In this document: positions 1 through 64,000 of the stretch, one piece after another
How the letters are laid out: the number at the start of each line of letters is the position of its first letter
Numbering within the stretch: the first letter of the stretch is position 1
Source of the DNA: Crocinitomicaceae bacterium TMED114
GTDB lineage: Bacteria > Bacteroidota > Bacteroidia > Flavobacteriales_D > Sanyastnellaceae
DNA: 64,000 nucleotides
Reading direction: 5' to 3'
Assembly: GCA_002172485.2 (NCBI GenBank)
Contig: NHFP02000003.1
Location: 87,318 to 151,317 of the forward strand
Program-made: the position numbers and the translations under genes
The notes under the pieces: generated by a model
What the model saw: the letters and a program-made list of their open reading frames with translations, nothing else
The model's database searches: none
Told to the model about the DNA's origin: nothing

Positions 1-275
1 ATGGGATTGGGGTAGGTCACAAACCCGCTGCCCTGTTGGAACCCCGTGTAGATGCACTCGATTTCTCCGCCATCCGCGTCCACATACCCGTACATCTGGA
101 TGCGCGCCTGGTTGTACCCCAAGTCGTCGAAATACCCGTCGTACCAGTTCGCCTTGATCCACGTCCGAAGCGGCGAAAGGGTCAATCCACCGGCATCGTC
201 GGGCTGGGCCACTGCCGTGGGAATGAAGGCCAAAGCCAGCCCCAGGACGAGAAAAAAAGAACGCATTGGATGCAT
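1..275 (-). CDS. Endonuclease I family secreted nuclease (3' part lies outside the window)
   Basis: Partial gene running off the left edge; about 91 codons are visible. The protein opens with a signal peptide (MRSFF..., ending near VAQ). A stretch around LRTWIKANWYD, a MYGYVDADGGEIECIYTG block and a final YPNPI follow. In the bacterial endonuclease I (EndA/NucM) family this block directly precedes the EHT(I/V)PQS active-site motif, which would lie just outside the window. The family cleaves DNA and RNA nonspecifically outside the cytoplasm. Two in-frame ATGs exist at 275 and 266; a TAG stop directly precedes the first. A TAGCTTCA box 4 nt upstream favours 275. The catalytic motif itself is not visible, so activity is inferred from the N-terminal part only. 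Confidence 0.72.
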   Translation of the reverse strand, partial: MHPMRSFFLVLGLALAFIPTAVAQPDDAGGLTLSPLRTWIKANWYDGYFDDLGYNQARIQMYGYVDADGGEIECIYTGFQQGSGFVTYPNP

Positions 276-279
276 CTAA

Positions 280-287
280 TGAAGCTA
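280..287 (-). promoter_or_regulatory. Possible -7 box of the endonuclease I gene
   Basis: TAGCTTCA on the minus strand, 4 nt before the ATG at 275. It deviates from the Bacteroidota TAnnTTTG consensus at the last two bases, so support comes mainly from its position, which matches other genes here. Confidence 0.3.
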
Positions 288-292
288 CGACA

Positions 293-1315
293 TCACGGCC
301 TCCAACGCGCATCGCCGACGAAAGCGGTGTCATTGAGCGCTGCCAGAAAGGCCAACAAATCTGCCCTTTGGACGTCGGTCAAGGAGAAAGGCGTCAGCAA
401 GGTGTCCTGGTGCGCATGTCCAGCTCCTCCCGTGGCGTAGTGATCGATCACATCGCCGAGGCTGTCGAACCGGCCGTCGTGCATGTAAGGTGCAGTGAAC
501 CCGATGTTGCGCAACGTCGGAATCTTGAAGGCCCCACTGTCTGCAGGCTCGCCCGTCAGCCGCCAGCGTCCCGGATCGATGGAGACCGCGTCCAATCCAT
601 TGTTGGCGAACCCATGGCTGGTGAACATGGGGGGCGTGTGGCAACGGGCACAGTCCAGCCCACCTTCACCGAACAGGTCCGCCCCGCGCAGGACCGCCTC
701 GGGCGCGGTGGCCAGGCCACGCTGCCAATGATCCCACAGGGCGTTGCCGCTGAGTAGGCTGCGCTGAAACGTGGCCAGAGCGCGGGTCATGACGAATGGA
801 TCGAGTCCACGGCCATACGCGGCTTGGGCTTGCACGTCGTAGTCCGCCGCCAATTCCTCACAGGCGGTCACAATGTTGTGCGCCATCTCGGACGGCTCCT
901 GGAGGGGCACCAACACTTGCATCTCCAAGGTTGGCACGCCCCCTTCCGACATGAAATGCGGTTGGTAAGCCGCATTGGTGAGGGTGGCCGCATTGCGCGC
1001 TCCCATGGCGCCGAAAGCGCCAGGTGTCACGGGCTCAGGCGCACTAAACGCTCTCTCTGGCAAGTGGCATGTGGCGCAACTCACCTCGCCGTCTGCCGAA
1101 AGTCTGGGGTCAAAAAACAGCGCCCGCCCCAGGGCCCAACGGAGGTCATCTGGCGCATTGTCCTCCGGAAAATCGGGAGTTGACCAACCTTCGGGGACCT
1201 GCAAGAAATCCGCGAATTCAGGGACAGGCGGACTTGGGGGCGTTTTCAAACACCCTACCAAGGCCACCACGCAGCCAATCATGGCTACCCATGTCCTCAT
1301 GTCCCTGACCTTCAT
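293..1315 (-). CDS. Di-haem cytochrome c peroxidase/MauG-type lipoprotein
   Basis: A 340-residue protein with a lipoprotein signal (LVGC lipobox, Cys 22). Two c-type haem sites are visible: CATCH at residues 80-84 and CARCH at 222-226, plus the family block PTLRNIGFTAPYMHDGRF near residue 270. This is the arrangement of bacterial di-haem cytochrome c peroxidases, which reduce H2O2 with electrons from small cytochromes; MauG-like relatives oxidise other substrates. It probably acts on the periplasmic face of a membrane. ATG 1315 was chosen over GTG 1321 because a CATATTTG box lies 5 nt upstream. Length is normal for the family. Substrate cannot be told from sequence. Confidence 0.9.
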   Translation of the reverse strand: MKVRDMRTWVAMIGCVVALVGCLKTPPSPPVPEFADFLQVPEGWSTPDFPEDNAPDDLRWALGRALFFDPRLSADGEVSCATCHLPERAFSAPEPVTPGAFGAMGARNAATLTNAAYQPHFMSEGGVPTLEMQVLVPLQEPSEMAHNIVTACEELAADYDVQAQAAYGRGLDPFVMTRALATFQRSLLSGNALWDHWQRGLATAPEAVLRGADLFGEGGLDCARCHTPPMFTSHGFANNGLDAVSIDPGRWRLTGEPADSGAFKIPTLRNIGFTAPYMHDGRFDSLGDVIDHYATGGAGHAHQDTLLTPFSLTDVQRADLLAFLAALNDTAFVGDARWRP

Positions 1316-1320
1316 TGGCA

Positions 1321-1328
1321 CAAATATG
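1321..1328 (-). promoter_or_regulatory. Possible -7 box of the peroxidase gene
   Basis: CATATTTG on the minus strand, one mismatch from TAnnTTTG, ending 5 nt before the ATG at 1315; this predicts an almost leaderless mRNA. Confidence 0.4.
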
Positions 1329-1357
1329 GAACCTGCTGAGGGGATGGAAAGTTGCGC

Positions 1358-2029
1358 TCAGGGCGCGCCGTGGAACGTCACGGAGTAATCCAGCACAGTC
1401 CAGGTGTCATTGCCATAGCCCGAATAGCGTGGCGAGAGGAACCACTTATCGCCGTGGGGCGCCAAAATGCTGGGCGCATGCGGAAACAGCTCCTCAAACA
1501 CGTAGATGTTTTGGAACCACCCGTCATCCTGAAGCTCGCCCAAGCGGTTGTTTTCTGGATTCAGGACGGTGCTCTCATTGAATTCCATGTACCACAAATA
1601 GCTGTCGGTATCGGGATGATAGCTGATCTGCCCCGTAACAAAAGGCGTCGGGCCGAAGAAGCGGATGTGGTTGAATTCGACCGGAATGTTCGTGATCACC
1701 CATTGCTGATCGACCCAAGCGGTGTCCAACACCTCCTCTCCTTGTTCATTTTCCCGCAATTGGATGTCCATCGCGGCCAAGGTGTAAGTCACGCTGTCGA
1801 GTGGCACCAAGCCTTGCATGGCCCGATCACAGTGGATCTCCCAAGCAGACACATGAACGCTTTCCACCGGCATTTCCCAAGCCGTGAGGAACCTCGTCAA
1901 GTCCGCTGCAGAAATGAGGCCGTCCTGATTGTAGTCGGGGCTCCAACCCGATTGGGCGGAAGCCGCCGGTCCGAAGAACAGCAAGAAGGATGCCGCGACG
2001 GCCAGTCGGGAAAGGCTGAGAGATGACAA
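1358..2029 (-). CDS. Exported protein with one EF-hand/dockerin-like calcium loop
   Basis: 223 residues with a signal peptide ending at SAQ (about residue 26). Directly after it comes a single DYNQDGLISAADL segment (Asp 32, Asn 34, Asp 36, Asp 43), which fits the calcium-binding loop of dockerin type I or EF-hand repeats. The remaining ~170 residues are Trp- and Asp-rich and match nothing I recognise. No T9SS tail is visible. The only in-frame start that keeps the signal peptide is TTG 2029. A real dockerin has two such loops, so cellulosome-type docking is not supported; calcium-stabilised folding is the simpler reading. Function unknown. Confidence 0.7.
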   Translation of the reverse strand: MSSLSLSRLAVAASFLLFFGPAASAQSGWSPDYNQDGLISAADLTRFLTAWEMPVESVHVSAWEIHCDRAMQGLVPLDSVTYTLAAMDIQLRENEQGEEVLDTAWVDQQWVITNIPVEFNHIRFFGPTPFVTGQISYHPDTDSYLWYMEFNESTVLNPENNRLGELQDDGWFQNIYVFEELFPHAPSILAPHGDKWFLSPRYSGYGNDTWTVLDYSVTFHGAP

Positions 2030-2093
2030 ACTTCAGGGGTTTGGTCTCCTTAATTTAGTCATTCATCGATCATAATCCAATTTTCATAGACCT

Positions 2094-3527
2094 CTATCGC
2101 CAAGCTGACGGAGCCAGCAAGACCCACATCGCCAACACGATGACGAGGGTCAAGACATTGAAAACGATGCCCACCCGGGCCATGTCGGCCATCCGGAACC
2201 GGCCCGATGAAAACACGATGGCATTGGGCGGCGTGGCCATCGGCAGCATGAATGCCCCACTCGAGGCGAGGGCCACTGGCGCAGCGAAGAACAATGGATG
2301 AAGCCCCATGCCCGCCGCGAGCGCGCCGGCAACCGGGGTCAAAAGCAGGGTCAAAGCCAGGTTGCTCATGAGTTCCGTGGCAAACAGACCGAGGGCCGTG
2401 ACCGCCGCAAGCATGGCCCATTGCGACCAATCCAACCCCGCGGCTCCATCGGCCAGGACAGCGGCCCAACCCGCGGTCTCGAACCCTTTGGCCAAGGCCA
2501 ATCCGCCCCCAAACAGTAGCAAGATGTCCCACGGCAACCGCTTCAAGTCTTGCGCCTCCAGCAAGGGTGAACCCGGACCTTGGTGGCCCCGCGATGCAGG
2601 GACCGCGAAACAGGTCACGGCCGCCACGACTGCAACGGAAGTGTCATTGAGGGCCATCCCCAGCGGATCGAGCAGCAGATTCAAGGGCCTTCGGAACATC
2701 CACAAGCCAGCCGTCCCCAGGAAGAGCAGGAGCACGCGTTTCTCGGCCACTCCCATGGCCCCGAGCTTCGTCAATTCATCGCGCACCACATCCGCGATGG
2801 CCGCGCGGTCGGACGCCCGGGGCAAGCGGTGCATGCGAACGAGGCCGAAGTAGACTGCGGTCAACACGATGGCAGAGATCGGCAGCCCCACCGCCATCCA
2901 CTCTGCAAATCCGATGTCCACACCGAAACGCTCTGAAGCAACCCCAGCCAGGGCCGCATTGGGAGGGGTGCCCACGAGGGTCGCCATGCCGCCCGTGTTG
3001 GCTGCGTACGCCACACCCAGCACCAGCGCACTGCCCCACGGCACAGGCTCCCTGCCCTCTTCCAACAAAGCGAGCACCGCCATCACCATGGGCAGCATCA
3101 TCAACGTGGTCGCCGTATTGGAAATCCACATGCTCAAGAGCGCAGTGGCCAGCATGAACCCCAGCAACGTCCGACGGGGACCGCCTCCGATGCGCCGCAG
3201 CAGGTGCAAGGCAAAGCGGCGGTGCAAACCATGCCGCTCCAAGGCCAGTGCCAAGACGAATCCGCCGAGAAAGAGCCAAATGAACTTGGACCCGAATGGC
3301 GCCGCCACCTCACTCACTCCCATCACACCGCACAAGGGAAACAAGGCAATCGGCAACAGGCTCGTCGGGCCAATGGGAACGGCACCGCCAATCCACCACC
3401 ACAACATCCACCAACCCGTTCCCGCCAAAGCGGCTTGGTTCACATCGCCCCCAGATGGCAAGAGACCCAAACAGGCCACAAACCCCACGGGCCCGCCCCA
3501 CAGGGCCACAGCGCGCCGGGCCGTCAT
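2094..3527 (-). CDS. DASS (SLC13/CitT-type) anion:sodium symporter
   Basis: 477-residue, very hydrophobic protein with about 11-12 predicted membrane segments. Diagnostic motifs of the divalent anion:Na+ symporter family are visible: SNTAT at residues 136-140, NTGGMATLVGTPPN at about 177-190, and the second-half SNLAL and ATPPNAIVFSSG repeats. These transporters import C4-dicarboxylates, citrate or sulfate; the substrate cannot be read from the sequence. The ATG at 3527 overlaps the upstream stop as ATGA, so translation is probably coupled to the EEP hydrolase gene. The frame stays open further upstream but lies inside that gene and should not be used. Confidence 0.9.
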   Translation of the reverse strand: MTARRAVALWGGPVGFVACLGLLPSGGDVNQAALAGTGWWMLWWWIGGAVPIGPTSLLPIALFPLCGVMGVSEVAAPFGSKFIWLFLGGFVLALALERHGLHRRFALHLLRRIGGGPRRTLLGFMLATALLSMWISNTATTLMMLPMVMAVLALLEEGREPVPWGSALVLGVAYAANTGGMATLVGTPPNAALAGVASERFGVDIGFAEWMAVGLPISAIVLTAVYFGLVRMHRLPRASDRAAIADVVRDELTKLGAMGVAEKRVLLLFLGTAGLWMFRRPLNLLLDPLGMALNDTSVAVVAAVTCFAVPASRGHQGPGSPLLEAQDLKRLPWDILLLFGGGLALAKGFETAGWAAVLADGAAGLDWSQWAMLAAVTALGLFATELMSNLALTLLLTPVAGALAAGMGLHPLFFAAPVALASSGAFMLPMATPPNAIVFSSGRFRMADMARVGIVFNVLTLVIVLAMWVLLAPSAWR

Positions 3528-4369
3528 GGCTTCAACGCGATGTAGACCGGCAAATGGTCGCTCATGTAGTATCCCTCGAGAATGCGCTCCTCCAAGCAAT
3601 ACCAGAGCACATCCCCCCCGTCGACGAAAATGTGGTCGATTCGCGGTGCTCCCCGCAAGCCCGAGGTGGGAAATCCGGTGTAGGTTCCTTGACCCGACCT
3701 GCACCGCTTGTCTGCAGCGGTGTAGGCATCCTCCATGCGACCGGAGGTCAAAACGCCAAACGGGACGGACTGGGGCGCGACATTGAAATCTCCGAGCAAC
3801 AGGTTGACTTCCGCCTGACTCTCACTGAATCTGGCCGACAGCATTTGTGCCGCAGTTTGTTGCGCCTCTTTGCCGATGTGGCTGAAATGGGTGTTGATCA
3901 CACGGAAGACTTGCTCGGTCTGACGGTCATGAAGCAAAACGACTGTGGCAATGCGCGGCAACTCCGCGTCCCATCCGATGGAACCGGGCACCTGCGGGGT
4001 CTCGCTGAGCCACAGGGTTTCGGCGTGAAGCAGGTCAAAGCGGTCCCGCCGCCAGAACAGCGGACAATGTTCGCCTCTGCGCGCGCCGTCGTCCCTTCCC
4101 ACCCCATAGTGGTCGTGTTCGGGCAAGGAGGCCACCAGGAAGTCCTGTTGGTGGGCCAAGGCTTCTTGGAACCCGAGGATGTCGAAATACGATACGGACC
4201 CGACGACTGTCTCCTTGCGCACATCCCAGACCACCGGGTCATCGGGGTTGTCGTAGCGGATATTGAATGTCACCACCGCCACTTCATCTGGGTGCTGGGC
4301 GCACATGTCAAGCGGCCGGGCAGCCACCCAGACAAACAACAGACACAGCGCGGAAAAACGACACGACAT
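3524..4369 (-). CDS. Exported endonuclease/exonuclease/phosphatase (EEP) family hydrolase
   Basis: 281 residues with an N-terminal signal peptide (to about MCAQ). The EEP fold motifs appear in order: TFNIRYDN with the metal-site Asn, GFQEAL with the metal-binding Glu, INTHFSH, LLGDFN, IDHIFV and a terminal MSDHLPVYI with the catalytic His. Members cleave phosphodiesters or phosphomonoesters (nucleic acids, sphingomyelin, inositol phosphates). The substrate here is unknown; relatives of this size in Bacteroidota are exported phosphatases. The ATG at 4369 has a TAAATTGG box 5 nt upstream. Its stop overlaps the DASS transporter start, hinting at phosphate-ester breakdown followed by anion uptake (inference). 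Confidence 0.85.
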   Translation of the reverse strand: MSCRFSALCLLFVWVAARPLDMCAQHPDEVAVVTFNIRYDNPDDPVVWDVRKETVVGSVSYFDILGFQEALAHQQDFLVASLPEHDHYGVGRDDGARRGEHCPLFWRRDRFDLLHAETLWLSETPQVPGSIGWDAELPRIATVVLLHDRQTEQVFRVINTHFSHIGKEAQQTAAQMLSARFSESQAEVNLLLGDFNVAPQSVPFGVLTSGRMEDAYTAADKRCRSGQGTYTGFPTSGLRGAPRIDHIFVDGGDVLWYCLEERILEGYYMSDHLPVYIALKP

Positions 4370-4374
4370 GGCAG

Positions 4375-4382
4375 CCAATTTA
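4375..4382 (-). promoter_or_regulatory. Possible -7 box of the EEP hydrolase gene
   Basis: TAAATTGG on the minus strand, 5 nt before the ATG at 4369. It has TTGG in place of TTTG; the same variant occurs at 41207. Confidence 0.35.
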
Positions 4383-4443
4383 GCATGCGCCACCACCGTA
4401 TTTTCGCGCCATTCACCGGCGTTTCGCCACAGAGTTCCCCACG

Positions 4444-5961
4444 TTGCCACGCAAACCCAGACTCTTTCACAAAGGCCAGATGCTCGAGCTCGACATCCTC
4501 GACGTCGCCTTTGGCGGAAAAGGCATCGCCAAGGTCCCGACCGAGGACGGCGACTTCACCGTCTTTGTGCCCAATGCCATTGCCGGTCAGCGCGTTCGCG
4601 CAAGGGTGTCGCAGTGCAAGCGCCGGCACGCCGAAGCCCGGATCACCGCCGTGCTGAAACGCGCGCCGGAAGAGGTGACGGTGCCCCACCAGGCCATCCC
4701 CGGTGCACCGTACATCACGCTGCCGCTCGCGGCGCAACGGGCGCACAAGGAACGCACCACCCTCGACGTGTATCGCCGGATCGGTGAAGTGCCTGACCTC
4801 GAGGCCCGCTATGAAGGCTGGGTGGATTCCCCGGAGGGATTCCACTACCGCAACAAGATGGAATACAGCTTCTCGGCCATCGGCCGGGAGCCGGGAGACG
4901 ACCCGGATGCGGAGTTTGCAGACGGCTTCTTTTTGGGCTTCAAGGCCCGTGGCACTTGGTGGGCGGTCGAAAACCTCGAGCGGGACAGTGGCTTGTTCGA
5001 TCCCGTTTTGGAGGATCTCTTGCCCACCATCCGCCAAGCCTGCTCGGACTCGGGACTCCCGCCTTGGCACGCCCCGAAGCGAGAAGGCTTTTTCCGCTTC
5101 CTCGCGGTGCGCCGCAGCCTGTCGCAGGACCAGCTCCTCGTCAACTTGGTGACCACGTCCGATGGACTGGACCAATTCGATGCTGCCGCCTTCCACGGCA
5201 TGCTCGAGCAGCACCTCGGGGACCGTCTGGCCGGATTCGTCCACACGCTCAATGACGACAAAGGCGAACGGGTCGAAGCCCGAGACGGCAGAACCCACTT
5301 CGTGTCGGGGCAGGACCACGTGGTCGAACACCTGCACGGGCTCGCCTTCGAGATTCGGATGCGAAGCTTCTTCCAAACCAACCCGCGCTGCGCAGAGCGG
5401 TTGTATGCCCAAGTCATGGCCTACGCCTATGCGGACCCCCTGCCTGAAGTCGAGGCGCCGGACCCCGTCACCATGGACCTTTTTTGCGGCACTGGCACCA
5501 TCGCCCAATTGCTCGCCCGGCACGGCGGGACCGGCACGCGGGTCGTGGGGGTCGACATCATCGAGGAGGCCATTGACGATGCGCGCCGGAGTGCCGAGCG
5601 CAACGGCGTCTCCGGGCTTCAATTCCGCGCGGCCGATGTGGGGCGGTTCCTGTTGGACCACCCGGAATACGGTGGGCGAATCGGCACCATTGTTTTGGAT
5701 CCCCCGCGCAGCGGAATCAGTCCCAAGTCGCTGCGCAAGGTGATTCGACTCCGCGCCAAGCGCCTCGTCTACGTCAGCTGCAACCCGGCCACACAGGCCC
5801 GCGACCTGGTCACGCTTCGCGAAGCCGGATACGCCCTCCAAGCTTTCAAACTGGTGGACCAATTCCCCCACACTGCTCACGTCGAGGCAGTATCCCTGTT
5901 GGAATTCGATGCCAACCTGCTCTCTTCTCCGGACGGAATGGGCGACATTGCAACCTCATGA
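4444..5961 (+). CDS. rlmD: 23S rRNA (uracil-5-)-methyltransferase RlmD/RumA family
   Basis: 505 residues: an N-terminal TRAM RNA-binding domain (about 10-65), a central RNA-recognition part, and a C-terminal SAM domain with DLFCGTGTIAQ (345-355), VLDPPRSG and VSCNPAT. Cys 446 in the last motif is the expected nucleophile that attacks C6 of uracil. It should methylate a 23S rRNA uridine. The start must be TTG 4444, because the next ATG (4480) cuts into the TRAM domain. Unusual: the segment that normally holds the [4Fe-4S] cysteines (CxnCGGC type) reads VPHQAIPGAPYITLPLAAQ and has none, so this looks like a cluster-free member. Its stop overlaps the next start (ATGA). Confidence 0.92.
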   Translation: MPRKPRLFHKGQMLELDILDVAFGGKGIAKVPTEDGDFTVFVPNAIAGQRVRARVSQCKRRHAEARITAVLKRAPEEVTVPHQAIPGAPYITLPLAAQRAHKERTTLDVYRRIGEVPDLEARYEGWVDSPEGFHYRNKMEYSFSAIGREPGDDPDAEFADGFFLGFKARGTWWAVENLERDSGLFDPVLEDLLPTIRQACSDSGLPPWHAPKREGFFRFLAVRRSLSQDQLLVNLVTTSDGLDQFDAAAFHGMLEQHLGDRLAGFVHTLNDDKGERVEARDGRTHFVSGQDHVVEHLHGLAFEIRMRSFFQTNPRCAERLYAQVMAYAYADPLPEVEAPDPVTMDLFCGTGTIAQLLARHGGTGTRVVGVDIIEEAIDDARRSAERNGVSGLQFRAADVGRFLLDHPEYGGRIGTIVLDPPRSGISPKSLRKVIRLRAKRLVYVSCNPATQARDLVTLREAGYALQAFKLVDQFPHTAHVEAVSLLEFDANLLSSPDGMGDIATS

Positions 5962-6503
5962 ACGCGCAGTCTACCCCATCCGGAGAAGCCGTCATCCTCG
6001 ATGCCCAGCGCATCGAACGCTGCATCCAACGCATCGCCCGGCAAATCCTTGAAGACCACCACGCCGCACCGCGGATCGCCATCACAGCCATCGACGGTCA
6101 GGGCACGGTCATGGCACGCCGATTGGTGGATGCCCTCGAGGGCATCAGCGAAGTGCCTGTGCTCGGTTTTACCGTCACCATGGACAAGGATGCGCCCTTG
6201 GACCACCCCATCACGTTGACAGACCGCCACGGCAACGATTTTGACCGCGCCATCCTTCAAGGCGCCACCATCATCGTCGTGGACGACGTGCTCAACAGTG
6301 GGCGGACGCTGCTCCATGCAGTAGACACCCTTTTGCAAACCCGCCCGCGCGGCATCGCAGCTTGTGTCCTCGTCGACCGAATCCACCGCCGATTCCCGGT
6401 TCGGGCGGATTACGTGGGGATGAGCCTGTCCACCAACCTCAAGGCGCACATCGATGTCCGCCTCAGCGGTCCTGGTCCGGACGAGGCGGTCTTGATGGAC
6501 TGA
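5958..6503 (+). CDS. PyrR-like phosphoribosyltransferase
   Basis: 181 residues with the type I PRTase PRPP-binding motif VVDDVLNSGRT at 107-117 and an upstream AITAIDGQGTVMARRL block, the organisation of PyrR/uracil or hypoxanthine phosphoribosyltransferases. Family members transfer phosphoribose from PRPP to a base; PyrR also binds pyr mRNA. No pyrimidine biosynthesis genes are adjacent (pyrD is 36 kb away), so a regulatory role is not supported. Translation is probably coupled to rlmD (ATGA overlap). The last 41 bp overlap the 3' end of the convergent aroK, so the C-terminus of each gene constrains the other. Confidence 0.85.
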   Translation: MNAQSTPSGEAVILDAQRIERCIQRIARQILEDHHAAPRIAITAIDGQGTVMARRLVDALEGISEVPVLGFTVTMDKDAPLDHPITLTDRHGNDFDRAILQGATIIVVDDVLNSGRTLLHAVDTLLQTRPRGIAACVLVDRIHRRFPVRADYVGMSLSTNLKAHIDVRLSGPGPDEAVLMD

Positions 6504-7032
6504 ACCAGGCGCGCCGCTCTACCAAATTCCGGACGGACTTCATGCGGTCCCGGTCGAAGTGCCGGGCATCCACCGTGATGTGGGATTGACTGTAGAAGGG
6601 CTCCCGCTCGGCCAGATGCTGGGCCACAAAGGCCGGCAACGCCTCTGCAGACACGCCGGCGATCAAGGGGCGTTGGTCCGCCTTGCCCTCCAAGCGCATG
6701 ACCAGCGCATCCGCGGGCATCTGGAGGTACACCACCGTTCCTTGAGACCGCATGAACTCCATGTTGTCTGCATGGCACGGTGTCCCGCCACCGGTGGAGA
6801 TCAACACCTGCTGGTGGTCCTGAACCAAGTCGTGGAGCACATCGCGTTCCATGGTCCGGAAGGCGGGCTCTCCTTGCTCCTCAAACAGGTGGGTGATGCT
6901 GCACCCATGCCGTTGGCTCAGGACAGCATCGGTGTCGAAGAAAGGCAGCCCCATGAGTTTGGCCAGACGAGCGCCACTGGTGCTCTTGCCCACCCCCATG
7001 TACCCGACCATGAAGACCCGTTTCTCCTCCAT
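6463..7032 (-). CDS. aroK: Shikimate kinase
   Basis: 189 residues. Walker A GYMGVGKST at 10-18, the DTD shikimate/Mg motif at 33-35, FR (Arg 59), and the GGG shikimate-binding motif at 81-83 are all present. It phosphorylates shikimate with ATP in the pathway to chorismate and aromatic amino acids. The ATG at 7032 lies 4 nt after a TACTTTTG box, so the mRNA is probably leaderless; longer upstream frames are not needed. Its 3' end overlaps the convergent PRTase gene by 41 bp, and the final residues (RPPRPDQDR) are encoded within that overlap. Confidence 0.95.
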   Translation of the reverse strand: MEEKRVFMVGYMGVGKSTSGARLAKLMGLPFFDTDAVLSQRHGCSITHLFEEQGEPAFRTMERDVLHDLVQDHQQVLISTGGGTPCHADNMEFMRSQGTVVYLQMPADALVMRLEGKADQRPLIAGVSAEALPAFVAQHLAEREPFYSQSHITVDARHFDRDRMKSVRNLVERRAWFSPSRPPRPDQDR

Positions 7033-7036
7033 GCGA

Positions 7037-7044
7037 CAAAAGTA
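7037..7044 (-). promoter_or_regulatory. -7 box of aroK
   Basis: TACTTTTG on the minus strand, a perfect TAnnTTTG match, 4 nt before the ATG at 7032. Transcription would begin at or next to the start codon. Confidence 0.6.
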
Positions 7045-7137
7045 AGCGCACCTCAACCGACAGAACGTCAACCCATTCCCGGCCTGCGCGCCCAAAACGT
7101 GGCCCTCGTGCCATTGAGCGGATGGTCAACAAGGATG

Positions 7138-7755
7138 TCAAAGGACCTCGACCTCAAACATGGAACGCCCTTCGAGGCGGCCTTCGAGGCGGTCACCCGA
7201 CTGCGCGGGGCCGACCCCGGCGGGCGTTCCGGTGAAGAGCAAGTCGCCCGTCTTCCAGGTGCTGTAGCGGGAGACGTGGGCGATCAACGCATCCACGGGA
7301 AAGAGCATGTCGGCCGTGTGGCCGGACTGCACCTCCTCTCCGTTCCGCAACAAGGAAAATCGAAGGTCTTGGATGTTCCCCCCGAGGTCGTCCAAGGGCA
7401 CGAATTCTCGGGACACCACCGCGGAGCCATCAAACGCCTTGGCCTTCTCCCAAGGCTTTCCGGCAGCCTTGAGCATCGACTGGACATCCCGTGCCGTGAA
7501 ATCGATGCCCAGCCCGACTGTGGTGTAGCAGCGGCCCGCATGGTCTGCAGAAATCCACTTGGCCGCCCGGTCCATTCGCACGACCAGCTCGACCTCGAAA
7601 TGGCAATCCTCGGTCCATTCGGGAATGGCGAAGGGATGGTCCTTGTGCAGGATGGCACTTTCCGGCTTGAAGAAGAACAGCGGTTCGGTCGGGACGGCAT
7701 TGCCCAGCTCCGTGGCGTGGTCGGCATAGTTGCGGCCGATGCAGGCGATTTTCAT
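7138..7755 (-). CDS. Fumarylacetoacetate hydrolase (FAH) family protein
   Basis: 205 residues, the compact FAH-family size common in Bacteroidota. Begins KIACIGRNYADHA and contains FFFKPESAIL, the metal-binding EVELVV segment and GDLLFTGTPAGVG. Family enzymes hydrolyse C-C bonds of acylpyruvates or act as oxaloacetate decarboxylase/tautomerase; the small stand-alone form is usually assigned to acylpyruvase or oxaloacetate activity. The ATG at 7755 keeps the conserved N-terminus; it starts 22 bp after the OmpA gene stop on the same strand and is probably cotranscribed with it. The physiological substrate is uncertain. Confidence 0.9.
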   Translation of the reverse strand: MKIACIGRNYADHATELGNAVPTEPLFFFKPESAILHKDHPFAIPEWTEDCHFEVELVVRMDRAAKWISADHAGRCYTTVGLGIDFTARDVQSMLKAAGKPWEKAKAFDGSAVVSREFVPLDDLGGNIQDLRFSLLRNGEEVQSGHTADMLFPVDALIAHVSRYSTWKTGDLLFTGTPAGVGPAQSGDRLEGRLEGRSMFEVEVL

Positions 7756-7777
7756 GGGGACGAAGGTCGGGTTCGAA

Positions 7778-8911
7778 TCAATCGAACAACAGCCGGACTT
7801 CCACACGCCGGTCGAAGGCCCCACCCCACTCCGGGCGCTGCTCCCCAAAATGGGCTGCTGTGACCCGATCGGGAGAGACGCCGTGTTCGAGCAGATACCA
7901 GCGCACCACCTGCGCCCTGCGCCGACTCAACGCCATGTTGGCCCGGTCTCCCCCAGTCGCATCGCTGTGGCCCGTCACCAACACACGCAACCCGGGGTAG
8001 GCCGCCATCCACTCGATGAGCGTATTCAACCCGTACTCCGCACTCAGGCTGAGTCCCGCGCCCCCTGTGGGAAAGGCCAAGGTGAAGGTCTCCGGCAACC
8101 CCTCAGGCAACGAAGCGCTCCCCCCGGGCATTCGAGACGGAACCCAACCACCATCCACACCGCGTGAAGGGAACGACCCGCCATCCGGCACCCCGCCGGA
8201 CGCCACGCTCGGCCGACCGCGCTCGAGGGCATCCACCCGATCAATCAAGGAGCGAATGGCCTCGGTCAACTCGGCCAAGGCCGGGTCTCCGGTGGGGTTG
8301 GTGCCCCCTGCAGGTCCACCCAGCCCATCCAGTGTACTGCCATCGACCGCTCCTGCGCCAAGCTCCGGCAAGGGGTCGGTCTGTAAAGGATCTCTGCCGC
8401 CGCGAAGGTCCTCCCAATCGGAAGAGAGTCCGGATCGCGCCCGCACGCCCTGGGCCAAGTTTCGATCTGCGAAAACCCCCACATCCATCGCCACCAACAG
8501 CAGCACATCCTGAATTCGGGATTCGACCTGGTAATAGGCCCAGTCCGCCGTTTCCCACCCCCTCGGAGCGGGCGGCACTTCCCACCCATTCAAATCCGCC
8601 AATGCGTCCGCCACGCGGGGCCGAAACTTTCGGAATTGGGCCATGGCCCCCTCGAAATAATACGGCACCGAGGCGCGCACAACATTCCGCATGGCCTTCA
8701 ACAGCCTGGATGGTGACGTGGTCAATCGAACGGCGGTACCGTCTATTTGAACGTCTTGCTGAAGGCGAACCTCGAGCACCTCCATCACGATGTCCTCGTA
8801 TTGCCTGGTGCTTTCGGGAAGCTCCGATTGGGACACAACCTCCCCACCAGCGCCCAAAAGGAGCACAGCCAAAAAGCCAACCCTCAGACGGTCAGACAAA
8901 TAGCGCGGCAT
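7778..8911 (-). CDS. OmpA family protein with C-terminal peptidoglycan-binding domain
   Basis: 377 residues with a signal peptide (to about VVSQ), an Ala/Arg-rich central part with a short coiled-coil-like segment (LTEAIRSLIDRVDALE), a Gly/Pro/Ser-rich linker, and a C-terminal OmpA-like domain of about 110 residues (LRVLVTGHSDATGG, NMALSRRRAQVVRWYLLEHGV, FDRRVEVRLLFD). This domain binds diaminopimelate in peptidoglycan, so the protein probably tethers the outer membrane or a surface complex to the wall. No beta-barrel is evident. ATG 8911 was chosen over GTG 8917. The central portion is unlike anything I can name. Confidence 0.88.
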   Translation of the reverse strand: MPRYLSDRLRVGFLAVLLLGAGGEVVSQSELPESTRQYEDIVMEVLEVRLQQDVQIDGTAVRLTTSPSRLLKAMRNVVRASVPYYFEGAMAQFRKFRPRVADALADLNGWEVPPAPRGWETADWAYYQVESRIQDVLLLVAMDVGVFADRNLAQGVRARSGLSSDWEDLRGGRDPLQTDPLPELGAGAVDGSTLDGLGGPAGGTNPTGDPALAELTEAIRSLIDRVDALERGRPSVASGGVPDGGSFPSRGVDGGWVPSRMPGGSASLPEGLPETFTLAFPTGGAGLSLSAEYGLNTLIEWMAAYPGLRVLVTGHSDATGGDRANMALSRRRAQVVRWYLLEHGVSPDRVTAAHFGEQRPEWGGAFDRRVEVRLLFD

Positions 8912-8919
8912 GGTCACCG

Positions 8920-8927
8920 CGAATTTA
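8920..8927 (-). promoter_or_regulatory. Possible -7 box of the OmpA-family gene
   Basis: TAAATTCG on the minus strand, 8 nt before ATG 8911, a TTCG variant of the consensus also seen at pcm and the tRNA-Thr gene. Confidence 0.35.
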
Positions 8928-8985
8928 ACTCATTATGAGCCAGAAGACCACGCCGTCCACGAACCCGAGAGCGGGATTTCCTCCC

Positions 8986-10458
8986 TCATTTTCCGCGACC
9001 GCGGAGAACGATCCACAAGGTGTAGGCGAGGATTTTGAAGTCCAAGCCCAGCGACATGTTCTCGATGTAGATCAAATCGAACCGGAGACGCTGCACCATC
9101 TGGTCCACATTCTCGGCGTACCCATACTTGACCTGTCCCCATGAGGTGATGCCGGGCCGCACCTTCTGAAGGTGATGGTAATGCGGGGCCCGCGCGGAAA
9201 TCAAGTCGATGTAATGCTGTCGCTCGGGCCGGGGGCCCACCAAGGACATCTCGCCCAACAGGACATTGTAGAATTGTGGCAATTCATCCAACCTCGATTT
9301 GCGAAGGAAACGGCCAAATGGCGTGATCCGCGGGTCGTGGTCACTGGACAGTTGCGGGCCATTGCGCTCGGAACCGACGTACATCGAACGGAACTTGTGG
9401 ATCATGAAGGGCACACCCCAGCGCCCCACCCGCTCCTGATGGAAAAACACAGGCCCTTTGGACCCCAGCTTGACCAGGAGGGCGATGAGCAACAACAACG
9501 GCGTGAGCATCACGAGCGCCAAGATGCTCACGACCACATCCATGCCCCGTTTGACGGCCACTTGCCACGCGGGCATGATGTCCCGTCGAATGGCGATCAA
9601 AGGCGCCCCGAACAGACTTTGCATCCGGACGGATCCAGACAGGATGTCGTAGATGTCCGGGACGATTTTGACCCCCACAGGCAGCCCCTCCAGCTGATTC
9701 AGAATGGCTTCCAGTTCGTGGTGTTCCGTGCTGTTGACAGCCAGGATGACCTCTTCCACACTGTTCGCTTCAATCAACTCGGGGAGTTCGGAAGCCGATC
9801 CCAGGTGGGGTATGCCTTCCAGCCTGCCCGACTCGAATCCCACATCCACGAAACCGACAAACCTGAAACCGGGATTCCGCCGAAGGGCACGGATCTCCTC
9901 CACCATGGCCGCAGCGCGGGCGTTCCCTCCCACAATGAGCGTATTGAACGCCAATTCGCCCTTGTGCACCCGTTTCACCGTCCGGGTCGTCAAGGGCAAC
10001 CTCAACGCCAACACGCAAGTCACCTGCGCCCCCAACAAGACGAGCAAGCTTTGGTAATACTGCGTGTAGGTGCTGATCTCGTCATCCAGGATCAGAACAA
10101 AAAACAAGGTCAAGGTGCCGAGCAAACTCGTCCAGAGCACCTGTCCAATCTCCTGAGAGCGGTGGCGGCGGAAGGGCTCGGTATGCATGCCGGCAAGGCC
10201 GTACAAACCGATCCAGAACATGGGGACGAACAACAGACCGAAGATGAAGTTGCCGTCCTGCGTGAGTTGGGCTGGAAGCCACTCCTTCACGAAGGCCGGC
10301 GCCCCTTCGACCACGCGCTTGCGGAACAGATACAGGGTGGTCCAAGCGACCCCAGAGGCCACGATGTCTGCGAACACGTACCGGAATGAGGCCCAACGCC
10401 GGTCCAACGCCGTGATCGGCTTGGTCAATGCGGCTTGAACAGTGGCTTCCGGTGTCAT
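8986..10458 (-). CDS. Exopolysaccharide polyprenyl glycosylphosphotransferase (WbaP/WcaJ type)
   Basis: 490 residues. The N-terminal part has about four to five membrane segments and a CoA-binding-like middle domain (NTLIVGGNARAAAMVEEI). The C-terminal bacterial sugar transferase domain begins at KRGMDVVVSI and carries KFRSM, KSRLDELPQFYNVL and LVGPRPE. This enzyme moves a sugar-1-phosphate onto undecaprenyl phosphate, the first step of exopolysaccharide or O-antigen unit assembly at the inner membrane. The ATG at 10458 lies 2 nt after the upstream lipoprotein stop, so the two are probably cotranslated. No other polysaccharide genes are in the window, so the polymer is unknown. Confidence 0.93.
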   Translation of the reverse strand: MTPEATVQAALTKPITALDRRWASFRYVFADIVASGVAWTTLYLFRKRVVEGAPAFVKEWLPAQLTQDGNFIFGLLFVPMFWIGLYGLAGMHTEPFRRHRSQEIGQVLWTSLLGTLTLFFVLILDDEISTYTQYYQSLLVLLGAQVTCVLALRLPLTTRTVKRVHKGELAFNTLIVGGNARAAAMVEEIRALRRNPGFRFVGFVDVGFESGRLEGIPHLGSASELPELIEANSVEEVILAVNSTEHHELEAILNQLEGLPVGVKIVPDIYDILSGSVRMQSLFGAPLIAIRRDIMPAWQVAVKRGMDVVVSILALVMLTPLLLLIALLVKLGSKGPVFFHQERVGRWGVPFMIHKFRSMYVGSERNGPQLSSDHDPRITPFGRFLRKSRLDELPQFYNVLLGEMSLVGPRPERQHYIDLISARAPHYHHLQKVRPGITSWGQVKYGYAENVDQMVQRLRFDLIYIENMSLGLDFKILAYTLWIVLRGRGK

Positions 10459-10460
10459 GC

Positions 10461-11354
10461 TCAATACGTCAGGATGCGCAGGTTGTCCAATCCGACAGAG
10501 CCCTGGGCCCGTCCTGCCTCAAGAATGCACTCCACGTAGACCTCGAAATGGTCTGCTGGCCCCTGCGCTGTGATGAGCGGGGCGAGGTCGATGTAAATCT
10601 TGTTCCATTCCGGGGCGCCCCCTTCATCCGTCGCCGTCAACACCATGGCCGGATGCTGGACTTCCTGGCCATTGATGAACCCGAACAGCCCCACCACAAA
10701 TGCCTGATCACAGCGGTAGTCCATCTCGAGAAACGCCGGTGCATTCTGTGTCAGATCATACTCCTGTTCAACGGTGCGCACACGGACCAATGGTTCGTTC
10801 TCATTGACCACCAGCCGCCCACTCTCACTGCCCTCGAAGACCGCGCCCGCCGCATCGGTGCGCAGCAGGCCCGTGCCTCCGACCAACGACCCGAATACAT
10901 TCGATGTCTCAAAGTCTTCCACCGGCAAGTAGCGGACGCTCTCCACCAACTCCATGACGGGCACCAGGGTATCTCGAAGGCCGGGGCCTGCAGTCGGAAG
11001 CCAGTCCACCGTGGTGTAGAATGGGTAAGGGGAACGACGGTCGCTCAAGCCATTTTCCCGGATCCCAGCCAACAAGGTGACCGCTCCACCTTGAACGTCC
11101 TCTTGTAGCAGGGGCACCACGGCAGGCAAGGGAAAGACGCCCACCACATCCGTGGCACTGTACACCCACAGGTCGGTGATGTTGGTCGAGGCAGTGCCCT
11201 GCAATTCCGTCGGCTCAAATTGGATGTCCGGCACCACGAGGTAAGTCGGAATGTCCTGGTCGGTGGCGATGAGGGAACAGCCCCACAAGCCAGCAGCCAC
11301 CATGCCCATGCGGAGCGGGGTCAACAGGCGGGAAACAGCACGATGTCCAAACAT
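10461..11354 (-). CDS. Lipoprotein of unknown function, partner of the glycosylphosphotransferase
   Basis: 297 residues with a lipoprotein signal (MGMVAAGLWGC lipobox). The mature part is mostly beta-strand-like. It has an N-terminal DIPTYLVVPDIQFEP segment resembling Ig-like folds and a C-terminal half (EVYVECILEAGRAQGSVGLDNLRIL) that looks like a carbohydrate-binding jelly roll ending in a typical 'D-N-L-R-I' strand. I do not recognise a named family. It sits 2 nt upstream of the glycosylphosphotransferase, which suggests a role in polysaccharide export or surface anchoring (inference). The ATG at 11354 was chosen because it starts a good signal peptide. Confidence 0.75.
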   Translation of the reverse strand: MFGHRAVSRLLTPLRMGMVAAGLWGCSLIATDQDIPTYLVVPDIQFEPTELQGTASTNITDLWVYSATDVVGVFPLPAVVPLLQEDVQGGAVTLLAGIRENGLSDRRSPYPFYTTVDWLPTAGPGLRDTLVPVMELVESVRYLPVEDFETSNVFGSLVGGTGLLRTDAAGAVFEGSESGRLVVNENEPLVRVRTVEQEYDLTQNAPAFLEMDYRCDQAFVVGLFGFINGQEVQHPAMVLTATDEGGAPEWNKIYIDLAPLITAQGPADHFEVYVECILEAGRAQGSVGLDNLRILTY

Positions 11355-11478
11355 GGTTGTGGTCGGCGATGGGCCCACGGCGTTTTTGTCCGCTGGCAAT
11401 CTCTGACGGAACGGCTTCAAGGTCTTGGAATGTATGCCACGGGATCCCCAGTTATCCACATGGCGCGATGTGAACGGT

Positions 11479-13998
11479 TCAGCGGATGATCTGAATGTGC
11501 CCCGTCACGCGTTCCACCGTGCGGACACGGAAGGTGGGGTCCCGGAAGGTCAGCAGGAATGTGTAGAGTCCATCCCGAACGAAATACAGCTTTTCTTCAA
11601 GGGGACGCCCGTCTTCGCGGTATCCGCCTGTCCAGAATTCCTCGGGATTGTTGGTCTCCCAGACCAGTGCGCCCCAACGGTTGTAGATCTTCAGCGAATA
11701 CTCCTCCACATCACAATCGAAACTCGGCCGCCACGCATCGTTGATCAGATCACCGTCCGGCGTGAACGCGCTCGGCGCGAAGACCGTGCATCCACATGGG
11801 ATTTCGACCAAATTCACCTCACCGGTCACCGTACCGCAGTCCGTGGAATAAGAAGCCGTGTAGGTTCCCGGCTGGTTCAGCTGGCGCGAGGTCCCCTCGA
11901 CACCATCGGACCAGTACACGGGACCTGGCACCGCCAGGTTCAGGCTGACCACCTGTTCCGGGCAGAATTCCACCACCTCCGGCAATCCGAGGTCAGGCAG
12001 CGCACCCGATGGCACGATGAGCTGGGCCACCACGGGGCAACCCTCATCTTCCGTTGCAGCTTGGACGACGTAATTGCCCGGCTCCATGACGGTCACGCCA
12101 CCTGCAGACTCCCCCGTCCCGTCGACCGTCCAATCCGTCCATCCTGCCGGGAACGGGATGAAAGCAAAATCACCCGGACACAGCGGATCGGCCTGGAAAA
12201 CCGGAGCCGCTGCTTCTGCGTTGGTGATCCAAGTGCTGTCTGCTCCAGTGCATCCTGGCAGTGGCGCAAGGGCAACCGCTTGCCAGCCCGCTGCATCTCC
12301 TTGCCAGGTCCAACCGGTGGTGCCGTCTGTCCAGACTGGATCCGGTACGCCAAGCTCCGTTGTGAGCGACAGCTCCGCCACGTCTCCAGGACACAGCGTG
12401 ATCGAATCCGGCAATTCGGGCGTGGGCAGGGGGACGACCTGAACCTCCGTCGAATGGGCAGCGGTTCCACCACATTGATCTGCGATGGTGGCCGTGTAAA
12501 CCCCACTCTCTGCCGGGGTCAATTCAGGCTGCACCGCCATCGGGTCGGACAGGCCCTCTTCCGGCGACCAACTGACCGAAGACGCAGGGTCGCAGGTCAA
12601 TTCCAAGGTCAAGCTCTCGCCCTCGCACACTTCGAAACCTGGCGCAAGAACCGTGGGCTCAATGACAATTTCGTCCATGCTGAAGAGCGTGTCCATGGGG
12701 CAACCCGTCGCCGAATCCACGTAGGTCAAGGCCGCATCCCCTGGTTGGGCGAGCCAGCCATCTGGCATGGCCACTCCATTGACCGTCCATTCTCCTCCGC
12801 CATCCGGCCACGGCAGCAACGTGTCTTGGCCGGTGCACAAGGTTTCAACCGAGAAGAAGTCCAGCTCCTCGGGAAACAGTCCGACGACAAGGGTGCTGTC
12901 GGTCCCGACGCAGCCGGCCGCACTCTCCACTGTGACGCCCAGCCACCCAGTCTGCGACCCGGTCCAATCGGCTGTGAGGGTGCCATCCGTCCACGTGATG
13001 TCGGCCACATCAACGGGCACCTGGGCGGTCAATTGGCCATCCTCGCCCGAGCACAAGGAGAGCGAATCCTGCAAATCGGGCTCGGGCAGTGCTTCCACCT
13101 CGACCCAGGTTTCCTCCGTCAAGGTCTCGCCACACACATCCGTCCACGTCGCCGTATACAAGGTCGATCCATCCGGGGAGGCCATGGTCGATGACGAGTT
13201 GGGGGAGGACAATCCCTCCACGGGATCCCACGACACCGTGCCTTCTTCGGCGGCCTCCAAAATGAGTTCCACAGCCTCCCCTTCGCACAGTGCGTGTTCC
13301 GGAGGCAGGCCGACGGCCGAGGACGTGATGCACACCGACTGCTGGTTGCTGGACCCTCCAGTCGACCCAGTGAAGCCCCACCACACGTCGGACTGGCCAT
13401 TGAAGATCTCTCCGACAATGTCCTCCTGCAGCACAAGGCGCTGCTCGCAATCGAAGTAGAACCGCATGATTTGCAGCACGGGGTCCCATTCGAGCTTGAA
13501 CTGGTGCGGCTGACCATCTTCGATGTTGGCTCCGTCGAGGCGGGCGGACACCGGGCCGGCGAGGTTGAAATACGGGGCGGTGTGCAGGTTGATGCCATCG
13601 CGCAGGAAGGCGACGTGGTCCGCGACCGGGTCGCCGACGTCGACATTTTGCCACGTGTCAATCTCTACCCCGAAACTCGGATTGAAGCCTTCGAAGCCAA
13701 GTCCTCCTCCTGCCACACCAATGGCGGCGGGCCCCAAGGACTGCATCACGAACACGATGCCGTCTGCCCCGGTTTCATCGGCACTGCCCAGCTCGACGTC
13801 CACATTGATGGTGAACGGCTGGGTGAGGTCGAGCTGATCATTGAACCAGACCGCACCCAATTCCCACTCGTTGTTGTCGGTGATCTGGTAGCAATCCCCG
13901 CCCAGGGGCAAGGCGTCCCCGACAAAGGTGCACACCGGCTGGGCCAAGAGAGACCCTAGGCTGCAGAGCACGAAGAGGGTCCCGACGGCAAGGCGCAT
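11479..13998 (-). CDS. Large T9SS type-B surface protein with L-type lectin-like domain
   Basis: 839 residues. Signal peptide (to LLAQ) is followed by a legume/L-type lectin-like domain up to about residue 235 (ADGIVFVMQS, FGVEIDTWQN, DVWWGFTGSTG). Next come several Ig-like or gliding-type repeats, each with a Cys pair and a 'CPGD/CEGE' start. The C-terminal ~100 residues are a gliding-motility CHU_C domain (FAPSAFTPDGDLINDAW, YNRWGALVWET), the type-B T9SS sorting signal. It should be exported through the outer membrane and surface-associated. The lectin-like domain suggests glycan binding (inference). ATG 13998 with a TTTCTTTG box 4 nt upstream fixes the start. Confidence 0.88.
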   Translation of the reverse strand: MRLAVGTLFVLCSLGSLLAQPVCTFVGDALPLGGDCYQITDNNEWELGAVWFNDQLDLTQPFTINVDVELGSADETGADGIVFVMQSLGPAAIGVAGGGLGFEGFNPSFGVEIDTWQNVDVGDPVADHVAFLRDGINLHTAPYFNLAGPVSARLDGANIEDGQPHQFKLEWDPVLQIMRFYFDCEQRLVLQEDIVGEIFNGQSDVWWGFTGSTGGSSNQQSVCITSSAVGLPPEHALCEGEAVELILEAAEEGTVSWDPVEGLSSPNSSSTMASPDGSTLYTATWTDVCGETLTEETWVEVEALPEPDLQDSLSLCSGEDGQLTAQVPVDVADITWTDGTLTADWTGSQTGWLGVTVESAAGCVGTDSTLVVGLFPEELDFFSVETLCTGQDTLLPWPDGGGEWTVNGVAMPDGWLAQPGDAALTYVDSATGCPMDTLFSMDEIVIEPTVLAPGFEVCEGESLTLELTCDPASSVSWSPEEGLSDPMAVQPELTPAESGVYTATIADQCGGTAAHSTEVQVVPLPTPELPDSITLCPGDVAELSLTTELGVPDPVWTDGTTGWTWQGDAAGWQAVALAPLPGCTGADSTWITNAEAAAPVFQADPLCPGDFAFIPFPAGWTDWTVDGTGESAGGVTVMEPGNYVVQAATEDEGCPVVAQLIVPSGALPDLGLPEVVEFCPEQVVSLNLAVPGPVYWSDGVEGTSRQLNQPGTYTASYSTDCGTVTGEVNLVEIPCGCTVFAPSAFTPDGDLINDAWRPSFDCDVEEYSLKIYNRWGALVWETNNPEEFWTGGYREDGRPLEEKLYFVRDGLYTFLLTFRDPTFRVRTVERVTGHIQIIR

Positions 13999-14002
13999 GC
14001 GG

Positions 14003-14010
14003 CAAAGAAA
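14003..14010 (-). promoter_or_regulatory. Possible -7 box of the lectin-like surface protein gene
   Basis: TTTCTTTG on the minus strand, 4 nt before ATG 13998. The identical 8-mer at the identical spacing precedes rsmE at 50162. Confidence 0.4.
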
Positions 14011-14072
14011 CGACGAAGGCCGGGCATGCGTTGCCCGACCTTCGAAGGAAAGTCCGTGTGTGGTCTGTGGAC

Positions 14073-14741
14073 TCAGGCAGGGACGGCACCGGCTGCCTTG
14101 GCGTGGTCTGCGAGGAATTTCTCCAGACCGCTGTCGGTCAGCGGGTGCTTGAGCAGGCCCTTGATGGCGGACAGGGGGCCGGTCATGACGTCGGCTCCGA
14201 TTTGAGCGCACTCGATGACGTGCATGGTGTGGCGCACGGAGGCTGCGAGGATCTCCGTCTTGAACATGTAGTTGTCGTAGATGCTCCGGATCTGCGAGAT
14301 GAGCTGCAGGCCATCGGCGGAGATGTCGTCCAGGCGGCCGATGAAGGGGCTCACGTAGTCGGCGCCGGCCTTGGCGGCGAGCAGGGCCTGGCCGGCCGAA
14401 AAGACGAGGGTACAGTTCGTGCGAATGCCCTTGTCCGAGAAGTAGCGGAGGGCCTTGACGCCGTCCTCGATCATCGGAACCTTCACCACGATGTTGTCGT
14501 GCAGGGCCGCCAGCTCCTCCCCTTCACGGACCATGTCCTCGAAGTGGATGCTGATGACCTCGGCGCTCACGTCGCCGTCCACGATGTTGCAGATGTCCAC
14601 GTAGTGCTGGCGAACGGCGCCATTGCCGGAGATGCCCTCTTTGGCCATCAGGCTGGGGTTGGTGGTCACACCGTCGAGCACGCCGAGGGCTTCGGCTTCG
14701 CGGATTTGGTCGAGGTTGGCTGTGTCGATGAAAAACTTCAT
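14073..14741 (-). CDS. fsa: Transaldolase/fructose-6-phosphate aldolase-like enzyme
   Basis: 222 residues, the short class-I aldolase form. Begins [15 protein letters not shown] and shows GVTTNPSL, the Schiff-base segment IVVKVPM (Lys), [28 protein letters not shown], and [26 protein letters not shown]. This subfamily covers fructose-6-phosphate aldolase and the short transaldolase of many Bacteroidota and Firmicutes; it moves dihydroxyacetone units between sugar phosphates in the pentose phosphate pathway. A TAATTTTG promoter element lies 20 nt upstream of ATG 14741. The choice between aldolase and transaldolase cannot be made by eye. Confidence 0.93.
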
Positions 14742-14761
14742 GGGGTCGGGAATCGTGGGCC

Positions 14762-14769
14762 AAAATTAG
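14762..14769 (-). promoter_or_regulatory. -7 box of the transaldolase-like gene
   Basis: TAATTTTG on the minus strand, perfect consensus, leaving a leader of about 20 nt before ATG 14741. Confidence 0.6.
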
Positions 14770-14836
14770 CCTCCCCCTTTGGCCGTGACATGCAAATCCA
14801 GCTCCGGGTTGTCCACGTTAAATACCGGGTGCCTGG

Positions 14837-16459
14837 TCAATCCAGCCGCCAGACCCGATGCCACCCGAGCGCCTCGGATCCGAGCCATGCCGCCCCCGCG
14901 GGAAGGTCCAGCTGGAACACGCCCCCGGGGTGGCGCCACTCGCCCAGCAACCTGCCGCGGTTGTCCCGGCACCGGATGATTCCCGGGGCACATGGCCATT
15001 CCACGGATTGCGAAGTCGGAAACGGAAATGGGGCGGACCTATCGGCCTGCAGGCTGGCCACATTCGACACATCCTCCCTCCAGCGGGACAGGACCCACGA
15101 GCTCGTGGCCGGGCTGTCGCCAGGCAGGGTGCCGGCGATGTACAATCGGGTCCCCAAGCTGACGGCAGCGCCCACCCGTTGGCTGGGAAACTCCGTGTCC
15201 TCCGTCCAGTAGGCATTGACATTGCCGAACGACATCTGGGGGCCCGTCCACCAGACAGGGTGGGCCTCGCCATTCCAACCCGATTCGGACTCACGGGTGC
15301 CCACCACCACCGTCTCGTCCTCGAGTTTCCAGCCAAATCCTGCGGCCAGCGAAACGGAGCGAATGGGATCGTTGGTCATCAGGCCTGGATTGATGGAGGT
15401 GGTCGGTGGGTTGGGCGAATCCTCCGGCCACAGCGGCACCCAACCGGCCGACATGGTCCCCGTTGCCAACGTGGGCTCGCCCTCCGGTGTCCCGTGGAGA
15501 ACGTTCACACCAGCATCGGGCCCGAGCCATTCCCAACGGTGGCGCAGATCGCGCACCCCGTGGTTTAGGTTGGCGTCCTCGAACCAGGCCAGGATGCCGT
15601 CCTCGCCGAACTCGGTCTCGAGGGTCCCGTCCCAGCGGAACATCGCGAGAAAGGGCCGGAAGGCGCCGGCCAACGCATAGGTTCCCCCGGCCACGATGCG
15701 GATGTTGTCGAGGTCATTCGGGTCGGACTCGTAGGGATTCCAGGGCACGAACAGCGCCTGCGTGAACCGGCCGCTGAATTCATGGCGAACGCTGTCTTCG
15801 ACCTGCCAGCCTTCGGGATCGAGCACGATGCGCCCCGCCTGGCCGAAATCGGGGTGAAAACTGCCATCCCATGCGCTGATGATGGACAACGCGGGCAACT
15901 CCTGGTGAGCGCAGCAGCTGTCGAATGCCGCGCCCGACACCAACAGCCAGTCCCACAGTTCTTGAGGCCCCCCTGTGCTTTCGATCCTGGTGTCTAAGCT
16001 ACCCCCCTCGTTCAGGGGACCCACGAAGGTCAGGTCGACCACGCCTTCCGTTCCCCAATCCCCGATGGGGGATGATCCGTCAAAGGCGCGAATCCGCATC
16101 AGGCTGCCAAGGGAATCCCCAACGGTGTGGGGCACTTCGCTCAACATGAACCACCGGTTCTCCCACGTGCCATGTGCAGCGTCCACCGGCCGTTCACCGG
16201 AAGCGCCCTCTCCTTCCCATGACTGGCTGCCCCACCCCGTGAACCCGCGCCACCGCGGCACCACCTCGCCCTCGGTGTCATAGGCCGCGTTGAGAAGGAC
16301 GACTTCACCCGAAGCCAAGGAAATGGACACGGGCACCTCCCATCGGTCCGAGACCTCCAACCTGCGCCCATCGCCGCTCCAGTCGCCGTCCAGCACCCAC
16401 TGACCGTGGGTGGGCACAACCAAAAACAGGGCAGGCAGAAGAAGGCGGATGTGGTTCAT
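14837..16459 (-). CDS. Exported protein with delta-60-like beta-propeller repeats
   Basis: 540 residues with a signal peptide (to about PTHG). Two segments, DGSFHPDFGQAGRIVLD and DGTLETEFGEDGILAW, fit the delta-60 repeat (FGxxG pattern) found in large secreted Bacteroidota and Deltaproteobacteria proteins. Other stretches (VRIVAGGTYALAGAFRPFLAMF, AAVSLGTRLYIAGTLPG) read like propeller blades. The last ~80 residues (GRLLGEW...GVFQLDLPAGAAWL) resemble a degenerate T9SS type-A tail. Function unknown; probably a surface or secreted recognition protein. The YHYH-family gene ends 12 bp upstream on the same strand, so the two probably form one transcript. Confidence 0.75.
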   Translation of the reverse strand: MNHIRLLLPALFLVVPTHGQWVLDGDWSGDGRRLEVSDRWEVPVSISLASGEVVLLNAAYDTEGEVVPRWRGFTGWGSQSWEGEGASGERPVDAAHGTWENRWFMLSEVPHTVGDSLGSLMRIRAFDGSSPIGDWGTEGVVDLTFVGPLNEGGSLDTRIESTGGPQELWDWLLVSGAAFDSCCAHQELPALSIISAWDGSFHPDFGQAGRIVLDPEGWQVEDSVRHEFSGRFTQALFVPWNPYESDPNDLDNIRIVAGGTYALAGAFRPFLAMFRWDGTLETEFGEDGILAWFEDANLNHGVRDLRHRWEWLGPDAGVNVLHGTPEGEPTLATGTMSAGWVPLWPEDSPNPPTTSINPGLMTNDPIRSVSLAAGFGWKLEDETVVVGTRESESGWNGEAHPVWWTGPQMSFGNVNAYWTEDTEFPSQRVGAAVSLGTRLYIAGTLPGDSPATSSWVLSRWREDVSNVASLQADRSAPFPFPTSQSVEWPCAPGIIRCRDNRGRLLGEWRHPGGVFQLDLPAGAAWLGSEALGWHRVWRLD

Positions 16460-16471
16460 ATTAGACCGTTG

Positions 16472-17830
16472 TCAGGGGTCAATGATGAGCAGGGTGCGCG
16501 CAGAACCCGAAGCGTCCGTGCAAGTGTGGATGCCTGGTGAGAGCCCATCCAGGGCCATGCCGGCCGGCCCCGCCAGCTCGGCTGTCTTCCATTCGGCGAC
16601 GACGCGCCCCGCAGCATCCCGGACGACCAATTGGTCCGGAACCCGGCCGGAGAAGCGCACCACGTCGGAACGCGACGCCGGATTGGGGTAGGCGAAAAAC
16701 GGCGCCCCATTCTGGACCAGAATGTCGGACACCTCGCCCGTCCAGGTCTCGACCTCCTCGTCGATGGTGACATTGGTTCCACCGCCCCCACCCGGGCCGG
16801 GTCCGCCGCCGAAGTTGTCGGTTTCCACCACCCCGCGGTAGGCCGGGTAGAAATAGGGGTACTGCCCGTTGTGGTCGGCATCCACGGTGGCGTAATAGGC
16901 GTAGGCGCCCTCAGGATACTCGGGCGTCACCGCAAAGCGGCCGTTGAATTCGTCCAGATGCCCGGACCCTTCCACGTATTCGTGGTCCTCGATGTAGGCC
17001 CCGAGCACGGCGGCCACCGGGGCCGCGCCCGGAGGAATGGCTGGCGTCACGAGCTCCCCCACGTCCGGTCCATATTGGTTGGGCGCGAGCTCCGTGCCGT
17101 CCGGCAGCGTGTGGCGCACCGCGATGTCACGTAACTGCCAGCTGGTTTCGATGCGCACAACACCCCCCGAACCGTCTGCGTTGGCAAACCCGTATGGCCC
17201 GTAGATGGGGTAGCCATCGAAGGCATACCCGATCAACGGACTGTGCGCCGATGGGTCCACCGTGAAGAGCGCCTCACTGGGAAAGTCCCCGCACACATCG
17301 CTGGTGGGCGCCAAGCTGTCGTCGAAGCGGGTCGGCACCTGGTGGTGGTGATACCGGCCCATGGCCGGGTGGCCCTTGGCGCAGTCGAATCCGTCATTCT
17401 CAAAGAAGCCCCCGTTCTGGTGCCAGAAGCCCTGATTGTTGTAGCTGAAAGCGTCCTGCGCATTGAAGATGACCACCCCGTTGATCAGGACGCCGGTGTG
17501 ACCAAGCCCGGTCGCCGTACCACCCGCCGGCCCTTCCTGCGGGTTGCGGGGAATCTGGAACAGGTAATCCTGTGCGGTCGCCTGTGAGGGGTTGCCATCC
17601 GGGAAAGGCGCCGTCGCGTAGCGCGGAATGCCCGTGGCATGGACGTAGACGTTGTCGGCGCTGTACTGGACGAGCTGGACGTCGCACTCGTCCTGCATCG
17701 GAACGAGGCTGTTTCCGTTCCAATATTGGCCTGTGGCCCCATCGGTATTGAGGAGCCAGGCCTCGAGTTCGGGTTGGGCGAGGAGGCCGACTGGCAAAAT
17801 GGACAGGCAGAAAAACAGCAGGGTTCTCAT
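16472..17830 (-). CDS. YHYH domain secreted protein with T9SS type-A tail
   Basis: 452 residues with a clear signal peptide (to LLAQ). The diagnostic GRYHHHQVP segment, followed by HSPLIGYAFDGYPIYGPYG, is the YHYH family signature (a domain of unknown function that is His/Tyr rich and likely metal-binding). Several Asp/Gly/Tyr-rich blocks follow, then a Gly/Pro linker and a C-terminal type-A T9SS sorting domain (FFAYPNPASRSDVVRF, LVVRDAAGRVV). It is probably delivered to the cell surface or released. It is divergent from the DksA-like gene and immediately upstream of the delta-60 protein. Role unknown; metal binding is an inference from the His cluster. Confidence 0.88.
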   Translation of the reverse strand: MRTLLFFCLSILPVGLLAQPELEAWLLNTDGATGQYWNGNSLVPMQDECDVQLVQYSADNVYVHATGIPRYATAPFPDGNPSQATAQDYLFQIPRNPQEGPAGGTATGLGHTGVLINGVVIFNAQDAFSYNNQGFWHQNGGFFENDGFDCAKGHPAMGRYHHHQVPTRFDDSLAPTSDVCGDFPSEALFTVDPSAHSPLIGYAFDGYPIYGPYGFANADGSGGVVRIETSWQLRDIAVRHTLPDGTELAPNQYGPDVGELVTPAIPPGAAPVAAVLGAYIEDHEYVEGSGHLDEFNGRFAVTPEYPEGAYAYYATVDADHNGQYPYFYPAYRGVVETDNFGGGPGPGGGGGTNVTIDEEVETWTGEVSDILVQNGAPFFAYPNPASRSDVVRFSGRVPDQLVVRDAAGRVVAEWKTAELAGPAGMALDGLSPGIHTCTDASGSARTLLIIDP

Positions 17831-17871
17831 GGGGTCGTGACGATTGCCGGCAAGATGAGTTTAATTGGGAC

Positions 17872-18207
17872 ATGCTTTCGGCTGAAGAGAAGGAAAAAAT
17901 CCGGGTGGCCATCGAGCGCAAGGCGCGGGACCTCGACGAGCGGATTGCGGAATACCGCGAACTGACCAAGCCCATCCCCCCAAGCGAGGCCATCGGCCGC
18001 GTCAGCCGGATGGACGCCATCAACAACAAGTCCGTCAACGAGGCTGCCCTGCGCCAAGCCGAGAAGCAACGGCAGGGACTGGACCGGGCGCTCCAACGCC
18101 TTGACGATGACCGCTTCGGCCTGTGCACGAGGTGCGGAGAACCCATTCCCACCGGCCGCCTGCTCCTGATGCCGGGAGCGCTCACTTGCGTCCGTTGCGC
18201 GGGTTGA
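17872..18207 (+). CDS. DksA/TraR C4-type zinc-finger protein
   Basis: 111 residues: an N-terminal helical coiled-coil part rich in Lys/Arg/Glu, then a C-terminal zinc finger with CTRCGEPI and CVRCAG (four Cys), the TraR/DksA signature. DksA-type proteins enter the RNA polymerase secondary channel and tune transcription with ppGpp; short Bacteroidota members are often annotated as DksA/TraR family but their targets are unknown. The sequence SEAIGRVSRMDAINNKSVNEAALR is typical of this short group. It starts 41 bp from the divergent YHYH gene and is followed 31 bp later by the Sua5-like gene. Confidence 0.9.
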   Translation: MLSAEEKEKIRVAIERKARDLDERIAEYRELTKPIPPSEAIGRVSRMDAINNKSVNEAALRQAEKQRQGLDRALQRLDDDRFGLCTRCGEPIPTGRLLLMPGALTCVRCAG

Positions 18208-18238
18208 TTTTCCGCCCCGTTTTCACCAACTTCTTGTC

Positions 18239-18859
18239 ATGCTCATCGAGATCCATCAAGAGACACCTGAACTGCGAAAAGTGACGCAGGCCGTGGACAT
18301 TCTGCGCCGCGACGGCGTGTTGATCATCCCCACCGACTCGATTTACTCTTTTGCTTGTGCACTTGGATCTTCAAAAGGCTTGGAGAAAATGGCCCGGCTC
18401 CGCGACTTGAGCCCCACCGAGGCCAACTTCTCCATGATCTGCTCTGATCTGAGCCAGATGAGCCATTACACGGCGCCGCTGCCGCAGCCCACCTTCAAGT
18501 TGATGAAGCGCGCCCTGCCCGGCCCGTTCACCTTCATCTTGAATGCGGGGGTGAAGATTCCGCGCATCTTCCGCAAATCGAAGAAAGAAGTCGGCATCCG
18601 CATCCCCGACCACGCCATCCCGAAGGCCCTGATCGACGAGTTGGGCAAGCCTTTGGTGGTCAGTTCCGTCCCTCACGATGACGGGGCCACCGAATACATG
18701 ACCGACCCAGGACTCGTTCACGAGAAATACGGCCATCAAGTCGACGCTGTGGTCAGTGGCGGACTGGGCCACCTCGAAGCCTCCACGGTCATCGACTGCA
18801 CCACTGGAGATGCCGAGGTCGTCCGAGAGGGCCGCGGGTCGCTCGAAGGGGTCATGTGA
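18239..18859 (+). CDS. Sua5/YciO/YrdC family (threonylcarbamoyladenylate synthase-like) protein
   Basis: 206 residues with the YrdC-like fold. Key segments are GVLIIPTDSIYSFACALGS, KMARLRDLSPTEANFSMICSDLSQ and GPFTFIL, then a KEVGIRIPDH block and PLVVSSVPHDDGATEYM. YrdC/Sua5 members make threonylcarbamoyl-AMP for the t6A37 tRNA modification. Single-domain proteins that carry K-R/S-x-N differences are YciO-like and may be weak or different. With RLRDL in place of KxRP, this looks closer to YciO, so true TsaC activity is uncertain. Convergent with pcm, 25 bp apart. Confidence 0.87.
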   Translation: MLIEIHQETPELRKVTQAVDILRRDGVLIIPTDSIYSFACALGSSKGLEKMARLRDLSPTEANFSMICSDLSQMSHYTAPLPQPTFKLMKRALPGPFTFILNAGVKIPRIFRKSKKEVGIRIPDHAIPKALIDELGKPLVVSSVPHDDGATEYMTDPGLVHEKYGHQVDAVVSGGLGHLEASTVIDCTTGDAEVVREGRGSLEGVM

Positions 18860-18884
18860 CATTTTCGGGGTGGCCTGCAGTTGA

Positions 18885-19571
18885 TCAGCCCTGCGCGCCG
18901 GACCGCGCGGCGAGCATGGGGACGAAGGCGAAGGTACCGTGGGTGCGGCGAGTGAAGGTTTCTTCATCCATGCGCCTCACTTCGGTCATGGTCTGCTTGC
19001 CTTCTCCTGCCTCTGGATCGTCCAGGGGGATGATCAAACGACCGCCCACAGCAAGCTGACCGAGCAAGGCCTCCGGAATCCGTGGGGCTCCACACGTGAC
19101 CAGGATGCCATCGAATGGTGCAAAGGCGGGCTTTCCCTTGTATCCATCACCGTAGTAGCAATGCGCGCGGTACCCCTGCTGCTTCAAAAACGGCGTCGTG
19201 CGGTCAAACAAGGCCTTCTGGCGTTCGATGCTGTGCACCTTGAATCCCATGGCCACCAGGACCGCGCATTGGTAACCACTGCCCGTGCCGATTTCGAGCA
19301 CCTTGGCCCCCGGCTCGAGACCGAGCAGCTCCGTCTGGCGGGCCACGGTGTAGGGATGACTGATGGTCTGTCCTGCGCCGATTCGGAAGGCCTTGTTGTC
19401 ATAGGCGAAATGCACAAAAGCGTCGTCCATGAAATGGTGCCGCGGGACGCGGTCCATGGCGTCCAGCACCCGCTCATCGGCGATGCCCATCTCCCTCAAT
19501 TTCTGGAGCAGGGCGCGTCGGAGTCCCTTGTGGCGGTAGGTGTCTGAAAGGTTGGCGGCGGTGGTGGACAT
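18885..19571 (-). CDS. pcm: Protein-L-isoaspartate O-methyltransferase
   Basis: 228 residues. The SAM-binding motif VLEIGTGSGYQCAVLVAMG, the N-terminal VPRHHFM and AFRIGAGQTISHPYTVA segments, and the C-terminal FDGILVTCGAPRIPEALLGQL and GGRLIIPL blocks are all characteristic of PCMT. It methylates L-isoaspartyl residues in damaged proteins so they can be repaired. The ATG at 19571 lies 7 nt after a TATTTTCG box. The frame stays open far upstream, but that stretch lies antisense to the oxidoreductase gene. The two are divergent and share a short promoter interval of about 100 bp. Confidence 0.95.
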   Translation of the reverse strand: MSTTAANLSDTYRHKGLRRALLQKLREMGIADERVLDAMDRVPRHHFMDDAFVHFAYDNKAFRIGAGQTISHPYTVARQTELLGLEPGAKVLEIGTGSGYQCAVLVAMGFKVHSIERQKALFDRTTPFLKQQGYRAHCYYGDGYKGKPAFAPFDGILVTCGAPRIPEALLGQLAVGGRLIIPLDDPEAGEGKQTMTEVRRMDEETFTRRTHGTFAFVPMLAARSGAQG

Positions 19572-19578
19572 GGACCCT

Positions 19579-19586
19579 CGAAAATA
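19579..19586 (-). promoter_or_regulatory. Possible -7 box of pcm
   Basis: TATTTTCG on the minus strand, 7 nt before ATG 19571; the last two bases differ from the consensus. Confidence 0.4.
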
Positions 19587-19659
19587 GGTGGCTCGCCCAC
19601 CGGGATTCGGTGTGGAAATCGTGCCTTGCCAACATTCGGTCCGGGGTGGGTGTGCCGGG

Positions 19660-19667
19660 TACTTTCG
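19660..19667 (+). promoter_or_regulatory. Possible -7 box of the Gfo/Idh oxidoreductase gene
   Basis: TACTTTCG, 6 nt before ATG 19674; same TTCG variant as on the divergent pcm side. Confidence 0.4.
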
Positions 19668-19673
19668 CTCCCC

Positions 19674-20687
19674 ATGTCTGCACCTCTCCGCATCGGCCTC
19701 TTTGGTACGGGCCACCTTGGCCGCATTCACCTGCGTTGCCTGCGCCTGCTTCAGGACCGCTGGGAGCTGGTGGGCTGTTGTGATCCGAGCCCGGCATCCC
19801 AAGAAGCTGTGGCCACCTTGGCGGAATCCGAAGGCTGGGAGGCGGTGCCGACCTGGTTTGATTCTCCGGAAGCCCTGATCGACGCCGTCGATGCGATCGC
19901 CATCGTCACCCCGACTTCCGAGCATGCCCGGCTCGCCAAGCTCGCCATCGAAGCCGGCAAGGGGTGCTTCATCGAAAAGCCCATCACCACCACGTTGAAG
20001 GAGGCCGAAGACCTGCTGGACCTCCAGAACAGGTATGGCAGCGTGGTGCAAATCGGCCATGTGGAGCGGTTCAACCCCGCTTTCCAAGCCGCCCGCCACC
20101 ACTTGGACCGTCCCCGCTTCATTGAAGCGCACCGGTTGGCCCCATTCAACCCCCGCGGCCTGGATGTCCCGGTTGTGCTCGACTTGATGATCCACGACAT
20201 CGACCTCGCCCTCCATGCATTGGAAGGCGATGTGGTCCGCGTGGCGGCCAATGGCGTGGCCGTGGTGGGCAGCAGTGTCGACATTGCGAATGCCCGCATC
20301 GAATTCTCTTCCGGTGCGGTGGCCAACCTCACGGCCAGCCGGGTGAGCCTGTCCCCCATGCGGAAGGTCCGCCTTTTCCAACCGGACGCCTACCTCTCTG
20401 TCGATCTGCTGAACCGCAGTGCACAGGTGGTGCGACTGGAGACGCTGGAGGGAGACGCCGAACGGGATCCCTACGGCCTGTACTTCGACGTTCCGGGGCA
20501 AGCCTCCCGACAACTTCACATCGACACTCCCGACATCGGCGAAGCGAATGCCATCGCCGACGAACTTTCCAACTTCCATGCTGCCTGTTCTGGCACTGCT
20601 TCGCCCCAGGTCCCCCTCCAGGATGGCCTGGCCGCACTGCGGGTTGCCCAGCAAGTCATGGACTGCATTGCCCTCACCACCCCATGA
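19674..20687 (+). CDS. Gfo/Idh/MocA family NAD(P)-dependent oxidoreductase
   Basis: 337 residues. An N-terminal Rossmann fold (IGLFGTGHLGRIHLR) is followed by the diagnostic EKPITTTLKEAEDLL (Lys of the family EKP motif), GHVERFNPAF and the C-terminal beta-sheet domain with LDLMIHDIDLAL. The GHVERFNPA and HDIDL patterns are typical of UDP-GlcNAc-type 3-dehydrogenases and related nucleotide-sugar dehydrogenases, but the substrate cannot be fixed here. The stop overlaps the next start (ATGA), so it is translated together with the DUF4494 gene. Start at ATG 19674, 6 nt after a -7-like box. Confidence 0.9.
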   Translation: MSAPLRIGLFGTGHLGRIHLRCLRLLQDRWELVGCCDPSPASQEAVATLAESEGWEAVPTWFDSPEALIDAVDAIAIVTPTSEHARLAKLAIEAGKGCFIEKPITTTLKEAEDLLDLQNRYGSVVQIGHVERFNPAFQAARHHLDRPRFIEAHRLAPFNPRGLDVPVVLDLMIHDIDLALHALEGDVVRVAANGVAVVGSSVDIANARIEFSSGAVANLTASRVSLSPMRKVRLFQPDAYLSVDLLNRSAQVVRLETLEGDAERDPYGLYFDVPGQASRQLHIDTPDIGEANAIADELSNFHAACSGTASPQVPLQDGLAALRVAQQVMDCIALTTP

Positions 20688-21241
20688 CGAGAAATTGGTT
20701 CACCTGCGTGGTGAAATACGTGCGCCACGGCGCGGACGGATCCGAGGAAAAGACCACCGACCAACTGTTGCTGGACGCCTATACCTACACCGAAGCAGAA
20801 GCCCGGCTGGTGGGCATCGTGACCGATGTCTGCACGGGCCCATTCGAAGTGCAGTCCATCACCAAAAGCAACTACGCGGAAGTGGTGCGTTTTGATACCG
20901 GCGACAAGTGGTTCCGGATCAAAGTGGCCCTGACCAGCTTCGACGAGCGGAGCGGCAAGGAGAAGGAATCAAACCAGTTCTTCCTCTTCAGCGCGGACGA
21001 CATCAAGGACGCCTACGACAAAACCCGAGAGTTCCTCAAAGGATCGGGCATCGGGTATGTCATCCCTGCCATCAACTACACCAAAATCAGCGAGGTGTAC
21101 CCCAAGAGTGAGGAAGGCTCCACCAATGTGACTGCTGCAGATGGATATGGCGCTGTCCCAGCCGACCACCCGTCCATCGCCCAGCCCGAGGCTGCCGCTG
21201 TGCCAGCTGGCGTCGACCCGGAGACGGGCGAAGTGGGTTGA
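20684..21241 (+). CDS. DUF4494 family protein
   Basis: 185 residues. Begins TRNWFTCVVKYVRH and contains KTTDQLLLDAYTYTEAEARL, KWFRIKVALTSFDE, and KESNQFFLFSADDIKDAYDKTREFLKGSG, the DUF4494 pattern found almost only in Bacteroidota. No catalytic residues are evident; the C-terminal ~35 residues are a disordered Ala/Pro/Glu tail. The family has been noted near nucleic-acid-related genes, but I know of no established function. It is translationally coupled to the oxidoreductase upstream and ends 9 bp from the convergent helicase gene. Confidence 0.88.
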   Translation: MTRNWFTCVVKYVRHGADGSEEKTTDQLLLDAYTYTEAEARLVGIVTDVCTGPFEVQSITKSNYAEVVRFDTGDKWFRIKVALTSFDERSGKEKESNQFFLFSADDIKDAYDKTREFLKGSGIGYVIPAINYTKISEVYPKSEEGSTNVTAADGYGAVPADHPSIAQPEAAAVPAGVDPETGEVG

Positions 21242-21250
21242 TCGCGGGGG

Positions 21251-23167
21251 TCACGCCCACTCCCAACAAGACCGGTAGGCTCCAGACTGTTCGCAGCTCT
21301 GGATGAAGTCCGCGTAGAACCCGTCGGCCCCAAGGGTGGCGCTGTCTCCGATGACCAGCAGGTGCATGCGCGCCCGGGTCATGGCCACATTCATCCGACG
21401 GTGCTCCGAAAGGAACCCCACCTCGCCATCGGCGTTGGAACGGGTCAAACCGATGACCATGATGTCGCGCTCCTGCCCCTGAAAGCCATCCACGGTTTGA
21501 ATGGACAGTCGCCCGTGCGCCTGGGCCACATCGGCTGCCAGCAACTCTTCCAACAAGGTGACCTGAGCGCGGTAGGGCGCGATCACGCCCACACTGGATT
21601 CGGGGTGGGCCTTCATCAGCTCCCGCAACCGATCCACGGTGAATTGGGCCTCCTCGGGATTGCGGATACTGGCATGGGACCGGCCCGTCTTGTCCGCCTG
21701 GGCGACGGAGCGCTCCTCGTCCCAACCGCGGCCGGCCGTGTCAACGTAGGTGAGCGGAGCCAGACCTTCCAACGCGCGGTCCGCCACCGCGGCATCCGCC
21801 ATGAGTGCTCCGCCGTAAAAGACCCGGTTGGGGTGCGCCATGATGTCGGCGTGCATCCGGTATTGGGTGTCGAGCAGGTGGACATTGCGGTCACGGGCGA
21901 TGGCCTTTTCCAACAGACTCACCCCAAGTCCAGCCTTCAAAGCCGCGGGATTCTTGACCGTGGGCGGCAATTGACAGGCGTCACCGGCGAGGACCACGCG
22001 GTCGGCGAGTCGGATGGGAATCCAAGCCCCGGGCTCCAGCGCCTGACCCGCCTCGTCCAAGACCACTGTACCAAATCGGCGCCCTTGCAACATTCGGTCT
22101 GCCGCACCAACCAAGGTGCAACACACCACCTCGGCGGACTCCAAGGCCCGTTCGGCCAGAAACCCTTCCAAGCGGTCTGCCTCCTTGCGGAGCTGTCGGG
22201 CCTCGGCAAAGGCTGCCCGGCGCGCAGTCCGCTGATCCGGGCCGAAATTCCTCACTTCCCGTTCCGCTTCCCGGGTGGCGTCGTCTGCCTGACGCCGGTA
22301 TTGCTTGACCTGCTTAAAGTCTGGATCCGCCGCCACCAGTCGGTCCAAGGCGCGGTTGGCCACTGAAGGATCTACCCGCATGGGGTGGCCTATCCGAACC
22401 ACTTGCAAACCGGCACCCCCGAGGCGTTCCACCAACAAGTCCGCAGCCGCGTTGGAAGGGGTTGCGCACATCACCGTTTCTCCCCGCCGCACCAAGGCCC
22501 GCACCAGCTGCACCAGCGTTGTGGTTTTGCCCGTTCCGGGCGGCCCATGCAGGGTCGTGACCTCTGGTGCGGTCAATGCATGGCCCACCGCCAAATTCTG
22601 GGAGGCATTCAACGTCGGGTGCTCGAAGGGCTCAGGTTCCACCGGTTCAGGCCGGGCATAGCCCAGAATCACCTCGCGGAGTGCGGCCAGCCGAGATGGC
22701 TTGCCATCGTGTCCCGCATTCAAAACGTCGCTCAAGGCACGGGCCATCTCCTTGAAACTGCGCTCGTCAAACCGCGCGTCCAACACCCATGTGCGGTGCA
22801 TGACTTGATCGGGAAGGTCTTCTCCATCGAGGACCACTTCGGCCTCCAGCCCCCTGGCGGAACGGACGATGCCCCGATGGGACACCTTGTCTCCCTTGGT
22901 GTCGTCCGACGTCAATTGAACCGCAGAACCCGCACGAAAGGCACCCGGCTCACCTCCATCGGCTTGCACTTCCACGGTGGGGCGACCGCCCAAGGTGAAA
23001 CGGGTTCGGATGACGCGCACCGGCGACCACGTCAGCCCTTCGGCTTTTCGGACGGAAACAGGTTGCCCGTCGAGGATGGCCCCATAACGCGCTTCCTCAG
23101 CCCGGTGCTCCAGCACCAGCGCCTCCGTTAAGGCGGCCAATTCCGCGAGGCTGTCGCGGTGGTTCAT
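21251..23167 (-). CDS. Superfamily 1 (Upf1/IGHMBP2-like) DNA/RNA helicase
   Basis: 638 residues. An N-terminal beta-barrel region precedes the helicase core, with Walker A GPPGTGKTTTL near residue 206, Walker B-type VVLDEAGQALEPG, LAGDACQLPPT (motif III), LDTQYRMH (motif IV), and VDGFQGQERDIMVIGLTRSN with VAMTRAR (motifs V and VI). This is the SF1B DNA2/NAM7/IGHMBP2 group. It is probably a 5'-3' nucleic acid unwinding ATPase; the preferred substrate is unknown. A long Arg/Ala-rich coiled-coil insertion follows the Walker A region, as in other bacterial members. It is transcribed divergently from nothing nearby and ends 9 bp from the convergent DUF4494 gene. Confidence 0.92.
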   Translation of the reverse strand: MNHRDSLAELAALTEALVLEHRAEEARYGAILDGQPVSVRKAEGLTWSPVRVIRTRFTLGGRPTVEVQADGGEPGAFRAGSAVQLTSDDTKGDKVSHRGIVRSARGLEAEVVLDGEDLPDQVMHRTWVLDARFDERSFKEMARALSDVLNAGHDGKPSRLAALREVILGYARPEPVEPEPFEHPTLNASQNLAVGHALTAPEVTTLHGPPGTGKTTTLVQLVRALVRRGETVMCATPSNAAADLLVERLGGAGLQVVRIGHPMRVDPSVANRALDRLVAADPDFKQVKQYRRQADDATREAEREVRNFGPDQRTARRAAFAEARQLRKEADRLEGFLAERALESAEVVCCTLVGAADRMLQGRRFGTVVLDEAGQALEPGAWIPIRLADRVVLAGDACQLPPTVKNPAALKAGLGVSLLEKAIARDRNVHLLDTQYRMHADIMAHPNRVFYGGALMADAAVADRALEGLAPLTYVDTAGRGWDEERSVAQADKTGRSHASIRNPEEAQFTVDRLRELMKAHPESSVGVIAPYRAQVTLLEELLAADVAQAHGRLSIQTVDGFQGQERDIMVIGLTRSNADGEVGFLSEHRRMNVAMTRARMHLLVIGDSATLGADGFYADFIQSCEQSGAYRSCWEWA

Positions 23168-23172
23168 CTGGG

Positions 23173-25590
23173 TTAATTGCGGTTGCGGAGAATCTGCAAC
23201 GGCCCGACGTAGCGGAAACCGTCTCCAACCGCATTGATCATCCCATTGTGCTCAATGTCCTCAAGCGGCAGGGCGTAGTTGCTGAAATCGAGGATGATGT
23301 AGTATGTCGATTCGGACAATTCATCTTCGTCGGGGGACCACGTGTTGCCGTAGTCCTGCTCGTAATGCACCTGGTCTCCCCAGCGATTGTACACGGTCAA
23401 TGTCGGGCCGAGGCCACTGTTGACCAGTCCTTCAATTTCAAAAGCATCGTTTTCACCGTCGTTGTTGGGCGTGAACAGGTTGGGGATGGTCTCAATGGCA
23501 CAAGGGCCGAAGTTGACGTTGAAGGACATGGCATCCTCCCCGATGCAAGGGGCGGCCATGCTGACCGTGACGTAGTAATAGTCAGTGGTCGAGACGGTCA
23601 GTGCGCTTCCCGTTTCCCCCAGAGTACCACCGAGGTCGGAGGACCAAGTGAATTCCAAAGGCCAATCCGAAGGCGGCAATTCCGGCAAGAGAATGTGGTC
23701 GTCGCCGATGCACAGGCCATACAGTTCCTCGTCCGGCCCAAGTACGGGCGGAGCATACAGCCCGACCGGCACGGTGGCACTGGCCAGACACTCGTCAATG
23801 TTGCCCCCCGTCAGGTTCATGGTGACGGTCACATTGACGGGCGAATCCAAGCCATCGATGGTCGCTGTGGCACTGCTGTTGTTGCCGCCGCCTGGCGCCA
23901 AGACGCCATCGGTGGTTTCCCAGTCCCACTCGACATTGAGGTTGCTTGGCACATCCTGGGTGGTCGCGGTCAATCCCACGGGTACACCACACCAATTGTC
24001 GGCGGCCACCAAGTCTACCTCCGGTGCCGGCTCCACCGTGACGACCATGGTATCGGACGCCGTGCACCCGAAGTCGTTGGTCGCTGTGTAGACGTATTCG
24101 AACACGCCTTGGTTCCCGGGCAGAATGGCGATGTCATTGCAATCTCCACCGTCATCTACGATGAAAGGACCCGACCAATAACTGCTGTCGCAATCCACCC
24201 CGATCTGCGGCGTGAAGATGATGGGGTCTGGATACAGGCTTGGCTCGAAGTTGACGAACCAGTCAAAGATGAAGCCGTTGTCCGACCCCCAGCTGTCGCA
24301 CACTTCCACCGTCCAAGTGCCGTTGAGTGGGCACCCTTCGAGCAACGTCCAAGGCTGGGCGGATTCGTAGGTGCCGCTGGGCAAGGTGCCCCCGGCGTTG
24401 TCTTCCCACGTGCCGTTGGTGGCATCGGGAGACCAGAAGTAGTCGTATCCCGTCCCGGGGACATTCGGAGTTGCATCGTTGTCCACCGGTACGCCCAGAA
24501 AGGTGCCGCCTCCACCTTGCTGGTGCACGCCCATCGAGCTGCCGTCTGGGCAGATGAAGGTGATGGTGAGGTCCCCCATGAAGCTGTGCTCGAAGTTGAT
24601 GAACAGGTTCTCGATGTCATCCGCGGTCTCTACGACCTGTCCGGAGTTGAAGGAGGTGAAGACAATCGACGAGCTGAAGCACTGGGTCTGGTCGTCCGGA
24701 ATGAAAAGGCCGCCTCCGAAGTCCACATCAGGGGTGCTGTCGTAGGTGATGCCCTCAGCAACGCCGTTGACTTCATACTCCTCGCCCGCACAAATCTGCA
24801 AGTCCTGGGTGGTGCCCTCGAAACTGGTCGGGGTCGAGACCAGGATCAGGTGATCCACAAGGTTGCCATTGGGGCAATCGTTGTTGTCGACGATGAAAAG
24901 CTGGACGTTGTAGGCGCCGGGCTCGTCGAAGCTGTGGGTCACTTCCGGTCCCGAATTGTCCGTCGCGCCATCGTCAAAGTCCCAGTCCCAGGTTGCGATG
25001 AGGAAGTCCTCTGCTGCCGTGGAGCCGGTGCCGTCGAATTGAATTTCTTCCCCCACACAGATTTGAAGCGGAACCGTTTCCACTTCGCCATCGATGGTGG
25101 TCACGACATTGGCTTCCGGGCGTTGGCAAGGCTCCTCACACGTGACTTCCGCCGTCCAGTTGGAGTTGTCCGCAGCGTCGGAGGTGAATTGCCACGTGAT
25201 GCACCCCGACGCATTGACCACATCGTCCATCTGGCTCCAGATGTCCACTCCCTGAAGATCGAAACCGGTGTACACGCCGTCGGGCTCTCCCACAGCGGCG
25301 TCAGACAGCCACATGAACAGGGTGTCTCCGGCGCCGAGGGCGCAGAGGTTGAAATAGAAGTTGATGACAGGGTTCGCCGGGAGGTCCGGGCAGAAGGTCA
25401 TGGTGTAGTCCACATTGGGGGACGCATCCCCGGCAGTGAGGCCATTGTCCACGAAGAAATAGTCGCAATCGGTGTACGTCCCGCCTTGCGAAATGGAGAC
25501 TTCCTGTGCCCGAGCGGGGGCGAGGATGGTCAGGAACAAGGCAGCGACAACGGCATGGCGCAACAGGCCGGAAAGGGTCAAGGACGTCAT
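23173..25590 (-). CDS. Large T9SS type-B surface protein with PKD and P-like domains
   Basis: 805 residues. Signal peptide (to RAQ), then a jelly-roll-like N-terminal part. A PKD repeat (WDWDFDDG, VTHSFDEPGAYNVQLFIVD) follows, then a proprotein convertase P-like domain (INFEHSFMGDLTITFICPDG, WTVEVCDSWGSDNGFIFDWFV). Further PKD/Ig-like repeats follow, and finally a CHU_C domain (IPNLFTPNNDGENDAFEI, YNRWGDQVHYEQ) for type-B T9SS export. It is expected at the cell surface, possibly in adhesion or gliding. It ends 5 bp before the stop-side end of the helicase start, so spacing to that gene is very tight on the same strand. Substrate unknown. Confidence 0.9.
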   Translation of the reverse strand: MTSLTLSGLLRHAVVAALFLTILAPARAQEVSISQGGTYTDCDYFFVDNGLTAGDASPNVDYTMTFCPDLPANPVINFYFNLCALGAGDTLFMWLSDAAVGEPDGVYTGFDLQGVDIWSQMDDVVNASGCITWQFTSDAADNSNWTAEVTCEEPCQRPEANVVTTIDGEVETVPLQICVGEEIQFDGTGSTAAEDFLIATWDWDFDDGATDNSGPEVTHSFDEPGAYNVQLFIVDNNDCPNGNLVDHLILVSTPTSFEGTTQDLQICAGEEYEVNGVAEGITYDSTPDVDFGGGLFIPDDQTQCFSSSIVFTSFNSGQVVETADDIENLFINFEHSFMGDLTITFICPDGSSMGVHQQGGGGTFLGVPVDNDATPNVPGTGYDYFWSPDATNGTWEDNAGGTLPSGTYESAQPWTLLEGCPLNGTWTVEVCDSWGSDNGFIFDWFVNFEPSLYPDPIIFTPQIGVDCDSSYWSGPFIVDDGGDCNDIAILPGNQGVFEYVYTATNDFGCTASDTMVVTVEPAPEVDLVAADNWCGVPVGLTATTQDVPSNLNVEWDWETTDGVLAPGGGNNSSATATIDGLDSPVNVTVTMNLTGGNIDECLASATVPVGLYAPPVLGPDEELYGLCIGDDHILLPELPPSDWPLEFTWSSDLGGTLGETGSALTVSTTDYYYVTVSMAAPCIGEDAMSFNVNFGPCAIETIPNLFTPNNDGENDAFEIEGLVNSGLGPTLTVYNRWGDQVHYEQDYGNTWSPDEDELSESTYYIILDFSNYALPLEDIEHNGMINAVGDGFRYVGPLQILRNRN

Positions 25591-25595
25591 GGTGC

Positions 25596-25994
25596 TCAGT
25601 GTGGCTTGACCTGGTTCAGCTTGGCGCGCTCGAAGAGCACACGACAGCGTTTCTCACTGTGGAATTGAATGACCCCCACGTTGCCGATGCGGAATGAGAT
25701 CGGCAAATCGGGATTCGTTTGGAGATCAATGGCATAATCACGGGCATCGAAGGCCGCGGGATCAAAGGTGGCCGCATCCAAGGCCGCGCCGCCTTCCTCG
25801 CTGGAGGGGGTGCCTTCGAGATCGGGAAGGCCCTCCGCCTTCGTCAAGTCGGGCGAGAACACCCACCCTCGCAAGGCACGAAATTCGTCCAGGTTTTGCG
25901 GCGCTGTTTGGGCCTCCGCAGGAGAGAAAAAAGACAGGGTGGACAGCAGCAGTCCACAGGCCATCAATCGGTTCATCATCTTCGCTTCCTTCAT
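25596..25994 (-). CDS. Small exported protein of unknown function
   Basis: 132 residues with a signal peptide (MMNRLMACGLLL...AEAQ). The mature part, about 105 residues, starts TAPQNLDEFRALRGWVF and ends with FRIGNVGVIQFHSEKRCRVLFERAKLNQVKPH. I do not recognise the family. Starts at 25994, 25979 and 25976 are all possible; AAGGAAG precedes the 25979 start and the signal peptide is cleaner there. The gene lies 5 bp upstream of the type-B surface protein on the same strand and may be its partner (inference from position only). A TATTTTCG box lies about 30 nt upstream. Confidence 0.65.
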   Translation of the reverse strand: MKEAKMMNRLMACGLLLSTLSFFSPAEAQTAPQNLDEFRALRGWVFSPDLTKAEGLPDLEGTPSSEEGGAALDAATFDPAAFDARDYAIDLQTNPDLPISFRIGNVGVIQFHSEKRCRVLFERAKLNQVKPH

Positions 25995-26023
25995 CGAACC
26001 CCGAAAAGGGCGCGATAGTTGTC

Positions 26024-26031
26024 CGAAAATA
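26024..26031 (-). promoter_or_regulatory. Possible -7 box of the small exported protein gene
   Basis: TATTTTCG on the minus strand about 29 nt before ATG 25994. An ATTTG run for the divergent gene overlaps the same short interval. Confidence 0.3.
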
Positions 26032-26062
26032 GCACATTTGCCCCCCCTTGAACTCCCTCTCC

Positions 26063-27229
26063 ATGCGACTTATCGAGGTCAATGACGTCAAAACCCGCGC
26101 CGCCTTTCACGCGGTTCCGCGGCGCATCTATGCAGACAACCCGGTGTGGATCCCCCACCTGAAGCAGGACATCGACAAAATCTTCGATCCGGAACAGAAC
26201 CGCCTCTTCAGGAAAGGCGGGGTCGCCAAGCGCTGGATCGTGCAGGGTGAGGATGGCCATTGGGCCGGACGCATCGCCGCATTTGTCAGCCCGAAATACA
26301 GCGGCGGCATGAAGCAGCCGACAGGAGGAATCGGCTTTTTCGAATCCACCGACGACGACGCTGTGGCCCAGCTGTTGTTCGAGGCGGCGGAAGCTTGGCT
26401 GCAGGAGCAGGGCATGGAAGCGGTCGATGGCCCCATCAACTTCGGAGAGAAGGACCAATACTGGGGGCTGCTGGTCAAGGACTTCACCTCCTTGCCGAGC
26501 TATGCCCTCAACTACAACCCGGAGTACTACCGGCGTTTTTTCGACGCCCACGGCTACCAGGTCTATTACGAGCAATACATCTTCAGTCGGGAGGTGGACC
26601 TCGGCATCCAAGAGGTCTTTGAGCGCAAGCGCGCCCAAGTGGCATCCCGCGGCACGATGAAGGTCATCACGGCCAAGGACCTCACCGAGGACCAGCTCGC
26701 CGCACACTTCTGCACCGTCTACAACAATGCCTGGGGCGGCCACCACGGCTTTGCCAAGATGCCCCTCAAACAGGCCAAGCGCACCGTCAAGGCGTTGAAG
26801 CCGGTCATGGACCCGGACATCATCTTCTTCGTGATGGATGGAGACGACCCCATCGCCTTTTACGTCAACATCCCGGAGCTCAACCAGATTTTCCGGCATG
26901 TGGACGGCAACCTGAATGCCATCGGCAAACTGAAGTTCCTGTACCACAAATGGCGCGGCGCGTCCGACATCATGGTGGGGCTCGTGTTCGGCATTGACCG
27001 CAACTACCACGGCCAAGGCATCGACGGCTACATGATTGACATTGCCGGGAAGCGGATTCAGGAAAAGGGGCGTTACAAAAGCACCACGCTGACGTGGATC
27101 GGCGACTTCAATCCGAAGATGATCCGCATTGCCGAGAACCTCGGGACCGAGCGGACCCGGACCTATGTCACGCTCCGGAAATTCTTCGACCCGGAAGTCG
27201 AGTTCCAGCGCATGCCCATTGCAAAATGA
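26063..27229 (+). CDS. GNAT-like acyltransferase family protein (long Bacteroidota form)
   Basis: 388 residues. Begins MRLIEVNDVKTRAAFHAVPRRIY and has two GNAT-like halves; segments DPIAFYVNIPELNQIF, VGLVFGIDRNYHGQGIDGYMI and TLTWIGDFNPKMIRIAENLG (with an acetyl-CoA-loop-like R-N-Y-H-G-Q-G) are the recognisable parts. Family members of this length are annotated as hypothetical GNAT-fold proteins and may act on N-acylated or aminoacyl substrates, but no function is established. A TTG at 26048 keeps the same frame, but ATG 26063 gives the conserved N-terminus. It lies just before a tRNA pair. Confidence 0.75.
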   Translation: MRLIEVNDVKTRAAFHAVPRRIYADNPVWIPHLKQDIDKIFDPEQNRLFRKGGVAKRWIVQGEDGHWAGRIAAFVSPKYSGGMKQPTGGIGFFESTDDDAVAQLLFEAAEAWLQEQGMEAVDGPINFGEKDQYWGLLVKDFTSLPSYALNYNPEYYRRFFDAHGYQVYYEQYIFSREVDLGIQEVFERKRAQVASRGTMKVITAKDLTEDQLAAHFCTVYNNAWGGHHGFAKMPLKQAKRTVKALKPVMDPDIIFFVMDGDDPIAFYVNIPELNQIFRHVDGNLNAIGKLKFLYHKWRGASDIMVGLVFGIDRNYHGQGIDGYMIDIAGKRIQEKGRYKSTTLTWIGDFNPKMIRIAENLGTERTRTYVTLRKFFDPEVEFQRMPIAK

Positions 27230-27260
27230 CCCCCTGTCTCTCAGGAATTTGACCCCGAAG

Positions 27261-27290
27261 TTTGTCGGGTCGAAATCCCCGCTATCTTTG
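27261..27290 (+). promoter_or_regulatory. Promoter of the tRNA-Lys/tRNA-Leu unit
   Basis: TTTG (27261-27264), 18 nt spacer, TATCTTTG (27283-27290): both elements of the Bacteroidota primary sigma factor promoter match the consensus. The tRNA starts 45 bp downstream. Confidence 0.75.
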
Positions 27291-27334
27291 CGCCCCCTTC
27301 CGGAGGACCCAACGGGGCCCCTGGAGGATCTGGA

Positions 27335-27411
27335 GACCCCCTAGCTCAGTTGGTTAGAGCATCTCACTTTTAATGAGAGGGTCCTGGGTTCGAGCCCCAG
27401 GGGGGTCACCA
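27335..27411 (+). tRNA. tRNA-Lys (TTT)
   Basis: 77 nt including the encoded CCA. Acceptor GACCCCC pairs with GGGGGTC, T arm is CTGGG-TTCGAGC-CCCAG, and the anticodon stem TCTCA/TGAGA surrounds the loop CTTTTAA, giving anticodon TTT (lysine). D arm GCTCAGTTGGTTAGAGC is normal. It abuts the next tRNA with no spacer. Confidence 0.97.
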
Positions 27412-27498
27412 GCCCAGGTGCTGAAATTGGTAGACAGGCATGGTTGAGGGCCATGTGTCCATTAGGGCGTGCGGGTTCGAGTCCCGCCCTGGGCACCA
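27412..27498 (+). tRNA. tRNA-Leu (GAG)
   Basis: 87 nt including CCA, with the long variable arm of a class II tRNA. Acceptor GCCCAGG pairs with CCTGGGC, the T arm is GCGGG-TTCGAGT-CCCGC, and the anticodon loop TTGAGGG in stem CATGG/CCATG gives GAG, reading CUC/CUU. Its first base follows the A of the preceding CCA directly. Confidence 0.96.
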
Positions 27499-27508
27499 GC
27501 GCATCAAG

Positions 27509-27534
27509 AGGACCGCTTCGGCGGTCCTTTTTTT
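27509..27534 (+). terminator. Intrinsic terminator of the tRNA pair
   Basis: Perfect 8 bp stem AGGACCGC/GCGGTCCT with a TTCG tetraloop, followed by a run of T; ends 11 bp after the tRNA-Leu CCA. Confidence 0.92.
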
Positions 27535-27669
27535 GTGCCTTTCCCGGACAACACTGTGTCCAAAGTACACACATAAACACCTGAATACGAGCTACTTAAA
27601 TCCGGTTATTGTGAAAAACAAGTGCCGAAAAGAAGGGCATCTGCAGGATGTGCTTGCGAAACTTGCGGC

Positions 27670-28962
27670 ATGGGAAAGAAAATCAACTTCATTGCGTTGG
27701 TGGGATTCGTCCTGTTGTCCGTTCTCGGCTTGGGCAACGAAGCCCAATCCCCGGACTGGAGCTCGGTGGATCTGGCGAGTTCCGGAGACATCGCCTGGAT
27801 GATCGTCGCCAGTGCATTCGTCCTCCTCATGACCCCGGGCCTCGCCTTCTTCTACGGGGGCATGGTGGACCGCAAGAATGTCATCTCCACCATGCTGCAG
27901 AGCTTCGTCGCACTCGGTGTCATCAGCGTGGTGTGGGTCATCGTCGGCTTCAGCCTGTGCTTCGGCGACAGCATCGGCGGCATCATCGGCAACCCCCTCA
28001 CCTTCCTCAACTTTCGCAACGTCGGACTGCAGGCCCACCCGGACATTGGCGGCGGCCTCCCCTTTCTGCTCTTCGCCCTCTTTCAGCTCAAGTTTGCCAT
28101 CATCACACCCGCCCTCTTCACCGGCAGCATGGCGGGGCGCATCCGATTCCGGAGCTACATCCTGTTCATGGTGCTCTTCACCCTGTTCATCTACGCTCCG
28201 CTCGCCCACATGACGTGGCATCCGGACGGCCTTCTGCTCAATTTGGGCGTCCTCGACTTTGCGGGTGGCACCGTGGTGCACATGTCGGCCGGCCTCGCGG
28301 CTTTGGCTGGCGCCGTGCACCTGGGCCCCCGCAAGACCAAGCGCCTCACCCACGCCAACATCCCCTTCGTCATCCTGGGAACGGGGCTCCTGTGGTTTGG
28401 CTGGTTCGGGTTCAATGCCGGGTCTGCTCTGGGCGCCAACACCGATGCCGTGCAAGCCCTTGCCAACACCCACTTCGCTTCGGCTGCCGGCATGATCACG
28501 TGGATGTTCTATGAGCGATTCCAAGGGCGGAAGATGAACGCGCTGGGCGCCTGCATCGGCGCCATCGTTGGACTGGTGGCCATCACGCCCGCTGCAGGAT
28601 TCGTGTCCATCCAAGAGAGTTTGTTCATCGGCACCTTCGCTGCCCTGGTGTCCAATTGGGCCATCGCCGCCCAGGGGCGGAGCGCTTTGGACGACACCCT
28701 TGACGTCTTCCCCAGCCATGGTGTGGGTGGCATGGTCGGCATGTTGCTGACTGGTGTCTTTGCTGCGGACGTCGGCCTGACCTCCGGACAAACCGAGACC
28801 TTCCTGTGGCATGTCGCCGCACTGGTTGGCGTGTCCATCTTTTGCTTCTTCGGCAGCCTTGTTCTCTTGAAGCTGGTGGACCGCGCCTTGTCCATGCGGG
28901 TCACCGACAAGCAGGAAGCGATCGGCCTCGATGCCAGCCAACATGGTGAGCAGGTGAGCTGA
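27670..28962 (+). CDS. amt: Ammonium transporter
   Basis: 430 residues with about 11 membrane segments and a hydrophobic N-terminus. Amt/MEP/Rh motifs are visible: MTPGLAFFYGGMV, FTGSMAGRIRFRSYILFM, GGTVVHMSAGLAALAGAVHLG with the central His of the pore, GLLWFGWFGFNAGSAL, and a second His block FPSHGVGGMVGMLLTGVFA. It conducts ammonium or ammonia across the inner membrane. No glnK/glnB gene follows, which differs from most amt loci, so PII control would need a distant gene. ATG 27670 starts a clean signal-like segment; the leader region (27499-27669) beyond the terminator shows no obvious structure. Confidence 0.95.
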   Translation: MGKKINFIALVGFVLLSVLGLGNEAQSPDWSSVDLASSGDIAWMIVASAFVLLMTPGLAFFYGGMVDRKNVISTMLQSFVALGVISVVWVIVGFSLCFGDSIGGIIGNPLTFLNFRNVGLQAHPDIGGGLPFLLFALFQLKFAIITPALFTGSMAGRIRFRSYILFMVLFTLFIYAPLAHMTWHPDGLLLNLGVLDFAGGTVVHMSAGLAALAGAVHLGPRKTKRLTHANIPFVILGTGLLWFGWFGFNAGSALGANTDAVQALANTHFASAAGMITWMFYERFQGRKMNALGACIGAIVGLVAITPAAGFVSIQESLFIGTFAALVSNWAIAAQGRSALDDTLDVFPSHGVGGMVGMLLTGVFAADVGLTSGQTETFLWHVAALVGVSIFCFFGSLVLLKLVDRALSMRVTDKQEAIGLDASQHGEQVS

Positions 28963-28968
28963 ACACCC

Positions 28969-28976
28969 TACCTTTG
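28969..28976 (+). promoter_or_regulatory. -7 box of rhlE
   Basis: TACCTTTG, a perfect consensus, immediately after the amt stop and about 62 nt before the TTG start of rhlE. The spacing leaves a real leader, unlike most genes here. Confidence 0.55.
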
Positions 28977-29038
28977 CGGGGAACCGCGGTGGGGCCGAGT
29001 GAATTTCGGAGCGTCATCGCACCACACCCCACTTCACT

Positions 29039-30388
29039 TTGTCTGATTTTCATTCGCTCGGATTGAGCGATCCCATCATGCGGGCACTCGTACCTCTGGG
29101 TTACGAGACCCCCACCCCCATTCAAGCCCAGGCCATCCCCTACGTCCTCGACGGACGGGACGTTCTTGGCGTCGCCCAAACGGGCACCGGCAAGACCGCG
29201 GCCTTCTCCCTTCCGATGCTCCATCGGCTGGCCGCACAACCCCGGCGCGAGAATCGCCGAGTGATCCGAGCGCTCATTCTGAGTCCGACCCGTGAATTGT
29301 CCGCCCAGATCGGGGACAGCATCAGGGACTACAGCCCCCACCTCAAGGTCTATCACACCGTCATCTTCGGCGGTGTCAAACAAGGCAAGCAAGTCGCTGC
29401 GCTCCAGCGGGGTGTGGACATCGTCGTGGCCACACCGGGACGCCTGCTGGACCTCATCGACCAGGGCTACATCCGCCTGGACCACCTCGAATACTTCGTG
29501 CTGGACGAGGCGGACACCATGTTGGACATGGGCTTCATCCACGACATCCGGAAGGTCATCAAGCTCCTACCACCCAAGCGTCAGTCCTTGTTTTTCTCGG
29601 CCACCATGCCGCAGAACATTCAAGAGTTGGCCGACACCATCCTGATCGACCCCGTTACGGTGGAAGTCGAGCGGCGCAGCAGTGCAGCGGAAACTGTCGA
29701 ACAGAAAGTCTACTTCGTCCGGCAAGCCGAGAAGAAGCACCTGCTCGTCGATGTTCTGACGGCACCGGATGTGACGAGCGCACTCGTTTTCACACGGACC
29801 AAATACGGAGCGGACAAATTGGTCCGGCACCTGCGCAAACAAGGTGTCCGGAGCGAAGCCATCCACGGCAACAAGAGCCAACCCCAGCGAGAAAAGGCGA
29901 TGAATGCCTTCAAGCGAGGTGACCTCGGTGTGCTCGTGGCCACCGACATCGCAGCCCGCGGCATCGACGTGGATGAGCTCAGCCACGTCGTCAACTTCGA
30001 AATCCCGAACATTCCGGAGACCTACGTGCACCGGATCGGCCGCACCGGCCGCGCGGGAGCAGAAGGCATCGCCATCTCCTTTTGCAACGAGGAAGACGAA
30101 CGGACCTACCTCCGTGACATCCAACGCCTGATCCGAAAGGAAGTCCCCTTGGATACCGACCATGATTACCACAACCCTCTGCCCCCGATTCCGCTGGACT
30201 CGGGGCGACCGCAAGGCGGCGGTGGCGGCAAACGCGGCCAAGGCAAGAAGCGACGCCACGGCGGGCCCAAACGCGGCCAAGGCCAAGGCGGCCCACGCGG
30301 TCGACATGGACAAGGAGGTGGGGGTGGAAACCGGCGGCACAAAGGCCCGGGAAAACCGTCCTCCAACCGCCGACGCAGCGACTCCTGA
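29039..30388 (+). CDS. rhlE: DEAD-box RNA helicase RhlE
   Basis: 449 residues. All DEAD-box motifs are visible: Q-motif ([14 protein letters not shown]), [28 protein letters not shown] ([10 protein letters not shown]), SAT, then the C-terminal half [28 protein letters not shown] and [10 protein letters not shown]. The C-terminal ~60 residues are a Gly/Arg/Lys-rich low-complexity tail (RGG-like) that probably binds RNA. RhlE-type helicases work in ribosome assembly and RNA decay. The start must be TTG 29039: MSDFHSLGL is the conserved N-terminus and no ATG lies near it. Not obviously regulated. Confidence 0.95.
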
Positions 30389-30495
30389 ACCCGGAAATCC
30401 AAGCTCACCGAGTCCAGCACAACCTGAACCCGGCATTGCTCGACTTCTGAGAGGTCCGCGTAACCTGTGTGGCGCAACGCGCGCAGGAACCGCCC

Positions 30496-30503
30496 TAGCT
30501 TTG
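30496..30503 (+). promoter_or_regulatory. -7 box of the SulP transporter gene
   Basis: TAGCTTTG, perfect consensus, 5 nt before the GTG at 30509; decides that start over an upstream GTG. Confidence 0.55.
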
Positions 30504-30508
30504 CTGAT

Positions 30509-32221
30509 GTGAAGCGCCTCTTCCCCATTCTTCAGTGGCTCCCGGGCTACAGCCGGCAAGACTTCGCGGGCGACCTCCCCGCCGGACTTGCCGTTGGGGT
30601 GATGCTCGTACCCCAAGGGATGGCCTACGCCTTGATTGCCGGACTGCCGGTGGTTTACGGCCTGTATGCCGCTTTGGTGCCCCAGGTGATGTACGCGTTG
30701 ATGGGCACCTCCCGCTCCCTGGCCGTCGGCCCCGTCGCCATGGACTCGTTGCTCGTGGCCTCCGGATTGGCCGGCATGGCCATGGTGGGATCCGAGCGCT
30801 ACATCGAGCTGGCCTTGTTTCTGGCGCTCATCATGGGCGCGGTGCAATTCGCGATGGGCACGTTTCGCCTCGGCTTCCTGTCCGACTTTCTTTCCCGCCC
30901 CGTCATCAGTGGCTTCACCAGTGCGGCTGCGCTGATCATCGGCTTCAACCAGCTGGGCAACCTGCTCGGCATCGAGGTGATCCGCTCTGCACAGCTACAT
31001 GAACTCGCATCCAGTGCCCTGCACAATCTAGGCGACGCGCACCTGCCCACCGTGGGCATCAGCGTCGCATCCATGGCTACCCTGGTGTTGCTCAAGCGAA
31101 AGGCGCCCCGCGTTCCTGGCGCTCTGATTGTGGTTGTCTTCGGCATCGCCGCTGTTGCCTTCGACTGGATCGCCACCCGAACCGTGGGCGCCGTCCCGTC
31201 CGGACTGCCCCATTTTCAAGCCCCGACCATGACCGGAGAGGACGTGCGCACCTTGTTTCCTGTGGCAGTCACCATGGCCATCGTCGCTTTCGTGGAGGCC
31301 TTCAGTGTGGCCAAGTCCTTGGCCCAAGCGCCCAAGGACCACGAGGTGGATGCCAATCAGGAATTGCGGGCATTGGGTGCGTCCAATATCCTCGGCTCGA
31401 TGTTCGGTGCCTACCCCACGACCGGCGGCTTCTCGAGAACGGCTGTCAACCACCGGAGTGGAGCCCGAACGGGCATCAGCGCCCTCATCTCCGCCGCGGT
31501 CGTAGCGCTGACCTTGACCTTTCTAACCGACCTCTTCGAGTTTCTGCCCAAGGCCGTGCTCGGCGCCATCATCGCCGTCGCTGTCGCCGGATTGGTCGAT
31601 TTCGCCTACTTCAGGAAGCTTTGGAGAACGCACCGGGACGAAGCCTTGCTGCTCCTCGTCACCTTCTTTTTCACTGCCTTCACCGGCATGGTCGCCGGAA
31701 TCGCGATCGGCGTGTCCCTGAGCTTGATCCTCACCTTGTACCGGACCTCCCGTCCCCACGCGGCCGAGCTGGGCTGGATCGAAGGGGTGTACCGCAATCT
31801 GAATCGGTTTCCGAGCGCCATGAAAGCCCCGGGACAATTGCTCATTCGCTACGATGGTCCGTTGAATTATGCGAGCCAATCCCACTTCAAGGACTATCTG
31901 CTCAGCCGAATCGCCATCCGCGAAGAAGAAGGAGACCCCATCCGCCGGGTGGTGCTGAACGCCAAATCCATCCCGTACGTGGACGCCTCGGCATCAGCCA
32001 TGTTGGAGGACCTTCTCGACATCTTCGAGGCCAATGGCATTCAACTGGCCTGCGCAGGCGCCATCGGGCCCGTCCGTGACCGGCTCAACAAGTCCGGATT
32101 GATGCAGCGCATCGGGGAGTCCAACTTCCACACCGAGCTGGCCTACGCCATGGGGGAAATCGACCCCAAAGCCAACGAGTCCGACATCGCTCTTCAAACC
32201 TTCCAGCCCGACGGCGATTGA
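30509..32221 (+). CDS. SulP family anion transporter with STAS domain
   Basis: 570 residues. The transmembrane part (about 1-420) has the SulP hallmarks: LPAGLAVGVMLVPQGMAYALIAGLPVVYGLYAALVPQ, SLAVGPVA, and NILGSMFGAYPTTGGFSRTAVN. The C-terminal STAS domain (about 455-560) carries RRVVLNAKSIPYVDASASAMLEDLLDIFEANG. SulP proteins import sulfate, bicarbonate, or other anions with Na+ or H+. The persulfide dioxygenase and the cysDNC operon lie nearby, so sulfate is the likelier substrate (inference). GTG 30509 is 5 nt after a TAGCTTTG box, so the upstream GTG at 30467 is not used. Confidence 0.93.
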   Translation: MKRLFPILQWLPGYSRQDFAGDLPAGLAVGVMLVPQGMAYALIAGLPVVYGLYAALVPQVMYALMGTSRSLAVGPVAMDSLLVASGLAGMAMVGSERYIELALFLALIMGAVQFAMGTFRLGFLSDFLSRPVISGFTSAAALIIGFNQLGNLLGIEVIRSAQLHELASSALHNLGDAHLPTVGISVASMATLVLLKRKAPRVPGALIVVVFGIAAVAFDWIATRTVGAVPSGLPHFQAPTMTGEDVRTLFPVAVTMAIVAFVEAFSVAKSLAQAPKDHEVDANQELRALGASNILGSMFGAYPTTGGFSRTAVNHRSGARTGISALISAAVVALTLTFLTDLFEFLPKAVLGAIIAVAVAGLVDFAYFRKLWRTHRDEALLLLVTFFFTAFTGMVAGIAIGVSLSLILTLYRTSRPHAAELGWIEGVYRNLNRFPSAMKAPGQLLIRYDGPLNYASQSHFKDYLLSRIAIREEEGDPIRRVVLNAKSIPYVDASASAMLEDLLDIFEANGIQLACAGAIGPVRDRLNKSGLMQRIGESNFHTELAYAMGEIDPKANESDIALQTFQPDGD

Positions 32222-32247
32222 CCCCATTTTTCCGACCTTGCAACGAC

Positions 32248-33657
32248 ATGAAAATCGAACAGATTTACACCGGGTGCCTCGCCCAAGGGGCGTATTACAT
32301 CGAGTGCTGTGACGAAGCCGTCGTCATCGACCCGCTCCGCGAGGTTCAGCCCTACCTCGACCGTGCTGAAGCGGGTGGAAAGAAGATCAAGTACATCTTC
32401 GAGACCCACTTCCACGCCGACTTTGTTTCCGGTCACGTCACCCTGTCCGAGAAGACCGGCGCACCCATCGTGTTCGGCCCCAATGCCAACCCCAGCTTCG
32501 ACGCGCACATCGCGACGGATGGGGAAGTCTTCAAGGTGGGCAAGGTGACCATTGAGGTCCTGCACACCCCGGGACACACCATGGAATCCACCACCTATCT
32601 GCTCCGCGACAAGGAAGGAAAGCCCCACGCCATCTTCACCGGTGACACGCTCTTCCTCGGCGATGTGGGGCGGCCGGACCTGGCCCAGAAGGGTGCGGAC
32701 ATGACGCAGGAGGACCTCGCGGGTATATTGTACGACAGCCTGCGGAACAAGATCATGACCCTGCCGGATGACGTCATTGTTTACCCCGGACATGGTGCAG
32801 GCTCGGCGTGCGGTAAGAACATGAGCAGTGAAACGGTCGGCTCCATCGGCGACCAGAAGGCCACCAACTATGCCCTCCGCGCGAACATGACCAAGGACGA
32901 ATTCGTCGCTGAAGTCACGGACGGACTGCTTCCCCCACCCGCTTACTTCCCGATGAATGTCAAGCTGAACAAGGAGGGCTACGCGCCCATCGACGACGTT
33001 CTTGCAACCGGCACGCGAGGCCTCTCCCCCGAGGCGTTCGACGCTGCCGCCAATGAAACGGGCGCTGTGATCCTCGACGTGCGGGACAAGGCCGCCTTCC
33101 ATGAGGCCCATGTGCCCCGCAGCACCTTCATCGGGCTCGACGGCAGTTTCGCCCCTTGGGTCGGCACCATGATCGTGGACGTCGCCCAGCCCATTCTCCT
33201 CGTCTGTGAAACCAACCAGGTCGAAGAAGCCGTGACCCGACTGTCCCGCGTCGGCTTTGATCAAGTCCTCGGCCACCTCGAAGGCGGCATCGAAGCCTGG
33301 AAGGCCGCCGGAAAGGAGGTGGACGCCATCACCTCGGTGTCGGCAGGAGAATTCGCCGCGAAACAAAAGCAGGGCGACCTGCACGTCATCGACGTGCGCA
33401 AACCCGGTGAGTACGCCTCAGAGCATGTGATCGACGCGGAGACCATCCCGTTGGCCGACTTGAACGCGCACTTGGCCGCCATCCCCAAGGACGCCCCATT
33501 CTACCTCCACTGCCAGACCGGATACCGCTCCCTCATCGCGAGCAGCATTCTGAAGGCCCGTGGCTATCACAACGGCATCGACATCCAAGGCGGCTTCGAA
33601 GCCATCCGTGAGACGGATGCCACGGTCAGCGACTGGGTCTGCCCATCGACACTCTGA
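32248..33657 (+). CDS. Persulfide dioxygenase-rhodanese fusion (CstB/ETHE1-like)
   Basis: 469 residues: an N-terminal metallo-beta-lactamase domain with HFHADF (His 54, His 56, Asp 58) and further zinc or iron ligands (HTPGHTMES, GDTLFLGDVGRPDL, VYPGHGAGSACGK), the persulfide dioxygenase signature. Two rhodanese domains follow; the first carries VCETNQ at the active-site position and the second YLHCQTGYRS, the standard C-x-T-G-x-R active-site loop. The layout is that of CstB: persulfides are oxidised to sulfite and the rhodanese releases thiosulfate. It sits between SulP and tRNA-Leu, in a sulfur-related neighbourhood. ATG 32248 is the start of the conserved MKIEQIYTGC. Confidence 0.94.
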   Translation: MKIEQIYTGCLAQGAYYIECCDEAVVIDPLREVQPYLDRAEAGGKKIKYIFETHFHADFVSGHVTLSEKTGAPIVFGPNANPSFDAHIATDGEVFKVGKVTIEVLHTPGHTMESTTYLLRDKEGKPHAIFTGDTLFLGDVGRPDLAQKGADMTQEDLAGILYDSLRNKIMTLPDDVIVYPGHGAGSACGKNMSSETVGSIGDQKATNYALRANMTKDEFVAEVTDGLLPPPAYFPMNVKLNKEGYAPIDDVLATGTRGLSPEAFDAAANETGAVILDVRDKAAFHEAHVPRSTFIGLDGSFAPWVGTMIVDVAQPILLVCETNQVEEAVTRLSRVGFDQVLGHLEGGIEAWKAAGKEVDAITSVSAGEFAAKQKQGDLHVIDVRKPGEYASEHVIDAETIPLADLNAHLAAIPKDAPFYLHCQTGYRSLIASSILKARGYHNGIDIQGGFEAIRETDATVSDWVCPSTL

Positions 33658-33661
33658 CCGA

Positions 33662-33692
33662 TTGGTCAATCCACTCCGGTGCGCTAATTTTG
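33662..33692 (+). promoter_or_regulatory. Promoter of the tRNA-Leu (CAG) gene
   Basis: TTGG (33662-33665), 19 nt spacer, TAATTTTG (33685-33692). The -7 element is perfect and the -33 element is one base off the TTTG consensus. The tRNA begins 30 bp downstream. Confidence 0.65.
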
Positions 33693-33722
33693 CGCCCCTT
33701 CCCGGAGAAGTTCGGGTGTCAC

Positions 33723-33804
33723 ACCCAGGTGGCGAAATTGGTAGACGCGCAGTCTTCAGGCGGCTGTGCCTTCGGGCGTGCTGGTTCGAGTCCAGTTCTG
33801 GGTA
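33723..33804 (+). tRNA. tRNA-Leu (CAG)
   Basis: 82 nt up to the discriminator A; CCA is not encoded (CTTC follows). Acceptor ACCCAGG pairs with TCTGGGT; T arm GCTGG-TTCGAGT-CCAGT; long variable arm; anticodon loop TTCAGGC in stem CAGTC/GGCTG gives CAG, reading CUG. Confidence 0.94.
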
Positions 33805-33808
33805 CTTC

Positions 33809-33845
33809 AAGGCCGTTCCTCGGATGAGGGGCGGCCTTCTTTTTT
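33809..33845 (+). terminator. Intrinsic terminator after tRNA-Leu
   Basis: Stem AAGGCCG/CGGCCTT with a ~16 nt loop that contains its own weak pairing, followed by CTTTTTT. Starts 5 bp after the tRNA. Confidence 0.8.
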
Positions 33846-33901
33846 GGCCCTATCAGAATGTGCTGACGTATCCCTGGTGGCCCCTGCTTCGTAAGGGCAC
33901 C

Positions 33902-34348
33902 ATGCACTTGATGAAACCCCTCACGTTCGCCCTGATCACAATCGGGCTGTTTTCCTGCACCCCTGAGACCTACCTCGATCCGATTCCCGGCGGGCCAGAC
34001 GCCGTGCAAGTCAAACCGGAAACCACCGATGGCCCTGCCGCATTCACCAGCAGCGAAGTCACATCCGATGCCCTGCCCGACCTGCGCATGGACACCCCCT
34101 ACAGCTGGACAGGCTGCCATGGCGAAGGGCGCATGACCTTCCGTGCAGATTCCACCATGACGTGGGACATCGACGGCCAGGTGTTCGACTCCCCCTATCT
34201 GCTCGACAAGAGCGGTGATGTGGAGCGTCTCTACCCTGGATGCAGTGAAGGCTGCGAAGAGATGATCGCCTACCGGTATGACGACACCGAGAAAGCGTGG
34301 CGCCAGTGGGACGGGTTCTGCTGGTACGACCTGAAGCTCGTCCCCTGA
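33902..34348 (+). CDS. Small lipoprotein of unknown function
   Basis: 148 residues with a lipoprotein signal ending in the LFSC lipobox (MKPLTFALITIGLFSC). The mature part has Cys-rich segments YSWTGCHGEGRMTFRADSTMTWDIDG and YPGCSEGCEEMIAYRY that resemble the beta-strand core of small heat-shock-independent lipocalin-like lipoproteins, but I cannot name the family. ATG 33902 or 33911 may be used; both keep the signal. The gene is isolated between the tRNA-Leu terminator and the convergent cysN, 10 bp apart. No function can be proposed. Confidence 0.7.
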   Translation: MHLMKPLTFALITIGLFSCTPETYLDPIPGGPDAVQVKPETTDGPAAFTSSEVTSDALPDLRMDTPYSWTGCHGEGRMTFRADSTMTWDIDGQVFDSPYLLDKSGDVERLYPGCSEGCEEMIAYRYDDTEKAWRQWDGFCWYDLKLVP

Positions 34349-34358
34349 AGCCACAACG

Positions 34359-35609
34359 TCAGAGGTACACGACGCCGGCTGCGACCGTCAGGCGGGTTCC
34401 CGGATCGACCAGGATGAAGGAGCCCGTTGTGCGGTTGCGGCGGTAGTCGTCCACCAGCAAGGGGGCCGCCGTGCGGATGCGCACCCGGGCGATGTCGTTC
34501 ATGCCGATTTCCACATCGTCCTCAATGCGGTGGAGCGTGTTGATGTCGAGCTTGTAGACGACCTCCTTGACAACGGCCTTGGCTTCCCTTGAAGTGTGGC
34601 GCACTTCGAACCGGGTGCCCGGCCGCATGGGCTGTTCGGACAACCAGCAAATGCGGGCGTCCAGATCCTGAATGCTGTCCGGCTGGTTGTTCTCGCGAAC
34701 GAGCATGTCGCCACGGCTAAGGTCGATGTCATCCCCGAGGGTCATGACGACACTCTGTGGCGGAAAAGCCTTGCCCAACTGCTTGTCGCCGATGGCGATG
34801 GAGGTCACCGTGCTGCTCAAGCCGCTCGGCAGGGCGACCACCTCGTCGCCCACCTTGAAGACGCCCCCGGCCACGCGGCCGGCATAGCCACGAAAATCGC
34901 GGGCGGCATCGGTCTGGGGCCGGATGACGTATTGGACCGGGAATCGGCAATCCTGCAGATTGCGGTCGGCCGCGACGTGCACGTGCTCGAGGTGGTGAAG
35001 CAGGGTCGGCCCGTCGTACCAGGCCATGTGCTCGGACCGGTCCACCACATTGTCCCCTTGCAAGGCGCTGATCGGGATGAACTTGATGTCCGGAATGTCG
35101 AGCCGGCTGGAGAAACTGCGGAAAGCATCCACAATGTCGTCGTAGCGCTCCTGGCTCCATTCCACGAGGTCCATCTTGTTGACGCAGACCACCATGTGCT
35201 TGATGCCCAGGAGGTGCGTGATGAAACTGTGGCGGTGCGTCTGCTCCAACAATCCGGCGCGCGCATCGACCAGGATGATGGCGAGGTCAGCCGTGGAGGC
35301 GCCCGTCACCATGTTGCGGGTGTATTGGATGTGGCCCGGTGCGTCGGCGATGATGAACTTGCGGCGGGGCGTGGCGAAGTAGCGGTAGGCCACATCGATG
35401 GTGATGCCCTGCTCGCGCTCGGCACGGAGGCCGTCCGTGAGAAGGGAGAGGTCGGCCCCGTCCGTGCCGCGCTGCGTCGACGCCTGCTCAATGGATTCGA
35501 GCTGGTCCTCGAAGATGGTCTTGCTGTCGTACAACAGGCGGCCGATCAACGTGCTCTTGCCGTCGTCGACGCTGCCTGCCGTGATGAAGCGGAGAAGTCC
35601 TTGTTCCAT
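34359..35609 (-). CDS. cysN: Sulfate adenylyltransferase GTPase subunit
   Basis: 416 residues. The N-terminal GTPase domain has AGSVDDGKST (11-20), the DAPGHIQYTRNM G3-type motif and NKMD; the C-terminal half has EF-Tu-like beta-barrel domains (RDFRGYAGRVAGGVFKVGDEV, GFSxxx-type ends). CysN couples GTP hydrolysis to the CysD reaction that makes adenylylsulfate (APS) from sulfate and ATP. It is the stand-alone form without a fused CysC. It lies 20 bp downstream of cysD on the same strand, as the last gene of cysC-DUF2061-cysD-cysN. Convergent with the small lipoprotein gene. Confidence 0.96.
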   Translation of the reverse strand: MEQGLLRFITAGSVDDGKSTLIGRLLYDSKTIFEDQLESIEQASTQRGTDGADLSLLTDGLRAEREQGITIDVAYRYFATPRRKFIIADAPGHIQYTRNMVTGASTADLAIILVDARAGLLEQTHRHSFITHLLGIKHMVVCVNKMDLVEWSQERYDDIVDAFRSFSSRLDIPDIKFIPISALQGDNVVDRSEHMAWYDGPTLLHHLEHVHVAADRNLQDCRFPVQYVIRPQTDAARDFRGYAGRVAGGVFKVGDEVVALPSGLSSTVTSIAIGDKQLGKAFPPQSVVMTLGDDIDLSRGDMLVRENNQPDSIQDLDARICWLSEQPMRPGTRFEVRHTSREAKAVVKEVVYKLDINTLHRIEDDVEIGMNDIARVRIRTAAPLLVDDYRRNRTTGSFILVDPGTRLTVAAGVVYL

Positions 35610-35629
35610 GTGTCTCGGGTCGTTTGCGC

Positions 35630-36535
35630 TCAGAAGTAACCCTCCTTCTTGCGGTCTTCCATGGCCGACTGGCTGCGCTTGTCGTCCATGCGGCCACCGC
35701 GCTCCGTCTTTCGGGCTGCGGCCACCTCGCCGATGATCTTCTCGAGCGTGTCAGCATCGCTCTCCACGGCCCCCGTGATGGTCAGGTCGCCAAGGGTCCG
35801 GAAGCGAACTTGCAGCTTCTCCGGCTTCTCGTCAGGGCGGAGATTCAGGTACTCACTGTGGGCCAAAATCTGGCCGTTTCGGCGGACCACCTCGCGCTCG
35901 TGAGCGAAGTAGAGGCTGGGGATGTCGATGTTCTCCCGCAGGATGTAGTTCCAGATGTCCAACTCCGTCCAGTTGTTGAGCGGGAAGACCCGGAAATGCT
36001 CGCCGGGCTGGTGCTTTCCATTGTACAGGTCCCAGAGTTCCGGACGTTGGTTCTTCGGGTCCCACTGGCTGAAGTCGTCGCGGTGGCTGAAGAATCGCTC
36101 CTTGGCGCGGGCCTTCTCCTCGTCGCGCCGGGCTCCGCCCACACAGGCGTCGAACTGATGCGCCTCGATGGTGGAAATCAGCGCGGGGGTCTGGATGCGG
36201 TTGCGGGAGGCGTTGAACCCACTCTCCTCCGTCACCTCACCCCGGTCAATCAACTCTTGCACGCTGCCCACGATGAGCTGCACGCCGAGCTTGTCGACCA
36301 AGTCGTCCCGGAACTGCATGGTCTCCGGGAAATTGTGGCCGGTGTCAATGTGGACCAACGGCATGGGGATGCGCGCAGGCGCAAAGGCCTTCCGCGCGAG
36401 GTGGGTGACGCAGATGCTGTCTTTTCCTCCGCTGAACAGGATGGCTGGCCGTTCGAACTGGGCCGCCACCTCCCGCAAGACATAGATGCCCTCGGCTTCG
36501 AGTTCATCGAGGTGACTCAGGTTGTAATCGCTCAT
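35630..36535 (-). CDS. cysD: Sulfate adenylyltransferase catalytic subunit
   Basis: 301 residues of the PP-loop ATP pyrophosphatase superfamily: SGGKDS at 35-40, preceded by YVLREVAAQFERPAILF, with VGGARRDEEKARAKERFFS and FPLNNWTELDIWNYI further on, all typical of CysD. It adenylates sulfate with ATP to APS; the CysN GTPase drives the reaction. The ATG at 36535 overlaps the DUF2061 stop (ATGA), so the two are coupled; cysN follows 20 bp later. Confidence 0.97.
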   Translation of the reverse strand: MSDYNLSHLDELEAEGIYVLREVAAQFERPAILFSGGKDSICVTHLARKAFAPARIPMPLVHIDTGHNFPETMQFRDDLVDKLGVQLIVGSVQELIDRGEVTEESGFNASRNRIQTPALISTIEAHQFDACVGGARRDEEKARAKERFFSHRDDFSQWDPKNQRPELWDLYNGKHQPGEHFRVFPLNNWTELDIWNYILRENIDIPSLYFAHEREVVRRNGQILAHSEYLNLRPDEKPEKLQVRFRTLGDLTITGAVESDADTLEKIIGEVAAARKTERGGRMDDKRSQSAMEDRKKEGYF

Positions 36536-36756
36536 GATTCGTTCTTTTTCCGTCCCAGCATGCCGTAGCGGAACCAGGCGCGCTCGTGGAAATAGTACAG
36601 GGCCATCTTGGTGACCATCTCCACACCGCCGACTTGGACGCCGATCCAAGGGTCACCCGTGACCACCCAACCGATCAACACCGTGTCGATCGTGCCGATG
36701 ATGCGCCACGTGATCGTCTTGGCGAGGTGCCGTTTTCTGGAGAGCTTCTCGTCCAT
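36532..36756 (-). CDS. DUF2061 family membrane protein
   Basis: 74 residues with two predicted membrane segments (AKTITWRIIGTIDTVLIGWVV and a central segment). The stretch RTITWRIIGTxDT and the C-terminal ALYYFHERAWFRYG are the DUF2061 signature. Members often sit in or are fused to cysteine/sulfate activation genes; function is unknown, but the genomic link to cysC and cysD suggests a role in sulfate metabolism or transport. Its start lies 3 bp from the cysC stop; its stop overlaps cysD. Confidence 0.92.
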   Translation of the reverse strand: MDEKLSRKRHLAKTITWRIIGTIDTVLIGWVVTGDPWIGVQVGGVEMVTKMALYYFHERAWFRYGMLGRKKNES

Positions 36757-36759
36757 GAC

Positions 36760-37218
36760 TCAGTCTAATCCGGCAAAAGCCCGCACTGCTGCCACACCCG
36801 ACTCCACCGGACTGTCCGTGGTGTCCAAGTCGAGGTAATCGGATTCCGGTGCCCCATACTCGTCGGAATGAAAGTGCTCGCGCCCCCGGACTTCAGTGGT
36901 GTGCACGAAGACCTCTTTCACGTTGGTCCGCGCTTTGAATTCTTCCCGCAACCAACGAAATGGCGCCACAACGGCCACAATGACCACTTGGCCCTGCCGG
37001 CTCAAGTACAATGCAATGTCCTGGGCACGGCGGATATTGGCCTCCCGGCCTGCCGCACTGTAATCGGCATTGGCAGTCAGCGCCCGAAGGTCATCGCCGT
37101 CCACCATGAACACAGGATGACCGGCCTCCTGCAGGTCCGCCTTCAAGGCGCGTCCCAGGGTGGATTTTCCCGCGCCGGGTTGTCCAGTGATCCAAATGAT
37201 GGGGCTGCCTTCGGCCAT
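36760..37218 (-). CDS. cysC: Adenylylsulfate kinase
   Basis: 152 residues. Walker A GQPGAGKST at 12-20, then DGDDLRAL, NIRRAQDIALYLSRQGQVVIVAVVAPF and VHTTEVRGREHFHSDEY, matching APS kinase. It phosphorylates APS to PAPS for sulfation and sulfur assimilation. The protein is somewhat shorter than the usual ~190 residues but keeps the core. The TATCTTTA box 6 nt before ATG 37218 supports this start over the upstream ATG at 37251. First gene of the cysC-DUF2061-cysD-cysN operon; no cysH or cysIJ is in the window. Confidence 0.93.
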   Translation of the reverse strand: MAEGSPIIWITGQPGAGKSTLGRALKADLQEAGHPVFMVDGDDLRALTANADYSAAGREANIRRAQDIALYLSRQGQVVIVAVVAPFRWLREEFKARTNVKEVFVHTTEVRGREHFHSDEYGAPESDYLDLDTTDSPVESGVAAVRAFAGLD

Positions 37219-37224
37219 GGCCGG

Positions 37225-37232
37225 TAAAGATA
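37225..37232 (-). promoter_or_regulatory. -7 box of the cysC operon
   Basis: TATCTTTA on the minus strand, 6 nt before ATG 37218; one mismatch from the TAnnTTTG consensus. It would give an almost leaderless cysC mRNA. Confidence 0.5.
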
Positions 37233-37354
37233 CGGCCTCCTTTGGGCGCATTTCTCGACTGGAGCACCGAGGGATGCAGACCGAAATCAAACTTTTTTTT
37301 CGCCCCTAAACCATTGATAAACAGCACTTTGTGAGATTCCTGTGGTTTTTTTTT

Positions 37355-37483
37355 CATCGGATTGTAACCCCAAGGGACCGGCTGTAGTAAAGAGACATGG
37401 TTTTGGTTACAGCCGCTCCCGCAAGGGAACAGGCGATTTGGTGAAACGAAGGGGTCCTCGAACGCGAGGACCCTTTCCATTTT
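37355..37483 (+). ncRNA. Candidate structured RNA with three hairpins
   Basis: Non-coding interval between cysC and the DUF983 gene. Three helices in order on the plus strand: (1) CGGCTGTA (37378-37385) with TACAGCCG (37407-37414), perfect 8 bp, ~21 nt loop; (2) TCCC-GCAA-GGGA (37416-37427), a GNRA tetraloop; (3) GGGTCCTCG-AACG-CGAGGACCC (37452-37473), 9 bp, followed by TTTCC. GTAACC at 37363-37368 can pair with GGTTAC at 37404-37409, which overlaps helix 1, so two exclusive folds are possible. No promoter is clear and strand is uncertain; a match to a known RNA family was not recognised. Confidence 0.4.
37452..37480 (+). terminator. Possible terminator hairpin at the end of the candidate RNA
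   Basis: 9 bp perfect stem with an AACG loop, followed by TTTCCATTTT on the plus strand; on the minus strand it would follow the DUF983 gene but the following bases (CTTCGTTTC) are a weaker T run. It could serve either strand. Confidence 0.45.
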
Positions 37484-37505
37484 CAAACGTTTTGTAGTTG
37501 CGGCC

Positions 37506-37934
37506 TCAGGCCTTCCCTTCTTCCGATGTACCGCCCCGATCACCATACCGGAGGAACATGTGAATCCAAATGGAGCGGCTCAATCGCTGCAAGGGGGGCA
37601 ACAGCAACACCAAGGTGACGATGCCACTGATGAGGAACACCTCAGGCTGGTCAAAAAACCCCGTGAAGGTGATCCAGCCCAGTGCACCAAAAGTGTACAA
37701 GGCGACCAACACGGCCACCCAGAGCGCCACTGTCAACGCATAACTCACATACGCTGCGCCGAAATAGAAGCCCGGCTCCCGCTCGAAGTCGGCTTGGCAC
37801 GCCGGACAGGCCGCATGCATGGCGTTGATGGTCCGAGGCCGGTAAGGGTTCCGAACTTGAAACAAGCGCCCCTCACGGCAGGCTGGACAGCGGTTCACCA
37901 GCACATTGGCCAACAAGGGGCGGGGACGTTGCAT
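37506..37934 (-). CDS. DUF983 family protein
   Basis: 142 residues. The N-terminal NRCPACREGRLF and CPACQADFE zinc-ribbon-like motifs are followed by two membrane segments and a C-terminal hydrophobic part. This is the DUF983 pattern, frequent in Bacteroidota and alphaproteobacteria; function unknown. The ATG at 37934 lies 4 nt after TATTTTTG, so the mRNA is likely leaderless. Downstream lies the candidate structured RNA. Confidence 0.9.
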   Translation of the reverse strand: MQRPRPLLANVLVNRCPACREGRLFQVRNPYRPRTINAMHAACPACQADFEREPGFYFGAAYVSYALTVALWVAVLVALYTFGALGWITFTGFFDQPEVFLISGIVTLVLLLPPLQRLSRSIWIHMFLRYGDRGGTSEEGKA

Positions 37935-37938
37935 GGGA

Positions 37939-37946
37939 CAAAAATA
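37939..37946 (-). promoter_or_regulatory. -7 box of the DUF983 gene
   Basis: TATTTTTG on the minus strand, perfect consensus, 4 nt before ATG 37934. Confidence 0.55.
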
Positions 37947-37979
37947 CCGGACGGCGGTCCCGTCCGAATGTGACAGGGA

Positions 37980-39806
37980 TCACCCTTCCAATTGCTGCAG
38001 GGCCACCATGCCGTGGTAGGTCCCTTCGAGCGCCATGAGCTCGGCGTGGGTGCCCACTTCCACAATGCGCCCTTGCGACATGACGACAATCCGGTCTGCG
38101 CGACGCACCGTGGACAGGCGGTGCGCGATGACCAAGGCCGTGCGCCCCTCCATCACCCGTTCGATGGCCGCCTGCACCAGTCGCTCCCCCTCGGCATCCA
38201 ATGCACTGGTCGCCTCGTCGAGGACGAGAATCGGCGGGTCGTGGTACAGCGCCCTGGCGATGGCCAAGCGCTGCCGTTGTCCACCGGACAGCCGACCGCC
38301 CCCATCGCCGATGGGCGTCTGGTCGCCCTCCGGCAACTGATCGATGAATTCCCGCGCATGGGCCACTTCACTGACTTCTGCAATCCGACCAGCATCCGGT
38401 GTCGGGTCGAACAAGGCAATGTTGGCCTCCACCGTGTCATTGAACAGCAGCGGGTCTTGGGTGACAAACCCAATGTGGCGGCGCAACTCCCCCATGCGCA
38501 ACTCCCGAATGTCGGTGCCATCCACTCGGACGCTCCCGGAATCCGGATCGTACAGGCGCAACAGCAACCGCGCCACGGTGGTCTTTCCACTGCCCGACGC
38601 CCCGACCAACGCCACGGTCTCTCCTTTGGTGATGTCCAGGCTGAATCCATCCAACGCCGCAGCTGTGGACCCTGGGTATCCGAAACGGACTTGGTCGAAA
38701 CGAATGGACGTTTCGAAGCCGAATGTGACAGGCTCTTTGGGCTCCTCTACCGTCACCTCGGCCTGGAGTACCTCATCCAAGCGGTCCAGCGAAGCTGCCC
38801 CCTTCTGCACCTTGAACAGCGCATCACTCAGGGAGCGTGCCGGCGGAATGATCTGGCTGAAAACCACCAGGTAGCCGATGAACAACTCGCCCTCCAATCC
38901 TTCACCGCGCAGCACCAGCCGACCACCCACGCCCAGCAGGACGGCGATGACGGACATGGAGACGAACTCGCTCACGGGTGAGCTCAAGTATTCCCGCTTG
39001 TATAGCCGCCGCATCAACCGGAAGTAACCCTCATTGTGCTCGGAAAAGCGGTCTCGGAACCGTGGGGCGGCGTCGAAGGCCTTGACGACCATCATGGCCC
39101 CCAGCGTTTCCTCGAGTCGGCTGATGAGCGCGCCCAAACGCTCCTTGCCGCGCCCCGCTGCACCCCGCAGTGTCGTGGCGATGCGGGAGATGACGACCCC
39201 CGCCACCGGCATGAAGACCAGCGCAAACAAGGTGAGCTCCCAGCTGATGGCAAACAGGGTGATGAGGGACAACAGGATCATGATTGGGGCCTTGAACAGC
39301 ACCTCCAGCGTGCCAATGACGCTGAATTCAACCTCCATCAGGTCGTTGGTCATGCGGCTGATCAAATCGCCCTTCCGCTGCTCGGTGAAATACCCCACGG
39401 GCAGGGCCAGGATGCGATCGAACATCTGGTTGCGCAGGTCCCGCGCCACGCCGGTCCGAATGGTGGACAAGCTGTAGAAACTCAGGTAGGTCACCAGATT
39501 CTTGACGAACGCCAGGATGGCGATGGCGCCGCACATGAACAACAAAGCCCGCTCCGCCCCGTGGACCGCGACCAAGGCATCCAGAGATTGAGACAGCCGG
39601 GCGAACACCGCATCGGCCTGACCGCCGTTCTCTGCGCCTTGATCCGGCGCCGCATTCCCCGTCCGGAACAGGATGCGCAGGAACGGGACGATGGCGAGGA
39701 AGGTGAACAGCGAGAGGACCGAACCGAGGGCGTTGAATGCAATGTTGCCCGCCAGATTCAGGCGGTAGCGAAGGACGAGCTTGAACAGGTCGCCAAACCG
39801 CCTCAT
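37980..39806 (-). CDS. ABC exporter (MsbA-type) ATPase with membrane domain
   Basis: 608 residues. N-terminal six-helix membrane domain with NLAGNIAFNALGSVLSLFTFL, then an ABC domain with Walker A VGASGSGKTT, Q-loop FVTQDPLLFNDT, signature LSGGQRQRLAIARAL, Walker B VLDEATSALD and H-loop AHRLSTV. This is a fused half-transporter that dimerises to export lipids or hydrophobic molecules. Closest named members are MsbA/lipid A or multidrug exporters; the cargo is not clear. The ATG at 39806 overlaps the purB stop (ATGA). No lipid A genes are next to it, so MsbA identity is not proven. Confidence 0.92.
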   Translation of the reverse strand: MRRFGDLFKLVLRYRLNLAGNIAFNALGSVLSLFTFLAIVPFLRILFRTGNAAPDQGAENGGQADAVFARLSQSLDALVAVHGAERALLFMCGAIAILAFVKNLVTYLSFYSLSTIRTGVARDLRNQMFDRILALPVGYFTEQRKGDLISRMTNDLMEVEFSVIGTLEVLFKAPIMILLSLITLFAISWELTLFALVFMPVAGVVISRIATTLRGAAGRGKERLGALISRLEETLGAMMVVKAFDAAPRFRDRFSEHNEGYFRLMRRLYKREYLSSPVSEFVSMSVIAVLLGVGGRLVLRGEGLEGELFIGYLVVFSQIIPPARSLSDALFKVQKGAASLDRLDEVLQAEVTVEEPKEPVTFGFETSIRFDQVRFGYPGSTAAALDGFSLDITKGETVALVGASGSGKTTVARLLLRLYDPDSGSVRVDGTDIRELRMGELRRHIGFVTQDPLLFNDTVEANIALFDPTPDAGRIAEVSEVAHAREFIDQLPEGDQTPIGDGGGRLSGGQRQRLAIARALYHDPPILVLDEATSALDAEGERLVQAAIERVMEGRTALVIAHRLSTVRRADRIVVMSQGRIVEVGTHAELMALEGTYHGMVALQQLEG

Positions 39807-41158
39807 GCTCCGGTCGTGCCGATGTAGTTGTGCGGCGTGATGGCCGCGAGTTCGGATTTGACCGCATCCGAGACGGGCAACCCTTGAATGAATTCGGAGA
39901 TGGCCGGGGCATCGATGCCGGCTTTGCCCCGGGTGAGGGCCTTCAGCAATTCGTAGGGCTTCTCCACCCCCTCGCGCCGGAGCACCGTTTGGATGGCCTC
40001 GGCGACCACCGCCCACTGCGCCTCAAGGTCTGCGGAAATCCGGGCTTCGTTGAGCACCAGCTTGCCGAGGCCCTTCCGCAGGGATTTCAGGGCAATCACG
40101 CTGTGCCCGACCGGGACCCCCACATTGCGCAGGACGGTGCTGTCGGTCAAGTCGCGCTGCAACCGGCTGATCGGCAGCTTGGCCGCCAGGTGGGCCAACA
40201 AGGCATTGGCGACCCCGAGGTTGCCCTCGGAATTCTCGAAGTCGATGGGGTTGACCTTGTGCGGCATGGCGGAGGAGCCGACCTCCCCTTCCACGACCCG
40301 CTGCTTGAAGTAATCGAGGCTGATGTAATGCCAGACGTCCCGATCGAGGTCGATCAGGATGGTGTGGATGCGCTCCAAAGCATGGCACCAGGCTGCGAGG
40401 TAGTCGTAGTGCTCGATCTGCGTGGTGGGATGGCTGCGGTGCAAGCCCAGCTCTTCTGAGACGAATTGGTCCGCGAACGCGTGCCAATCGGTGTCGGGAT
40501 ACGCCACATGGTGGGCATTGAATCCCCCTGTCGCCCCCCCGAACTTGGCGGCAAAGGGCACGGCCTCGAATTGGGCGATGGCGTGGTCCAGCCGCTCCAC
40601 GAACACCGACAGCTCCTTGCCCAGCGTCACCGGGCTCGCCGGCTGGCCGTGCGTGCGGGCCAGCATGGGCACCGACTTCCACGCTTCGGCGAGGGCGTTC
40701 AGGTCTTCCCGTGTCGCTTGCAGCAAGGGCAGCAACACATCCGTCGTGGCCTCCATCATCGACAGGGGGATGGCGGTGTTGTTGACGTCCTGGGAGGTCA
40801 GACCGAAGTGAACGAACTCCGACCGGTCCTCCAGCCCGAGGGCAGGCAGCTTGTCCTTGATGAAATATTCCACCGCCTTCACGTCGTGGTTGGTCGTGCG
40901 TTCGATGTCCTTGACGGCTTGCGCATCCGACTCTCCGAAGGCCACGTAAATGGCGCGGAGACCGTCCACCTGCGCTTCGGTCAGGGCCGGCAATTGCGGC
41001 AGTCCCACACCGTGAAGCGCGATGAGGTATTCGATTTCCACCCGCACCCGGTATTGGATCAGGCCCGCTTCGGAGAAGTAGGCGGCGAGGGGAGCGGTGT
41101 GACGGCGGTAACGGCCATCGATGGGACTGATGGCGTTGAGGGTGGCGGAATCGGACAT
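39803..41158 (-). CDS. purB: Adenylosuccinate lyase
   Basis: 451 residues. Signature GSSAMPHKVNPIDFEN in the C-terminal part, the N-terminal SPIDGRYRR, FVHFGLTSQDVNNTA and ARTHGQPASPVTLGKEL blocks all fit the fumarase/aspartase superfamily enzyme PurB, bacterial long form. It releases fumarate from SAICAR and adenylosuccinate in purine synthesis. A TATTTTTG box lies 19 nt upstream of ATG 41158. The stop overlaps the ABC exporter start, an unusual partner for a purine gene. Divergent from the MBL hydrolase. Confidence 0.97.
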   Translation of the reverse strand: MSDSATLNAISPIDGRYRRHTAPLAAYFSEAGLIQYRVRVEIEYLIALHGVGLPQLPALTEAQVDGLRAIYVAFGESDAQAVKDIERTTNHDVKAVEYFIKDKLPALGLEDRSEFVHFGLTSQDVNNTAIPLSMMEATTDVLLPLLQATREDLNALAEAWKSVPMLARTHGQPASPVTLGKELSVFVERLDHAIAQFEAVPFAAKFGGATGGFNAHHVAYPDTDWHAFADQFVSEELGLHRSHPTTQIEHYDYLAAWCHALERIHTILIDLDRDVWHYISLDYFKQRVVEGEVGSSAMPHKVNPIDFENSEGNLGVANALLAHLAAKLPISRLQRDLTDSTVLRNVGVPVGHSVIALKSLRKGLGKLVLNEARISADLEAQWAVVAEAIQTVLRREGVEKPYELLKALTRGKAGIDAPAISEFIQGLPVSDAVKSELAAITPHNYIGTTGA

Positions 41159-41177
41159 ACTGCGCTTCGGCAAAGGC

Positions 41178-41185
41178 CAAAAATA
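41178..41185 (-). promoter_or_regulatory. -7 box of purB
   Basis: TATTTTTG on the minus strand, perfect consensus, leader about 19 nt. Confidence 0.55.
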
Positions 41186-41206
41186 CGGCGCGCCGTGGGG
41201 CGGACC

Positions 41207-41214
41207 TACCTTGG
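41207..41214 (+). promoter_or_regulatory. Possible -7 box of the MBL hydrolase gene
   Basis: TACCTTGG, 4 nt before ATG 41219; TTGG variant of the consensus. Confidence 0.4.
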
Positions 41215-41218
41215 CGGC

Positions 41219-42091
41219 ATGAACCTGCACACGGTCACCCACGGATTGTTCAAGCTCGATGGCGGCGCCATGTTCGGCGTTGTGCCAAAGCCCTTGTGGT
41301 CCAAGCACCACCCCACCGACCAACGCAACCGATGCGATTGGGCCCTCCGCTCCCTCCTGATCGAGAACGGCGACCGGCTGATGCTGGTCGACTGCGGCAT
41401 GGGCGACAAGCAAGGCGAGAAGTTTTTCGGCCACTACGCCCCGCGCAACGAGGACCTCGACGCCCAACTGAACGCCATGGGATTCCACCGGAACGACATC
41501 ACGGACGTGTTCCTGACCCACCTGCATTTCGACCATTGCGGTGGCGCCATTCGCCGCCGTGAGGACGACCCGGACCGCTTCGAACCCGCCTTTGCCGAGG
41601 CCACCTTCTGGAGCACGGAACGCCACTGGGATTGGGCCAACAACCCGAACCCCCGCGAAAAGGCGAGCTTCCTCCAAGAGAACATCCACCCCATTGAAGC
41701 CTCCGGCCAGTTGCAATTCATCCCCCGCGCCGAAGGCACCACCGACACCCGCGGCCCGATTCCCGGATTCCCTGACCTCGACGTGCTCTTTGTGGATGGC
41801 CACACCGAAAGCCAGATGCTGCCCCTGCTGAAGCAGGCAGACCGAAAGGCGCTGTTCACGGCTGACCTCCTGCCGTCCACGACCCACATCCCGACCGCGT
41901 GGGTCATGGGCTATGACACGCGCCCCCTGATGACCGTGGCGGAAAAGGAGCGCATCTTGACCTGTGCGGAACGCGAGCAGTGGACGCTCCTGTTCGAGCA
42001 CGACGCCCACCATGAGGCCGCCACGGTGCACCGCACCGAAAAGGGCATCCGGTTGGAGCGGGCTGGAGCACGGTCCGAATTTGATTGGTAA
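41219..42091 (+). CDS. Metallo-beta-lactamase fold hydrolase
   Basis: 290 residues. The metal motif THLHFDHCGG (His 101, His 103, Asp 105, His 106), the DCGMGDK block before it, FVDGHTESQMLP and the late FEHDAH segment define an MBL hydrolase similar to AHL-lactonase or quorum-quenching-like families found in Bacteroidota. Substrate cannot be inferred: quorum-quenching, lactone and sulfatase-like members all share this layout. Divergent from purB (about 60 bp) and convergent with pyrD (12 bp). Confidence 0.9.
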   Translation: MNLHTVTHGLFKLDGGAMFGVVPKPLWSKHHPTDQRNRCDWALRSLLIENGDRLMLVDCGMGDKQGEKFFGHYAPRNEDLDAQLNAMGFHRNDITDVFLTHLHFDHCGGAIRRREDDPDRFEPAFAEATFWSTERHWDWANNPNPREKASFLQENIHPIEASGQLQFIPRAEGTTDTRGPIPGFPDLDVLFVDGHTESQMLPLLKQADRKALFTADLLPSTTHIPTAWVMGYDTRPLMTVAEKERILTCAEREQWTLLFEHDAHHEAATVHRTEKGIRLERAGARSEFDW

Positions 42092-42103
42092 GGCCGTTCG
42101 ACC

Positions 42104-43153
42104 TCAGCGCAAGCCCTGCAGGCAATCGCGCACAATCCCAGGCCCGGTGTACACCATGCCGCTGTAGACCTGAACGAGGTCTGCACCGGCCTCCACCTTT
42201 TCGCGGGCAGACGCGCCATCCTCGATGCCGCCCACGCCGATGATGGCAAAGTCACCGCGCTCCCTCAAGTAACGGACCACCTCCGTACTGCGGGCGCGGA
42301 CCGGGGCGCCGCTCAATCCTCCCGCACCGATGGCATCGACCTCGGCTTTGGGCGCCTGCAGGCCGTCACGCGAAATGGTGGTGTTCGTGGCAATGACCCC
42401 GTCGATGCCCGTATCCGCCACGAGGGCCACGATGTCATCGAGCTGTACATCGGTCAAGTCCGGCGCGATCTTCAGAAAGACAGGGCGCTGCACCTCCTGT
42501 GCCCGATTGTGCTCCTGAAGCCGTTGAAGCAACGCGGTCAATGGAGCGCGGTCTTGCAATTCCCGGAGTCCCGGCGTGTTGGGGGAGCTGACGTTGACTG
42601 CGAAATAATCCACGTGGGGATGCAGACCCACAAAACAAGTGTGGTAGTCGTCTGCCGCGCGTTCATTGGGCGTCACCTTGTTGCGGCCGATGTTGCCCCC
42701 GACGATGAGGCCCTCCGGACGGCGCTTCAGTCGTTCGATCAAGGCGTCCAACCCCCCATTGTTGAACCCCATCCGGTTGATGAGCCCGCGGTCCTCCTTG
42801 AGTCGAAACAGGCGTGGCTTTGGATTGCCCGGCTGCGGTTTCGGCGTCACCGTCCCCACTTCCACAAAGGCAAACCCCATCGCCTTCAGCTCGTGAAGCC
42901 AACGGCCATCCTTGTCGAAGCCAGCCGCCAAGCCCACGCGGTGTGGGAAGGACAACCCGGCCACCTCGGTGACATCGCCGGGCGTCGCACCCGGATCCAT
43001 GGACCGCTTCAAAGCGCCTGCCATGCCCGGCAGGGACAGCCCAAACCCGAACAGCCCCATGGTCCGGTAGTGCGCCTTTTCGGGATCCATGCCAAAAGCG
43101 ACAGGGCGAATGACGGAGCGATACAGACGGGTTCCGAGGGGGGCTTGGCTCAT
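42104..43153 (-). CDS. pyrD: Dihydroorotate dehydrogenase (quinone), class 2
   Basis: 349 residues. Class 2 markers: an N-terminal hydrophobic/amphipathic extension (FGMDPEKAHYRTMGLFG) for membrane association, GLAAGFDKDG, GTVTPKPQPGNPKPRLFRL, INRMGFNNGG, VNVSSPNTPGLRELQ with the catalytic Ser, and FLKIAPDLT plus ATNTTISR. It oxidises dihydroorotate to orotate and passes electrons to quinone in pyrimidine synthesis. The CATCTTTG box 6 nt before ATG 43153 decides the start over the upstream frame. Divergent from an unknown gene. Confidence 0.97.
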   Translation of the reverse strand: MSQAPLGTRLYRSVIRPVAFGMDPEKAHYRTMGLFGFGLSLPGMAGALKRSMDPGATPGDVTEVAGLSFPHRVGLAAGFDKDGRWLHELKAMGFAFVEVGTVTPKPQPGNPKPRLFRLKEDRGLINRMGFNNGGLDALIERLKRRPEGLIVGGNIGRNKVTPNERAADDYHTCFVGLHPHVDYFAVNVSSPNTPGLRELQDRAPLTALLQRLQEHNRAQEVQRPVFLKIAPDLTDVQLDDIVALVADTGIDGVIATNTTISRDGLQAPKAEVDAIGAGGLSGAPVRARSTEVVRYLRERGDFAIIGVGGIEDGASAREKVEAGADLVQVYSGMVYTGPGIVRDCLQGLR

Positions 43154-43159
43154 GGCCTG

Positions 43160-43167
43160 CAAAGATG
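43160..43167 (-). promoter_or_regulatory. Possible -7 box of pyrD
   Basis: CATCTTTG on the minus strand, one mismatch from TAnnTTTG, 6 nt before ATG 43153; same C-for-T variant as at 1321. Confidence 0.45.
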
Positions 43168-43226
43168 TTGATAAACCTGTTGACACGGCCACTCCGTATG
43201 TCAGAAGAGTCTGACGAATCGGCAAA

Positions 43227-43234
43227 TAGCTTTG
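43227..43234 (+). promoter_or_regulatory. -7 box of the unknown gene at 43250
   Basis: TAGCTTTG, perfect consensus, 15 nt before ATG 43250. Confidence 0.5.
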
Positions 43235-43249
43235 AGGCGAACCTGAGCC

Positions 43250-43813
43250 ATGCTGTTCAACTGGGGCAAAAAGAGACTAAAAAAGGACGAGGTAGCGCGT
43301 TTGTTCGTGCACGCCACACTCGACAGTGTGGAGGATGCCTGGCCCGACGTCGCCGGCCTCATCCGCGAATCCCCCCACTTTGAGCGTCCGCCGCACATCG
43401 ATGAAGGCGATGCAGCCCCCTTCCTGCTGGTGGTGTTGGCTGGCAACCTCGAGTTCCTCCCCCATTTCTTCGAAGGCGGCTCCGATCAAGCGCTGATTCA
43501 AGCCATCCTCGCTGAGCTGTCCAAAGAACTGGAGGTGTCCCCGGATCAGATTTCCGCCCGCATCGAGCAAGTGCGCAAGCGCATGGTGCATTCCAACCGC
43601 CCGTCGAAAAAGACGCTCAGCGCGATGGCCCGGGGCATCTATCTCGAATACGGTCTCAACGACTGTCAGGAGGAGTACTTCCGTTCGCTCAACGTGCCCA
43701 ACCCGCGGTTTTTGATGCAGATGGAAGAAGTGCTGCATCACTTCCTCTGGGATTGGACGTCCTTCCAGGAGCAGTACAAGATGCAGCTCCAGACCTCCGG
43801 CATCACCGCCTGA
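43250..43813 (+). CDS. Hypothetical cytoplasmic protein
   Basis: 187 residues, no signal peptide or membrane segment, mostly helical. Begins MLFNWGKKRLKKDEVARLFVHATLDSVEDAW and later has a stretch of charged helices (ELSKELEVSPDQISARIEQVRKRMVHS) and an aromatic C-terminus (HHFLWDWTSFQEQYKMQLQ). I do not recognise a family. It lies between pyrD (divergent) and smpB (convergent, 3 bp). It has its own TAGCTTTG promoter, so it is likely expressed, but no role can be given. Confidence 0.65.
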   Translation: MLFNWGKKRLKKDEVARLFVHATLDSVEDAWPDVAGLIRESPHFERPPHIDEGDAAPFLLVVLAGNLEFLPHFFEGGSDQALIQAILAELSKELEVSPDQISARIEQVRKRMVHSNRPSKKTLSAMARGIYLEYGLNDCQEEYFRSLNVPNPRFLMQMEEVLHHFLWDWTSFQEQYKMQLQTSGITA

Positions 43814-43816
43814 TCC

Positions 43817-44257
43817 TCACCCCCTTCTCCGGTCCAGGTCCCGCTCCTGGTCGCGGTCTTTGATGGTGTTGCGCTTGTCCACCAGCTTTTTGCCTTTGGC
43901 GACCGCAATGTCCAGCTTGGCATACCCGCTGTCCGAGATGAACAGGCGCGTGGGCACCACGGTCACACCCACATCGCGCAGTTTCCGCTGGAGCTTGGTC
44001 AACTCCGTCCGCTTCAAGAGCAACTTCCGGATGCGTCGGGGCTCGTGGGTCACATAGCCGGCATGGTCGTAAGGCTCGACGTGCATGTTGAAGATGAAGA
44101 ATTCGTCGCCCTGAAAGCGGCAGTACGCCTCCATGATGCTCGCCTTGCCCGCACGGATGCTCTTGATTTCGGTGCCCTGAAGCTGCATTCCAGCCGTGTA
44201 CCGATCGGTCAGGAAATAGCTGAATGCCGCCTTCTTGTTCTTGATCTCCACACCCAT
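43817..44257 (-). CDS. smpB: SsrA-binding protein
   Basis: 146 residues. Begins MGVEIKNKKAAFSYFLTDRYTAGMQLQGTEIKSIRAGKAS, the SmpB N-terminus, with FIFNMHVEPY and the C-terminal basic tail. It binds tmRNA and delivers it to stalled ribosomes. The ATG at 44257 has a TATTTTTC box 7 nt upstream. The tmRNA gene is not in the window. Convergent with the unknown gene at 43250 and divergent from the arylsulfotransferase pair. Confidence 0.95.
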   Translation of the reverse strand: MGVEIKNKKAAFSYFLTDRYTAGMQLQGTEIKSIRAGKASIMEAYCRFQGDEFFIFNMHVEPYDHAGYVTHEPRRIRKLLLKRTELTKLQRKLRDVGVTVVPTRLFISDSGYAKLDIAVAKGKKLVDKRNTIKDRDQERDLDRRRG

Positions 44258-44264
44258 GCGTGGC

Positions 44265-44272
44265 GAAAAATA
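44265..44272 (-). promoter_or_regulatory. Possible -7 box of smpB
   Basis: TATTTTTC on the minus strand, one base from consensus, 7 nt before ATG 44257. Confidence 0.4.
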
Positions 44273-44328
44273 CGACCCGTGCATCCAGCGGAGCCAACGA
44301 TTTGCCCGCGCCTTGCGTCCTTTGTTGT

Positions 44329-46014
44329 GTGAAGCGATTCTTCCTCTTCCTCCTGATCGGCGCCGCCTTCGACCTCAGTGCGCAGACCGTCGGACTGCTG
44401 TCCAACACTGCCGAGGCCTTCGATGGGTATACCCTCGTGGCCCCTACCGGCGCGACCCGGACGCACCTCATCGACAACTGCGGCCAGATCATCCAGCAGT
44501 GGGACAGCGACTTTCGCGCCGGGGAATCGGCATACCTGCTCGAGGACGGCTCCCTGCTCCGGACTTGCCGCCAAACGAGCAACGTCTTCAACGGCGGCGG
44601 GATCGGCGGACGCATTGAGCGGTTTTCCTGGGAGGGCGATCTCATGTGGAGTGTCGACCTCGCCAACGACACCCTGCACCACCACCACGACATGGCGTGG
44701 CTGCCCAATGGTCACCTGGTCGTTCTCGCCTGGGAATACAAGAGTCCAGAAGACGCCGCGGCAGCCGGTCGATTGGGAGATGGAGACAGCCCCCTCTGGC
44801 CCCCTGCCCTGCTGGAAATCGCACCCGACGGCGCATCCGGCGGCGACATCGTTTGGGAATGGCATGCATGGGACCACCTGATTCAAGACGTGTCGCCGGA
44901 CTTGCCGAATTACGGGGACCCGGCGGACCACATCCAGCGCTTCGACATCAACTACGCGGAGGTGTCCGGCGGTGGATTCCCCGGAGGTTCGAACGGCGGG
45001 GACTGGTTCCATTGCAACGCCGTCACCTACCACCCGGGGCTGGACCAGCTCATTCTGAACTCCCGGAATTGGAACGAATTCTACATCCTCGACCACAACC
45101 TGACCACAGAAGAGGCTGCAGGACCTGAAGGAGATCTGCTGTACCGATGGGGGAATCCGCAGGCCTATGGGCGGGGAACTTCCGCCGACCGCAAGCTCTT
45201 CCAACAACACGACCCCCACTGGATCCTCGATGACGGTCCGACCAGCGCCGGCGGGGATCCGGACATCGCGGTCCTCCTCTACAACAACGGCAACGGCCGG
45301 CCGGGCGGCAATGCCAGCACCGTCGACGAATTGACCCTTCCCTGGAATGCCGCCTCGGGGAGCTACTCCTTGCCTCCGGAGGGAGAACCCTTCGCACCCA
45401 CCGAATTGGACTGGAGCTGGCCGGAAGACCTCACCCCGGACTTCCACAGTCCCAACATCAGCGGCGCACAGCGCATGCCCAACGGCAACACCCTCATCTG
45501 CGAAGGCAATCCCGGCCACCTCTTCGAAATCAACGGTGCGGGCGATGTGGTCTGGGAGTACATCACCGCCTACAATCAATTCGGGGCTGTCAGCCAAGGC
45601 GACAATCCCTTTGGCAACAGCACGTTCCGCGCCTACCGCTATGCACCGGACTACCCCGGACTTGCGGGGCGGGACCTCACGCCGGGCCCTGTGGTGGAAA
45701 GCAACCCCCTGCCGTTTGACTGCAGCCTGTCCCCGGCTTCGGTGGACACCACGACGCAGGACATCCGGACGCCGGACGGCCATGTTCAGTTGGGGCCCAA
45801 CCCTGCCTCCGAGCTGCTCCGGATTCAAGCGGACCGGCCTGTCCGATGTGACCTGCTCGATGCCATGGGGCGCTCCCTGGCCTGCGGTGCGGCCCTCTCG
45901 GACCACCACGAACTCGAGGTTGGCGACCTGCCCAACGGCCTGGTGTGGATTCGGCTGACCGACGTCCACGGCCGCCCGGTCGGAACACCCCATCGCATTC
46001 TCATCGCGCACTGA
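44329..46014 (+). CDS. Secreted arylsulfotransferase-like (ASST) protein with T9SS type-A tail, copy 1
   Basis: 561 residues. Signal peptide (MKRFFLFLLIGAAFDLSAQ), then an ASST-type beta-propeller: LHHHHDMAWLPNGHLVVLAWEY, VWEWHAWDHLIQD, DWFHCNAVTYHPGLDQLIL, YRWGNPQAYGRGT, FQQHDPHWI and QRMPNGNTLICEGNPGHLFEI. These blocks fit the arylsulfate sulfotransferase family, which moves sulfate between phenolic compounds without PAPS. The C-terminal ~75 residues (VQLGPNPASELLRIQ) are a type-A T9SS tail, so the enzyme is delivered to the surface. The GTG start at 44329 is 4 nt after a TTTG box and begins the signal peptide. Paralogue follows 29 bp later. Confidence 0.85.
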   Translation: MKRFFLFLLIGAAFDLSAQTVGLLSNTAEAFDGYTLVAPTGATRTHLIDNCGQIIQQWDSDFRAGESAYLLEDGSLLRTCRQTSNVFNGGGIGGRIERFSWEGDLMWSVDLANDTLHHHHDMAWLPNGHLVVLAWEYKSPEDAAAAGRLGDGDSPLWPPALLEIAPDGASGGDIVWEWHAWDHLIQDVSPDLPNYGDPADHIQRFDINYAEVSGGGFPGGSNGGDWFHCNAVTYHPGLDQLILNSRNWNEFYILDHNLTTEEAAGPEGDLLYRWGNPQAYGRGTSADRKLFQQHDPHWILDDGPTSAGGDPDIAVLLYNNGNGRPGGNASTVDELTLPWNAASGSYSLPPEGEPFAPTELDWSWPEDLTPDFHSPNISGAQRMPNGNTLICEGNPGHLFEINGAGDVVWEYITAYNQFGAVSQGDNPFGNSTFRAYRYAPDYPGLAGRDLTPGPVVESNPLPFDCSLSPASVDTTTQDIRTPDGHVQLGPNPASELLRIQADRPVRCDLLDAMGRSLACGAALSDHHELEVGDLPNGLVWIRLTDVHGRPVGTPHRILIAH

Positions 46015-46043
46015 CGATCTTGCACCCGATTCAACTCTCCCGC

Positions 46044-48005
46044 ATGAACCTCCGATTCAAGGCCCTGCCGGCTTTCCTCCTCGTCGCAACGACCTCCTTT
46101 GCCCAGAACACCGTGGGTACGATCGCCTATGATCCCGACCTCTACACGGACGGGTACACGATGATCTATCCCCACAACCAGAACCGCGCCATGCTGCTCA
46201 ATGCCTGTGGCGAAGTGGTCCACGACTGGACCATCGATGCTGCGCGGCGCCCGGGCAACACAGCTTACCTCCAACCCAACGGCGACCTCATCATGACGTC
46301 CCGCCCCGCTTCGGTCGGCGACGACCCCATCTGGGCCGGTGGCGGTGGCGCCACCATCGAACGCCGCACTTGGGACAACGACATCCTCTGGAGCTTCACG
46401 GCCAACAACGACAGCCTTCGCCTGCACCACGATTTTACCGTCACCCCTGAGGGCAATGTCATCGCCATCTGCTGGGAGGTCATCGACAGCCTCGAGTGCA
46501 TCGCTCAGGGCCGGAACCCCGAGCTGCTCACCGGTGGAGAATTGTGGAGCGACAAGCTCATCGAACTCCAACCCGACGGCATGGGCGGTGCCAACATCGT
46601 CTGGGAATGGCGCGCCTGGGACCACCTCGTCCAAGACTTCGACAGTACCAAGGCCAACTTTGGCGTGATTGCCGATGAGCAGCACAAAATCGACATCAAC
46701 TTCGGCTCCTTGAGCTCCCAACCGGCGGACTGGCTGCACATGAATGCCGTGGACTACTTTCCCTTCTACGACACCGCCGGACAGATCATCATGAGTGTGC
46801 CCACCTTCAACGAGGTGTGGGTCATCTGGCACGATTACCAATTCAACGACAACCTCATTTGGCGTTGGGGCAACCCGCAGGCTTATGACCGTGGCGACAG
46901 CACGGACCAACGCCTCTTCTACCAGCACGACATCCACTGGGGCAATGGACTCGGGGTCAACCCCGGCAACCCGGACTGGAACCGGTTCTTCGTCTTCAAC
47001 AACCGCGTACCCAATGTGGACACCACGGGCTTCCACTCCGAGGCTGCGGTCATTTCGCCCATCTTCGACGAATACGACGGGGGCTACGAGTGGAATCCCA
47101 CCCTCCAACGGTGGGGACCGGACGACTTCCAGTGGACCTACACCCAGCCCGGATTGGCCAGCAGCGGCCTGAGCTCCTTCCAGCGCTTCGGCAACGGCAG
47201 CAACCTCATCTGCAGTGGCCGCACCGGCGAGCTGTTCGAGCTCACCGAAGACGGACAGCTCGCTTGGGAATACCGGACGCCCCTGCTTCAAGGCGCACCG
47301 GTGGAGCAAGGCACCGAACTCCAACTCAACAACAACCTGACTTTCCGCGCCGACCGTTACCCGGCGAACTTCCCCGCTTTCGACGGCCAGGACCTGACCT
47401 CCGGCGACATCATTGAAGTCAACCCCATGCCCCTCGAGGTCTGCGCGCCTTTGGTGCTCTGCGAGGACTCGACTGCCTGCAACTTCGGAGAAGAAGGAGA
47501 CTGCCTGTTCCTGAATGGATTCACCACGGTGGACGATGCCACCGGCTTCCTCGGTTGCGAAGTGTCCGGTGCGACGGCCCCGTATGAATTCGTCCTGCTC
47601 ACAGGCGATCTGGAACCCACGGGCATCAATGGGGGTGCCGGCAACGAGTCCATTGGCTGGAGCGGTTTGACCGATGGGGCCTACTGCGTGGAGGTCACCG
47701 ACGCCACAGGCTGCATGGCCGTGTTCTGCGACACCCTTGGCCTGTCGGTTGTGTCCGATGTCGAGCGCGGTCACTTCCGGATTCAACCCAACCCCGCCTT
47801 GGACGCCGTCCGCCTCGTCCTGCCCACCCACTGGACCCAACCTGCGATCCTGGTTCGGGACGCCGCCGGCCGCGAGGTCATGGCACCCGCCGTGACGACA
47901 GGGGCGACCTCCTTGAATGTGGGCCGGCTCGCTCCGGGCACCTACCTCATCGAGGTGCGGCACGACGGTGGCGTGGCCATCGAGCGGTTGGTGGTGCGCC
48001 GCTGA
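46044..48005 (+). CDS. Secreted arylsulfotransferase-like (ASST) protein with T9SS type-A tail, copy 2
   Basis: 653 residues. Same architecture as copy 1: signal peptide (to SFAQ), propeller with LHHDFTVTPEGNVIAICWEV, VWEWRAWDHLVQD, DWLHMNAVDYFPFYD, WRWGNPQAYDRGD, FYQHDIHW and a FGNGSNLICSGRTGELFEL block. It adds an insertion before the tail: a CxDSTACNF...GDC Cys-rich piece, then a SprB-repeat-like segment (APYEFVLL, GAYCVEVTDATGC). The tail FRIQPNPALDAVRLVL is a type-A T9SS signal. Probably arose by tandem duplication of copy 1; 29 bp between the genes. The substrate is unknown. Confidence 0.86.
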   Translation: MNLRFKALPAFLLVATTSFAQNTVGTIAYDPDLYTDGYTMIYPHNQNRAMLLNACGEVVHDWTIDAARRPGNTAYLQPNGDLIMTSRPASVGDDPIWAGGGGATIERRTWDNDILWSFTANNDSLRLHHDFTVTPEGNVIAICWEVIDSLECIAQGRNPELLTGGELWSDKLIELQPDGMGGANIVWEWRAWDHLVQDFDSTKANFGVIADEQHKIDINFGSLSSQPADWLHMNAVDYFPFYDTAGQIIMSVPTFNEVWVIWHDYQFNDNLIWRWGNPQAYDRGDSTDQRLFYQHDIHWGNGLGVNPGNPDWNRFFVFNNRVPNVDTTGFHSEAAVISPIFDEYDGGYEWNPTLQRWGPDDFQWTYTQPGLASSGLSSFQRFGNGSNLICSGRTGELFELTEDGQLAWEYRTPLLQGAPVEQGTELQLNNNLTFRADRYPANFPAFDGQDLTSGDIIEVNPMPLEVCAPLVLCEDSTACNFGEEGDCLFLNGFTTVDDATGFLGCEVSGATAPYEFVLLTGDLEPTGINGGAGNESIGWSGLTDGAYCVEVTDATGCMAVFCDTLGLSVVSDVERGHFRIQPNPALDAVRLVLPTHWTQPAILVRDAAGREVMAPAVTTGATSLNVGRLAPGTYLIEVRHDGGVAIERLVVRR

Positions 48006-48025
48006 GGCGCGACCTTGTCCGAGCG

Positions 48026-48808
48026 ATGAACCACGACACCATCCTCTCTTCCCGAGACGGCGCGGTCTTGACGTTGACCCTGAACCGTCCAGCCGCGTAC
48101 AACAGCTTCACCCGTCCGATGGCCGCCGCGTTGCAGGCTGGCTTGGATGAGGCCGCTGCGGACGACAGCATCCGCTGCGTGGTCCTCATCGGGGAGGGCA
48201 AGGCCTTTTGTGCGGGGCAGGACCTGAAAGAAGTCACTGCGGACGATGCGCCACCGCTGGAAGACATCGTCCACGGCACCTACAACACCACCGTCCGCAA
48301 AATGCGGTCCTTGGCCAAGCCCATCATTGCAGCGGTCAATGGGGTTGCGGCAGGCGCCGGGGCCAACATCGCCCTCGCGGCAGACCTCTGCGTCGCGGTG
48401 GAAGGGGCCAAATTCATCCAGGCCTTCTCCAAGATTGGCTTGATCCCGGACAGTGGTGGCACATGGATGTTGCCCAAGCTCATCGGTCTCCAACGCGCCA
48501 CGGCGCTGGCCTACCTCGGTACGCCGGTCAGTGCGCCCGAAGCGGCGGCCATGGGCATGATCCACAAGGCCATTCCCGCAGACGACTTCCACGCCGAGGT
48601 CACCGCCCTCGCCACCCACTTGGCCAGCATGCCCACCCGCGGGCTGGCCCTGACCAAGGCGGCCTTCAACGCCGGGTTTGACCAAAGCCTCGATGCCCAA
48701 CTCGATACCGAGATGAAGCTTCAGGCCGAAGCGTCACGTTCTAGCGATTACGCAGAAGGCGTGGTAGCCTTTCTGGAAAAGCGCGCGCCCCACTTCCAAG
48801 GACATTGA
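48026..48808 (+). CDS. Enoyl-CoA hydratase/isomerase family protein (PaaG-like)
   Basis: 260 residues of the crotonase fold: FCAGQDLKEV near the oxyanion hole, AKPIIAAVNGVAAGAGANIALAADL, FIQAFSKIGLIPDSGGTWMLPKLIG, and the C-terminal AYLGTPVSAPEAAAMGMIHKAI. The GLIPDSGGTWMLP and KDL patterns are typical of PaaG-like isomerases for aromatic ring breakdown and of enoyl-CoA hydratases; no other phenylacetate genes are near, so the choice is open. It starts 20 bp after copy 2 of the ASST pair. Confidence 0.92.
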   Translation: MNHDTILSSRDGAVLTLTLNRPAAYNSFTRPMAAALQAGLDEAAADDSIRCVVLIGEGKAFCAGQDLKEVTADDAPPLEDIVHGTYNTTVRKMRSLAKPIIAAVNGVAAGAGANIALAADLCVAVEGAKFIQAFSKIGLIPDSGGTWMLPKLIGLQRATALAYLGTPVSAPEAAAMGMIHKAIPADDFHAEVTALATHLASMPTRGLALTKAAFNAGFDQSLDAQLDTEMKLQAEASRSSDYAEGVVAFLEKRAPHFQGH

Positions 48809-48811
48809 CCC

Positions 48812-49105
48812 ATGAAACAAGACCCGTGGATTCCCTGCGACGACCGACTGCCCGCTGACGGGCAGCGCGTGCTGGGTGTCGTGCCGGGCAACGAGGTCCT
48901 TCTCCCCGGCAAGGCGAGCTTCGAAATGCGGGAAGTGCTGGTACTGCGCTTCATGGAGAACTTCTTTGCGGCCCAACCTGACAAAGCGGATGCCCATGGC
49001 CGCCATTTCTGGAGCGGAGAAGGCGCCTCCAACCAGTACTTCGAAGCGGTCACTCACTGGATGCCGGTGCCGGAAGCCCCGGCGGCGACGGAAGCTGCGG
49101 ATTAG
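48812..49105 (+). CDS. DUF551-like small protein
   Basis: 97 residues. WIPCDDRLPADGQRVLGVV at the start and a final VTHWMPVPEAP are the DUF551 signature. DUF551 proteins are small and often phage- or Bacteroidota-derived with no known function. It begins 3 bp after the enoyl-CoA hydratase stop and so is probably on the same mRNA. Its stop (TAG, 49103-49105) overlaps the stop of the convergent DUF4359-like gene. Confidence 0.82.
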   Translation: MKQDPWIPCDDRLPADGQRVLGVVPGNEVLLPGKASFEMREVLVLRFMENFFAAQPDKADAHGRHFWSGEGASNQYFEAVTHWMPVPEAPAATEAAD

Positions 49106-49434
49106 CCCGGCTGAAGCTCGACGCGCTCGATCTGGACGAATTGACCTGCGACCCCGAGGAACCGGTAAGTGTTCCCGGCGATGTCGATGGTGTAGACTGA
49201 CGCCACGGTCAAATCCTCCCGCTGGGCCATCTGACTGCCCACCGCACCGGCGACTTGACCCAGTCCCTTGCGAAAGGCCTTCCCGATTTCGGTTTCTCCC
49301 GGCGTGTCGTCGGCCAACTCGGTTTGAACGTATTCCTGAAGGAATGCGGCGAACGCCTCCTGATCGGGGTTGGTGAGATACAGGGCACCGCCCATCAGCA
49401 CGGCGAGAATGAGCAGGTTTCGGATGAATTTCAT
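49102..49434 (-). CDS. DUF4359-like membrane-anchored protein
   Basis: 110 residues. N-terminal membrane or signal segment (LLILAVLMGGALYLTNPDQEAF), matching the DUF4359 start, then a ~70-residue exposed domain ending in TYRFLGVAGQFVQIERV. No catalytic motif is visible; the family is of unknown function. It follows rsmE with an ATGA overlap and is convergent with the DUF551 gene, sharing a TTAG stop region. Confidence 0.82.
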   Translation of the reverse strand: MKFIRNLLILAVLMGGALYLTNPDQEAFAAFLQEYVQTELADDTPGETEIGKAFRKGLGQVAGAVGSQMAQREDLTVASVYTIDIAGNTYRFLGVAGQFVQIERVELQPG

Positions 49435-50162
49435 GGGTGGTTCAGAATGTGAAAGGCTTGCACCGCAAAGAGTGCGGCCGTTTCGGTTCGAAGCCGGTGC
49501 TCACCGAAGGTGACGGGAGTGAAACCAGCTGACCCAAACGATTCGATTTCCTCGGATGTGAAATCGCCTTCCGGCCCAATGGCGATCAACGCATCGCGTT
49601 GCTGTGGCAATGCCGATTGGATGGACTGACGGACCCAATTCGGATGTTCAGGAACTGGACAATGTGCCAGTCCAAGCCAGGGACCCTCCCCCTCTGCTGG
49701 CTCCAAACTGGACAAGGCGGCATCCAAGGACACCGCGGGCGCCAATTCGGGCAACCACGCCCGGCGGCTCTGCTTCATGGCTTCCGCCAACGTGCGCTGC
49801 CAGCGCTCGCGCTTCTCCACCCGACGCTCGCTTCGGGCCGTCCAGATCGGCTGGATCCGGGTCACCCCGCATTCACACGCTTTCTCGAGAAACCACTCGA
49901 ACCGGTCCGTGTGCTTGGTGGGGGCCACCCACAAGGTCAGTTCAGGCGTGGGACTTGGGAAACATGTGGGCACTCCGACGTGAAGCAGGGCCTCGCGCTT
50001 GCCGATGGACACCACCTCGGCCGGAAAGACCGCACCCCGGCCATCCGCAAGCTCCACGGCGTCGCCGGGCCTGGCCCGAAGGACCTGGCCGAGGTGACGC
50101 GCTTCGTCGGCCCCCAGGCTGTGGGGGCCGGGGGCCACATTGGGGGCGTAAAACCGGCGCAT
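49431..50162 (-). CDS. rsmE: 16S rRNA (uracil-1498-N3)-methyltransferase
   Basis: 243 residues. SPOUT-class methyltransferase with the typical N-terminal HxxxVLR-type region (EARHLGQVLRARPGDAVEL), the C-terminal IAIGPEGDFTSEEIESF and LGEHRLRTETAAL knot motifs. It makes m3U1498 in 16S rRNA. The ATG at 50162 lies 4 nt after TTTCTTTG. The following DUF4359 start overlaps its stop (ATGA), so translation is coupled. Confidence 0.95.
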   Translation of the reverse strand: MRRFYAPNVAPGPHSLGADEARHLGQVLRARPGDAVELADGRGAVFPAEVVSIGKREALLHVGVPTCFPSPTPELTLWVAPTKHTDRFEWFLEKACECGVTRIQPIWTARSERRVEKRERWQRTLAEAMKQSRRAWLPELAPAVSLDAALSSLEPAEGEGPWLGLAHCPVPEHPNWVRQSIQSALPQQRDALIAIGPEGDFTSEEIESFGSAGFTPVTFGEHRLRTETAALFAVQAFHILNHP

Positions 50163-50166
50163 TCTG

Positions 50167-50174
50167 CAAAGAAA
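50167..50174 (-). promoter_or_regulatory. Possible -7 box of rsmE
   Basis: TTTCTTTG on the minus strand, 4 nt before ATG 50162; same sequence and spacing as at 14003. Confidence 0.4.
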
Positions 50175-50230
50175 AAGCGGCAGGACACCCCCGTGGGTCT
50201 CCCGCCGCTTTCTCCATTCACAACCCGCCG

Positions 50231-51847
50231 TCAGCTCACAGCTTCATGCTGGACCGGGGCCGCTTGGCGCACGGCTTCGGAGACGCCGGATGCAAACGGC
50301 TTGAAATTTTCATTGAAGCGCATCACCAGGTCATCGGCCTGTTGGTCGTAGGCCACAGGGTCTGCCCATGTGGACCGCGGGTCGAGGAGTCCGCTGTCCA
50401 CGTTGGGAGCGGACAACGGCACATCCCATCCGAATCGGTCACACCGGCGGAATTCCACATCGTTCATCTTGTCTGCCAGAACAGCGCCCAACAAGGTGCG
50501 GGTGTCCTTCAATGCCATGCGGTGTCCGACGCCATGTGGGCCGCCTGTCCAGCCGGTATTCACGAGCCAGACCTGCGTGCCGTGGGCTTCGAGGCGCTCT
50601 CCGAGCATGTCGGCATAGCGACCCGGGTGGAGTGGCAGGAAGGGGGCACCGAAACAGGCGCTGAACACCGTGGTCGGTTCGTGCACGCCATCCTCGGTTC
50701 CCGCCACCTTGGCGGTGTATCCGCTGATGAAGTGGTACATCGCCGTGGCCGTGTCGAGCTTGGCCAAGGGAGGCAACACGCCAAAAGCATCGCAGGTCAG
50801 GAAGAACACGTGGTCGGGGTGTCCACCTCGGCTGTCCGACTTGGCTCCTGCAATGTGGTGGATGGGGTAGCTGACCCGGGTATTCTGGGTCGTGGTCGCA
50901 TCGCTGTAATCCGGCGTCACTCCATCGGCTTCAAACCCGATGTTTTCGAGCAAGGCACCGTGGCGGATGGCCCGGTGGATGTCCGGCTCACGCAACGGCT
51001 CGAGGTCGATGGTCTTGGCGTAACACCCCCCTTCAAAGTTGAATATGCCATCCGGTCCCCAACCGTGCTCGTCATCTCCGATGAGACGCCGGGAAGGATC
51101 GCTGGACAAGGTGGTCTTGCCTGTGCCGGACAGCCCGAAGAAGATGGACGTGCTGCCGTCGAGTCCTTCGTTGGCGGAGCAGTGCATAGGCAGCACATCC
51201 GACTCCGTGGGCAACAGGAAATTCATCGCACTGAACATGCCCTTCTTGATCTCCCCGGTGTAGCCGGTTCCACCAATGAGGATCCTGCGGTGCTTGAAGT
51301 CGAGCACAGCGAAGTTCGACTGGCGCGTACCATGGCGCTCTGGGTCCGCCTTGAAGCCCGGGGCGCAGATGATGTGCCACTCGGGCTGGAAGTGTGCCGC
51401 TTCCCCCGCCGTTGGACGAAGGAACATGTTGTATGCGAACAGGTTGGACCACGCCTTTTCGGCCAGCACGCGGAGGGACCTGCGGTGCTCAGGATGGGCC
51501 CCGACAAAAGCATCACGGGCGTACAACCCTTTGCCATCCAAATATCCCATGAGGTCCTGGTGGAGCCGGGCAGCTTGCTCTGTGGAAATGGGCTGATTGA
51601 TGTCACCCCACCAAACGTCTTGGTCGGTGATGTCGTCTCGGACGATGAAGCGGTCTTGGGGACTTCGGCCTGTGAAGCGGCCGGTTTCGATGGCCAGGGC
51701 GCCTGTGGAGGTCAGCCTGCCTTCTCCGGAGAGCAGGGTCCGCTCAATGAGTTGGGCGGGAGCGAGATTCCACCAGATTTGTCTGGCCTTCTTCAGGCCA
51801 CTTTCGGCCAAATCGGGCCGGAAAGGAGTGTTTCCTTGATGTACCAT
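50231..51847 (-). CDS. pckA: Phosphoenolpyruvate carboxykinase (ATP)
   Basis: 538 residues. Kinase-1a motif GLSGTGKTTLSSD at 238-250, the substrate region TGRSPQDRFIV at 58-70, and the metal/PEP block DDEHGWGPDGIFNFEGGCYAK are all present. It converts oxaloacetate and ATP to PEP and CO2, the entry to gluconeogenesis. The ATG at 51847 has a perfect TACATTTG box 32 nt upstream. Length is normal. Located near mdh, which feeds the same pathway. No regulator seen nearby. Confidence 0.97.
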   Translation of the reverse strand: MVHQGNTPFRPDLAESGLKKARQIWWNLAPAQLIERTLLSGEGRLTSTGALAIETGRFTGRSPQDRFIVRDDITDQDVWWGDINQPISTEQAARLHQDLMGYLDGKGLYARDAFVGAHPEHRRSLRVLAEKAWSNLFAYNMFLRPTAGEAAHFQPEWHIICAPGFKADPERHGTRQSNFAVLDFKHRRILIGGTGYTGEIKKGMFSAMNFLLPTESDVLPMHCSANEGLDGSTSIFFGLSGTGKTTLSSDPSRRLIGDDEHGWGPDGIFNFEGGCYAKTIDLEPLREPDIHRAIRHGALLENIGFEADGVTPDYSDATTTQNTRVSYPIHHIAGAKSDSRGGHPDHVFFLTCDAFGVLPPLAKLDTATAMYHFISGYTAKVAGTEDGVHEPTTVFSACFGAPFLPLHPGRYADMLGERLEAHGTQVWLVNTGWTGGPHGVGHRMALKDTRTLLGAVLADKMNDVEFRRCDRFGWDVPLSAPNVDSGLLDPRSTWADPVAYDQQADDLVMRFNENFKPFASGVSEAVRQAAPVQHEAVS

Positions 51848-51879
51848 GATGTCGGGCTGATCATTGCGAGCCTTCGATA

Positions 51880-51887
51880 CAAATGTA
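51880..51887 (-). promoter_or_regulatory. -7 box of pckA
   Basis: TACATTTG on the minus strand, perfect consensus, leader about 32 nt before ATG 51847. Confidence 0.55.
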
Positions 51888-51959
51888 GAATTCTCCCCTT
51901 TCGTATCCGTGGAAAAAGGGGGGTCAGAATGTTCGGGTAATTCACAAACGTGCCCCCTT

Positions 51960-52370
51960 TCATCCACCCTCGCCGGAACGAAGGGACCGAAGCCACAGAA
52001 TCCACCCACCGATCATGAGTGCCCCGCCAATGGGTGTGACTGGCCCGAGCAAGGCGAACGGCCAGCCCATGTTTTTCAGCAGCAACAGCAGGAAGATGCT
52101 GCCCGAAAAGAGCACCGTCCCCCATTCTACCCATCCGAGTCCCGCCTCATTCCGGGTCGCGGTGGCGCCCAGGATGGCGGCCCCCATGAACAACAAATAC
52201 CGCGACGCCGTCTCGAATGCATCGAGCGCATCGGCATCAAGAACCGCCTCCATGGCGTGAGCTCCAAAAGCGCCACTGACGATTCCAGCGATCAAGAAGG
52301 CCCCTCCGCGTTGCAGATGAACGGAGTTCAGGGGAATGCCCGAAGGCGGATTGGATTCACGGACGCTCAT
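51960..52370 (-). CDS. DUF423 family membrane protein
   Basis: 136 residues with about four membrane segments. GGAFLIAGIVSGAFGAHAMEA at the start and PVTPIGGALMIGGWILW at the end are the DUF423 signature (YwdK/YgdD-type). Function is unknown in any organism I know. The gene is divergent from the fasciclin lipoprotein across a 36 bp gap and is followed by pckA. Confidence 0.9.
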   Translation of the reverse strand: MSVRESNPPSGIPLNSVHLQRGGAFLIAGIVSGAFGAHAMEAVLDADALDAFETASRYLLFMGAAILGATATRNEAGLGWVEWGTVLFSGSIFLLLLLKNMGWPFALLGPVTPIGGALMIGGWILWLRSLRSGEGG

Positions 52371-52377
52371 GCTCCGC

Positions 52378-52384
52378 TAATTTG
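52378..52384 (+). promoter_or_regulatory. Possible -7 box of the fasciclin lipoprotein gene
   Basis: TAATTTG, one base shorter than the consensus, about 22 nt before ATG 52407. Confidence 0.35.
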
Positions 52385-52406
52385 CAACAGCAAACCCGGT
52401 ACCTTC

Positions 52407-52991
52407 ATGCGCCACATTCTGTTCCTGTTGCTGTCCTCCATGGTTCTCTTGCTGACCGCTTGCAGCGGTGGAAATCAGAAAGCGCCGAAGCCCACGCCAG
52501 CTCAAAACGACACCCCCGCTCAGAAGGCTCCGAGCAAAAAGCGCAAAGCCTACACCGAGGAGGAATTGAACCGCCCCTACAGCACCGTGAGCCCCTGGCG
52601 CTTCATCGTCACGGGCCCCGAGACCCAATACTTCGAGCGGCTCGTCGCGTATTCGGAACTGGGCCGAACTGTCCACGGATCCGGGCACACTGTGCTCGTT
52701 CCCCGCGATGAGACCTTCCGGGACAGCAAAGACTGGAAGGCCCTCATCGAGCCCGAGAACACGGAGGCCCTCCAACGCTTCGTCAAGGCCCACATCCTCG
52801 TCGGCTTGAAGGGCCCCAAGTCCATCGAAGGCACCTACGAGAACCTCAACGGAAAGACTGTCGTCATTGAACGGGATGACCGCGGCGAGCTGGTCTGTGG
52901 CGGGGCGCGCCTCCTGGGGCAGGAAGTGGAGACCGACTACGGACTCGTCCTCCCTGTGGTCGGCATGGTGGAAGAGATCCGCTGGAATTGA
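52407..52991 (+). CDS. Fasciclin (FAS1) domain-like lipoprotein
   Basis: 194 residues with a lipoprotein signal (LLLTAC lipobox), a short Lys/Pro linker, and one FAS1-like domain. The FAS1 pattern is read from GSGHTVLVPRDETFRDS (the T-V-L-V/F-x-P-x-D-x-A/T-F block), AHILVG, and the NLNGKTVVIERDDRGELVCGGARLLGQEVETDYGLVLPVVGMV end (the H2-type strand and 'v-h-v-i-D'-like closing). It may mediate surface adhesion. No conserved catalytic residues. Divergent from DUF423 and followed by the FG-GAP protein 36 bp later. Confidence 0.78.
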   Translation: MRHILFLLLSSMVLLLTACSGGNQKAPKPTPAQNDTPAQKAPSKKRKAYTEEELNRPYSTVSPWRFIVTGPETQYFERLVAYSELGRTVHGSGHTVLVPRDETFRDSKDWKALIEPENTEALQRFVKAHILVGLKGPKSIEGTYENLNGKTVVIERDDRGELVCGGARLLGQEVETDYGLVLPVVGMVEEIRWN

Positions 52992-53027
52992 TGTCACACC
53001 GCCCCTTTTGATCCAGTACTACACGTG

Positions 53028-55349
53028 ATGCGCCCCCGTTCCCTCCCCGTCCTCCTGCTCGCCTTGGCCTTCTCCACCCTTGCAGCAGGACAAGGCCTCC
53101 CTGAACTGGGCCGATGGGACACCGTGGTGGTTTTCGGAGAGTCCGGTGCGCCCTTGGACAACCCCTGGGTCGGCGGCCTCACCGCGCCCCAATTCTCCGC
53201 AGCAGACCTCGATGGCGATGGCGTTCAGGACCTCTTTGTCTTTGACCGGAATGGAGGACGGGTCCTCCCCTTTCAAGGCTGCATCTCGGATGTACCGGAA
53301 GCCCCATTGACCTATTTGTACCGGCCCGATTGGCGCACCGCCTTCCCGGAGGGCATGCAGAATTGGGCTTTGCTGCGGGATGCGAATTGCGATGGCGTGC
53401 CGGATGTGTTCCACAACAGCCAGAGCGGCATCCGACTGTGGTTGGGCGAAATGCAAGACGGCCTGGTGGCCTATCCCAACGCCCCGACCACCAACCTCTT
53501 CGGCAACTGGAACTTTGGTGCGGGCGATCAGCAATTGCCGTTGATCTGCCTCAACACCGACATTCCTGCGCTGGACGATTTCGACGGCGACGGCGACCTC
53601 GACATGGTCACCTGGACCGAGACCTCTTCGACCTTGTACGCCTACACAGGACGCGGTGCCACTGAAGGGTCGGTCGGCTGCGGGGACACCTTGGTCTGGG
53701 ACGTCACCAACCGGTGCTACGGCATGCTCGACGAAGCGTCGGAAGACAACGGCCTGTTCATCGGCGACGCCCACACTTGCGGCTTCAACGTGGAAGGGCC
53801 GCGCTGGGAATCCGGCGAACTGACCGGCATCACCCGCCACGCCGGCGGCACCGCGGCCTTGCTCGAATTGGACGGCGACGGCCACCTCGACTTGCTGCTG
53901 GGCGACGTGTCCTACGCCAACCTCATCGCCTGCTACATGGCCGATGCGGTCGATGGACAGGACAGCACCACCGCCACCAACGGCAGCTGGCCGGCCGACC
54001 TCGGCGGGGAGGCGGTCTCCGTGGAGCGGTTCCCGGCCGCCTACCCGATCGATGTGAACCAGGACGGGGTGCGTGACCTCTTGATTGCCCCCAACGTCAC
54101 CTTCGAAATCGACGGCCGCCGCGGGGTGCATTGGTACCGCAATGCCGGTTCGGAATCCCAGCCGGAGTGGGTACTCGAATCCCGCGCCTTCCTTCAGGAC
54201 CGCATGATCGAGGTCGGGCGCGGTGCCTACCCCGCCTTCACCGATTTCGATGCAGACGGCCTGCCCGACCTGGTCGTCGCATGCAAGGAGCGCTACTACG
54301 GCCCCGGCAACACCCCTGCGATGCTGGCCCGGTTCCGCAACGTGGGCACCGCGACAGCCCCCGCCTTCGAGCAGCTCGACACCAACTGGCTGTCTCTGCC
54401 CGACTTCGGTGTGGAAAGCGTGGCACCGGCCTTCGGTGACCTCGACGGCGATGGCGATGACGACCTCCTGCTGGGCGATGAGCTGGGCAACCTGCACCTG
54501 TGGACCAATGGAGCGTCTCCGGGCAACCCTGCGGAATACACCCTGACAGGACCAGCCTTTCCCTCGGCTTCGGGTGACCCCATCGACGTGGGACAATTCG
54601 CCACCCCCTGCCTCTTCGACCTCGATGGAGATGGCGACCTCGACTTGCTGGTCGGCGAAAAAAACGGCGTCGTCAACCTCTTCGAAAACACCGGCGTGGG
54701 CACGGCTGAATTCACCCTCATCTCCGAATCCGCCGGCGAGATTCTGGTGGACAACCTGCTCGGCATCAATGGCTTTTCGACCCCTTCCGTGCTCGACACG
54801 GACGACGGAAGATGGCTCGTGGTCGGAAATGAACTGGGGCACCTCCAAGTGTTTGATCTGCCCGTCAATCCCGTGGAGGATGCCGGCAGCGAATGGGCCG
54901 AAGTCACCGACCAATGGAACGGCTGGGAGGAAGGCGAATTCGCCGCCCCAGCCTTGGAAGACCTGGATGGAGATGGCGCACAGGACCTCGCGCTCGGCAT
55001 CCGGGATGGCGGGGTTACTTTGTGGCATGCCGGGGCGGAAGATGCCGTCCGCGGCTGCTCCCCCATCGTGGACCGCTTGGACGAAATCCGTCCGGACCTG
55101 CTGTCGAACTGGAATCCCGCCCCCAATCCGGTGTCCGCCGGCGGCTGGTTTTCTGCACCGGCCGACGCCCTCTGGCTGATGGACCTGACCGGACGCCACA
55201 TCGCCCGACTCGATGGATCGCAAGGCCGGTTCCGAATGCCGCACGGTGCGGCCACGGGCACCTACCTGCTCCGCCCCGTGACCCAAACCACGACGGGCGC
55301 CCCCCTGTTGGGAAGCGCCCGCCGCATGGTGGTGAAGGCCGACCGCTGA
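53028..55349 (+). CDS. FG-GAP/VCBS-repeat secreted protein with T9SS type-A tail
   Basis: 773 residues. Signal peptide (to AAGQ), then about eight integrin-like calcium repeats with D-x-D-G-D/N-G-x-x-D-L cores: DLDGDGVQDLFVF, DFDGDGDLDMVTW, ELDGDGHLDLLLG, DVNQDGVRDLLIA, DFDADGLPDLVVA, DLDGDGDDDLLLG, DLDGDGDLDLLVG and DLDGDGAQDLALG. These form a beta-propeller with one Ca2+ site per blade. The last ~80 residues (WNPAPNPVSAGGWF, LMDLTGRHIARL) are a type-A T9SS tail. Likely surface adhesion or matrix protein. ATG 53028 was chosen over the GTG at 53025. Convergent with mdh. Confidence 0.9.
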   Translation: MRPRSLPVLLLALAFSTLAAGQGLPELGRWDTVVVFGESGAPLDNPWVGGLTAPQFSAADLDGDGVQDLFVFDRNGGRVLPFQGCISDVPEAPLTYLYRPDWRTAFPEGMQNWALLRDANCDGVPDVFHNSQSGIRLWLGEMQDGLVAYPNAPTTNLFGNWNFGAGDQQLPLICLNTDIPALDDFDGDGDLDMVTWTETSSTLYAYTGRGATEGSVGCGDTLVWDVTNRCYGMLDEASEDNGLFIGDAHTCGFNVEGPRWESGELTGITRHAGGTAALLELDGDGHLDLLLGDVSYANLIACYMADAVDGQDSTTATNGSWPADLGGEAVSVERFPAAYPIDVNQDGVRDLLIAPNVTFEIDGRRGVHWYRNAGSESQPEWVLESRAFLQDRMIEVGRGAYPAFTDFDADGLPDLVVACKERYYGPGNTPAMLARFRNVGTATAPAFEQLDTNWLSLPDFGVESVAPAFGDLDGDGDDDLLLGDELGNLHLWTNGASPGNPAEYTLTGPAFPSASGDPIDVGQFATPCLFDLDGDGDLDLLVGEKNGVVNLFENTGVGTAEFTLISESAGEILVDNLLGINGFSTPSVLDTDDGRWLVVGNELGHLQVFDLPVNPVEDAGSEWAEVTDQWNGWEEGEFAAPALEDLDGDGAQDLALGIRDGGVTLWHAGAEDAVRGCSPIVDRLDEIRPDLLSNWNPAPNPVSAGGWFSAPADALWLMDLTGRHIARLDGSQGRFRMPHGAATGTYLLRPVTQTTTGAPLLGSARRMVVKADR

Positions 55350-55360
55350 TCGGCTTTCGT
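55336..55360 (+). terminator. Possible weak terminator at the FG-GAP gene stop
   Basis: A 7 bp stem with one G-T pair (AGGCCGA/TCGGCTT) around the stop codon, followed by TCGT. The T run is poor, so this is only suggestive. Confidence 0.25.
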
Positions 55361-55365
55361 CAGGT

Positions 55366-56310
55366 TCAAACGCCCATGCCGTCGAGCACGTCGGCGACTT
55401 CCTTGACCGCCTTGGCACTCTCGTGGAGCAGGGCCATCTCGTCGTCGTTGAGCTCGAGCTCGATGATGTCCTCGACCCCCTTGGCACCGAGCTTGACCGG
55501 AACACCGAGGTAAAGGTCGCTCAGGCCGTATTGGCCGGTGAGGCGGGCGCAGCAAGGGAAGATGCGCTTCTGGTCCTTCACGATGGCCTCGACCATCTGC
55601 GCGGCGGCGGCACCCGGTGCGTACCAGGCGGACGTGCCGAGGAGCTGGACGATCTCGCCACCGCCCTTCTTGGTGCGCTGCACGATGGCTTCCAAAGCGT
55701 CGGCGTCGATCATCTCAGTGACGGGAATGCCGCTGACCGTGGTGTAACGCGGGAGCGGCACCATCGTGTCACCGTGCCCGCCCATCAACACGGCTTGAAT
55801 GTCTTTCGGGCTCACGTTGAGGGCCTCGGCGAGGAAGGCGCGGTAACGGGCGGTGTCGAGCACCCCCGCCATGCCGACGACGCGGTGGTCGGGCAGACCG
55901 GCAGTTTTCCAGGCTTGGTACGTCATGACGTCCAGCGGGTTGGACACGATCACGATGATGGCCTCCGGGCTGTGCGGGAGGATTTGCTCGGTCACGCTCT
56001 TCACGATGCCGGCATTGGTCGCGATCAAATCGTCGCGGCTCATTCCAGGCTTTCGCGGCAGGCCGCTGGTGATCACGACCACGTCGCTGCCTGCGGTCTT
56101 GCTGTAATCGTTGGTGCTGCCGACGGTGCGGGTGTCGTAGCTGTTGACCGGGCTGGTCTCCCAGATGTCGAGGGCCTTGCCTTCGGCGAACCCGTCCTTG
56201 ATGTCGAGGAGCACGACTTCGTTGCAAACTTCACGGGTAGCGAGCACATCGGCGCAGGTGGCGCCCACATTTCCGGCTCCGACGACGGTGACCTTGGTAC
56301 GTTGGATCAT
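55366..56310 (-). CDS. mdh: Malate dehydrogenase
   Basis: 314 residues. Rossmann motif VTVVGAGNVGATCA, then VNSYDTRTVGSTNDYSKTAGSDVVVITSGLPRKPGMSR with the substrate-binding Arg, IVSNPLDVMTYQAW, MAGVLDTARYRAFLAE, and the active-site GGHGDTMVPLPRYTTV (His in GGHGD). This is the lactate/malate dehydrogenase family in the MDH-type with Arg before the active-site loop. It interconverts malate and oxaloacetate with NAD+. The TACTTTTG box lies about 27 nt upstream of ATG 56310. Works with pckA in the TCA/gluconeogenic route. Confidence 0.97.
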   Translation of the reverse strand: MIQRTKVTVVGAGNVGATCADVLATREVCNEVVLLDIKDGFAEGKALDIWETSPVNSYDTRTVGSTNDYSKTAGSDVVVITSGLPRKPGMSRDDLIATNAGIVKSVTEQILPHSPEAIIVIVSNPLDVMTYQAWKTAGLPDHRVVGMAGVLDTARYRAFLAEALNVSPKDIQAVLMGGHGDTMVPLPRYTTVSGIPVTEMIDADALEAIVQRTKKGGGEIVQLLGTSAWYAPGAAAAQMVEAIVKDQKRIFPCCARLTGQYGLSDLYLGVPVKLGAKGVEDIIELELNDDEMALLHESAKAVKEVADVLDGMGV

Positions 56311-56337
56311 GTTGGAGGTGTTGGGTGAATCGGTTTG

Positions 56338-56345
56338 CAAAAGTA
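56338..56345 (-). promoter_or_regulatory. -7 box of mdh
   Basis: TACTTTTG on the minus strand, perfect consensus, leader about 27 nt before ATG 56310. Confidence 0.55.
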
Positions 56346-56396
56346 AGGGACGGAATACGGCCAAACCGATGCGCTTCGTTGCAACTTGAACTTTGG

Positions 56397-57515
56397 ATGA
56401 ACCTGCTCATTTTCCTCCCCCTTCTCCTGGCCACCGCGACTGCCACGACGGTCCTGGCCCAACCGGAACCGGACACCTCGCAATGGCCGGATGGCCGACC
56501 CGGTGCGGACTTCAATGTTGTGGACGCCAAGGGCCTCAAGCAAGGGCGCTGGATTCGGGTTTACCCCAACGGCAAGCTTTATTACAGCGGCAGCTTCGAA
56601 AACAGCCGCCCCGTCGGCCACTTCACCTTCTTCCGAGAAACGGGCAAAGTGCTGAGCGAGGTCCGGCACCAAGCGGACTCGGACATCGCCAAGGCCGTTC
56701 TCTATCGCGAAGACGGCACGGAAAGCCACCGTGGACATTATCTGACCGTGCAAGTCGATGGAGAGTGGACCCAATGGAAGGACGGCGAGTGGACCGCGTT
56801 GGACCGTCGGGACCGCGTGCGGGTCGTCGAACACTACACCCGCGACACCCTCGATGGCCCGACGACCACATTCCACCCGAACGGCACGCTGCTGGAAGAG
56901 GGCACGTATGCCATGGGCCTGAAGAATGGCGTGTGGAAGGCCTTCGACCGGGAGGGCCGACCCCGCGGCGTGGAGCATTGGCGGAATGGCCAGCGCAACG
57001 GTCCCGCTCAAGTGATGCAGGACGGGGGTGCCATGCTCAGCGAAGGCCAGTTTGCCTTGGACCTTCCGGTGGGCGAATGGACCACCTACAACCCCGACGG
57101 CAAGGTCCGCTCCTTGATCACTTACGAAGGCGGACGCGTGGTGACCGAAAGCCCGCAAAACGGCGAGTTCTCTTCCGACTACCCCAGCGGCCGCCCGGAA
57201 TGGGTGGGGCGGTATGCCCATGGCCGCCTCGATGGCCCGTTCACTTCCTGGCACGATGCGGGTGAATGGACCATGGTGCCCGCCGAAGCAGGTGGCGGAT
57301 CGGGAATCCCACCGGGCATGGTCGGACCGGGTCGGCGACCGGGAGCCAAGCCAGACGCCCCGATGCGGCGCGAGCTTCGCAACCAACCCATGAAAGAAGT
57401 GGGCGAATACACCGCTGGCGTCAAAGACGGCACCTGGCGCTACTTCGACGAGCAGGGCAACACCATCCGCACTGAACGCTGGTCACTCGGACGGCTCGAA
57501 TCCACCGACGAATGA
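56397..57515 (+). CDS. Exported MORN-repeat-like protein (YwqK-type)
   Basis: 372 residues with a signal peptide (to about LAQ) followed by a run of MORN/YwqK-like repeats: GLKQGRWIRVYPNGKLYYSGSF, FENSRPVGHFTFFRETGKVL, LDGPTTTFHPNGTLLEEGTY, LKNGVWKAFDREGRPRGVEHW, RNGPAQVMQDGGAML and VGEWTTYNPDGKVRSLITY. Each repeat has the G-x-W-x-x-Y/F-x-x-x-G core. The family is often annotated 'antitoxin YwqK' in databases, but no toxin gene is seen here and the protein is exported, so that label does not fit. Its stop overlaps the subtilase start (ATGA). Confidence 0.85.
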   Translation: MNLLIFLPLLLATATATTVLAQPEPDTSQWPDGRPGADFNVVDAKGLKQGRWIRVYPNGKLYYSGSFENSRPVGHFTFFRETGKVLSEVRHQADSDIAKAVLYREDGTESHRGHYLTVQVDGEWTQWKDGEWTALDRRDRVRVVEHYTRDTLDGPTTTFHPNGTLLEEGTYAMGLKNGVWKAFDREGRPRGVEHWRNGQRNGPAQVMQDGGAMLSEGQFALDLPVGEWTTYNPDGKVRSLITYEGGRVVTESPQNGEFSSDYPSGRPEWVGRYAHGRLDGPFTSWHDAGEWTMVPAEAGGGSGIPPGMVGPGRRPGAKPDAPMRRELRNQPMKEVGEYTAGVKDGTWRYFDEQGNTIRTERWSLGRLESTDE

Positions 57516-59272
57516 GGACCGCCGTCGCCGCCATCCTGCTCCTCTTCATGGGGATGGACGCTGGGCTGACAGCCCAGGTGGCGCCCCTGCACCACTGGGT
57601 GGGGTTTGCGGACAAGGTGGGTTGTGGTGTGGACTTGTCCGCCCCGAATGCGGGCAGCTTGTTGCTGTCCCCTCGGGCTTTGGCGCGCCGCGAACGGCAC
57701 AGCATCGTCCTCGATTCCCTGGACCTGCCCGTCTCGCCCGCCTACATCGCCGAAGTCATGGCCATTGGAGAGGTTGAAGGCCAACAGGCCTTTCGGAAGC
57801 TGCACCAAAGCCGTTGGCTCAACGGCATGGTCATCCAAGTCGACACCACCGTGGTCGACTCGGCCGAAACCGCCGCGCTTCTGGACCAAGTGGCCGGATT
57901 GGAGACCGTGATTGAACTCCGGAAAACCCGATTCCACACGCGGCCTTCGCCCGTGCCTGCCCTGACCTCAGTGCGCAACGCGGTCGCCCAAAGCGGCGAC
58001 ACCGAATACGGCGATGCCTGGCTCCAAACCAACCAACTCCGGCTGGACCTGCTGCACGGGCTGGGCCACCGCGGACAGGGCATGATGGTGGGTGTGCTCG
58101 ACAGTGGGTTCGACCGGGTGGACACCAATCCCGCCTTCTCCCGCGCCCGAAGCGAAGGGCGCATCCGAATCGGAGGCAACTTCCCCAATGGAGGGGCCGC
58201 TTCCGAGTGGATTTACCAGGAACACAGCCACGGCGCCATGGTGCTCTCGACCATGGCCGGCGAGCGTACCGACAGCCTGACCTACCTCGGGTCCGCCCCA
58301 GAAGCCAGCTATGTCCTGTTTCGCACCGAGGATGTCGATTGGGAAAACCTCGTGGAGGAATACCACTGGGTTGCGGCGGCTGAACGCGCCGACAGCATGG
58401 GCTGTGACGTGCTCAACACCTCGCTGGGCTACTCCTTGTTTGACGACATCGATGCCAACCACAGCACGGCCGAATTGGACGGCAACACGTTTCCCATCAC
58501 CCGCGCCTCCGACATCGCGGCCACCCGGGGCATGCTCGTCTTCAGCTCGGCTGGCAACAGCGGCAACAGCCCCTGGCAAAAGATCACCGCACCCGCGGAT
58601 GGCGACAGCGTCATCGCCGTCGGAGCTGTGAATGCCTTCGGGCAACACGCCTCCTTCAGCGGATATGGCCCCTCCGCCGATGGACGAATCAAACCCGACC
58701 TCAGCGCCACGGGCCGGGACGCGGTGTACATCCATCCTGACGGCACCATTCGCCCCGGCAACGGCACCTCCTTTTCCTCCCCCATCCTGTGCGGAGCTGC
58801 CACCAGCTTGTGGAGCGCGCACCCGGACCAGCCCGCGTGGGCCATCCGCCGGATCTTGGTTGAATCGGCTTCGCAGGCCGCCGCACCCGACACGGTGCTC
58901 GGATTCGGCATTCCAGACCTCTGGGCCGCCCACCTTGCCCTCGGAGGGACGGCGCCCGCCGGAGACAATGCAGGCGTTCCGCTTCTGATCTATCCCAACC
59001 CCGTGGCGGCTGGCGCGGACCGGCTTCGCGTGGTGTTTCGGGAGGCCAACCTCCTTGCGGCTCCGGGCAGCCCCCTGCAGTGGGAGATCCGCGACGCCCT
59101 GGGCCGCCTCATTGCAGACGGCGAGGTGTCCCGCGGCAAAGAGGCGACCACCACATTGACCCTGGACACAGCGCCTTTGTCCACCGGCACCTACATCCTC
59201 GCGCTGTTTGGCGTGCTGGAGGAAGACCCCAGCCGCATGCCGACGGCTTGGGCACGGTTTGCCGTCGATTGA
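57512..59272 (+). CDS. Secreted subtilisin-like (S8) serine protease with T9SS type-A tail
   Basis: 586 residues. Signal peptide (to LTAQ), a pro-region, and the S8 catalytic triad: Asp 197 in VGVLDSGF, His 240 in HSHGAMV, and Ser 420 in GNGTSFSSP, with the oxyanion Asn in the SSAGNSGNSP block. The last ~90 residues (LLIYPNPVAAGADRL, WEIRDALGRLI) are a type-A T9SS tail. It degrades extracellular protein or processes other surface proteins. Translation is coupled to the MORN-like protein upstream (ATGA). A highly basic exported protein follows 13 bp later. Confidence 0.93.
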   Translation: MRTAVAAILLLFMGMDAGLTAQVAPLHHWVGFADKVGCGVDLSAPNAGSLLLSPRALARRERHSIVLDSLDLPVSPAYIAEVMAIGEVEGQQAFRKLHQSRWLNGMVIQVDTTVVDSAETAALLDQVAGLETVIELRKTRFHTRPSPVPALTSVRNAVAQSGDTEYGDAWLQTNQLRLDLLHGLGHRGQGMMVGVLDSGFDRVDTNPAFSRARSEGRIRIGGNFPNGGAASEWIYQEHSHGAMVLSTMAGERTDSLTYLGSAPEASYVLFRTEDVDWENLVEEYHWVAAAERADSMGCDVLNTSLGYSLFDDIDANHSTAELDGNTFPITRASDIAATRGMLVFSSAGNSGNSPWQKITAPADGDSVIAVGAVNAFGQHASFSGYGPSADGRIKPDLSATGRDAVYIHPDGTIRPGNGTSFSSPILCGAATSLWSAHPDQPAWAIRRILVESASQAAAPDTVLGFGIPDLWAAHLALGGTAPAGDNAGVPLLIYPNPVAAGADRLRVVFREANLLAAPGSPLQWEIRDALGRLIADGEVSRGKEATTTLTLDTAPLSTGTYILALFGVLEEDPSRMPTAWARFAVD

Positions 59273-59285
59273 CGTTCTTCACCCC

Positions 59286-59666
59286 ATGACCCGTTGGTTC
59301 TTCCTTCTGTTCACATGTTGGGCTTTCGGCCTGGCCGGGCCCACTGAGGCATGCGGCCAACGCGAACGCAGCCAGAACCCCGCCCGGCAGCGCAAGGCCC
59401 AACTCAAGATGAAGCGGGAGCGGGAAAAGAAGAACGAGGCACTTTTTAAGGAAGGCCGCAAGGCGCATTGGAAATCACAGGATCGCTCGACGCGCAAACG
59501 CTGGCGTGCCCAGCGCCGGGCGGCCAAAAGAATGCGCCGCGGTGGTGGACCAGACAGCTGGTACAAGGGCCTGTTCCGATCCGGAAAGCCCATCCCGTGG
59601 ACGCGCCGGGCAGCCAACAGAGTGGGCAACCTCTTCAAGCGCAAACGAAAGCGCCGTCACTATTGA
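59286..59666 (+). CDS. Small, very basic exported protein
   Basis: 126 residues with a signal peptide (to about EACGQ) and a mature part rich in Arg and Lys (QLKMKREREKKNEALF, RWRAQRRAAKRMRRGG, LFKRKRKRRHY). A WYKGLFRSGKP block precedes the basic C-terminus. I recall similar small basic proteins with a W/FYKxxF motif in other Bacteroidota but know no function. A possible substrate or ligand for the preceding protease is inferred only from position. ATG 59286 gives the best signal peptide. Codon use does not look foreign. Confidence 0.68.
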   Translation: MTRWFFLLFTCWAFGLAGPTEACGQRERSQNPARQRKAQLKMKREREKKNEALFKEGRKAHWKSQDRSTRKRWRAQRRAAKRMRRGGGPDSWYKGLFRSGKPIPWTRRAANRVGNLFKRKRKRRHY

Positions 59667-59702
59667 TACATTCTCCTGGATCGCGGACCTAACTTAACCG
59701 TG

Positions 59703-60512
<810 letters not shown>

Positions 60513-60545
60513 GAAGGTTGCGCTCGGAAGCGAATTTTCGTGGGA

Positions 60546-61847
60546 TTACCCTTTGCGGTCGCCCCACAGGCTACGCAAGAAGTCGGCGATGCTCCGCTCC
60601 CGCGGCGTGTTGCCGGGACGGAAGAAACGCTGTCCGGACAGCCCTTCGGGCAGGCATTCCTGCCCGCTGAACCCGCCGTGGTCGTGGTCGTAGCGGTACC
60701 CACTCCCGTGACCGAGGTCCTTCATCAGTTTCGTTGGCGCGTTGCGCAAATGCAGGGGCACCGGCAGGTCGCCGTGATCCCGCACCGCCTTCTGGGCCAT
60801 GCCAATGGCGGCATAGGCGCTGTTGGACTTGGGGCTCGACGCGAGATAGGTCGCGCACTGGGAGAGCGGGATGCGGCACTCCGGGACGCCGAGGCGTTCG
60901 ACGGCGTCGAAGGCAGCGTTGGCCAGGACGAGCGCCGTCGGATTGGCATGGCCGATGTCCTCGCTGGCCGAGATGAGCAGGCGCCGGGCGATGAATTTGG
61001 GATCCTCCCCGCCTTCGATCATCCGCGCCAGCCAGTAGACAGCTCCATCGGGGTCGCTGCTGCGGATGGATTTGATCAGAGCCGAGGCGATGTCGTAGTG
61101 GGTGTCGCCGGTCTTGTCGTACCGGGACAGGTTGGCCTGGATGAACCGGGACACCAGCGCGTCATCGATGCGGATGCCATCGCTGCCCTCCTCCTGCTCT
61201 GCAGCAGCACCCGCCACCACGAGTTCGAGGACATTGAGGAGGCGCCGGCCGTCTCCTCCGCTGGCGCGCAGAAGGGCGTCCCATTCGGCGATCTCCACCT
61301 GGTGCTCCTGCAGCCACGCGTCCTTGTCCAGCGCCCGGTGGACCAATTCTTCGAGCTGCTCCTTGCCGAACGCCTCGAGTACATAAACCTGGCTGCGAGA
61401 GAGCAAGGCGGGGATGACCTCGAAACTGGGGTTCTCAGTGGTTGCCCCGATCAGGGTGACCGATCCGCGCTCGACCGCGCCGAGGAGGCTGTCCTGCTGC
61501 GCCTTCGAAAAGCGGTGAATCTCGTCGATGAACAGCACCGCCCGGGTGCTGAACATCCCTTGTCGCTCCGCGCTGTCGATGACCTCGCGGACTTCCTTGA
61601 CGCCGCTGCGGATGGCGCTGAGCTGGTGGAAGGGGCGGCCAGTGGCTTCGGCCATGAGCCGGGCCAAGGTGGTCTTTCCGACGCCCGGCGGGCCCCACAA
61701 AATCATGGACGGCAACTGACCTGCCTTCAGGGCGCGACGCAGCGTGGCATCCGGCCCCACCAAGTGGGCCTGCCCGACGTAATCCTCGAGCGTGCGTGGC
61801 CGCATCCGTTCGGCCAAGGGCGCTTCTGGGGTGTGGGAAGCGTTCAT
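60546..61847 (-). CDS. rarA: Replication-associated recombination protein A
   Basis: 433 residues. AAA+ ATPase: Walker [11 protein letters not shown] at 51-60, Walker B FIDEIH at 106-111, sensor 1 [12 protein letters not shown], and the C-terminal MgsA/RarA domain ([35 protein letters not shown], then [15 protein letters not shown]). It acts at stalled replication forks. Its start overlaps the acyltransferase stop (ATGA), so the MBL-acyltransferase-rarA genes form a coupled operon. Ends 48 bp after the tRNA-Thr promoter. Confidence 0.95.
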
Positions 61848-62779
61848 TCTTCGGCGACTTCAGGTCGGGTGGCGTCCACTTTGGGGACCTCGACGTGGTT
61901 CAATGGCACCCCCTCAGGACGGGCGTGCTTCCAACGCGTGTGCGACCACAACCAGCAAGCGGGATCCCGGCGAAGCTGGGCTTCCAACCGGTCATACGTG
62001 GCCTGGAGCAAGGCCCCTTTCGGCCAGTCCTTGGGCGACACGGTGATGAGCTCGTAATGCACCTCCCAATGCCCACGCGGTTTGCCTTCCGCCTTGCGCA
62101 AACCGAAGAAGACCACTGGCATATCGTATTTCCTGGCAAAGGCTTCCAATCCAAAGTGCATGGCCGTCTCCTGGCCCATCCACTCCATCCACCACGCCTT
62201 CTTGGGATCGAGGGGGCGCTGGTCCACGGCCAGCGTCACAGCCTTGGCACGGTGGCGCTCGGTCACCATCCAACCCGATACCGCCTTCATCTCCACGAGC
62301 TCCGTGCCGAACTGGCTTCGGGTCCGGCAAATCAAATCGTCATAGAACGCATTGGACAGCCTCTTGTAAACCCCCATGATCGGAAGGGGAAGCGAATCTC
62401 CTGCGGTGACGGCGTAGCGCTCCCAATTGCCATAGTGCCCGCAGGACAAGAGCACGCCCGGTGGCCGGTCCGCGAACGGCGCGAGCACCTCGGGATTGAC
62501 GTGGTGAAAACGCTTGGCGAGGTCGTCCCGATTGGCCTTGAAATGCTTCAGCGACTCGACAATGACTTCAGCAAGGTGGGTGAAGAATTGACGGGCGATG
62601 GCCTGACGCTCGGTGGCGGACTTCTCGGGAAAGGCCCGCTGAAGGTTGGCCAACACCACCTTTTTCCGGTATCCACTCCACCACAGCAGGGTCGACAGCA
62701 CGTCCGCAATCGGGTACAGCACGGCATGGGGCAGGCGCCCCAATGGGGCGACGAACAGGGTGTGCAACAGACGGGTCAT
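61844..62779 (-). CDS. LpxL/HtrB-like lysophospholipid or lipid A acyltransferase
   Basis: 311 residues with an N-terminal membrane segment. The catalytic HX4E motif is GHYGNWE (His 115, Glu 120), followed by the family block on SRFGTELV-like residues and AVDQRPLDPKKAW. This is the LpxL/HtrB family that adds a secondary acyl chain to lipid A or another lipid. It is the middle gene of the MBL-acyltransferase-rarA set, with ATGA overlaps on both sides. The specific acceptor is not clear from sequence. Confidence 0.93.
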   Translation of the reverse strand: MTRLLHTLFVAPLGRLPHAVLYPIADVLSTLLWWSGYRKKVVLANLQRAFPEKSATERQAIARQFFTHLAEVIVESLKHFKANRDDLAKRFHHVNPEVLAPFADRPPGVLLSCGHYGNWERYAVTAGDSLPLPIMGVYKRLSNAFYDDLICRTRSQFGTELVEMKAVSGWMVTERHRAKAVTLAVDQRPLDPKKAWWMEWMGQETAMHFGLEAFARKYDMPVVFFGLRKAEGKPRGHWEVHYELITVSPKDWPKGALLQATYDRLEAQLRRDPACWLWSHTRWKHARPEGVPLNHVEVPKVDATRPEVAEE

Positions 62780-63567
62780 CCAGCAGAAATGCGAAGACCG
62801 TCCTCCCCGAGGTACACACCGGAAGGGAGGTCAGGCAGCACGTGGCGGTGCCGCCCCATCAGGTGGGACAAATGGGTCAGGTACGTCTCCTTGGGTGCGA
62901 CGCGGTCCGCCACTTCCAAGGCCTCCTCGAGGTTGAAATGGCTGATGTGCTTCTCCTTGCGCAGGGCATTGAGCACCAGGATCTCCACGCCTTGGAGGCG
63001 CTCCCACGTCTCTGGGGCGAACGCATTCGCGTCGGTGATGTAGGCGATGGGACCGATCCGGAATCCGAACACAGGCAATTTGTAATGCTTCACCGGCAAG
63101 GGCAGGATATCGACACCACCCACCGTCAAGGGTTGGCTGTCTAAGCCGTGCAGCCGGACGCGGGGAACGCCCGGGTAGGGGTTCTCCGCGAACACGTAAT
63201 GGAATTCCCGACGCAGGGCCTCTTGTACGCGCGGCGCGGCATACAGGTCCATGTCCCGCTTCTGGCGGAAGTTGAAGGCACGAACGTCGTCGAGACCGGC
63301 CACGTGATCCTTGTGCTCGTGGGTAAACAACACGGCATCAAGCTGTTGAACGCGGGCCCGCAGCATCTGCTGCCGAAAGTCGGGGCCGGTGTCGACGACG
63401 AAGGTCCGGTCGCCTTTCGGGGCATGGACGCCGTCCACTTCGAACATGGCGCTAGACCGGAGCCGTTTGTCCCGCGGATCATGAGAGGTGCACACCTTGC
63501 AGTCGCAGGCAATGACCGGGACCCCTTGGGATGTTCCGGTACCGAGAAGGGTGAGGTGTACGCCCAT
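62776..63567 (-). CDS. MBL-fold hydrolase (PhnP-like)
   Basis: 263 residues. The metal motif is THEHKDHVAG (His 83, His 85, Asp 87, His 88), with an N-terminal CDCKVC cysteine cluster (21-26) that would bind a structural Zn, the DTGPDFRQQML block, and a late LTHLSH His. This layout matches the PhnP/phosphoribosyl cyclic phosphodiesterase-like and the common Bacteroidota 'MBL fold metallo-hydrolase' family. Substrate unknown. The ATG at 63567 lies 5 nt after TAACTTTG. First gene of the coupled minus-strand operon. Confidence 0.9.
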   Translation of the reverse strand: MGVHLTLLGTGTSQGVPVIACDCKVCTSHDPRDKRLRSSAMFEVDGVHAPKGDRTFVVDTGPDFRQQMLRARVQQLDAVLFTHEHKDHVAGLDDVRAFNFRQKRDMDLYAAPRVQEALRREFHYVFAENPYPGVPRVRLHGLDSQPLTVGGVDILPLPVKHYKLPVFGFRIGPIAYITDANAFAPETWERLQGVEILVLNALRKEKHISHFNLEEALEVADRVAPKETYLTHLSHLMGRHRHVLPDLPSGVYLGEDGLRISAG

Positions 63568-63572
63568 AAAAG

Positions 63573-63580
63573 CAAAGTTA
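63573..63580 (-). promoter_or_regulatory. -7 box of the MBL-acyltransferase-rarA operon
   Basis: TAACTTTG on the minus strand, perfect consensus, 5 nt before ATG 63567. Confidence 0.55.
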
Positions 63581-63615
63581 AACCCGGGGCGGTCCGGGGT
63601 CCGGATTTCAGTCGA

Positions 63616-63623
63616 TACCTTTG
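63616..63623 (+). promoter_or_regulatory. -7 box of the right-edge gene
   Basis: TACCTTTG, perfect consensus, about 26 nt before the GTG at 63650. Confidence 0.5.
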
Positions 63624-63649
63624 CAGCAACTCCTTACTCCCCCTAAACC

Positions 63650-64000
63650 GTGGAACCCAACCGTGTCGTCCTGTCGGCCAAGCAAAAGGCCTTGCGGATC
63701 AACATGAACCACGATCTCTACGGTACGTTTGCCGAGATCGGAGCTGGACAGGAAGTGGTCCGCCACTTCTTCCGTGCAGGCGGTGCCAGCGGCACCATCG
63801 CCAAGACCATCAGCGCGTACGACAAGGACTTCAGTGACGCCATCTATGGCGTCGAGGAGTCCGGCCGCTACGTCTGTGAGGCGCGGGTCCAGAAGATGCT
63901 CGACCACGAATACCGCCTCTGCGAGGAGCGGCTTCCGCGGGAGAAGCACCCCACCAAGAAGTATTTCGCCTTTGCGAACACCGTCGCCACAATCAATTAC
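63650..64000 (+). CDS. Conserved Bacteroidota protein of unknown function (partial, often labelled TonB-dependent receptor)
   Basis: Partial gene running off the right edge; 117 codons are visible. After a short start (MEPNRVVLSAKQKALRIN) it has YGTFAEIGAGQEVVRHFFRAGGASGTIAKTISAYDKDFSDAIYG and later KYFAFANTVATINY, a highly conserved pattern I recall from many Bacteroidota proteins that databases often call 'TonB-dependent receptor' or 'nicotinate-nucleotide adenylyltransferase'. Neither label fits what is seen: there is no signal peptide and no barrel-like stretch, and the protein looks cytoplasmic. GTG 63650 is the likely start. Confidence 0.7.
   Translation, partial: MEPNRVVLSAKQKALRINMNHDLYGTFAEIGAGQEVVRHFFRAGGASGTIAKTISAYDKDFSDAIYGVEESGRYVCEARVQKMLDHEYRLCEERLPREKHPTKKYFAFANTVATINY

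Follow-up and report, generated by a model that had tools for sequence, protein, structure and literature searches.

An RNA that is conserved, covaries and ends in an intrinsic terminator is encoded between cysC and a DUF983-like gene in the window (the whole 64,000-nt stretch of DNA that was analysed), and it recurs within one family of Flavobacteriales whether the gene upstream of it is cysC or one resembling a DAHP synthase. We consider it probable that the element is the gene of a regulatory small RNA (sRNA) of about 145 nt, transcribed independently from the plus strand, acting in trans and belonging to a new family. A reading of the sequence alone had described three hairpins with mutually exclusive pairings at this place, as seen in riboswitches and some sRNAs. 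The second of these suggestions agrees with what was found: the element covaries, ends in an intrinsic terminator on the plus strand, is shared by several genera and, in some of the rows, is preceded by a promoter-like block. Features are collected in Table 1; the 5' end of the sRNA gene (37337) is an estimate derived from the position of the promoter-like block.

Table 1. The element, its parts and the flanking genes (window positions)
Feature	Position	Strand	Remarks
cysC (APS kinase)	36760..37218	-	PF01583, 81 bits; divergent neighbour
Promoter-like block, TTGATAAACAG-CACTTTG	37314..37331	+	In relatives CTG-N5-CAG, then often TTT(A/G)
Small RNA gene, putative transcript	37337..37483	+	R1 match 37360-37479, 52.4 bits
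T tract	37346..37354	+	A tract in several same-genus relatives
GUAACC box	37364..37369	+	GNAAC(C/U) in relatives; complementary to GGUUAC at 37405-37410
GUAAAG	37387..37392	+	Most relatives have GUANAG or GUAAUAG; frequently the loop of a hairpin that varies
Conserved motif 1, GGUUUUGGUU	37399..37408	+	Exact in 18/19 BLAST-found loci
Hairpin 2	37412..37434	+	GCC/GGC 37412-37414/37432-37434 plus UCCC-GCAA-GGGA (GCAA hairpin) 37417-37428
Conserved motif 2, AGGCGAUUUGGUGA	37431..37444	+	UUUGGUUA in some relatives; exact in 18/19 BLAST-found loci
Intrinsic terminator	37448..37477	+	13 bp, AACG loop
DUF983-like gene	37506..37934	-	Pfam PF06170, 22.1 bits, just below the cut-off of 22.6; convergent

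Folding, covariation and strand

The element lies in the gap between the start of cysC (~37218, minus strand) and the stop of the DUF983-like gene (37506, minus strand). All of the pairings listed in the sequence-only reading exist, but helix 1 (CGGCUGUA at 37379–37386 with UACAGCCG at 37408–37415), the GCAA hairpin and the GTAACC/GGTTAC pairing sit one base further downstream than it had placed them. The 9-bp terminator-like hairpin at 37452–37473 is positioned as described and forms part of a 13-bp helix that includes one G-U pair (37448–37460/37465–37477). When the 129-nt stretch was folded, the plus strand gave −62.5 kcal/mol (z −7.4) and the minus strand −52.4 kcal/mol (z −5.2), with none of 200 shuffles as good in either case. 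A perfect 9-bp helix (loop up to 20) was obtained in 7 of 1000 shuffles; one or more perfect 8-bp helices with loops of up to 40 arose in 42 of 1000, so that helix 1 taken alone is mildly unusual at most.

Conservation within the genus was assessed in an alignment of 13 rows (A5), which omits L015, L016 and L021, cut by contig ends, and the most divergent copy, L017. The GCAA hairpin and the terminator are whole in all 13 rows, and the GUAACC/GGUUAC pairing is whole in 11, with five of its six pairs in the remaining two. Helix 1 is whole in the window copy only, 2 to 6 of its 8 pairs being found elsewhere; L017, once added to the alignment, shows by eye four of the eight pairs and a GCAA hairpin short of one pair. 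Since helix 1 is intact in the window alone, the competing folds are private to the window sequence: they are present there as described, but the competition is not kept in the genus. A protein frame running through the homologues, a possibility that the earlier reading had raised against itself, was not seen, as no reading frame is conserved. The plus-strand 15-codon frame ATG..TGA (37397–37444) begins with ACG instead of ATG in 4 of 13 rows, and a 151-aa minus-strand ORF contains in-frame stops in 6 of 13 rows. A different minus-strand frame is open across the 129 nt in 11 of 13 rows; it is not taken as a gene because 129 nt is too short.

Covarying pairs in homologues, the check that had been proposed, were found as two-sided changes in hairpin 2 and in the terminator. 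Alignments comprised 35 of 37 distinct elements (A1, two cut by contig ends being omitted), 20 of 21 rows from outside the genus (A2, aligned with MAFFT, one near-duplicate omitted) and 27 matches from 26 chosen loci (A4, fitted to the model). On A2, two-sided changes occur in 10 of 34 named pairs compared with 3.7 in shuffles, and 91% of cells are paired compared with 30–58% after the partners were slid. On A4, an alignment of a kind that favours its own structure, all 6 pairs in the inner stem of hairpin 2 show two-sided changes, as do 11 of the 13 terminator pairs. The terminator cells include 308 Watson-Crick pairs, 35 G-U, no A-C and 7 others; the 35 G-U against no A-C pairs indicate that the RNA strand is the plus strand. 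For hairpin 2 the counts are 3 G-U and 8 A-C, and it does not decide the strand by itself. Helix P1 (AACC/GGUU) is kept, but it shows no two-sided change on A2. A further hairpin 5' of motif 1 is seen in single rows with shifted stem registers; on A2, 66% of its cells pair and one of its four pairs changes on both sides.

The most conserved parts of the RNA are its two UUUGGU motifs, both located upstream of the terminator. The single misses of motif 1 and motif 2 (Table 1) correspond to the two halves of one genome's copy, split by contig ends. In rows recruited with the sequence pattern, identity in both conserved stretches is guaranteed by construction; five loci found by the model alone (L079, L080, L082, L083 and L085) carry GGUUUUGGUU and AAUCAGGCGAUUUGGU exactly in 5 of 5 cases. 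The motifs vary in distant relatives, for example L106, L100, L089, L088 and L094.

The divergent orientation of the upstream gene in the genus suggests that the RNA is probably transcribed from a promoter of its own. An exact CTG-N5-CAG stands 46–51 nt upstream of the GNAAC box in fewer than half of the rows listed (20 of 45), and the window is not among them; the list omits one box-less row and rows truncated upstream, and includes a chance match (L103). The block bears a loose likeness to TAnnTTTG as given in PMC9723704. Between the promoter-like block and the RNA core lies a homopolymer tract that is T-rich or A-rich, depending on the relative, at the same place.

Distribution and gene neighbourhood

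BLAST searches with the window element detected it in 16 of 17 same-genus genomes and in 3 of 43 others (19 of 60 relatives), and a pattern of the two conserved stretches retrieved 36 loci in named genome records. These records are labelled Flavobacteriales, Bacteroidetes, Bacteroidia or Crocinitomicaceae, with one 'bacterium' and one Chryseobacterium gleum, although the contig and coordinates of the latter correspond to those of a genome belonging to the window's family. A covariance model, R1, was built from 20 rows, all outside the window's genus, and recovers the window copy (Table 1). Among 399 order genomes, those in which R1 scores at least 50 bits number 52, all of them in the window's family (f1) and spread over six genera; 31 of the 52 hold none of the rows used to build R1, and 21 hold one. 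At E up to 0.01, R1 matched 65 of the 399 genomes, 62 in f1 and 3 elsewhere, and these last three look like chance terminators. R1 misses 2 of 17 genomes of the window's genus (G003 and G011), some family genomes of other genera are without a match (e.g. G034 and G103), and some genomes have more than one relative of the RNA.

A second model, R2, was searched against 395 genomes of the class and matched 13 of them at E up to 0.001, two of these in f1; under its strict filters, this search missed G027, which carries the RNA. The 11 matches outside f1 appear to be terminators after gene ends and were taken as chance for the main RNA, so nothing convincing was met outside the family among the 395 class genomes. 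Weak matches of R1 and R2 within the family are a mixture, some having the 5' box and loop (L088, L089, L090, L094 and L164) and others the 3' module only, and for this reason the 37 of 40 genomes matched at E up to 0.01 do not represent a count of the main RNA. Viral contigs (searched with two patterns) and plasmids were without a match. In one of the 11, L230 (G043, family f8), UUUGGUUUUGGUUUG stands directly 5' of a terminator, perhaps a sign of a wider spread of the module.

No Rfam 15 family matched the window element at E up to 10, which makes the family new to that library. Among 11 relatives searched at E up to 1, the only matches above cut-off were tRNAs; below cut-off were Phe_leader (L088 and L089), rdlD, Plastid-ycf2, ctRNA_p42d and c-di-GMP-II. 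Six array loci searched at E up to 0.1 gave none. A limited literature search met no published mention of the RNA, and in one part of it the listed papers lacked the term DUF983.

DUF983 genes were found at 32 of the 36 pattern loci, always convergent with the RNA, which they adjoin in 31 cases and from which they lie ~1.5 kb away in L038. Three of the four loci without DUF983 are cut short, and the fourth, L044, carries an ABC gene in its place. On the other side, cysC adjoins the RNA in 12 of 36 pattern loci, all from the window's genus. Nine loci inspected from other genera have a plus-strand gene upstream that, judging from translations read by eye, resembles a fused DAHP synthase/chorismate mutase. 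The idea that the element is the distal leader of the sulfate operon is thus not supported, as these nine loci have the DAHP synthase-like gene instead of cysC and retain the RNA.

Mode of action and competing explanations

For a trans-acting RNA, transcription would start just 3' of the promoter-like block, near 37337, and the hairpins would stabilise the molecule while keeping its two UUUGGU motifs open. These motifs, common to other sRNA-like loci of the family, would be contact sites for a partner, which could be an RNA-binding protein common to the whole sRNA set or ACCAAA-containing mRNAs, repressed or stabilised through pairing. One UUUGGU motif can be masked by the 5' AACC box, which may modulate it in this way.

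A search of six genomes for complements of the 14-mer with one mismatch gave hits scattered over unrelated places, with no kept target. In 464 kb of the window's genome, ACCAAA showed no enrichment close to start codons (1 compared with 1.9 expected; 331 sites), a test of little weight because the start calls showed no initiation signal, indicating poor gene calls. As to proteins, Hfq was found in none of 16 genomes and no RRM protein in four of four genomes of the window's genus (G000, G001, G007 and G010), while RRM proteins were detected in 11 of the 12 genomes tested from elsewhere in the family (11 of 16 overall). With neither Hfq nor an RRM protein in the genus, no known chaperone can be named, and the absence of RRM proteins there means that the Bacteroides RbpB model cannot simply be transferred.

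CsrB-type RNAs titrate an RNA-binding protein through repeated motifs, and the element might likewise sequester a protein by its UUUGGUU repeats with no pairing to mRNA. The two UUUGGU motifs of the RNA, the three in a related locus (G027:C1:2059540) and the sharing of the module by several loci with unlike 5' parts are consistent with sequestration. Nevertheless, we regard it as doubtful: the 14 nt over which motif 2 is conserved exceed what a protein site of this type should require, the main RNA has two motifs only, and the Hfq and RRM searches described above yielded no candidate protein. Alternatively, the constancy of DUF983 as a neighbour could mean that the element serves this gene in cis, overlapping the 3' end of the convergent transcript as an antisense RNA or a terminator. 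A cis role is unlikely, given that DUF983 was not found by tblastn in relatives L106, L089 and L094 (3.2 to 4.1 kb each), that the most conserved parts are upstream of the terminator, and that the G-U pairs of the terminator are on the plus strand.

Could the element be the 6S RNA of the lineage, imitating an open promoter? In its predicted fold the window copy is a rod with a 14-bp closing stem, and 6S-Flavo (RF01685), an RNA of similar length from Flavobacteria, matched in none of 18 genomes, leaving their 6S RNA unaccounted for. However, the rod and closing stem are absent from the relatives folded and are not kept in the alignment, some genomes hold more than one relative, and Rfam gave no match to the element. 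In 150 genomes of the order there were two 6S-Flavo matches, both in another family and below cut-off, and the element differs in sequence and fold from these weak matches. We therefore consider a 6S RNA very improbable. Hardly any credence is left for a riboswitch or leader, either of a plus-strand gene or, on the minus strand, of the cysC operon, a reading that is largely contradicted already. In its favour are the competing folds in the window, the sulfate genes downstream on the minus strand, and the overlap of L088 and L089 with sub-threshold Phe_leader matches (28.9–37.4 bits, gathering threshold 55). Against it, the gene that follows on the plus side, DUF983, is convergent, cysC is adjacent in the window's genus only, the switch involving helix 1 is not kept, and the terminator G-U pairs set the strand as plus.

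A 3' module shared with other sRNA-like loci

Further loci that resemble sRNAs, some of them in tandem, also carry the 3' module (UUUGGUUAA and the terminator). R2 drew in tandem pairs from the same genus that have different 5' hairpins but end in GGCAAGCAAUUUGGUUAAG and an AACG-loop terminator; by eye, these pairs follow the end of a glutamate-dehydrogenase-like gene. The window's own genome has a module copy at G000:C3:135040-135081 (minus strand). A module pattern placed before AACG-loop terminators gave 10 matches in six genomes searched, three of which have it, and none in the reversed control; three of the six are the genomes where the module was first noticed. A looser pattern gave 16 matches in 16 genomes compared with 4 in the control, two of the 16 being the main RNA (G018 and G153) and two (L199 and L200) apparently accidental. 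In 400 kb of G027, TTTGGTTA precedes 3 of 59 terminators (0.04 expected), two of these cases having been known before this stretch was picked. For G000 (464 kb), TTTGGTT precedes 0 of 54 terminators and TTTGGT 2 of 54 (0.29 expected). That the module is a general terminator signal was ruled out, as just 3 of 59 G027 terminators are preceded by TTTGGTTA. In G027, a one-contig genome of another genus, the RNA with its CTG..CAG block heads a tandem array.

Going beyond the probable sRNA assignment, we tentatively suggest that the family may possess a private sRNA network, a possibility that is still rather speculative. Its members would have unlike 5' parts, some in tandem with their own promoters, and the shared UUUGGUUAA and AACG-loop terminator would be the docking site of an undescribed sRNA-binding protein, Hfq not having been found in these bacteria, nor an RRM protein in the window's genus; the window element would be a strongly conserved member with two motifs. 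Many Bacteroidota are without Hfq, and to our knowledge sRNA regulation in Hfq-less bacteria is little understood. A structured, family-wide sRNA with a recurring 3' module offers a defined bait for a partner search, and the loci would make up a first sRNA set for a group represented here mostly by metagenome assemblies.

Intergenic sRNAs with paralogues are a known kind, as PMC11697453 documents for FopS and GibS of Bacteroides thetaiotaomicron. As described there, these are also Bacteroidota sRNAs with several paralogues per genome, in which a shared, conserved single-stranded stretch is followed by an intrinsic terminator; by comparison, the main RNA here has additional structured parts. 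According to that paper, the RRM protein RbpB binds FopS, which has been deposited in Rfam (PMC11697453). The element differs in coming from a genus where four of four genomes gave no RRM protein, and its lack of an Rfam 15 match weighs on FopS only if release 15 holds FopS. The Rfp sRNAs of Flavobacterium psychrophilum (e.g. Rfp18) come from the same order and, according to PMC9723704, are independently transcribed, partly structured, conserved intergenic RNAs. They were compared with the element by this description; the element's family is without a convincing match beyond its own taxonomic family in 399 genomes of the order.

Several further loci resemble the RNA in part. In two other genera (L154, G021:C28; L164, G027:C1:781260-782064) the main RNA heads a tandem array, the later units of which differ in their 5' parts and have the same 3' module. 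A second sRNA-like locus, L215:15032-15150 (G000:C3, minus strand), also seen in L151, L152 and L153, is tandem in the three same-genus genomes read; besides two hairpins and boxes resembling TAnnTTTG, it has the module AAUUUGGUUAAG (UUUGGUGAAG in the window's own genome) before an AACG-loop terminator. Upstream of tandem units in L151, L152, L154 and L191 are partly palindromic CCTACA/TGTAGG-like boxes, which could be a candidate binding site of a regulator. Finally, L158:965-1096 and L159:1971-2104, from two genomes of another genus, combine a GNAACC box, a UUUGGUU motif and a terminator with a hairpin, CCCCGUAAUGG or CCCCGUUAAGG, and the relative in L159 follows what appears by eye to be the end of a tRNA.
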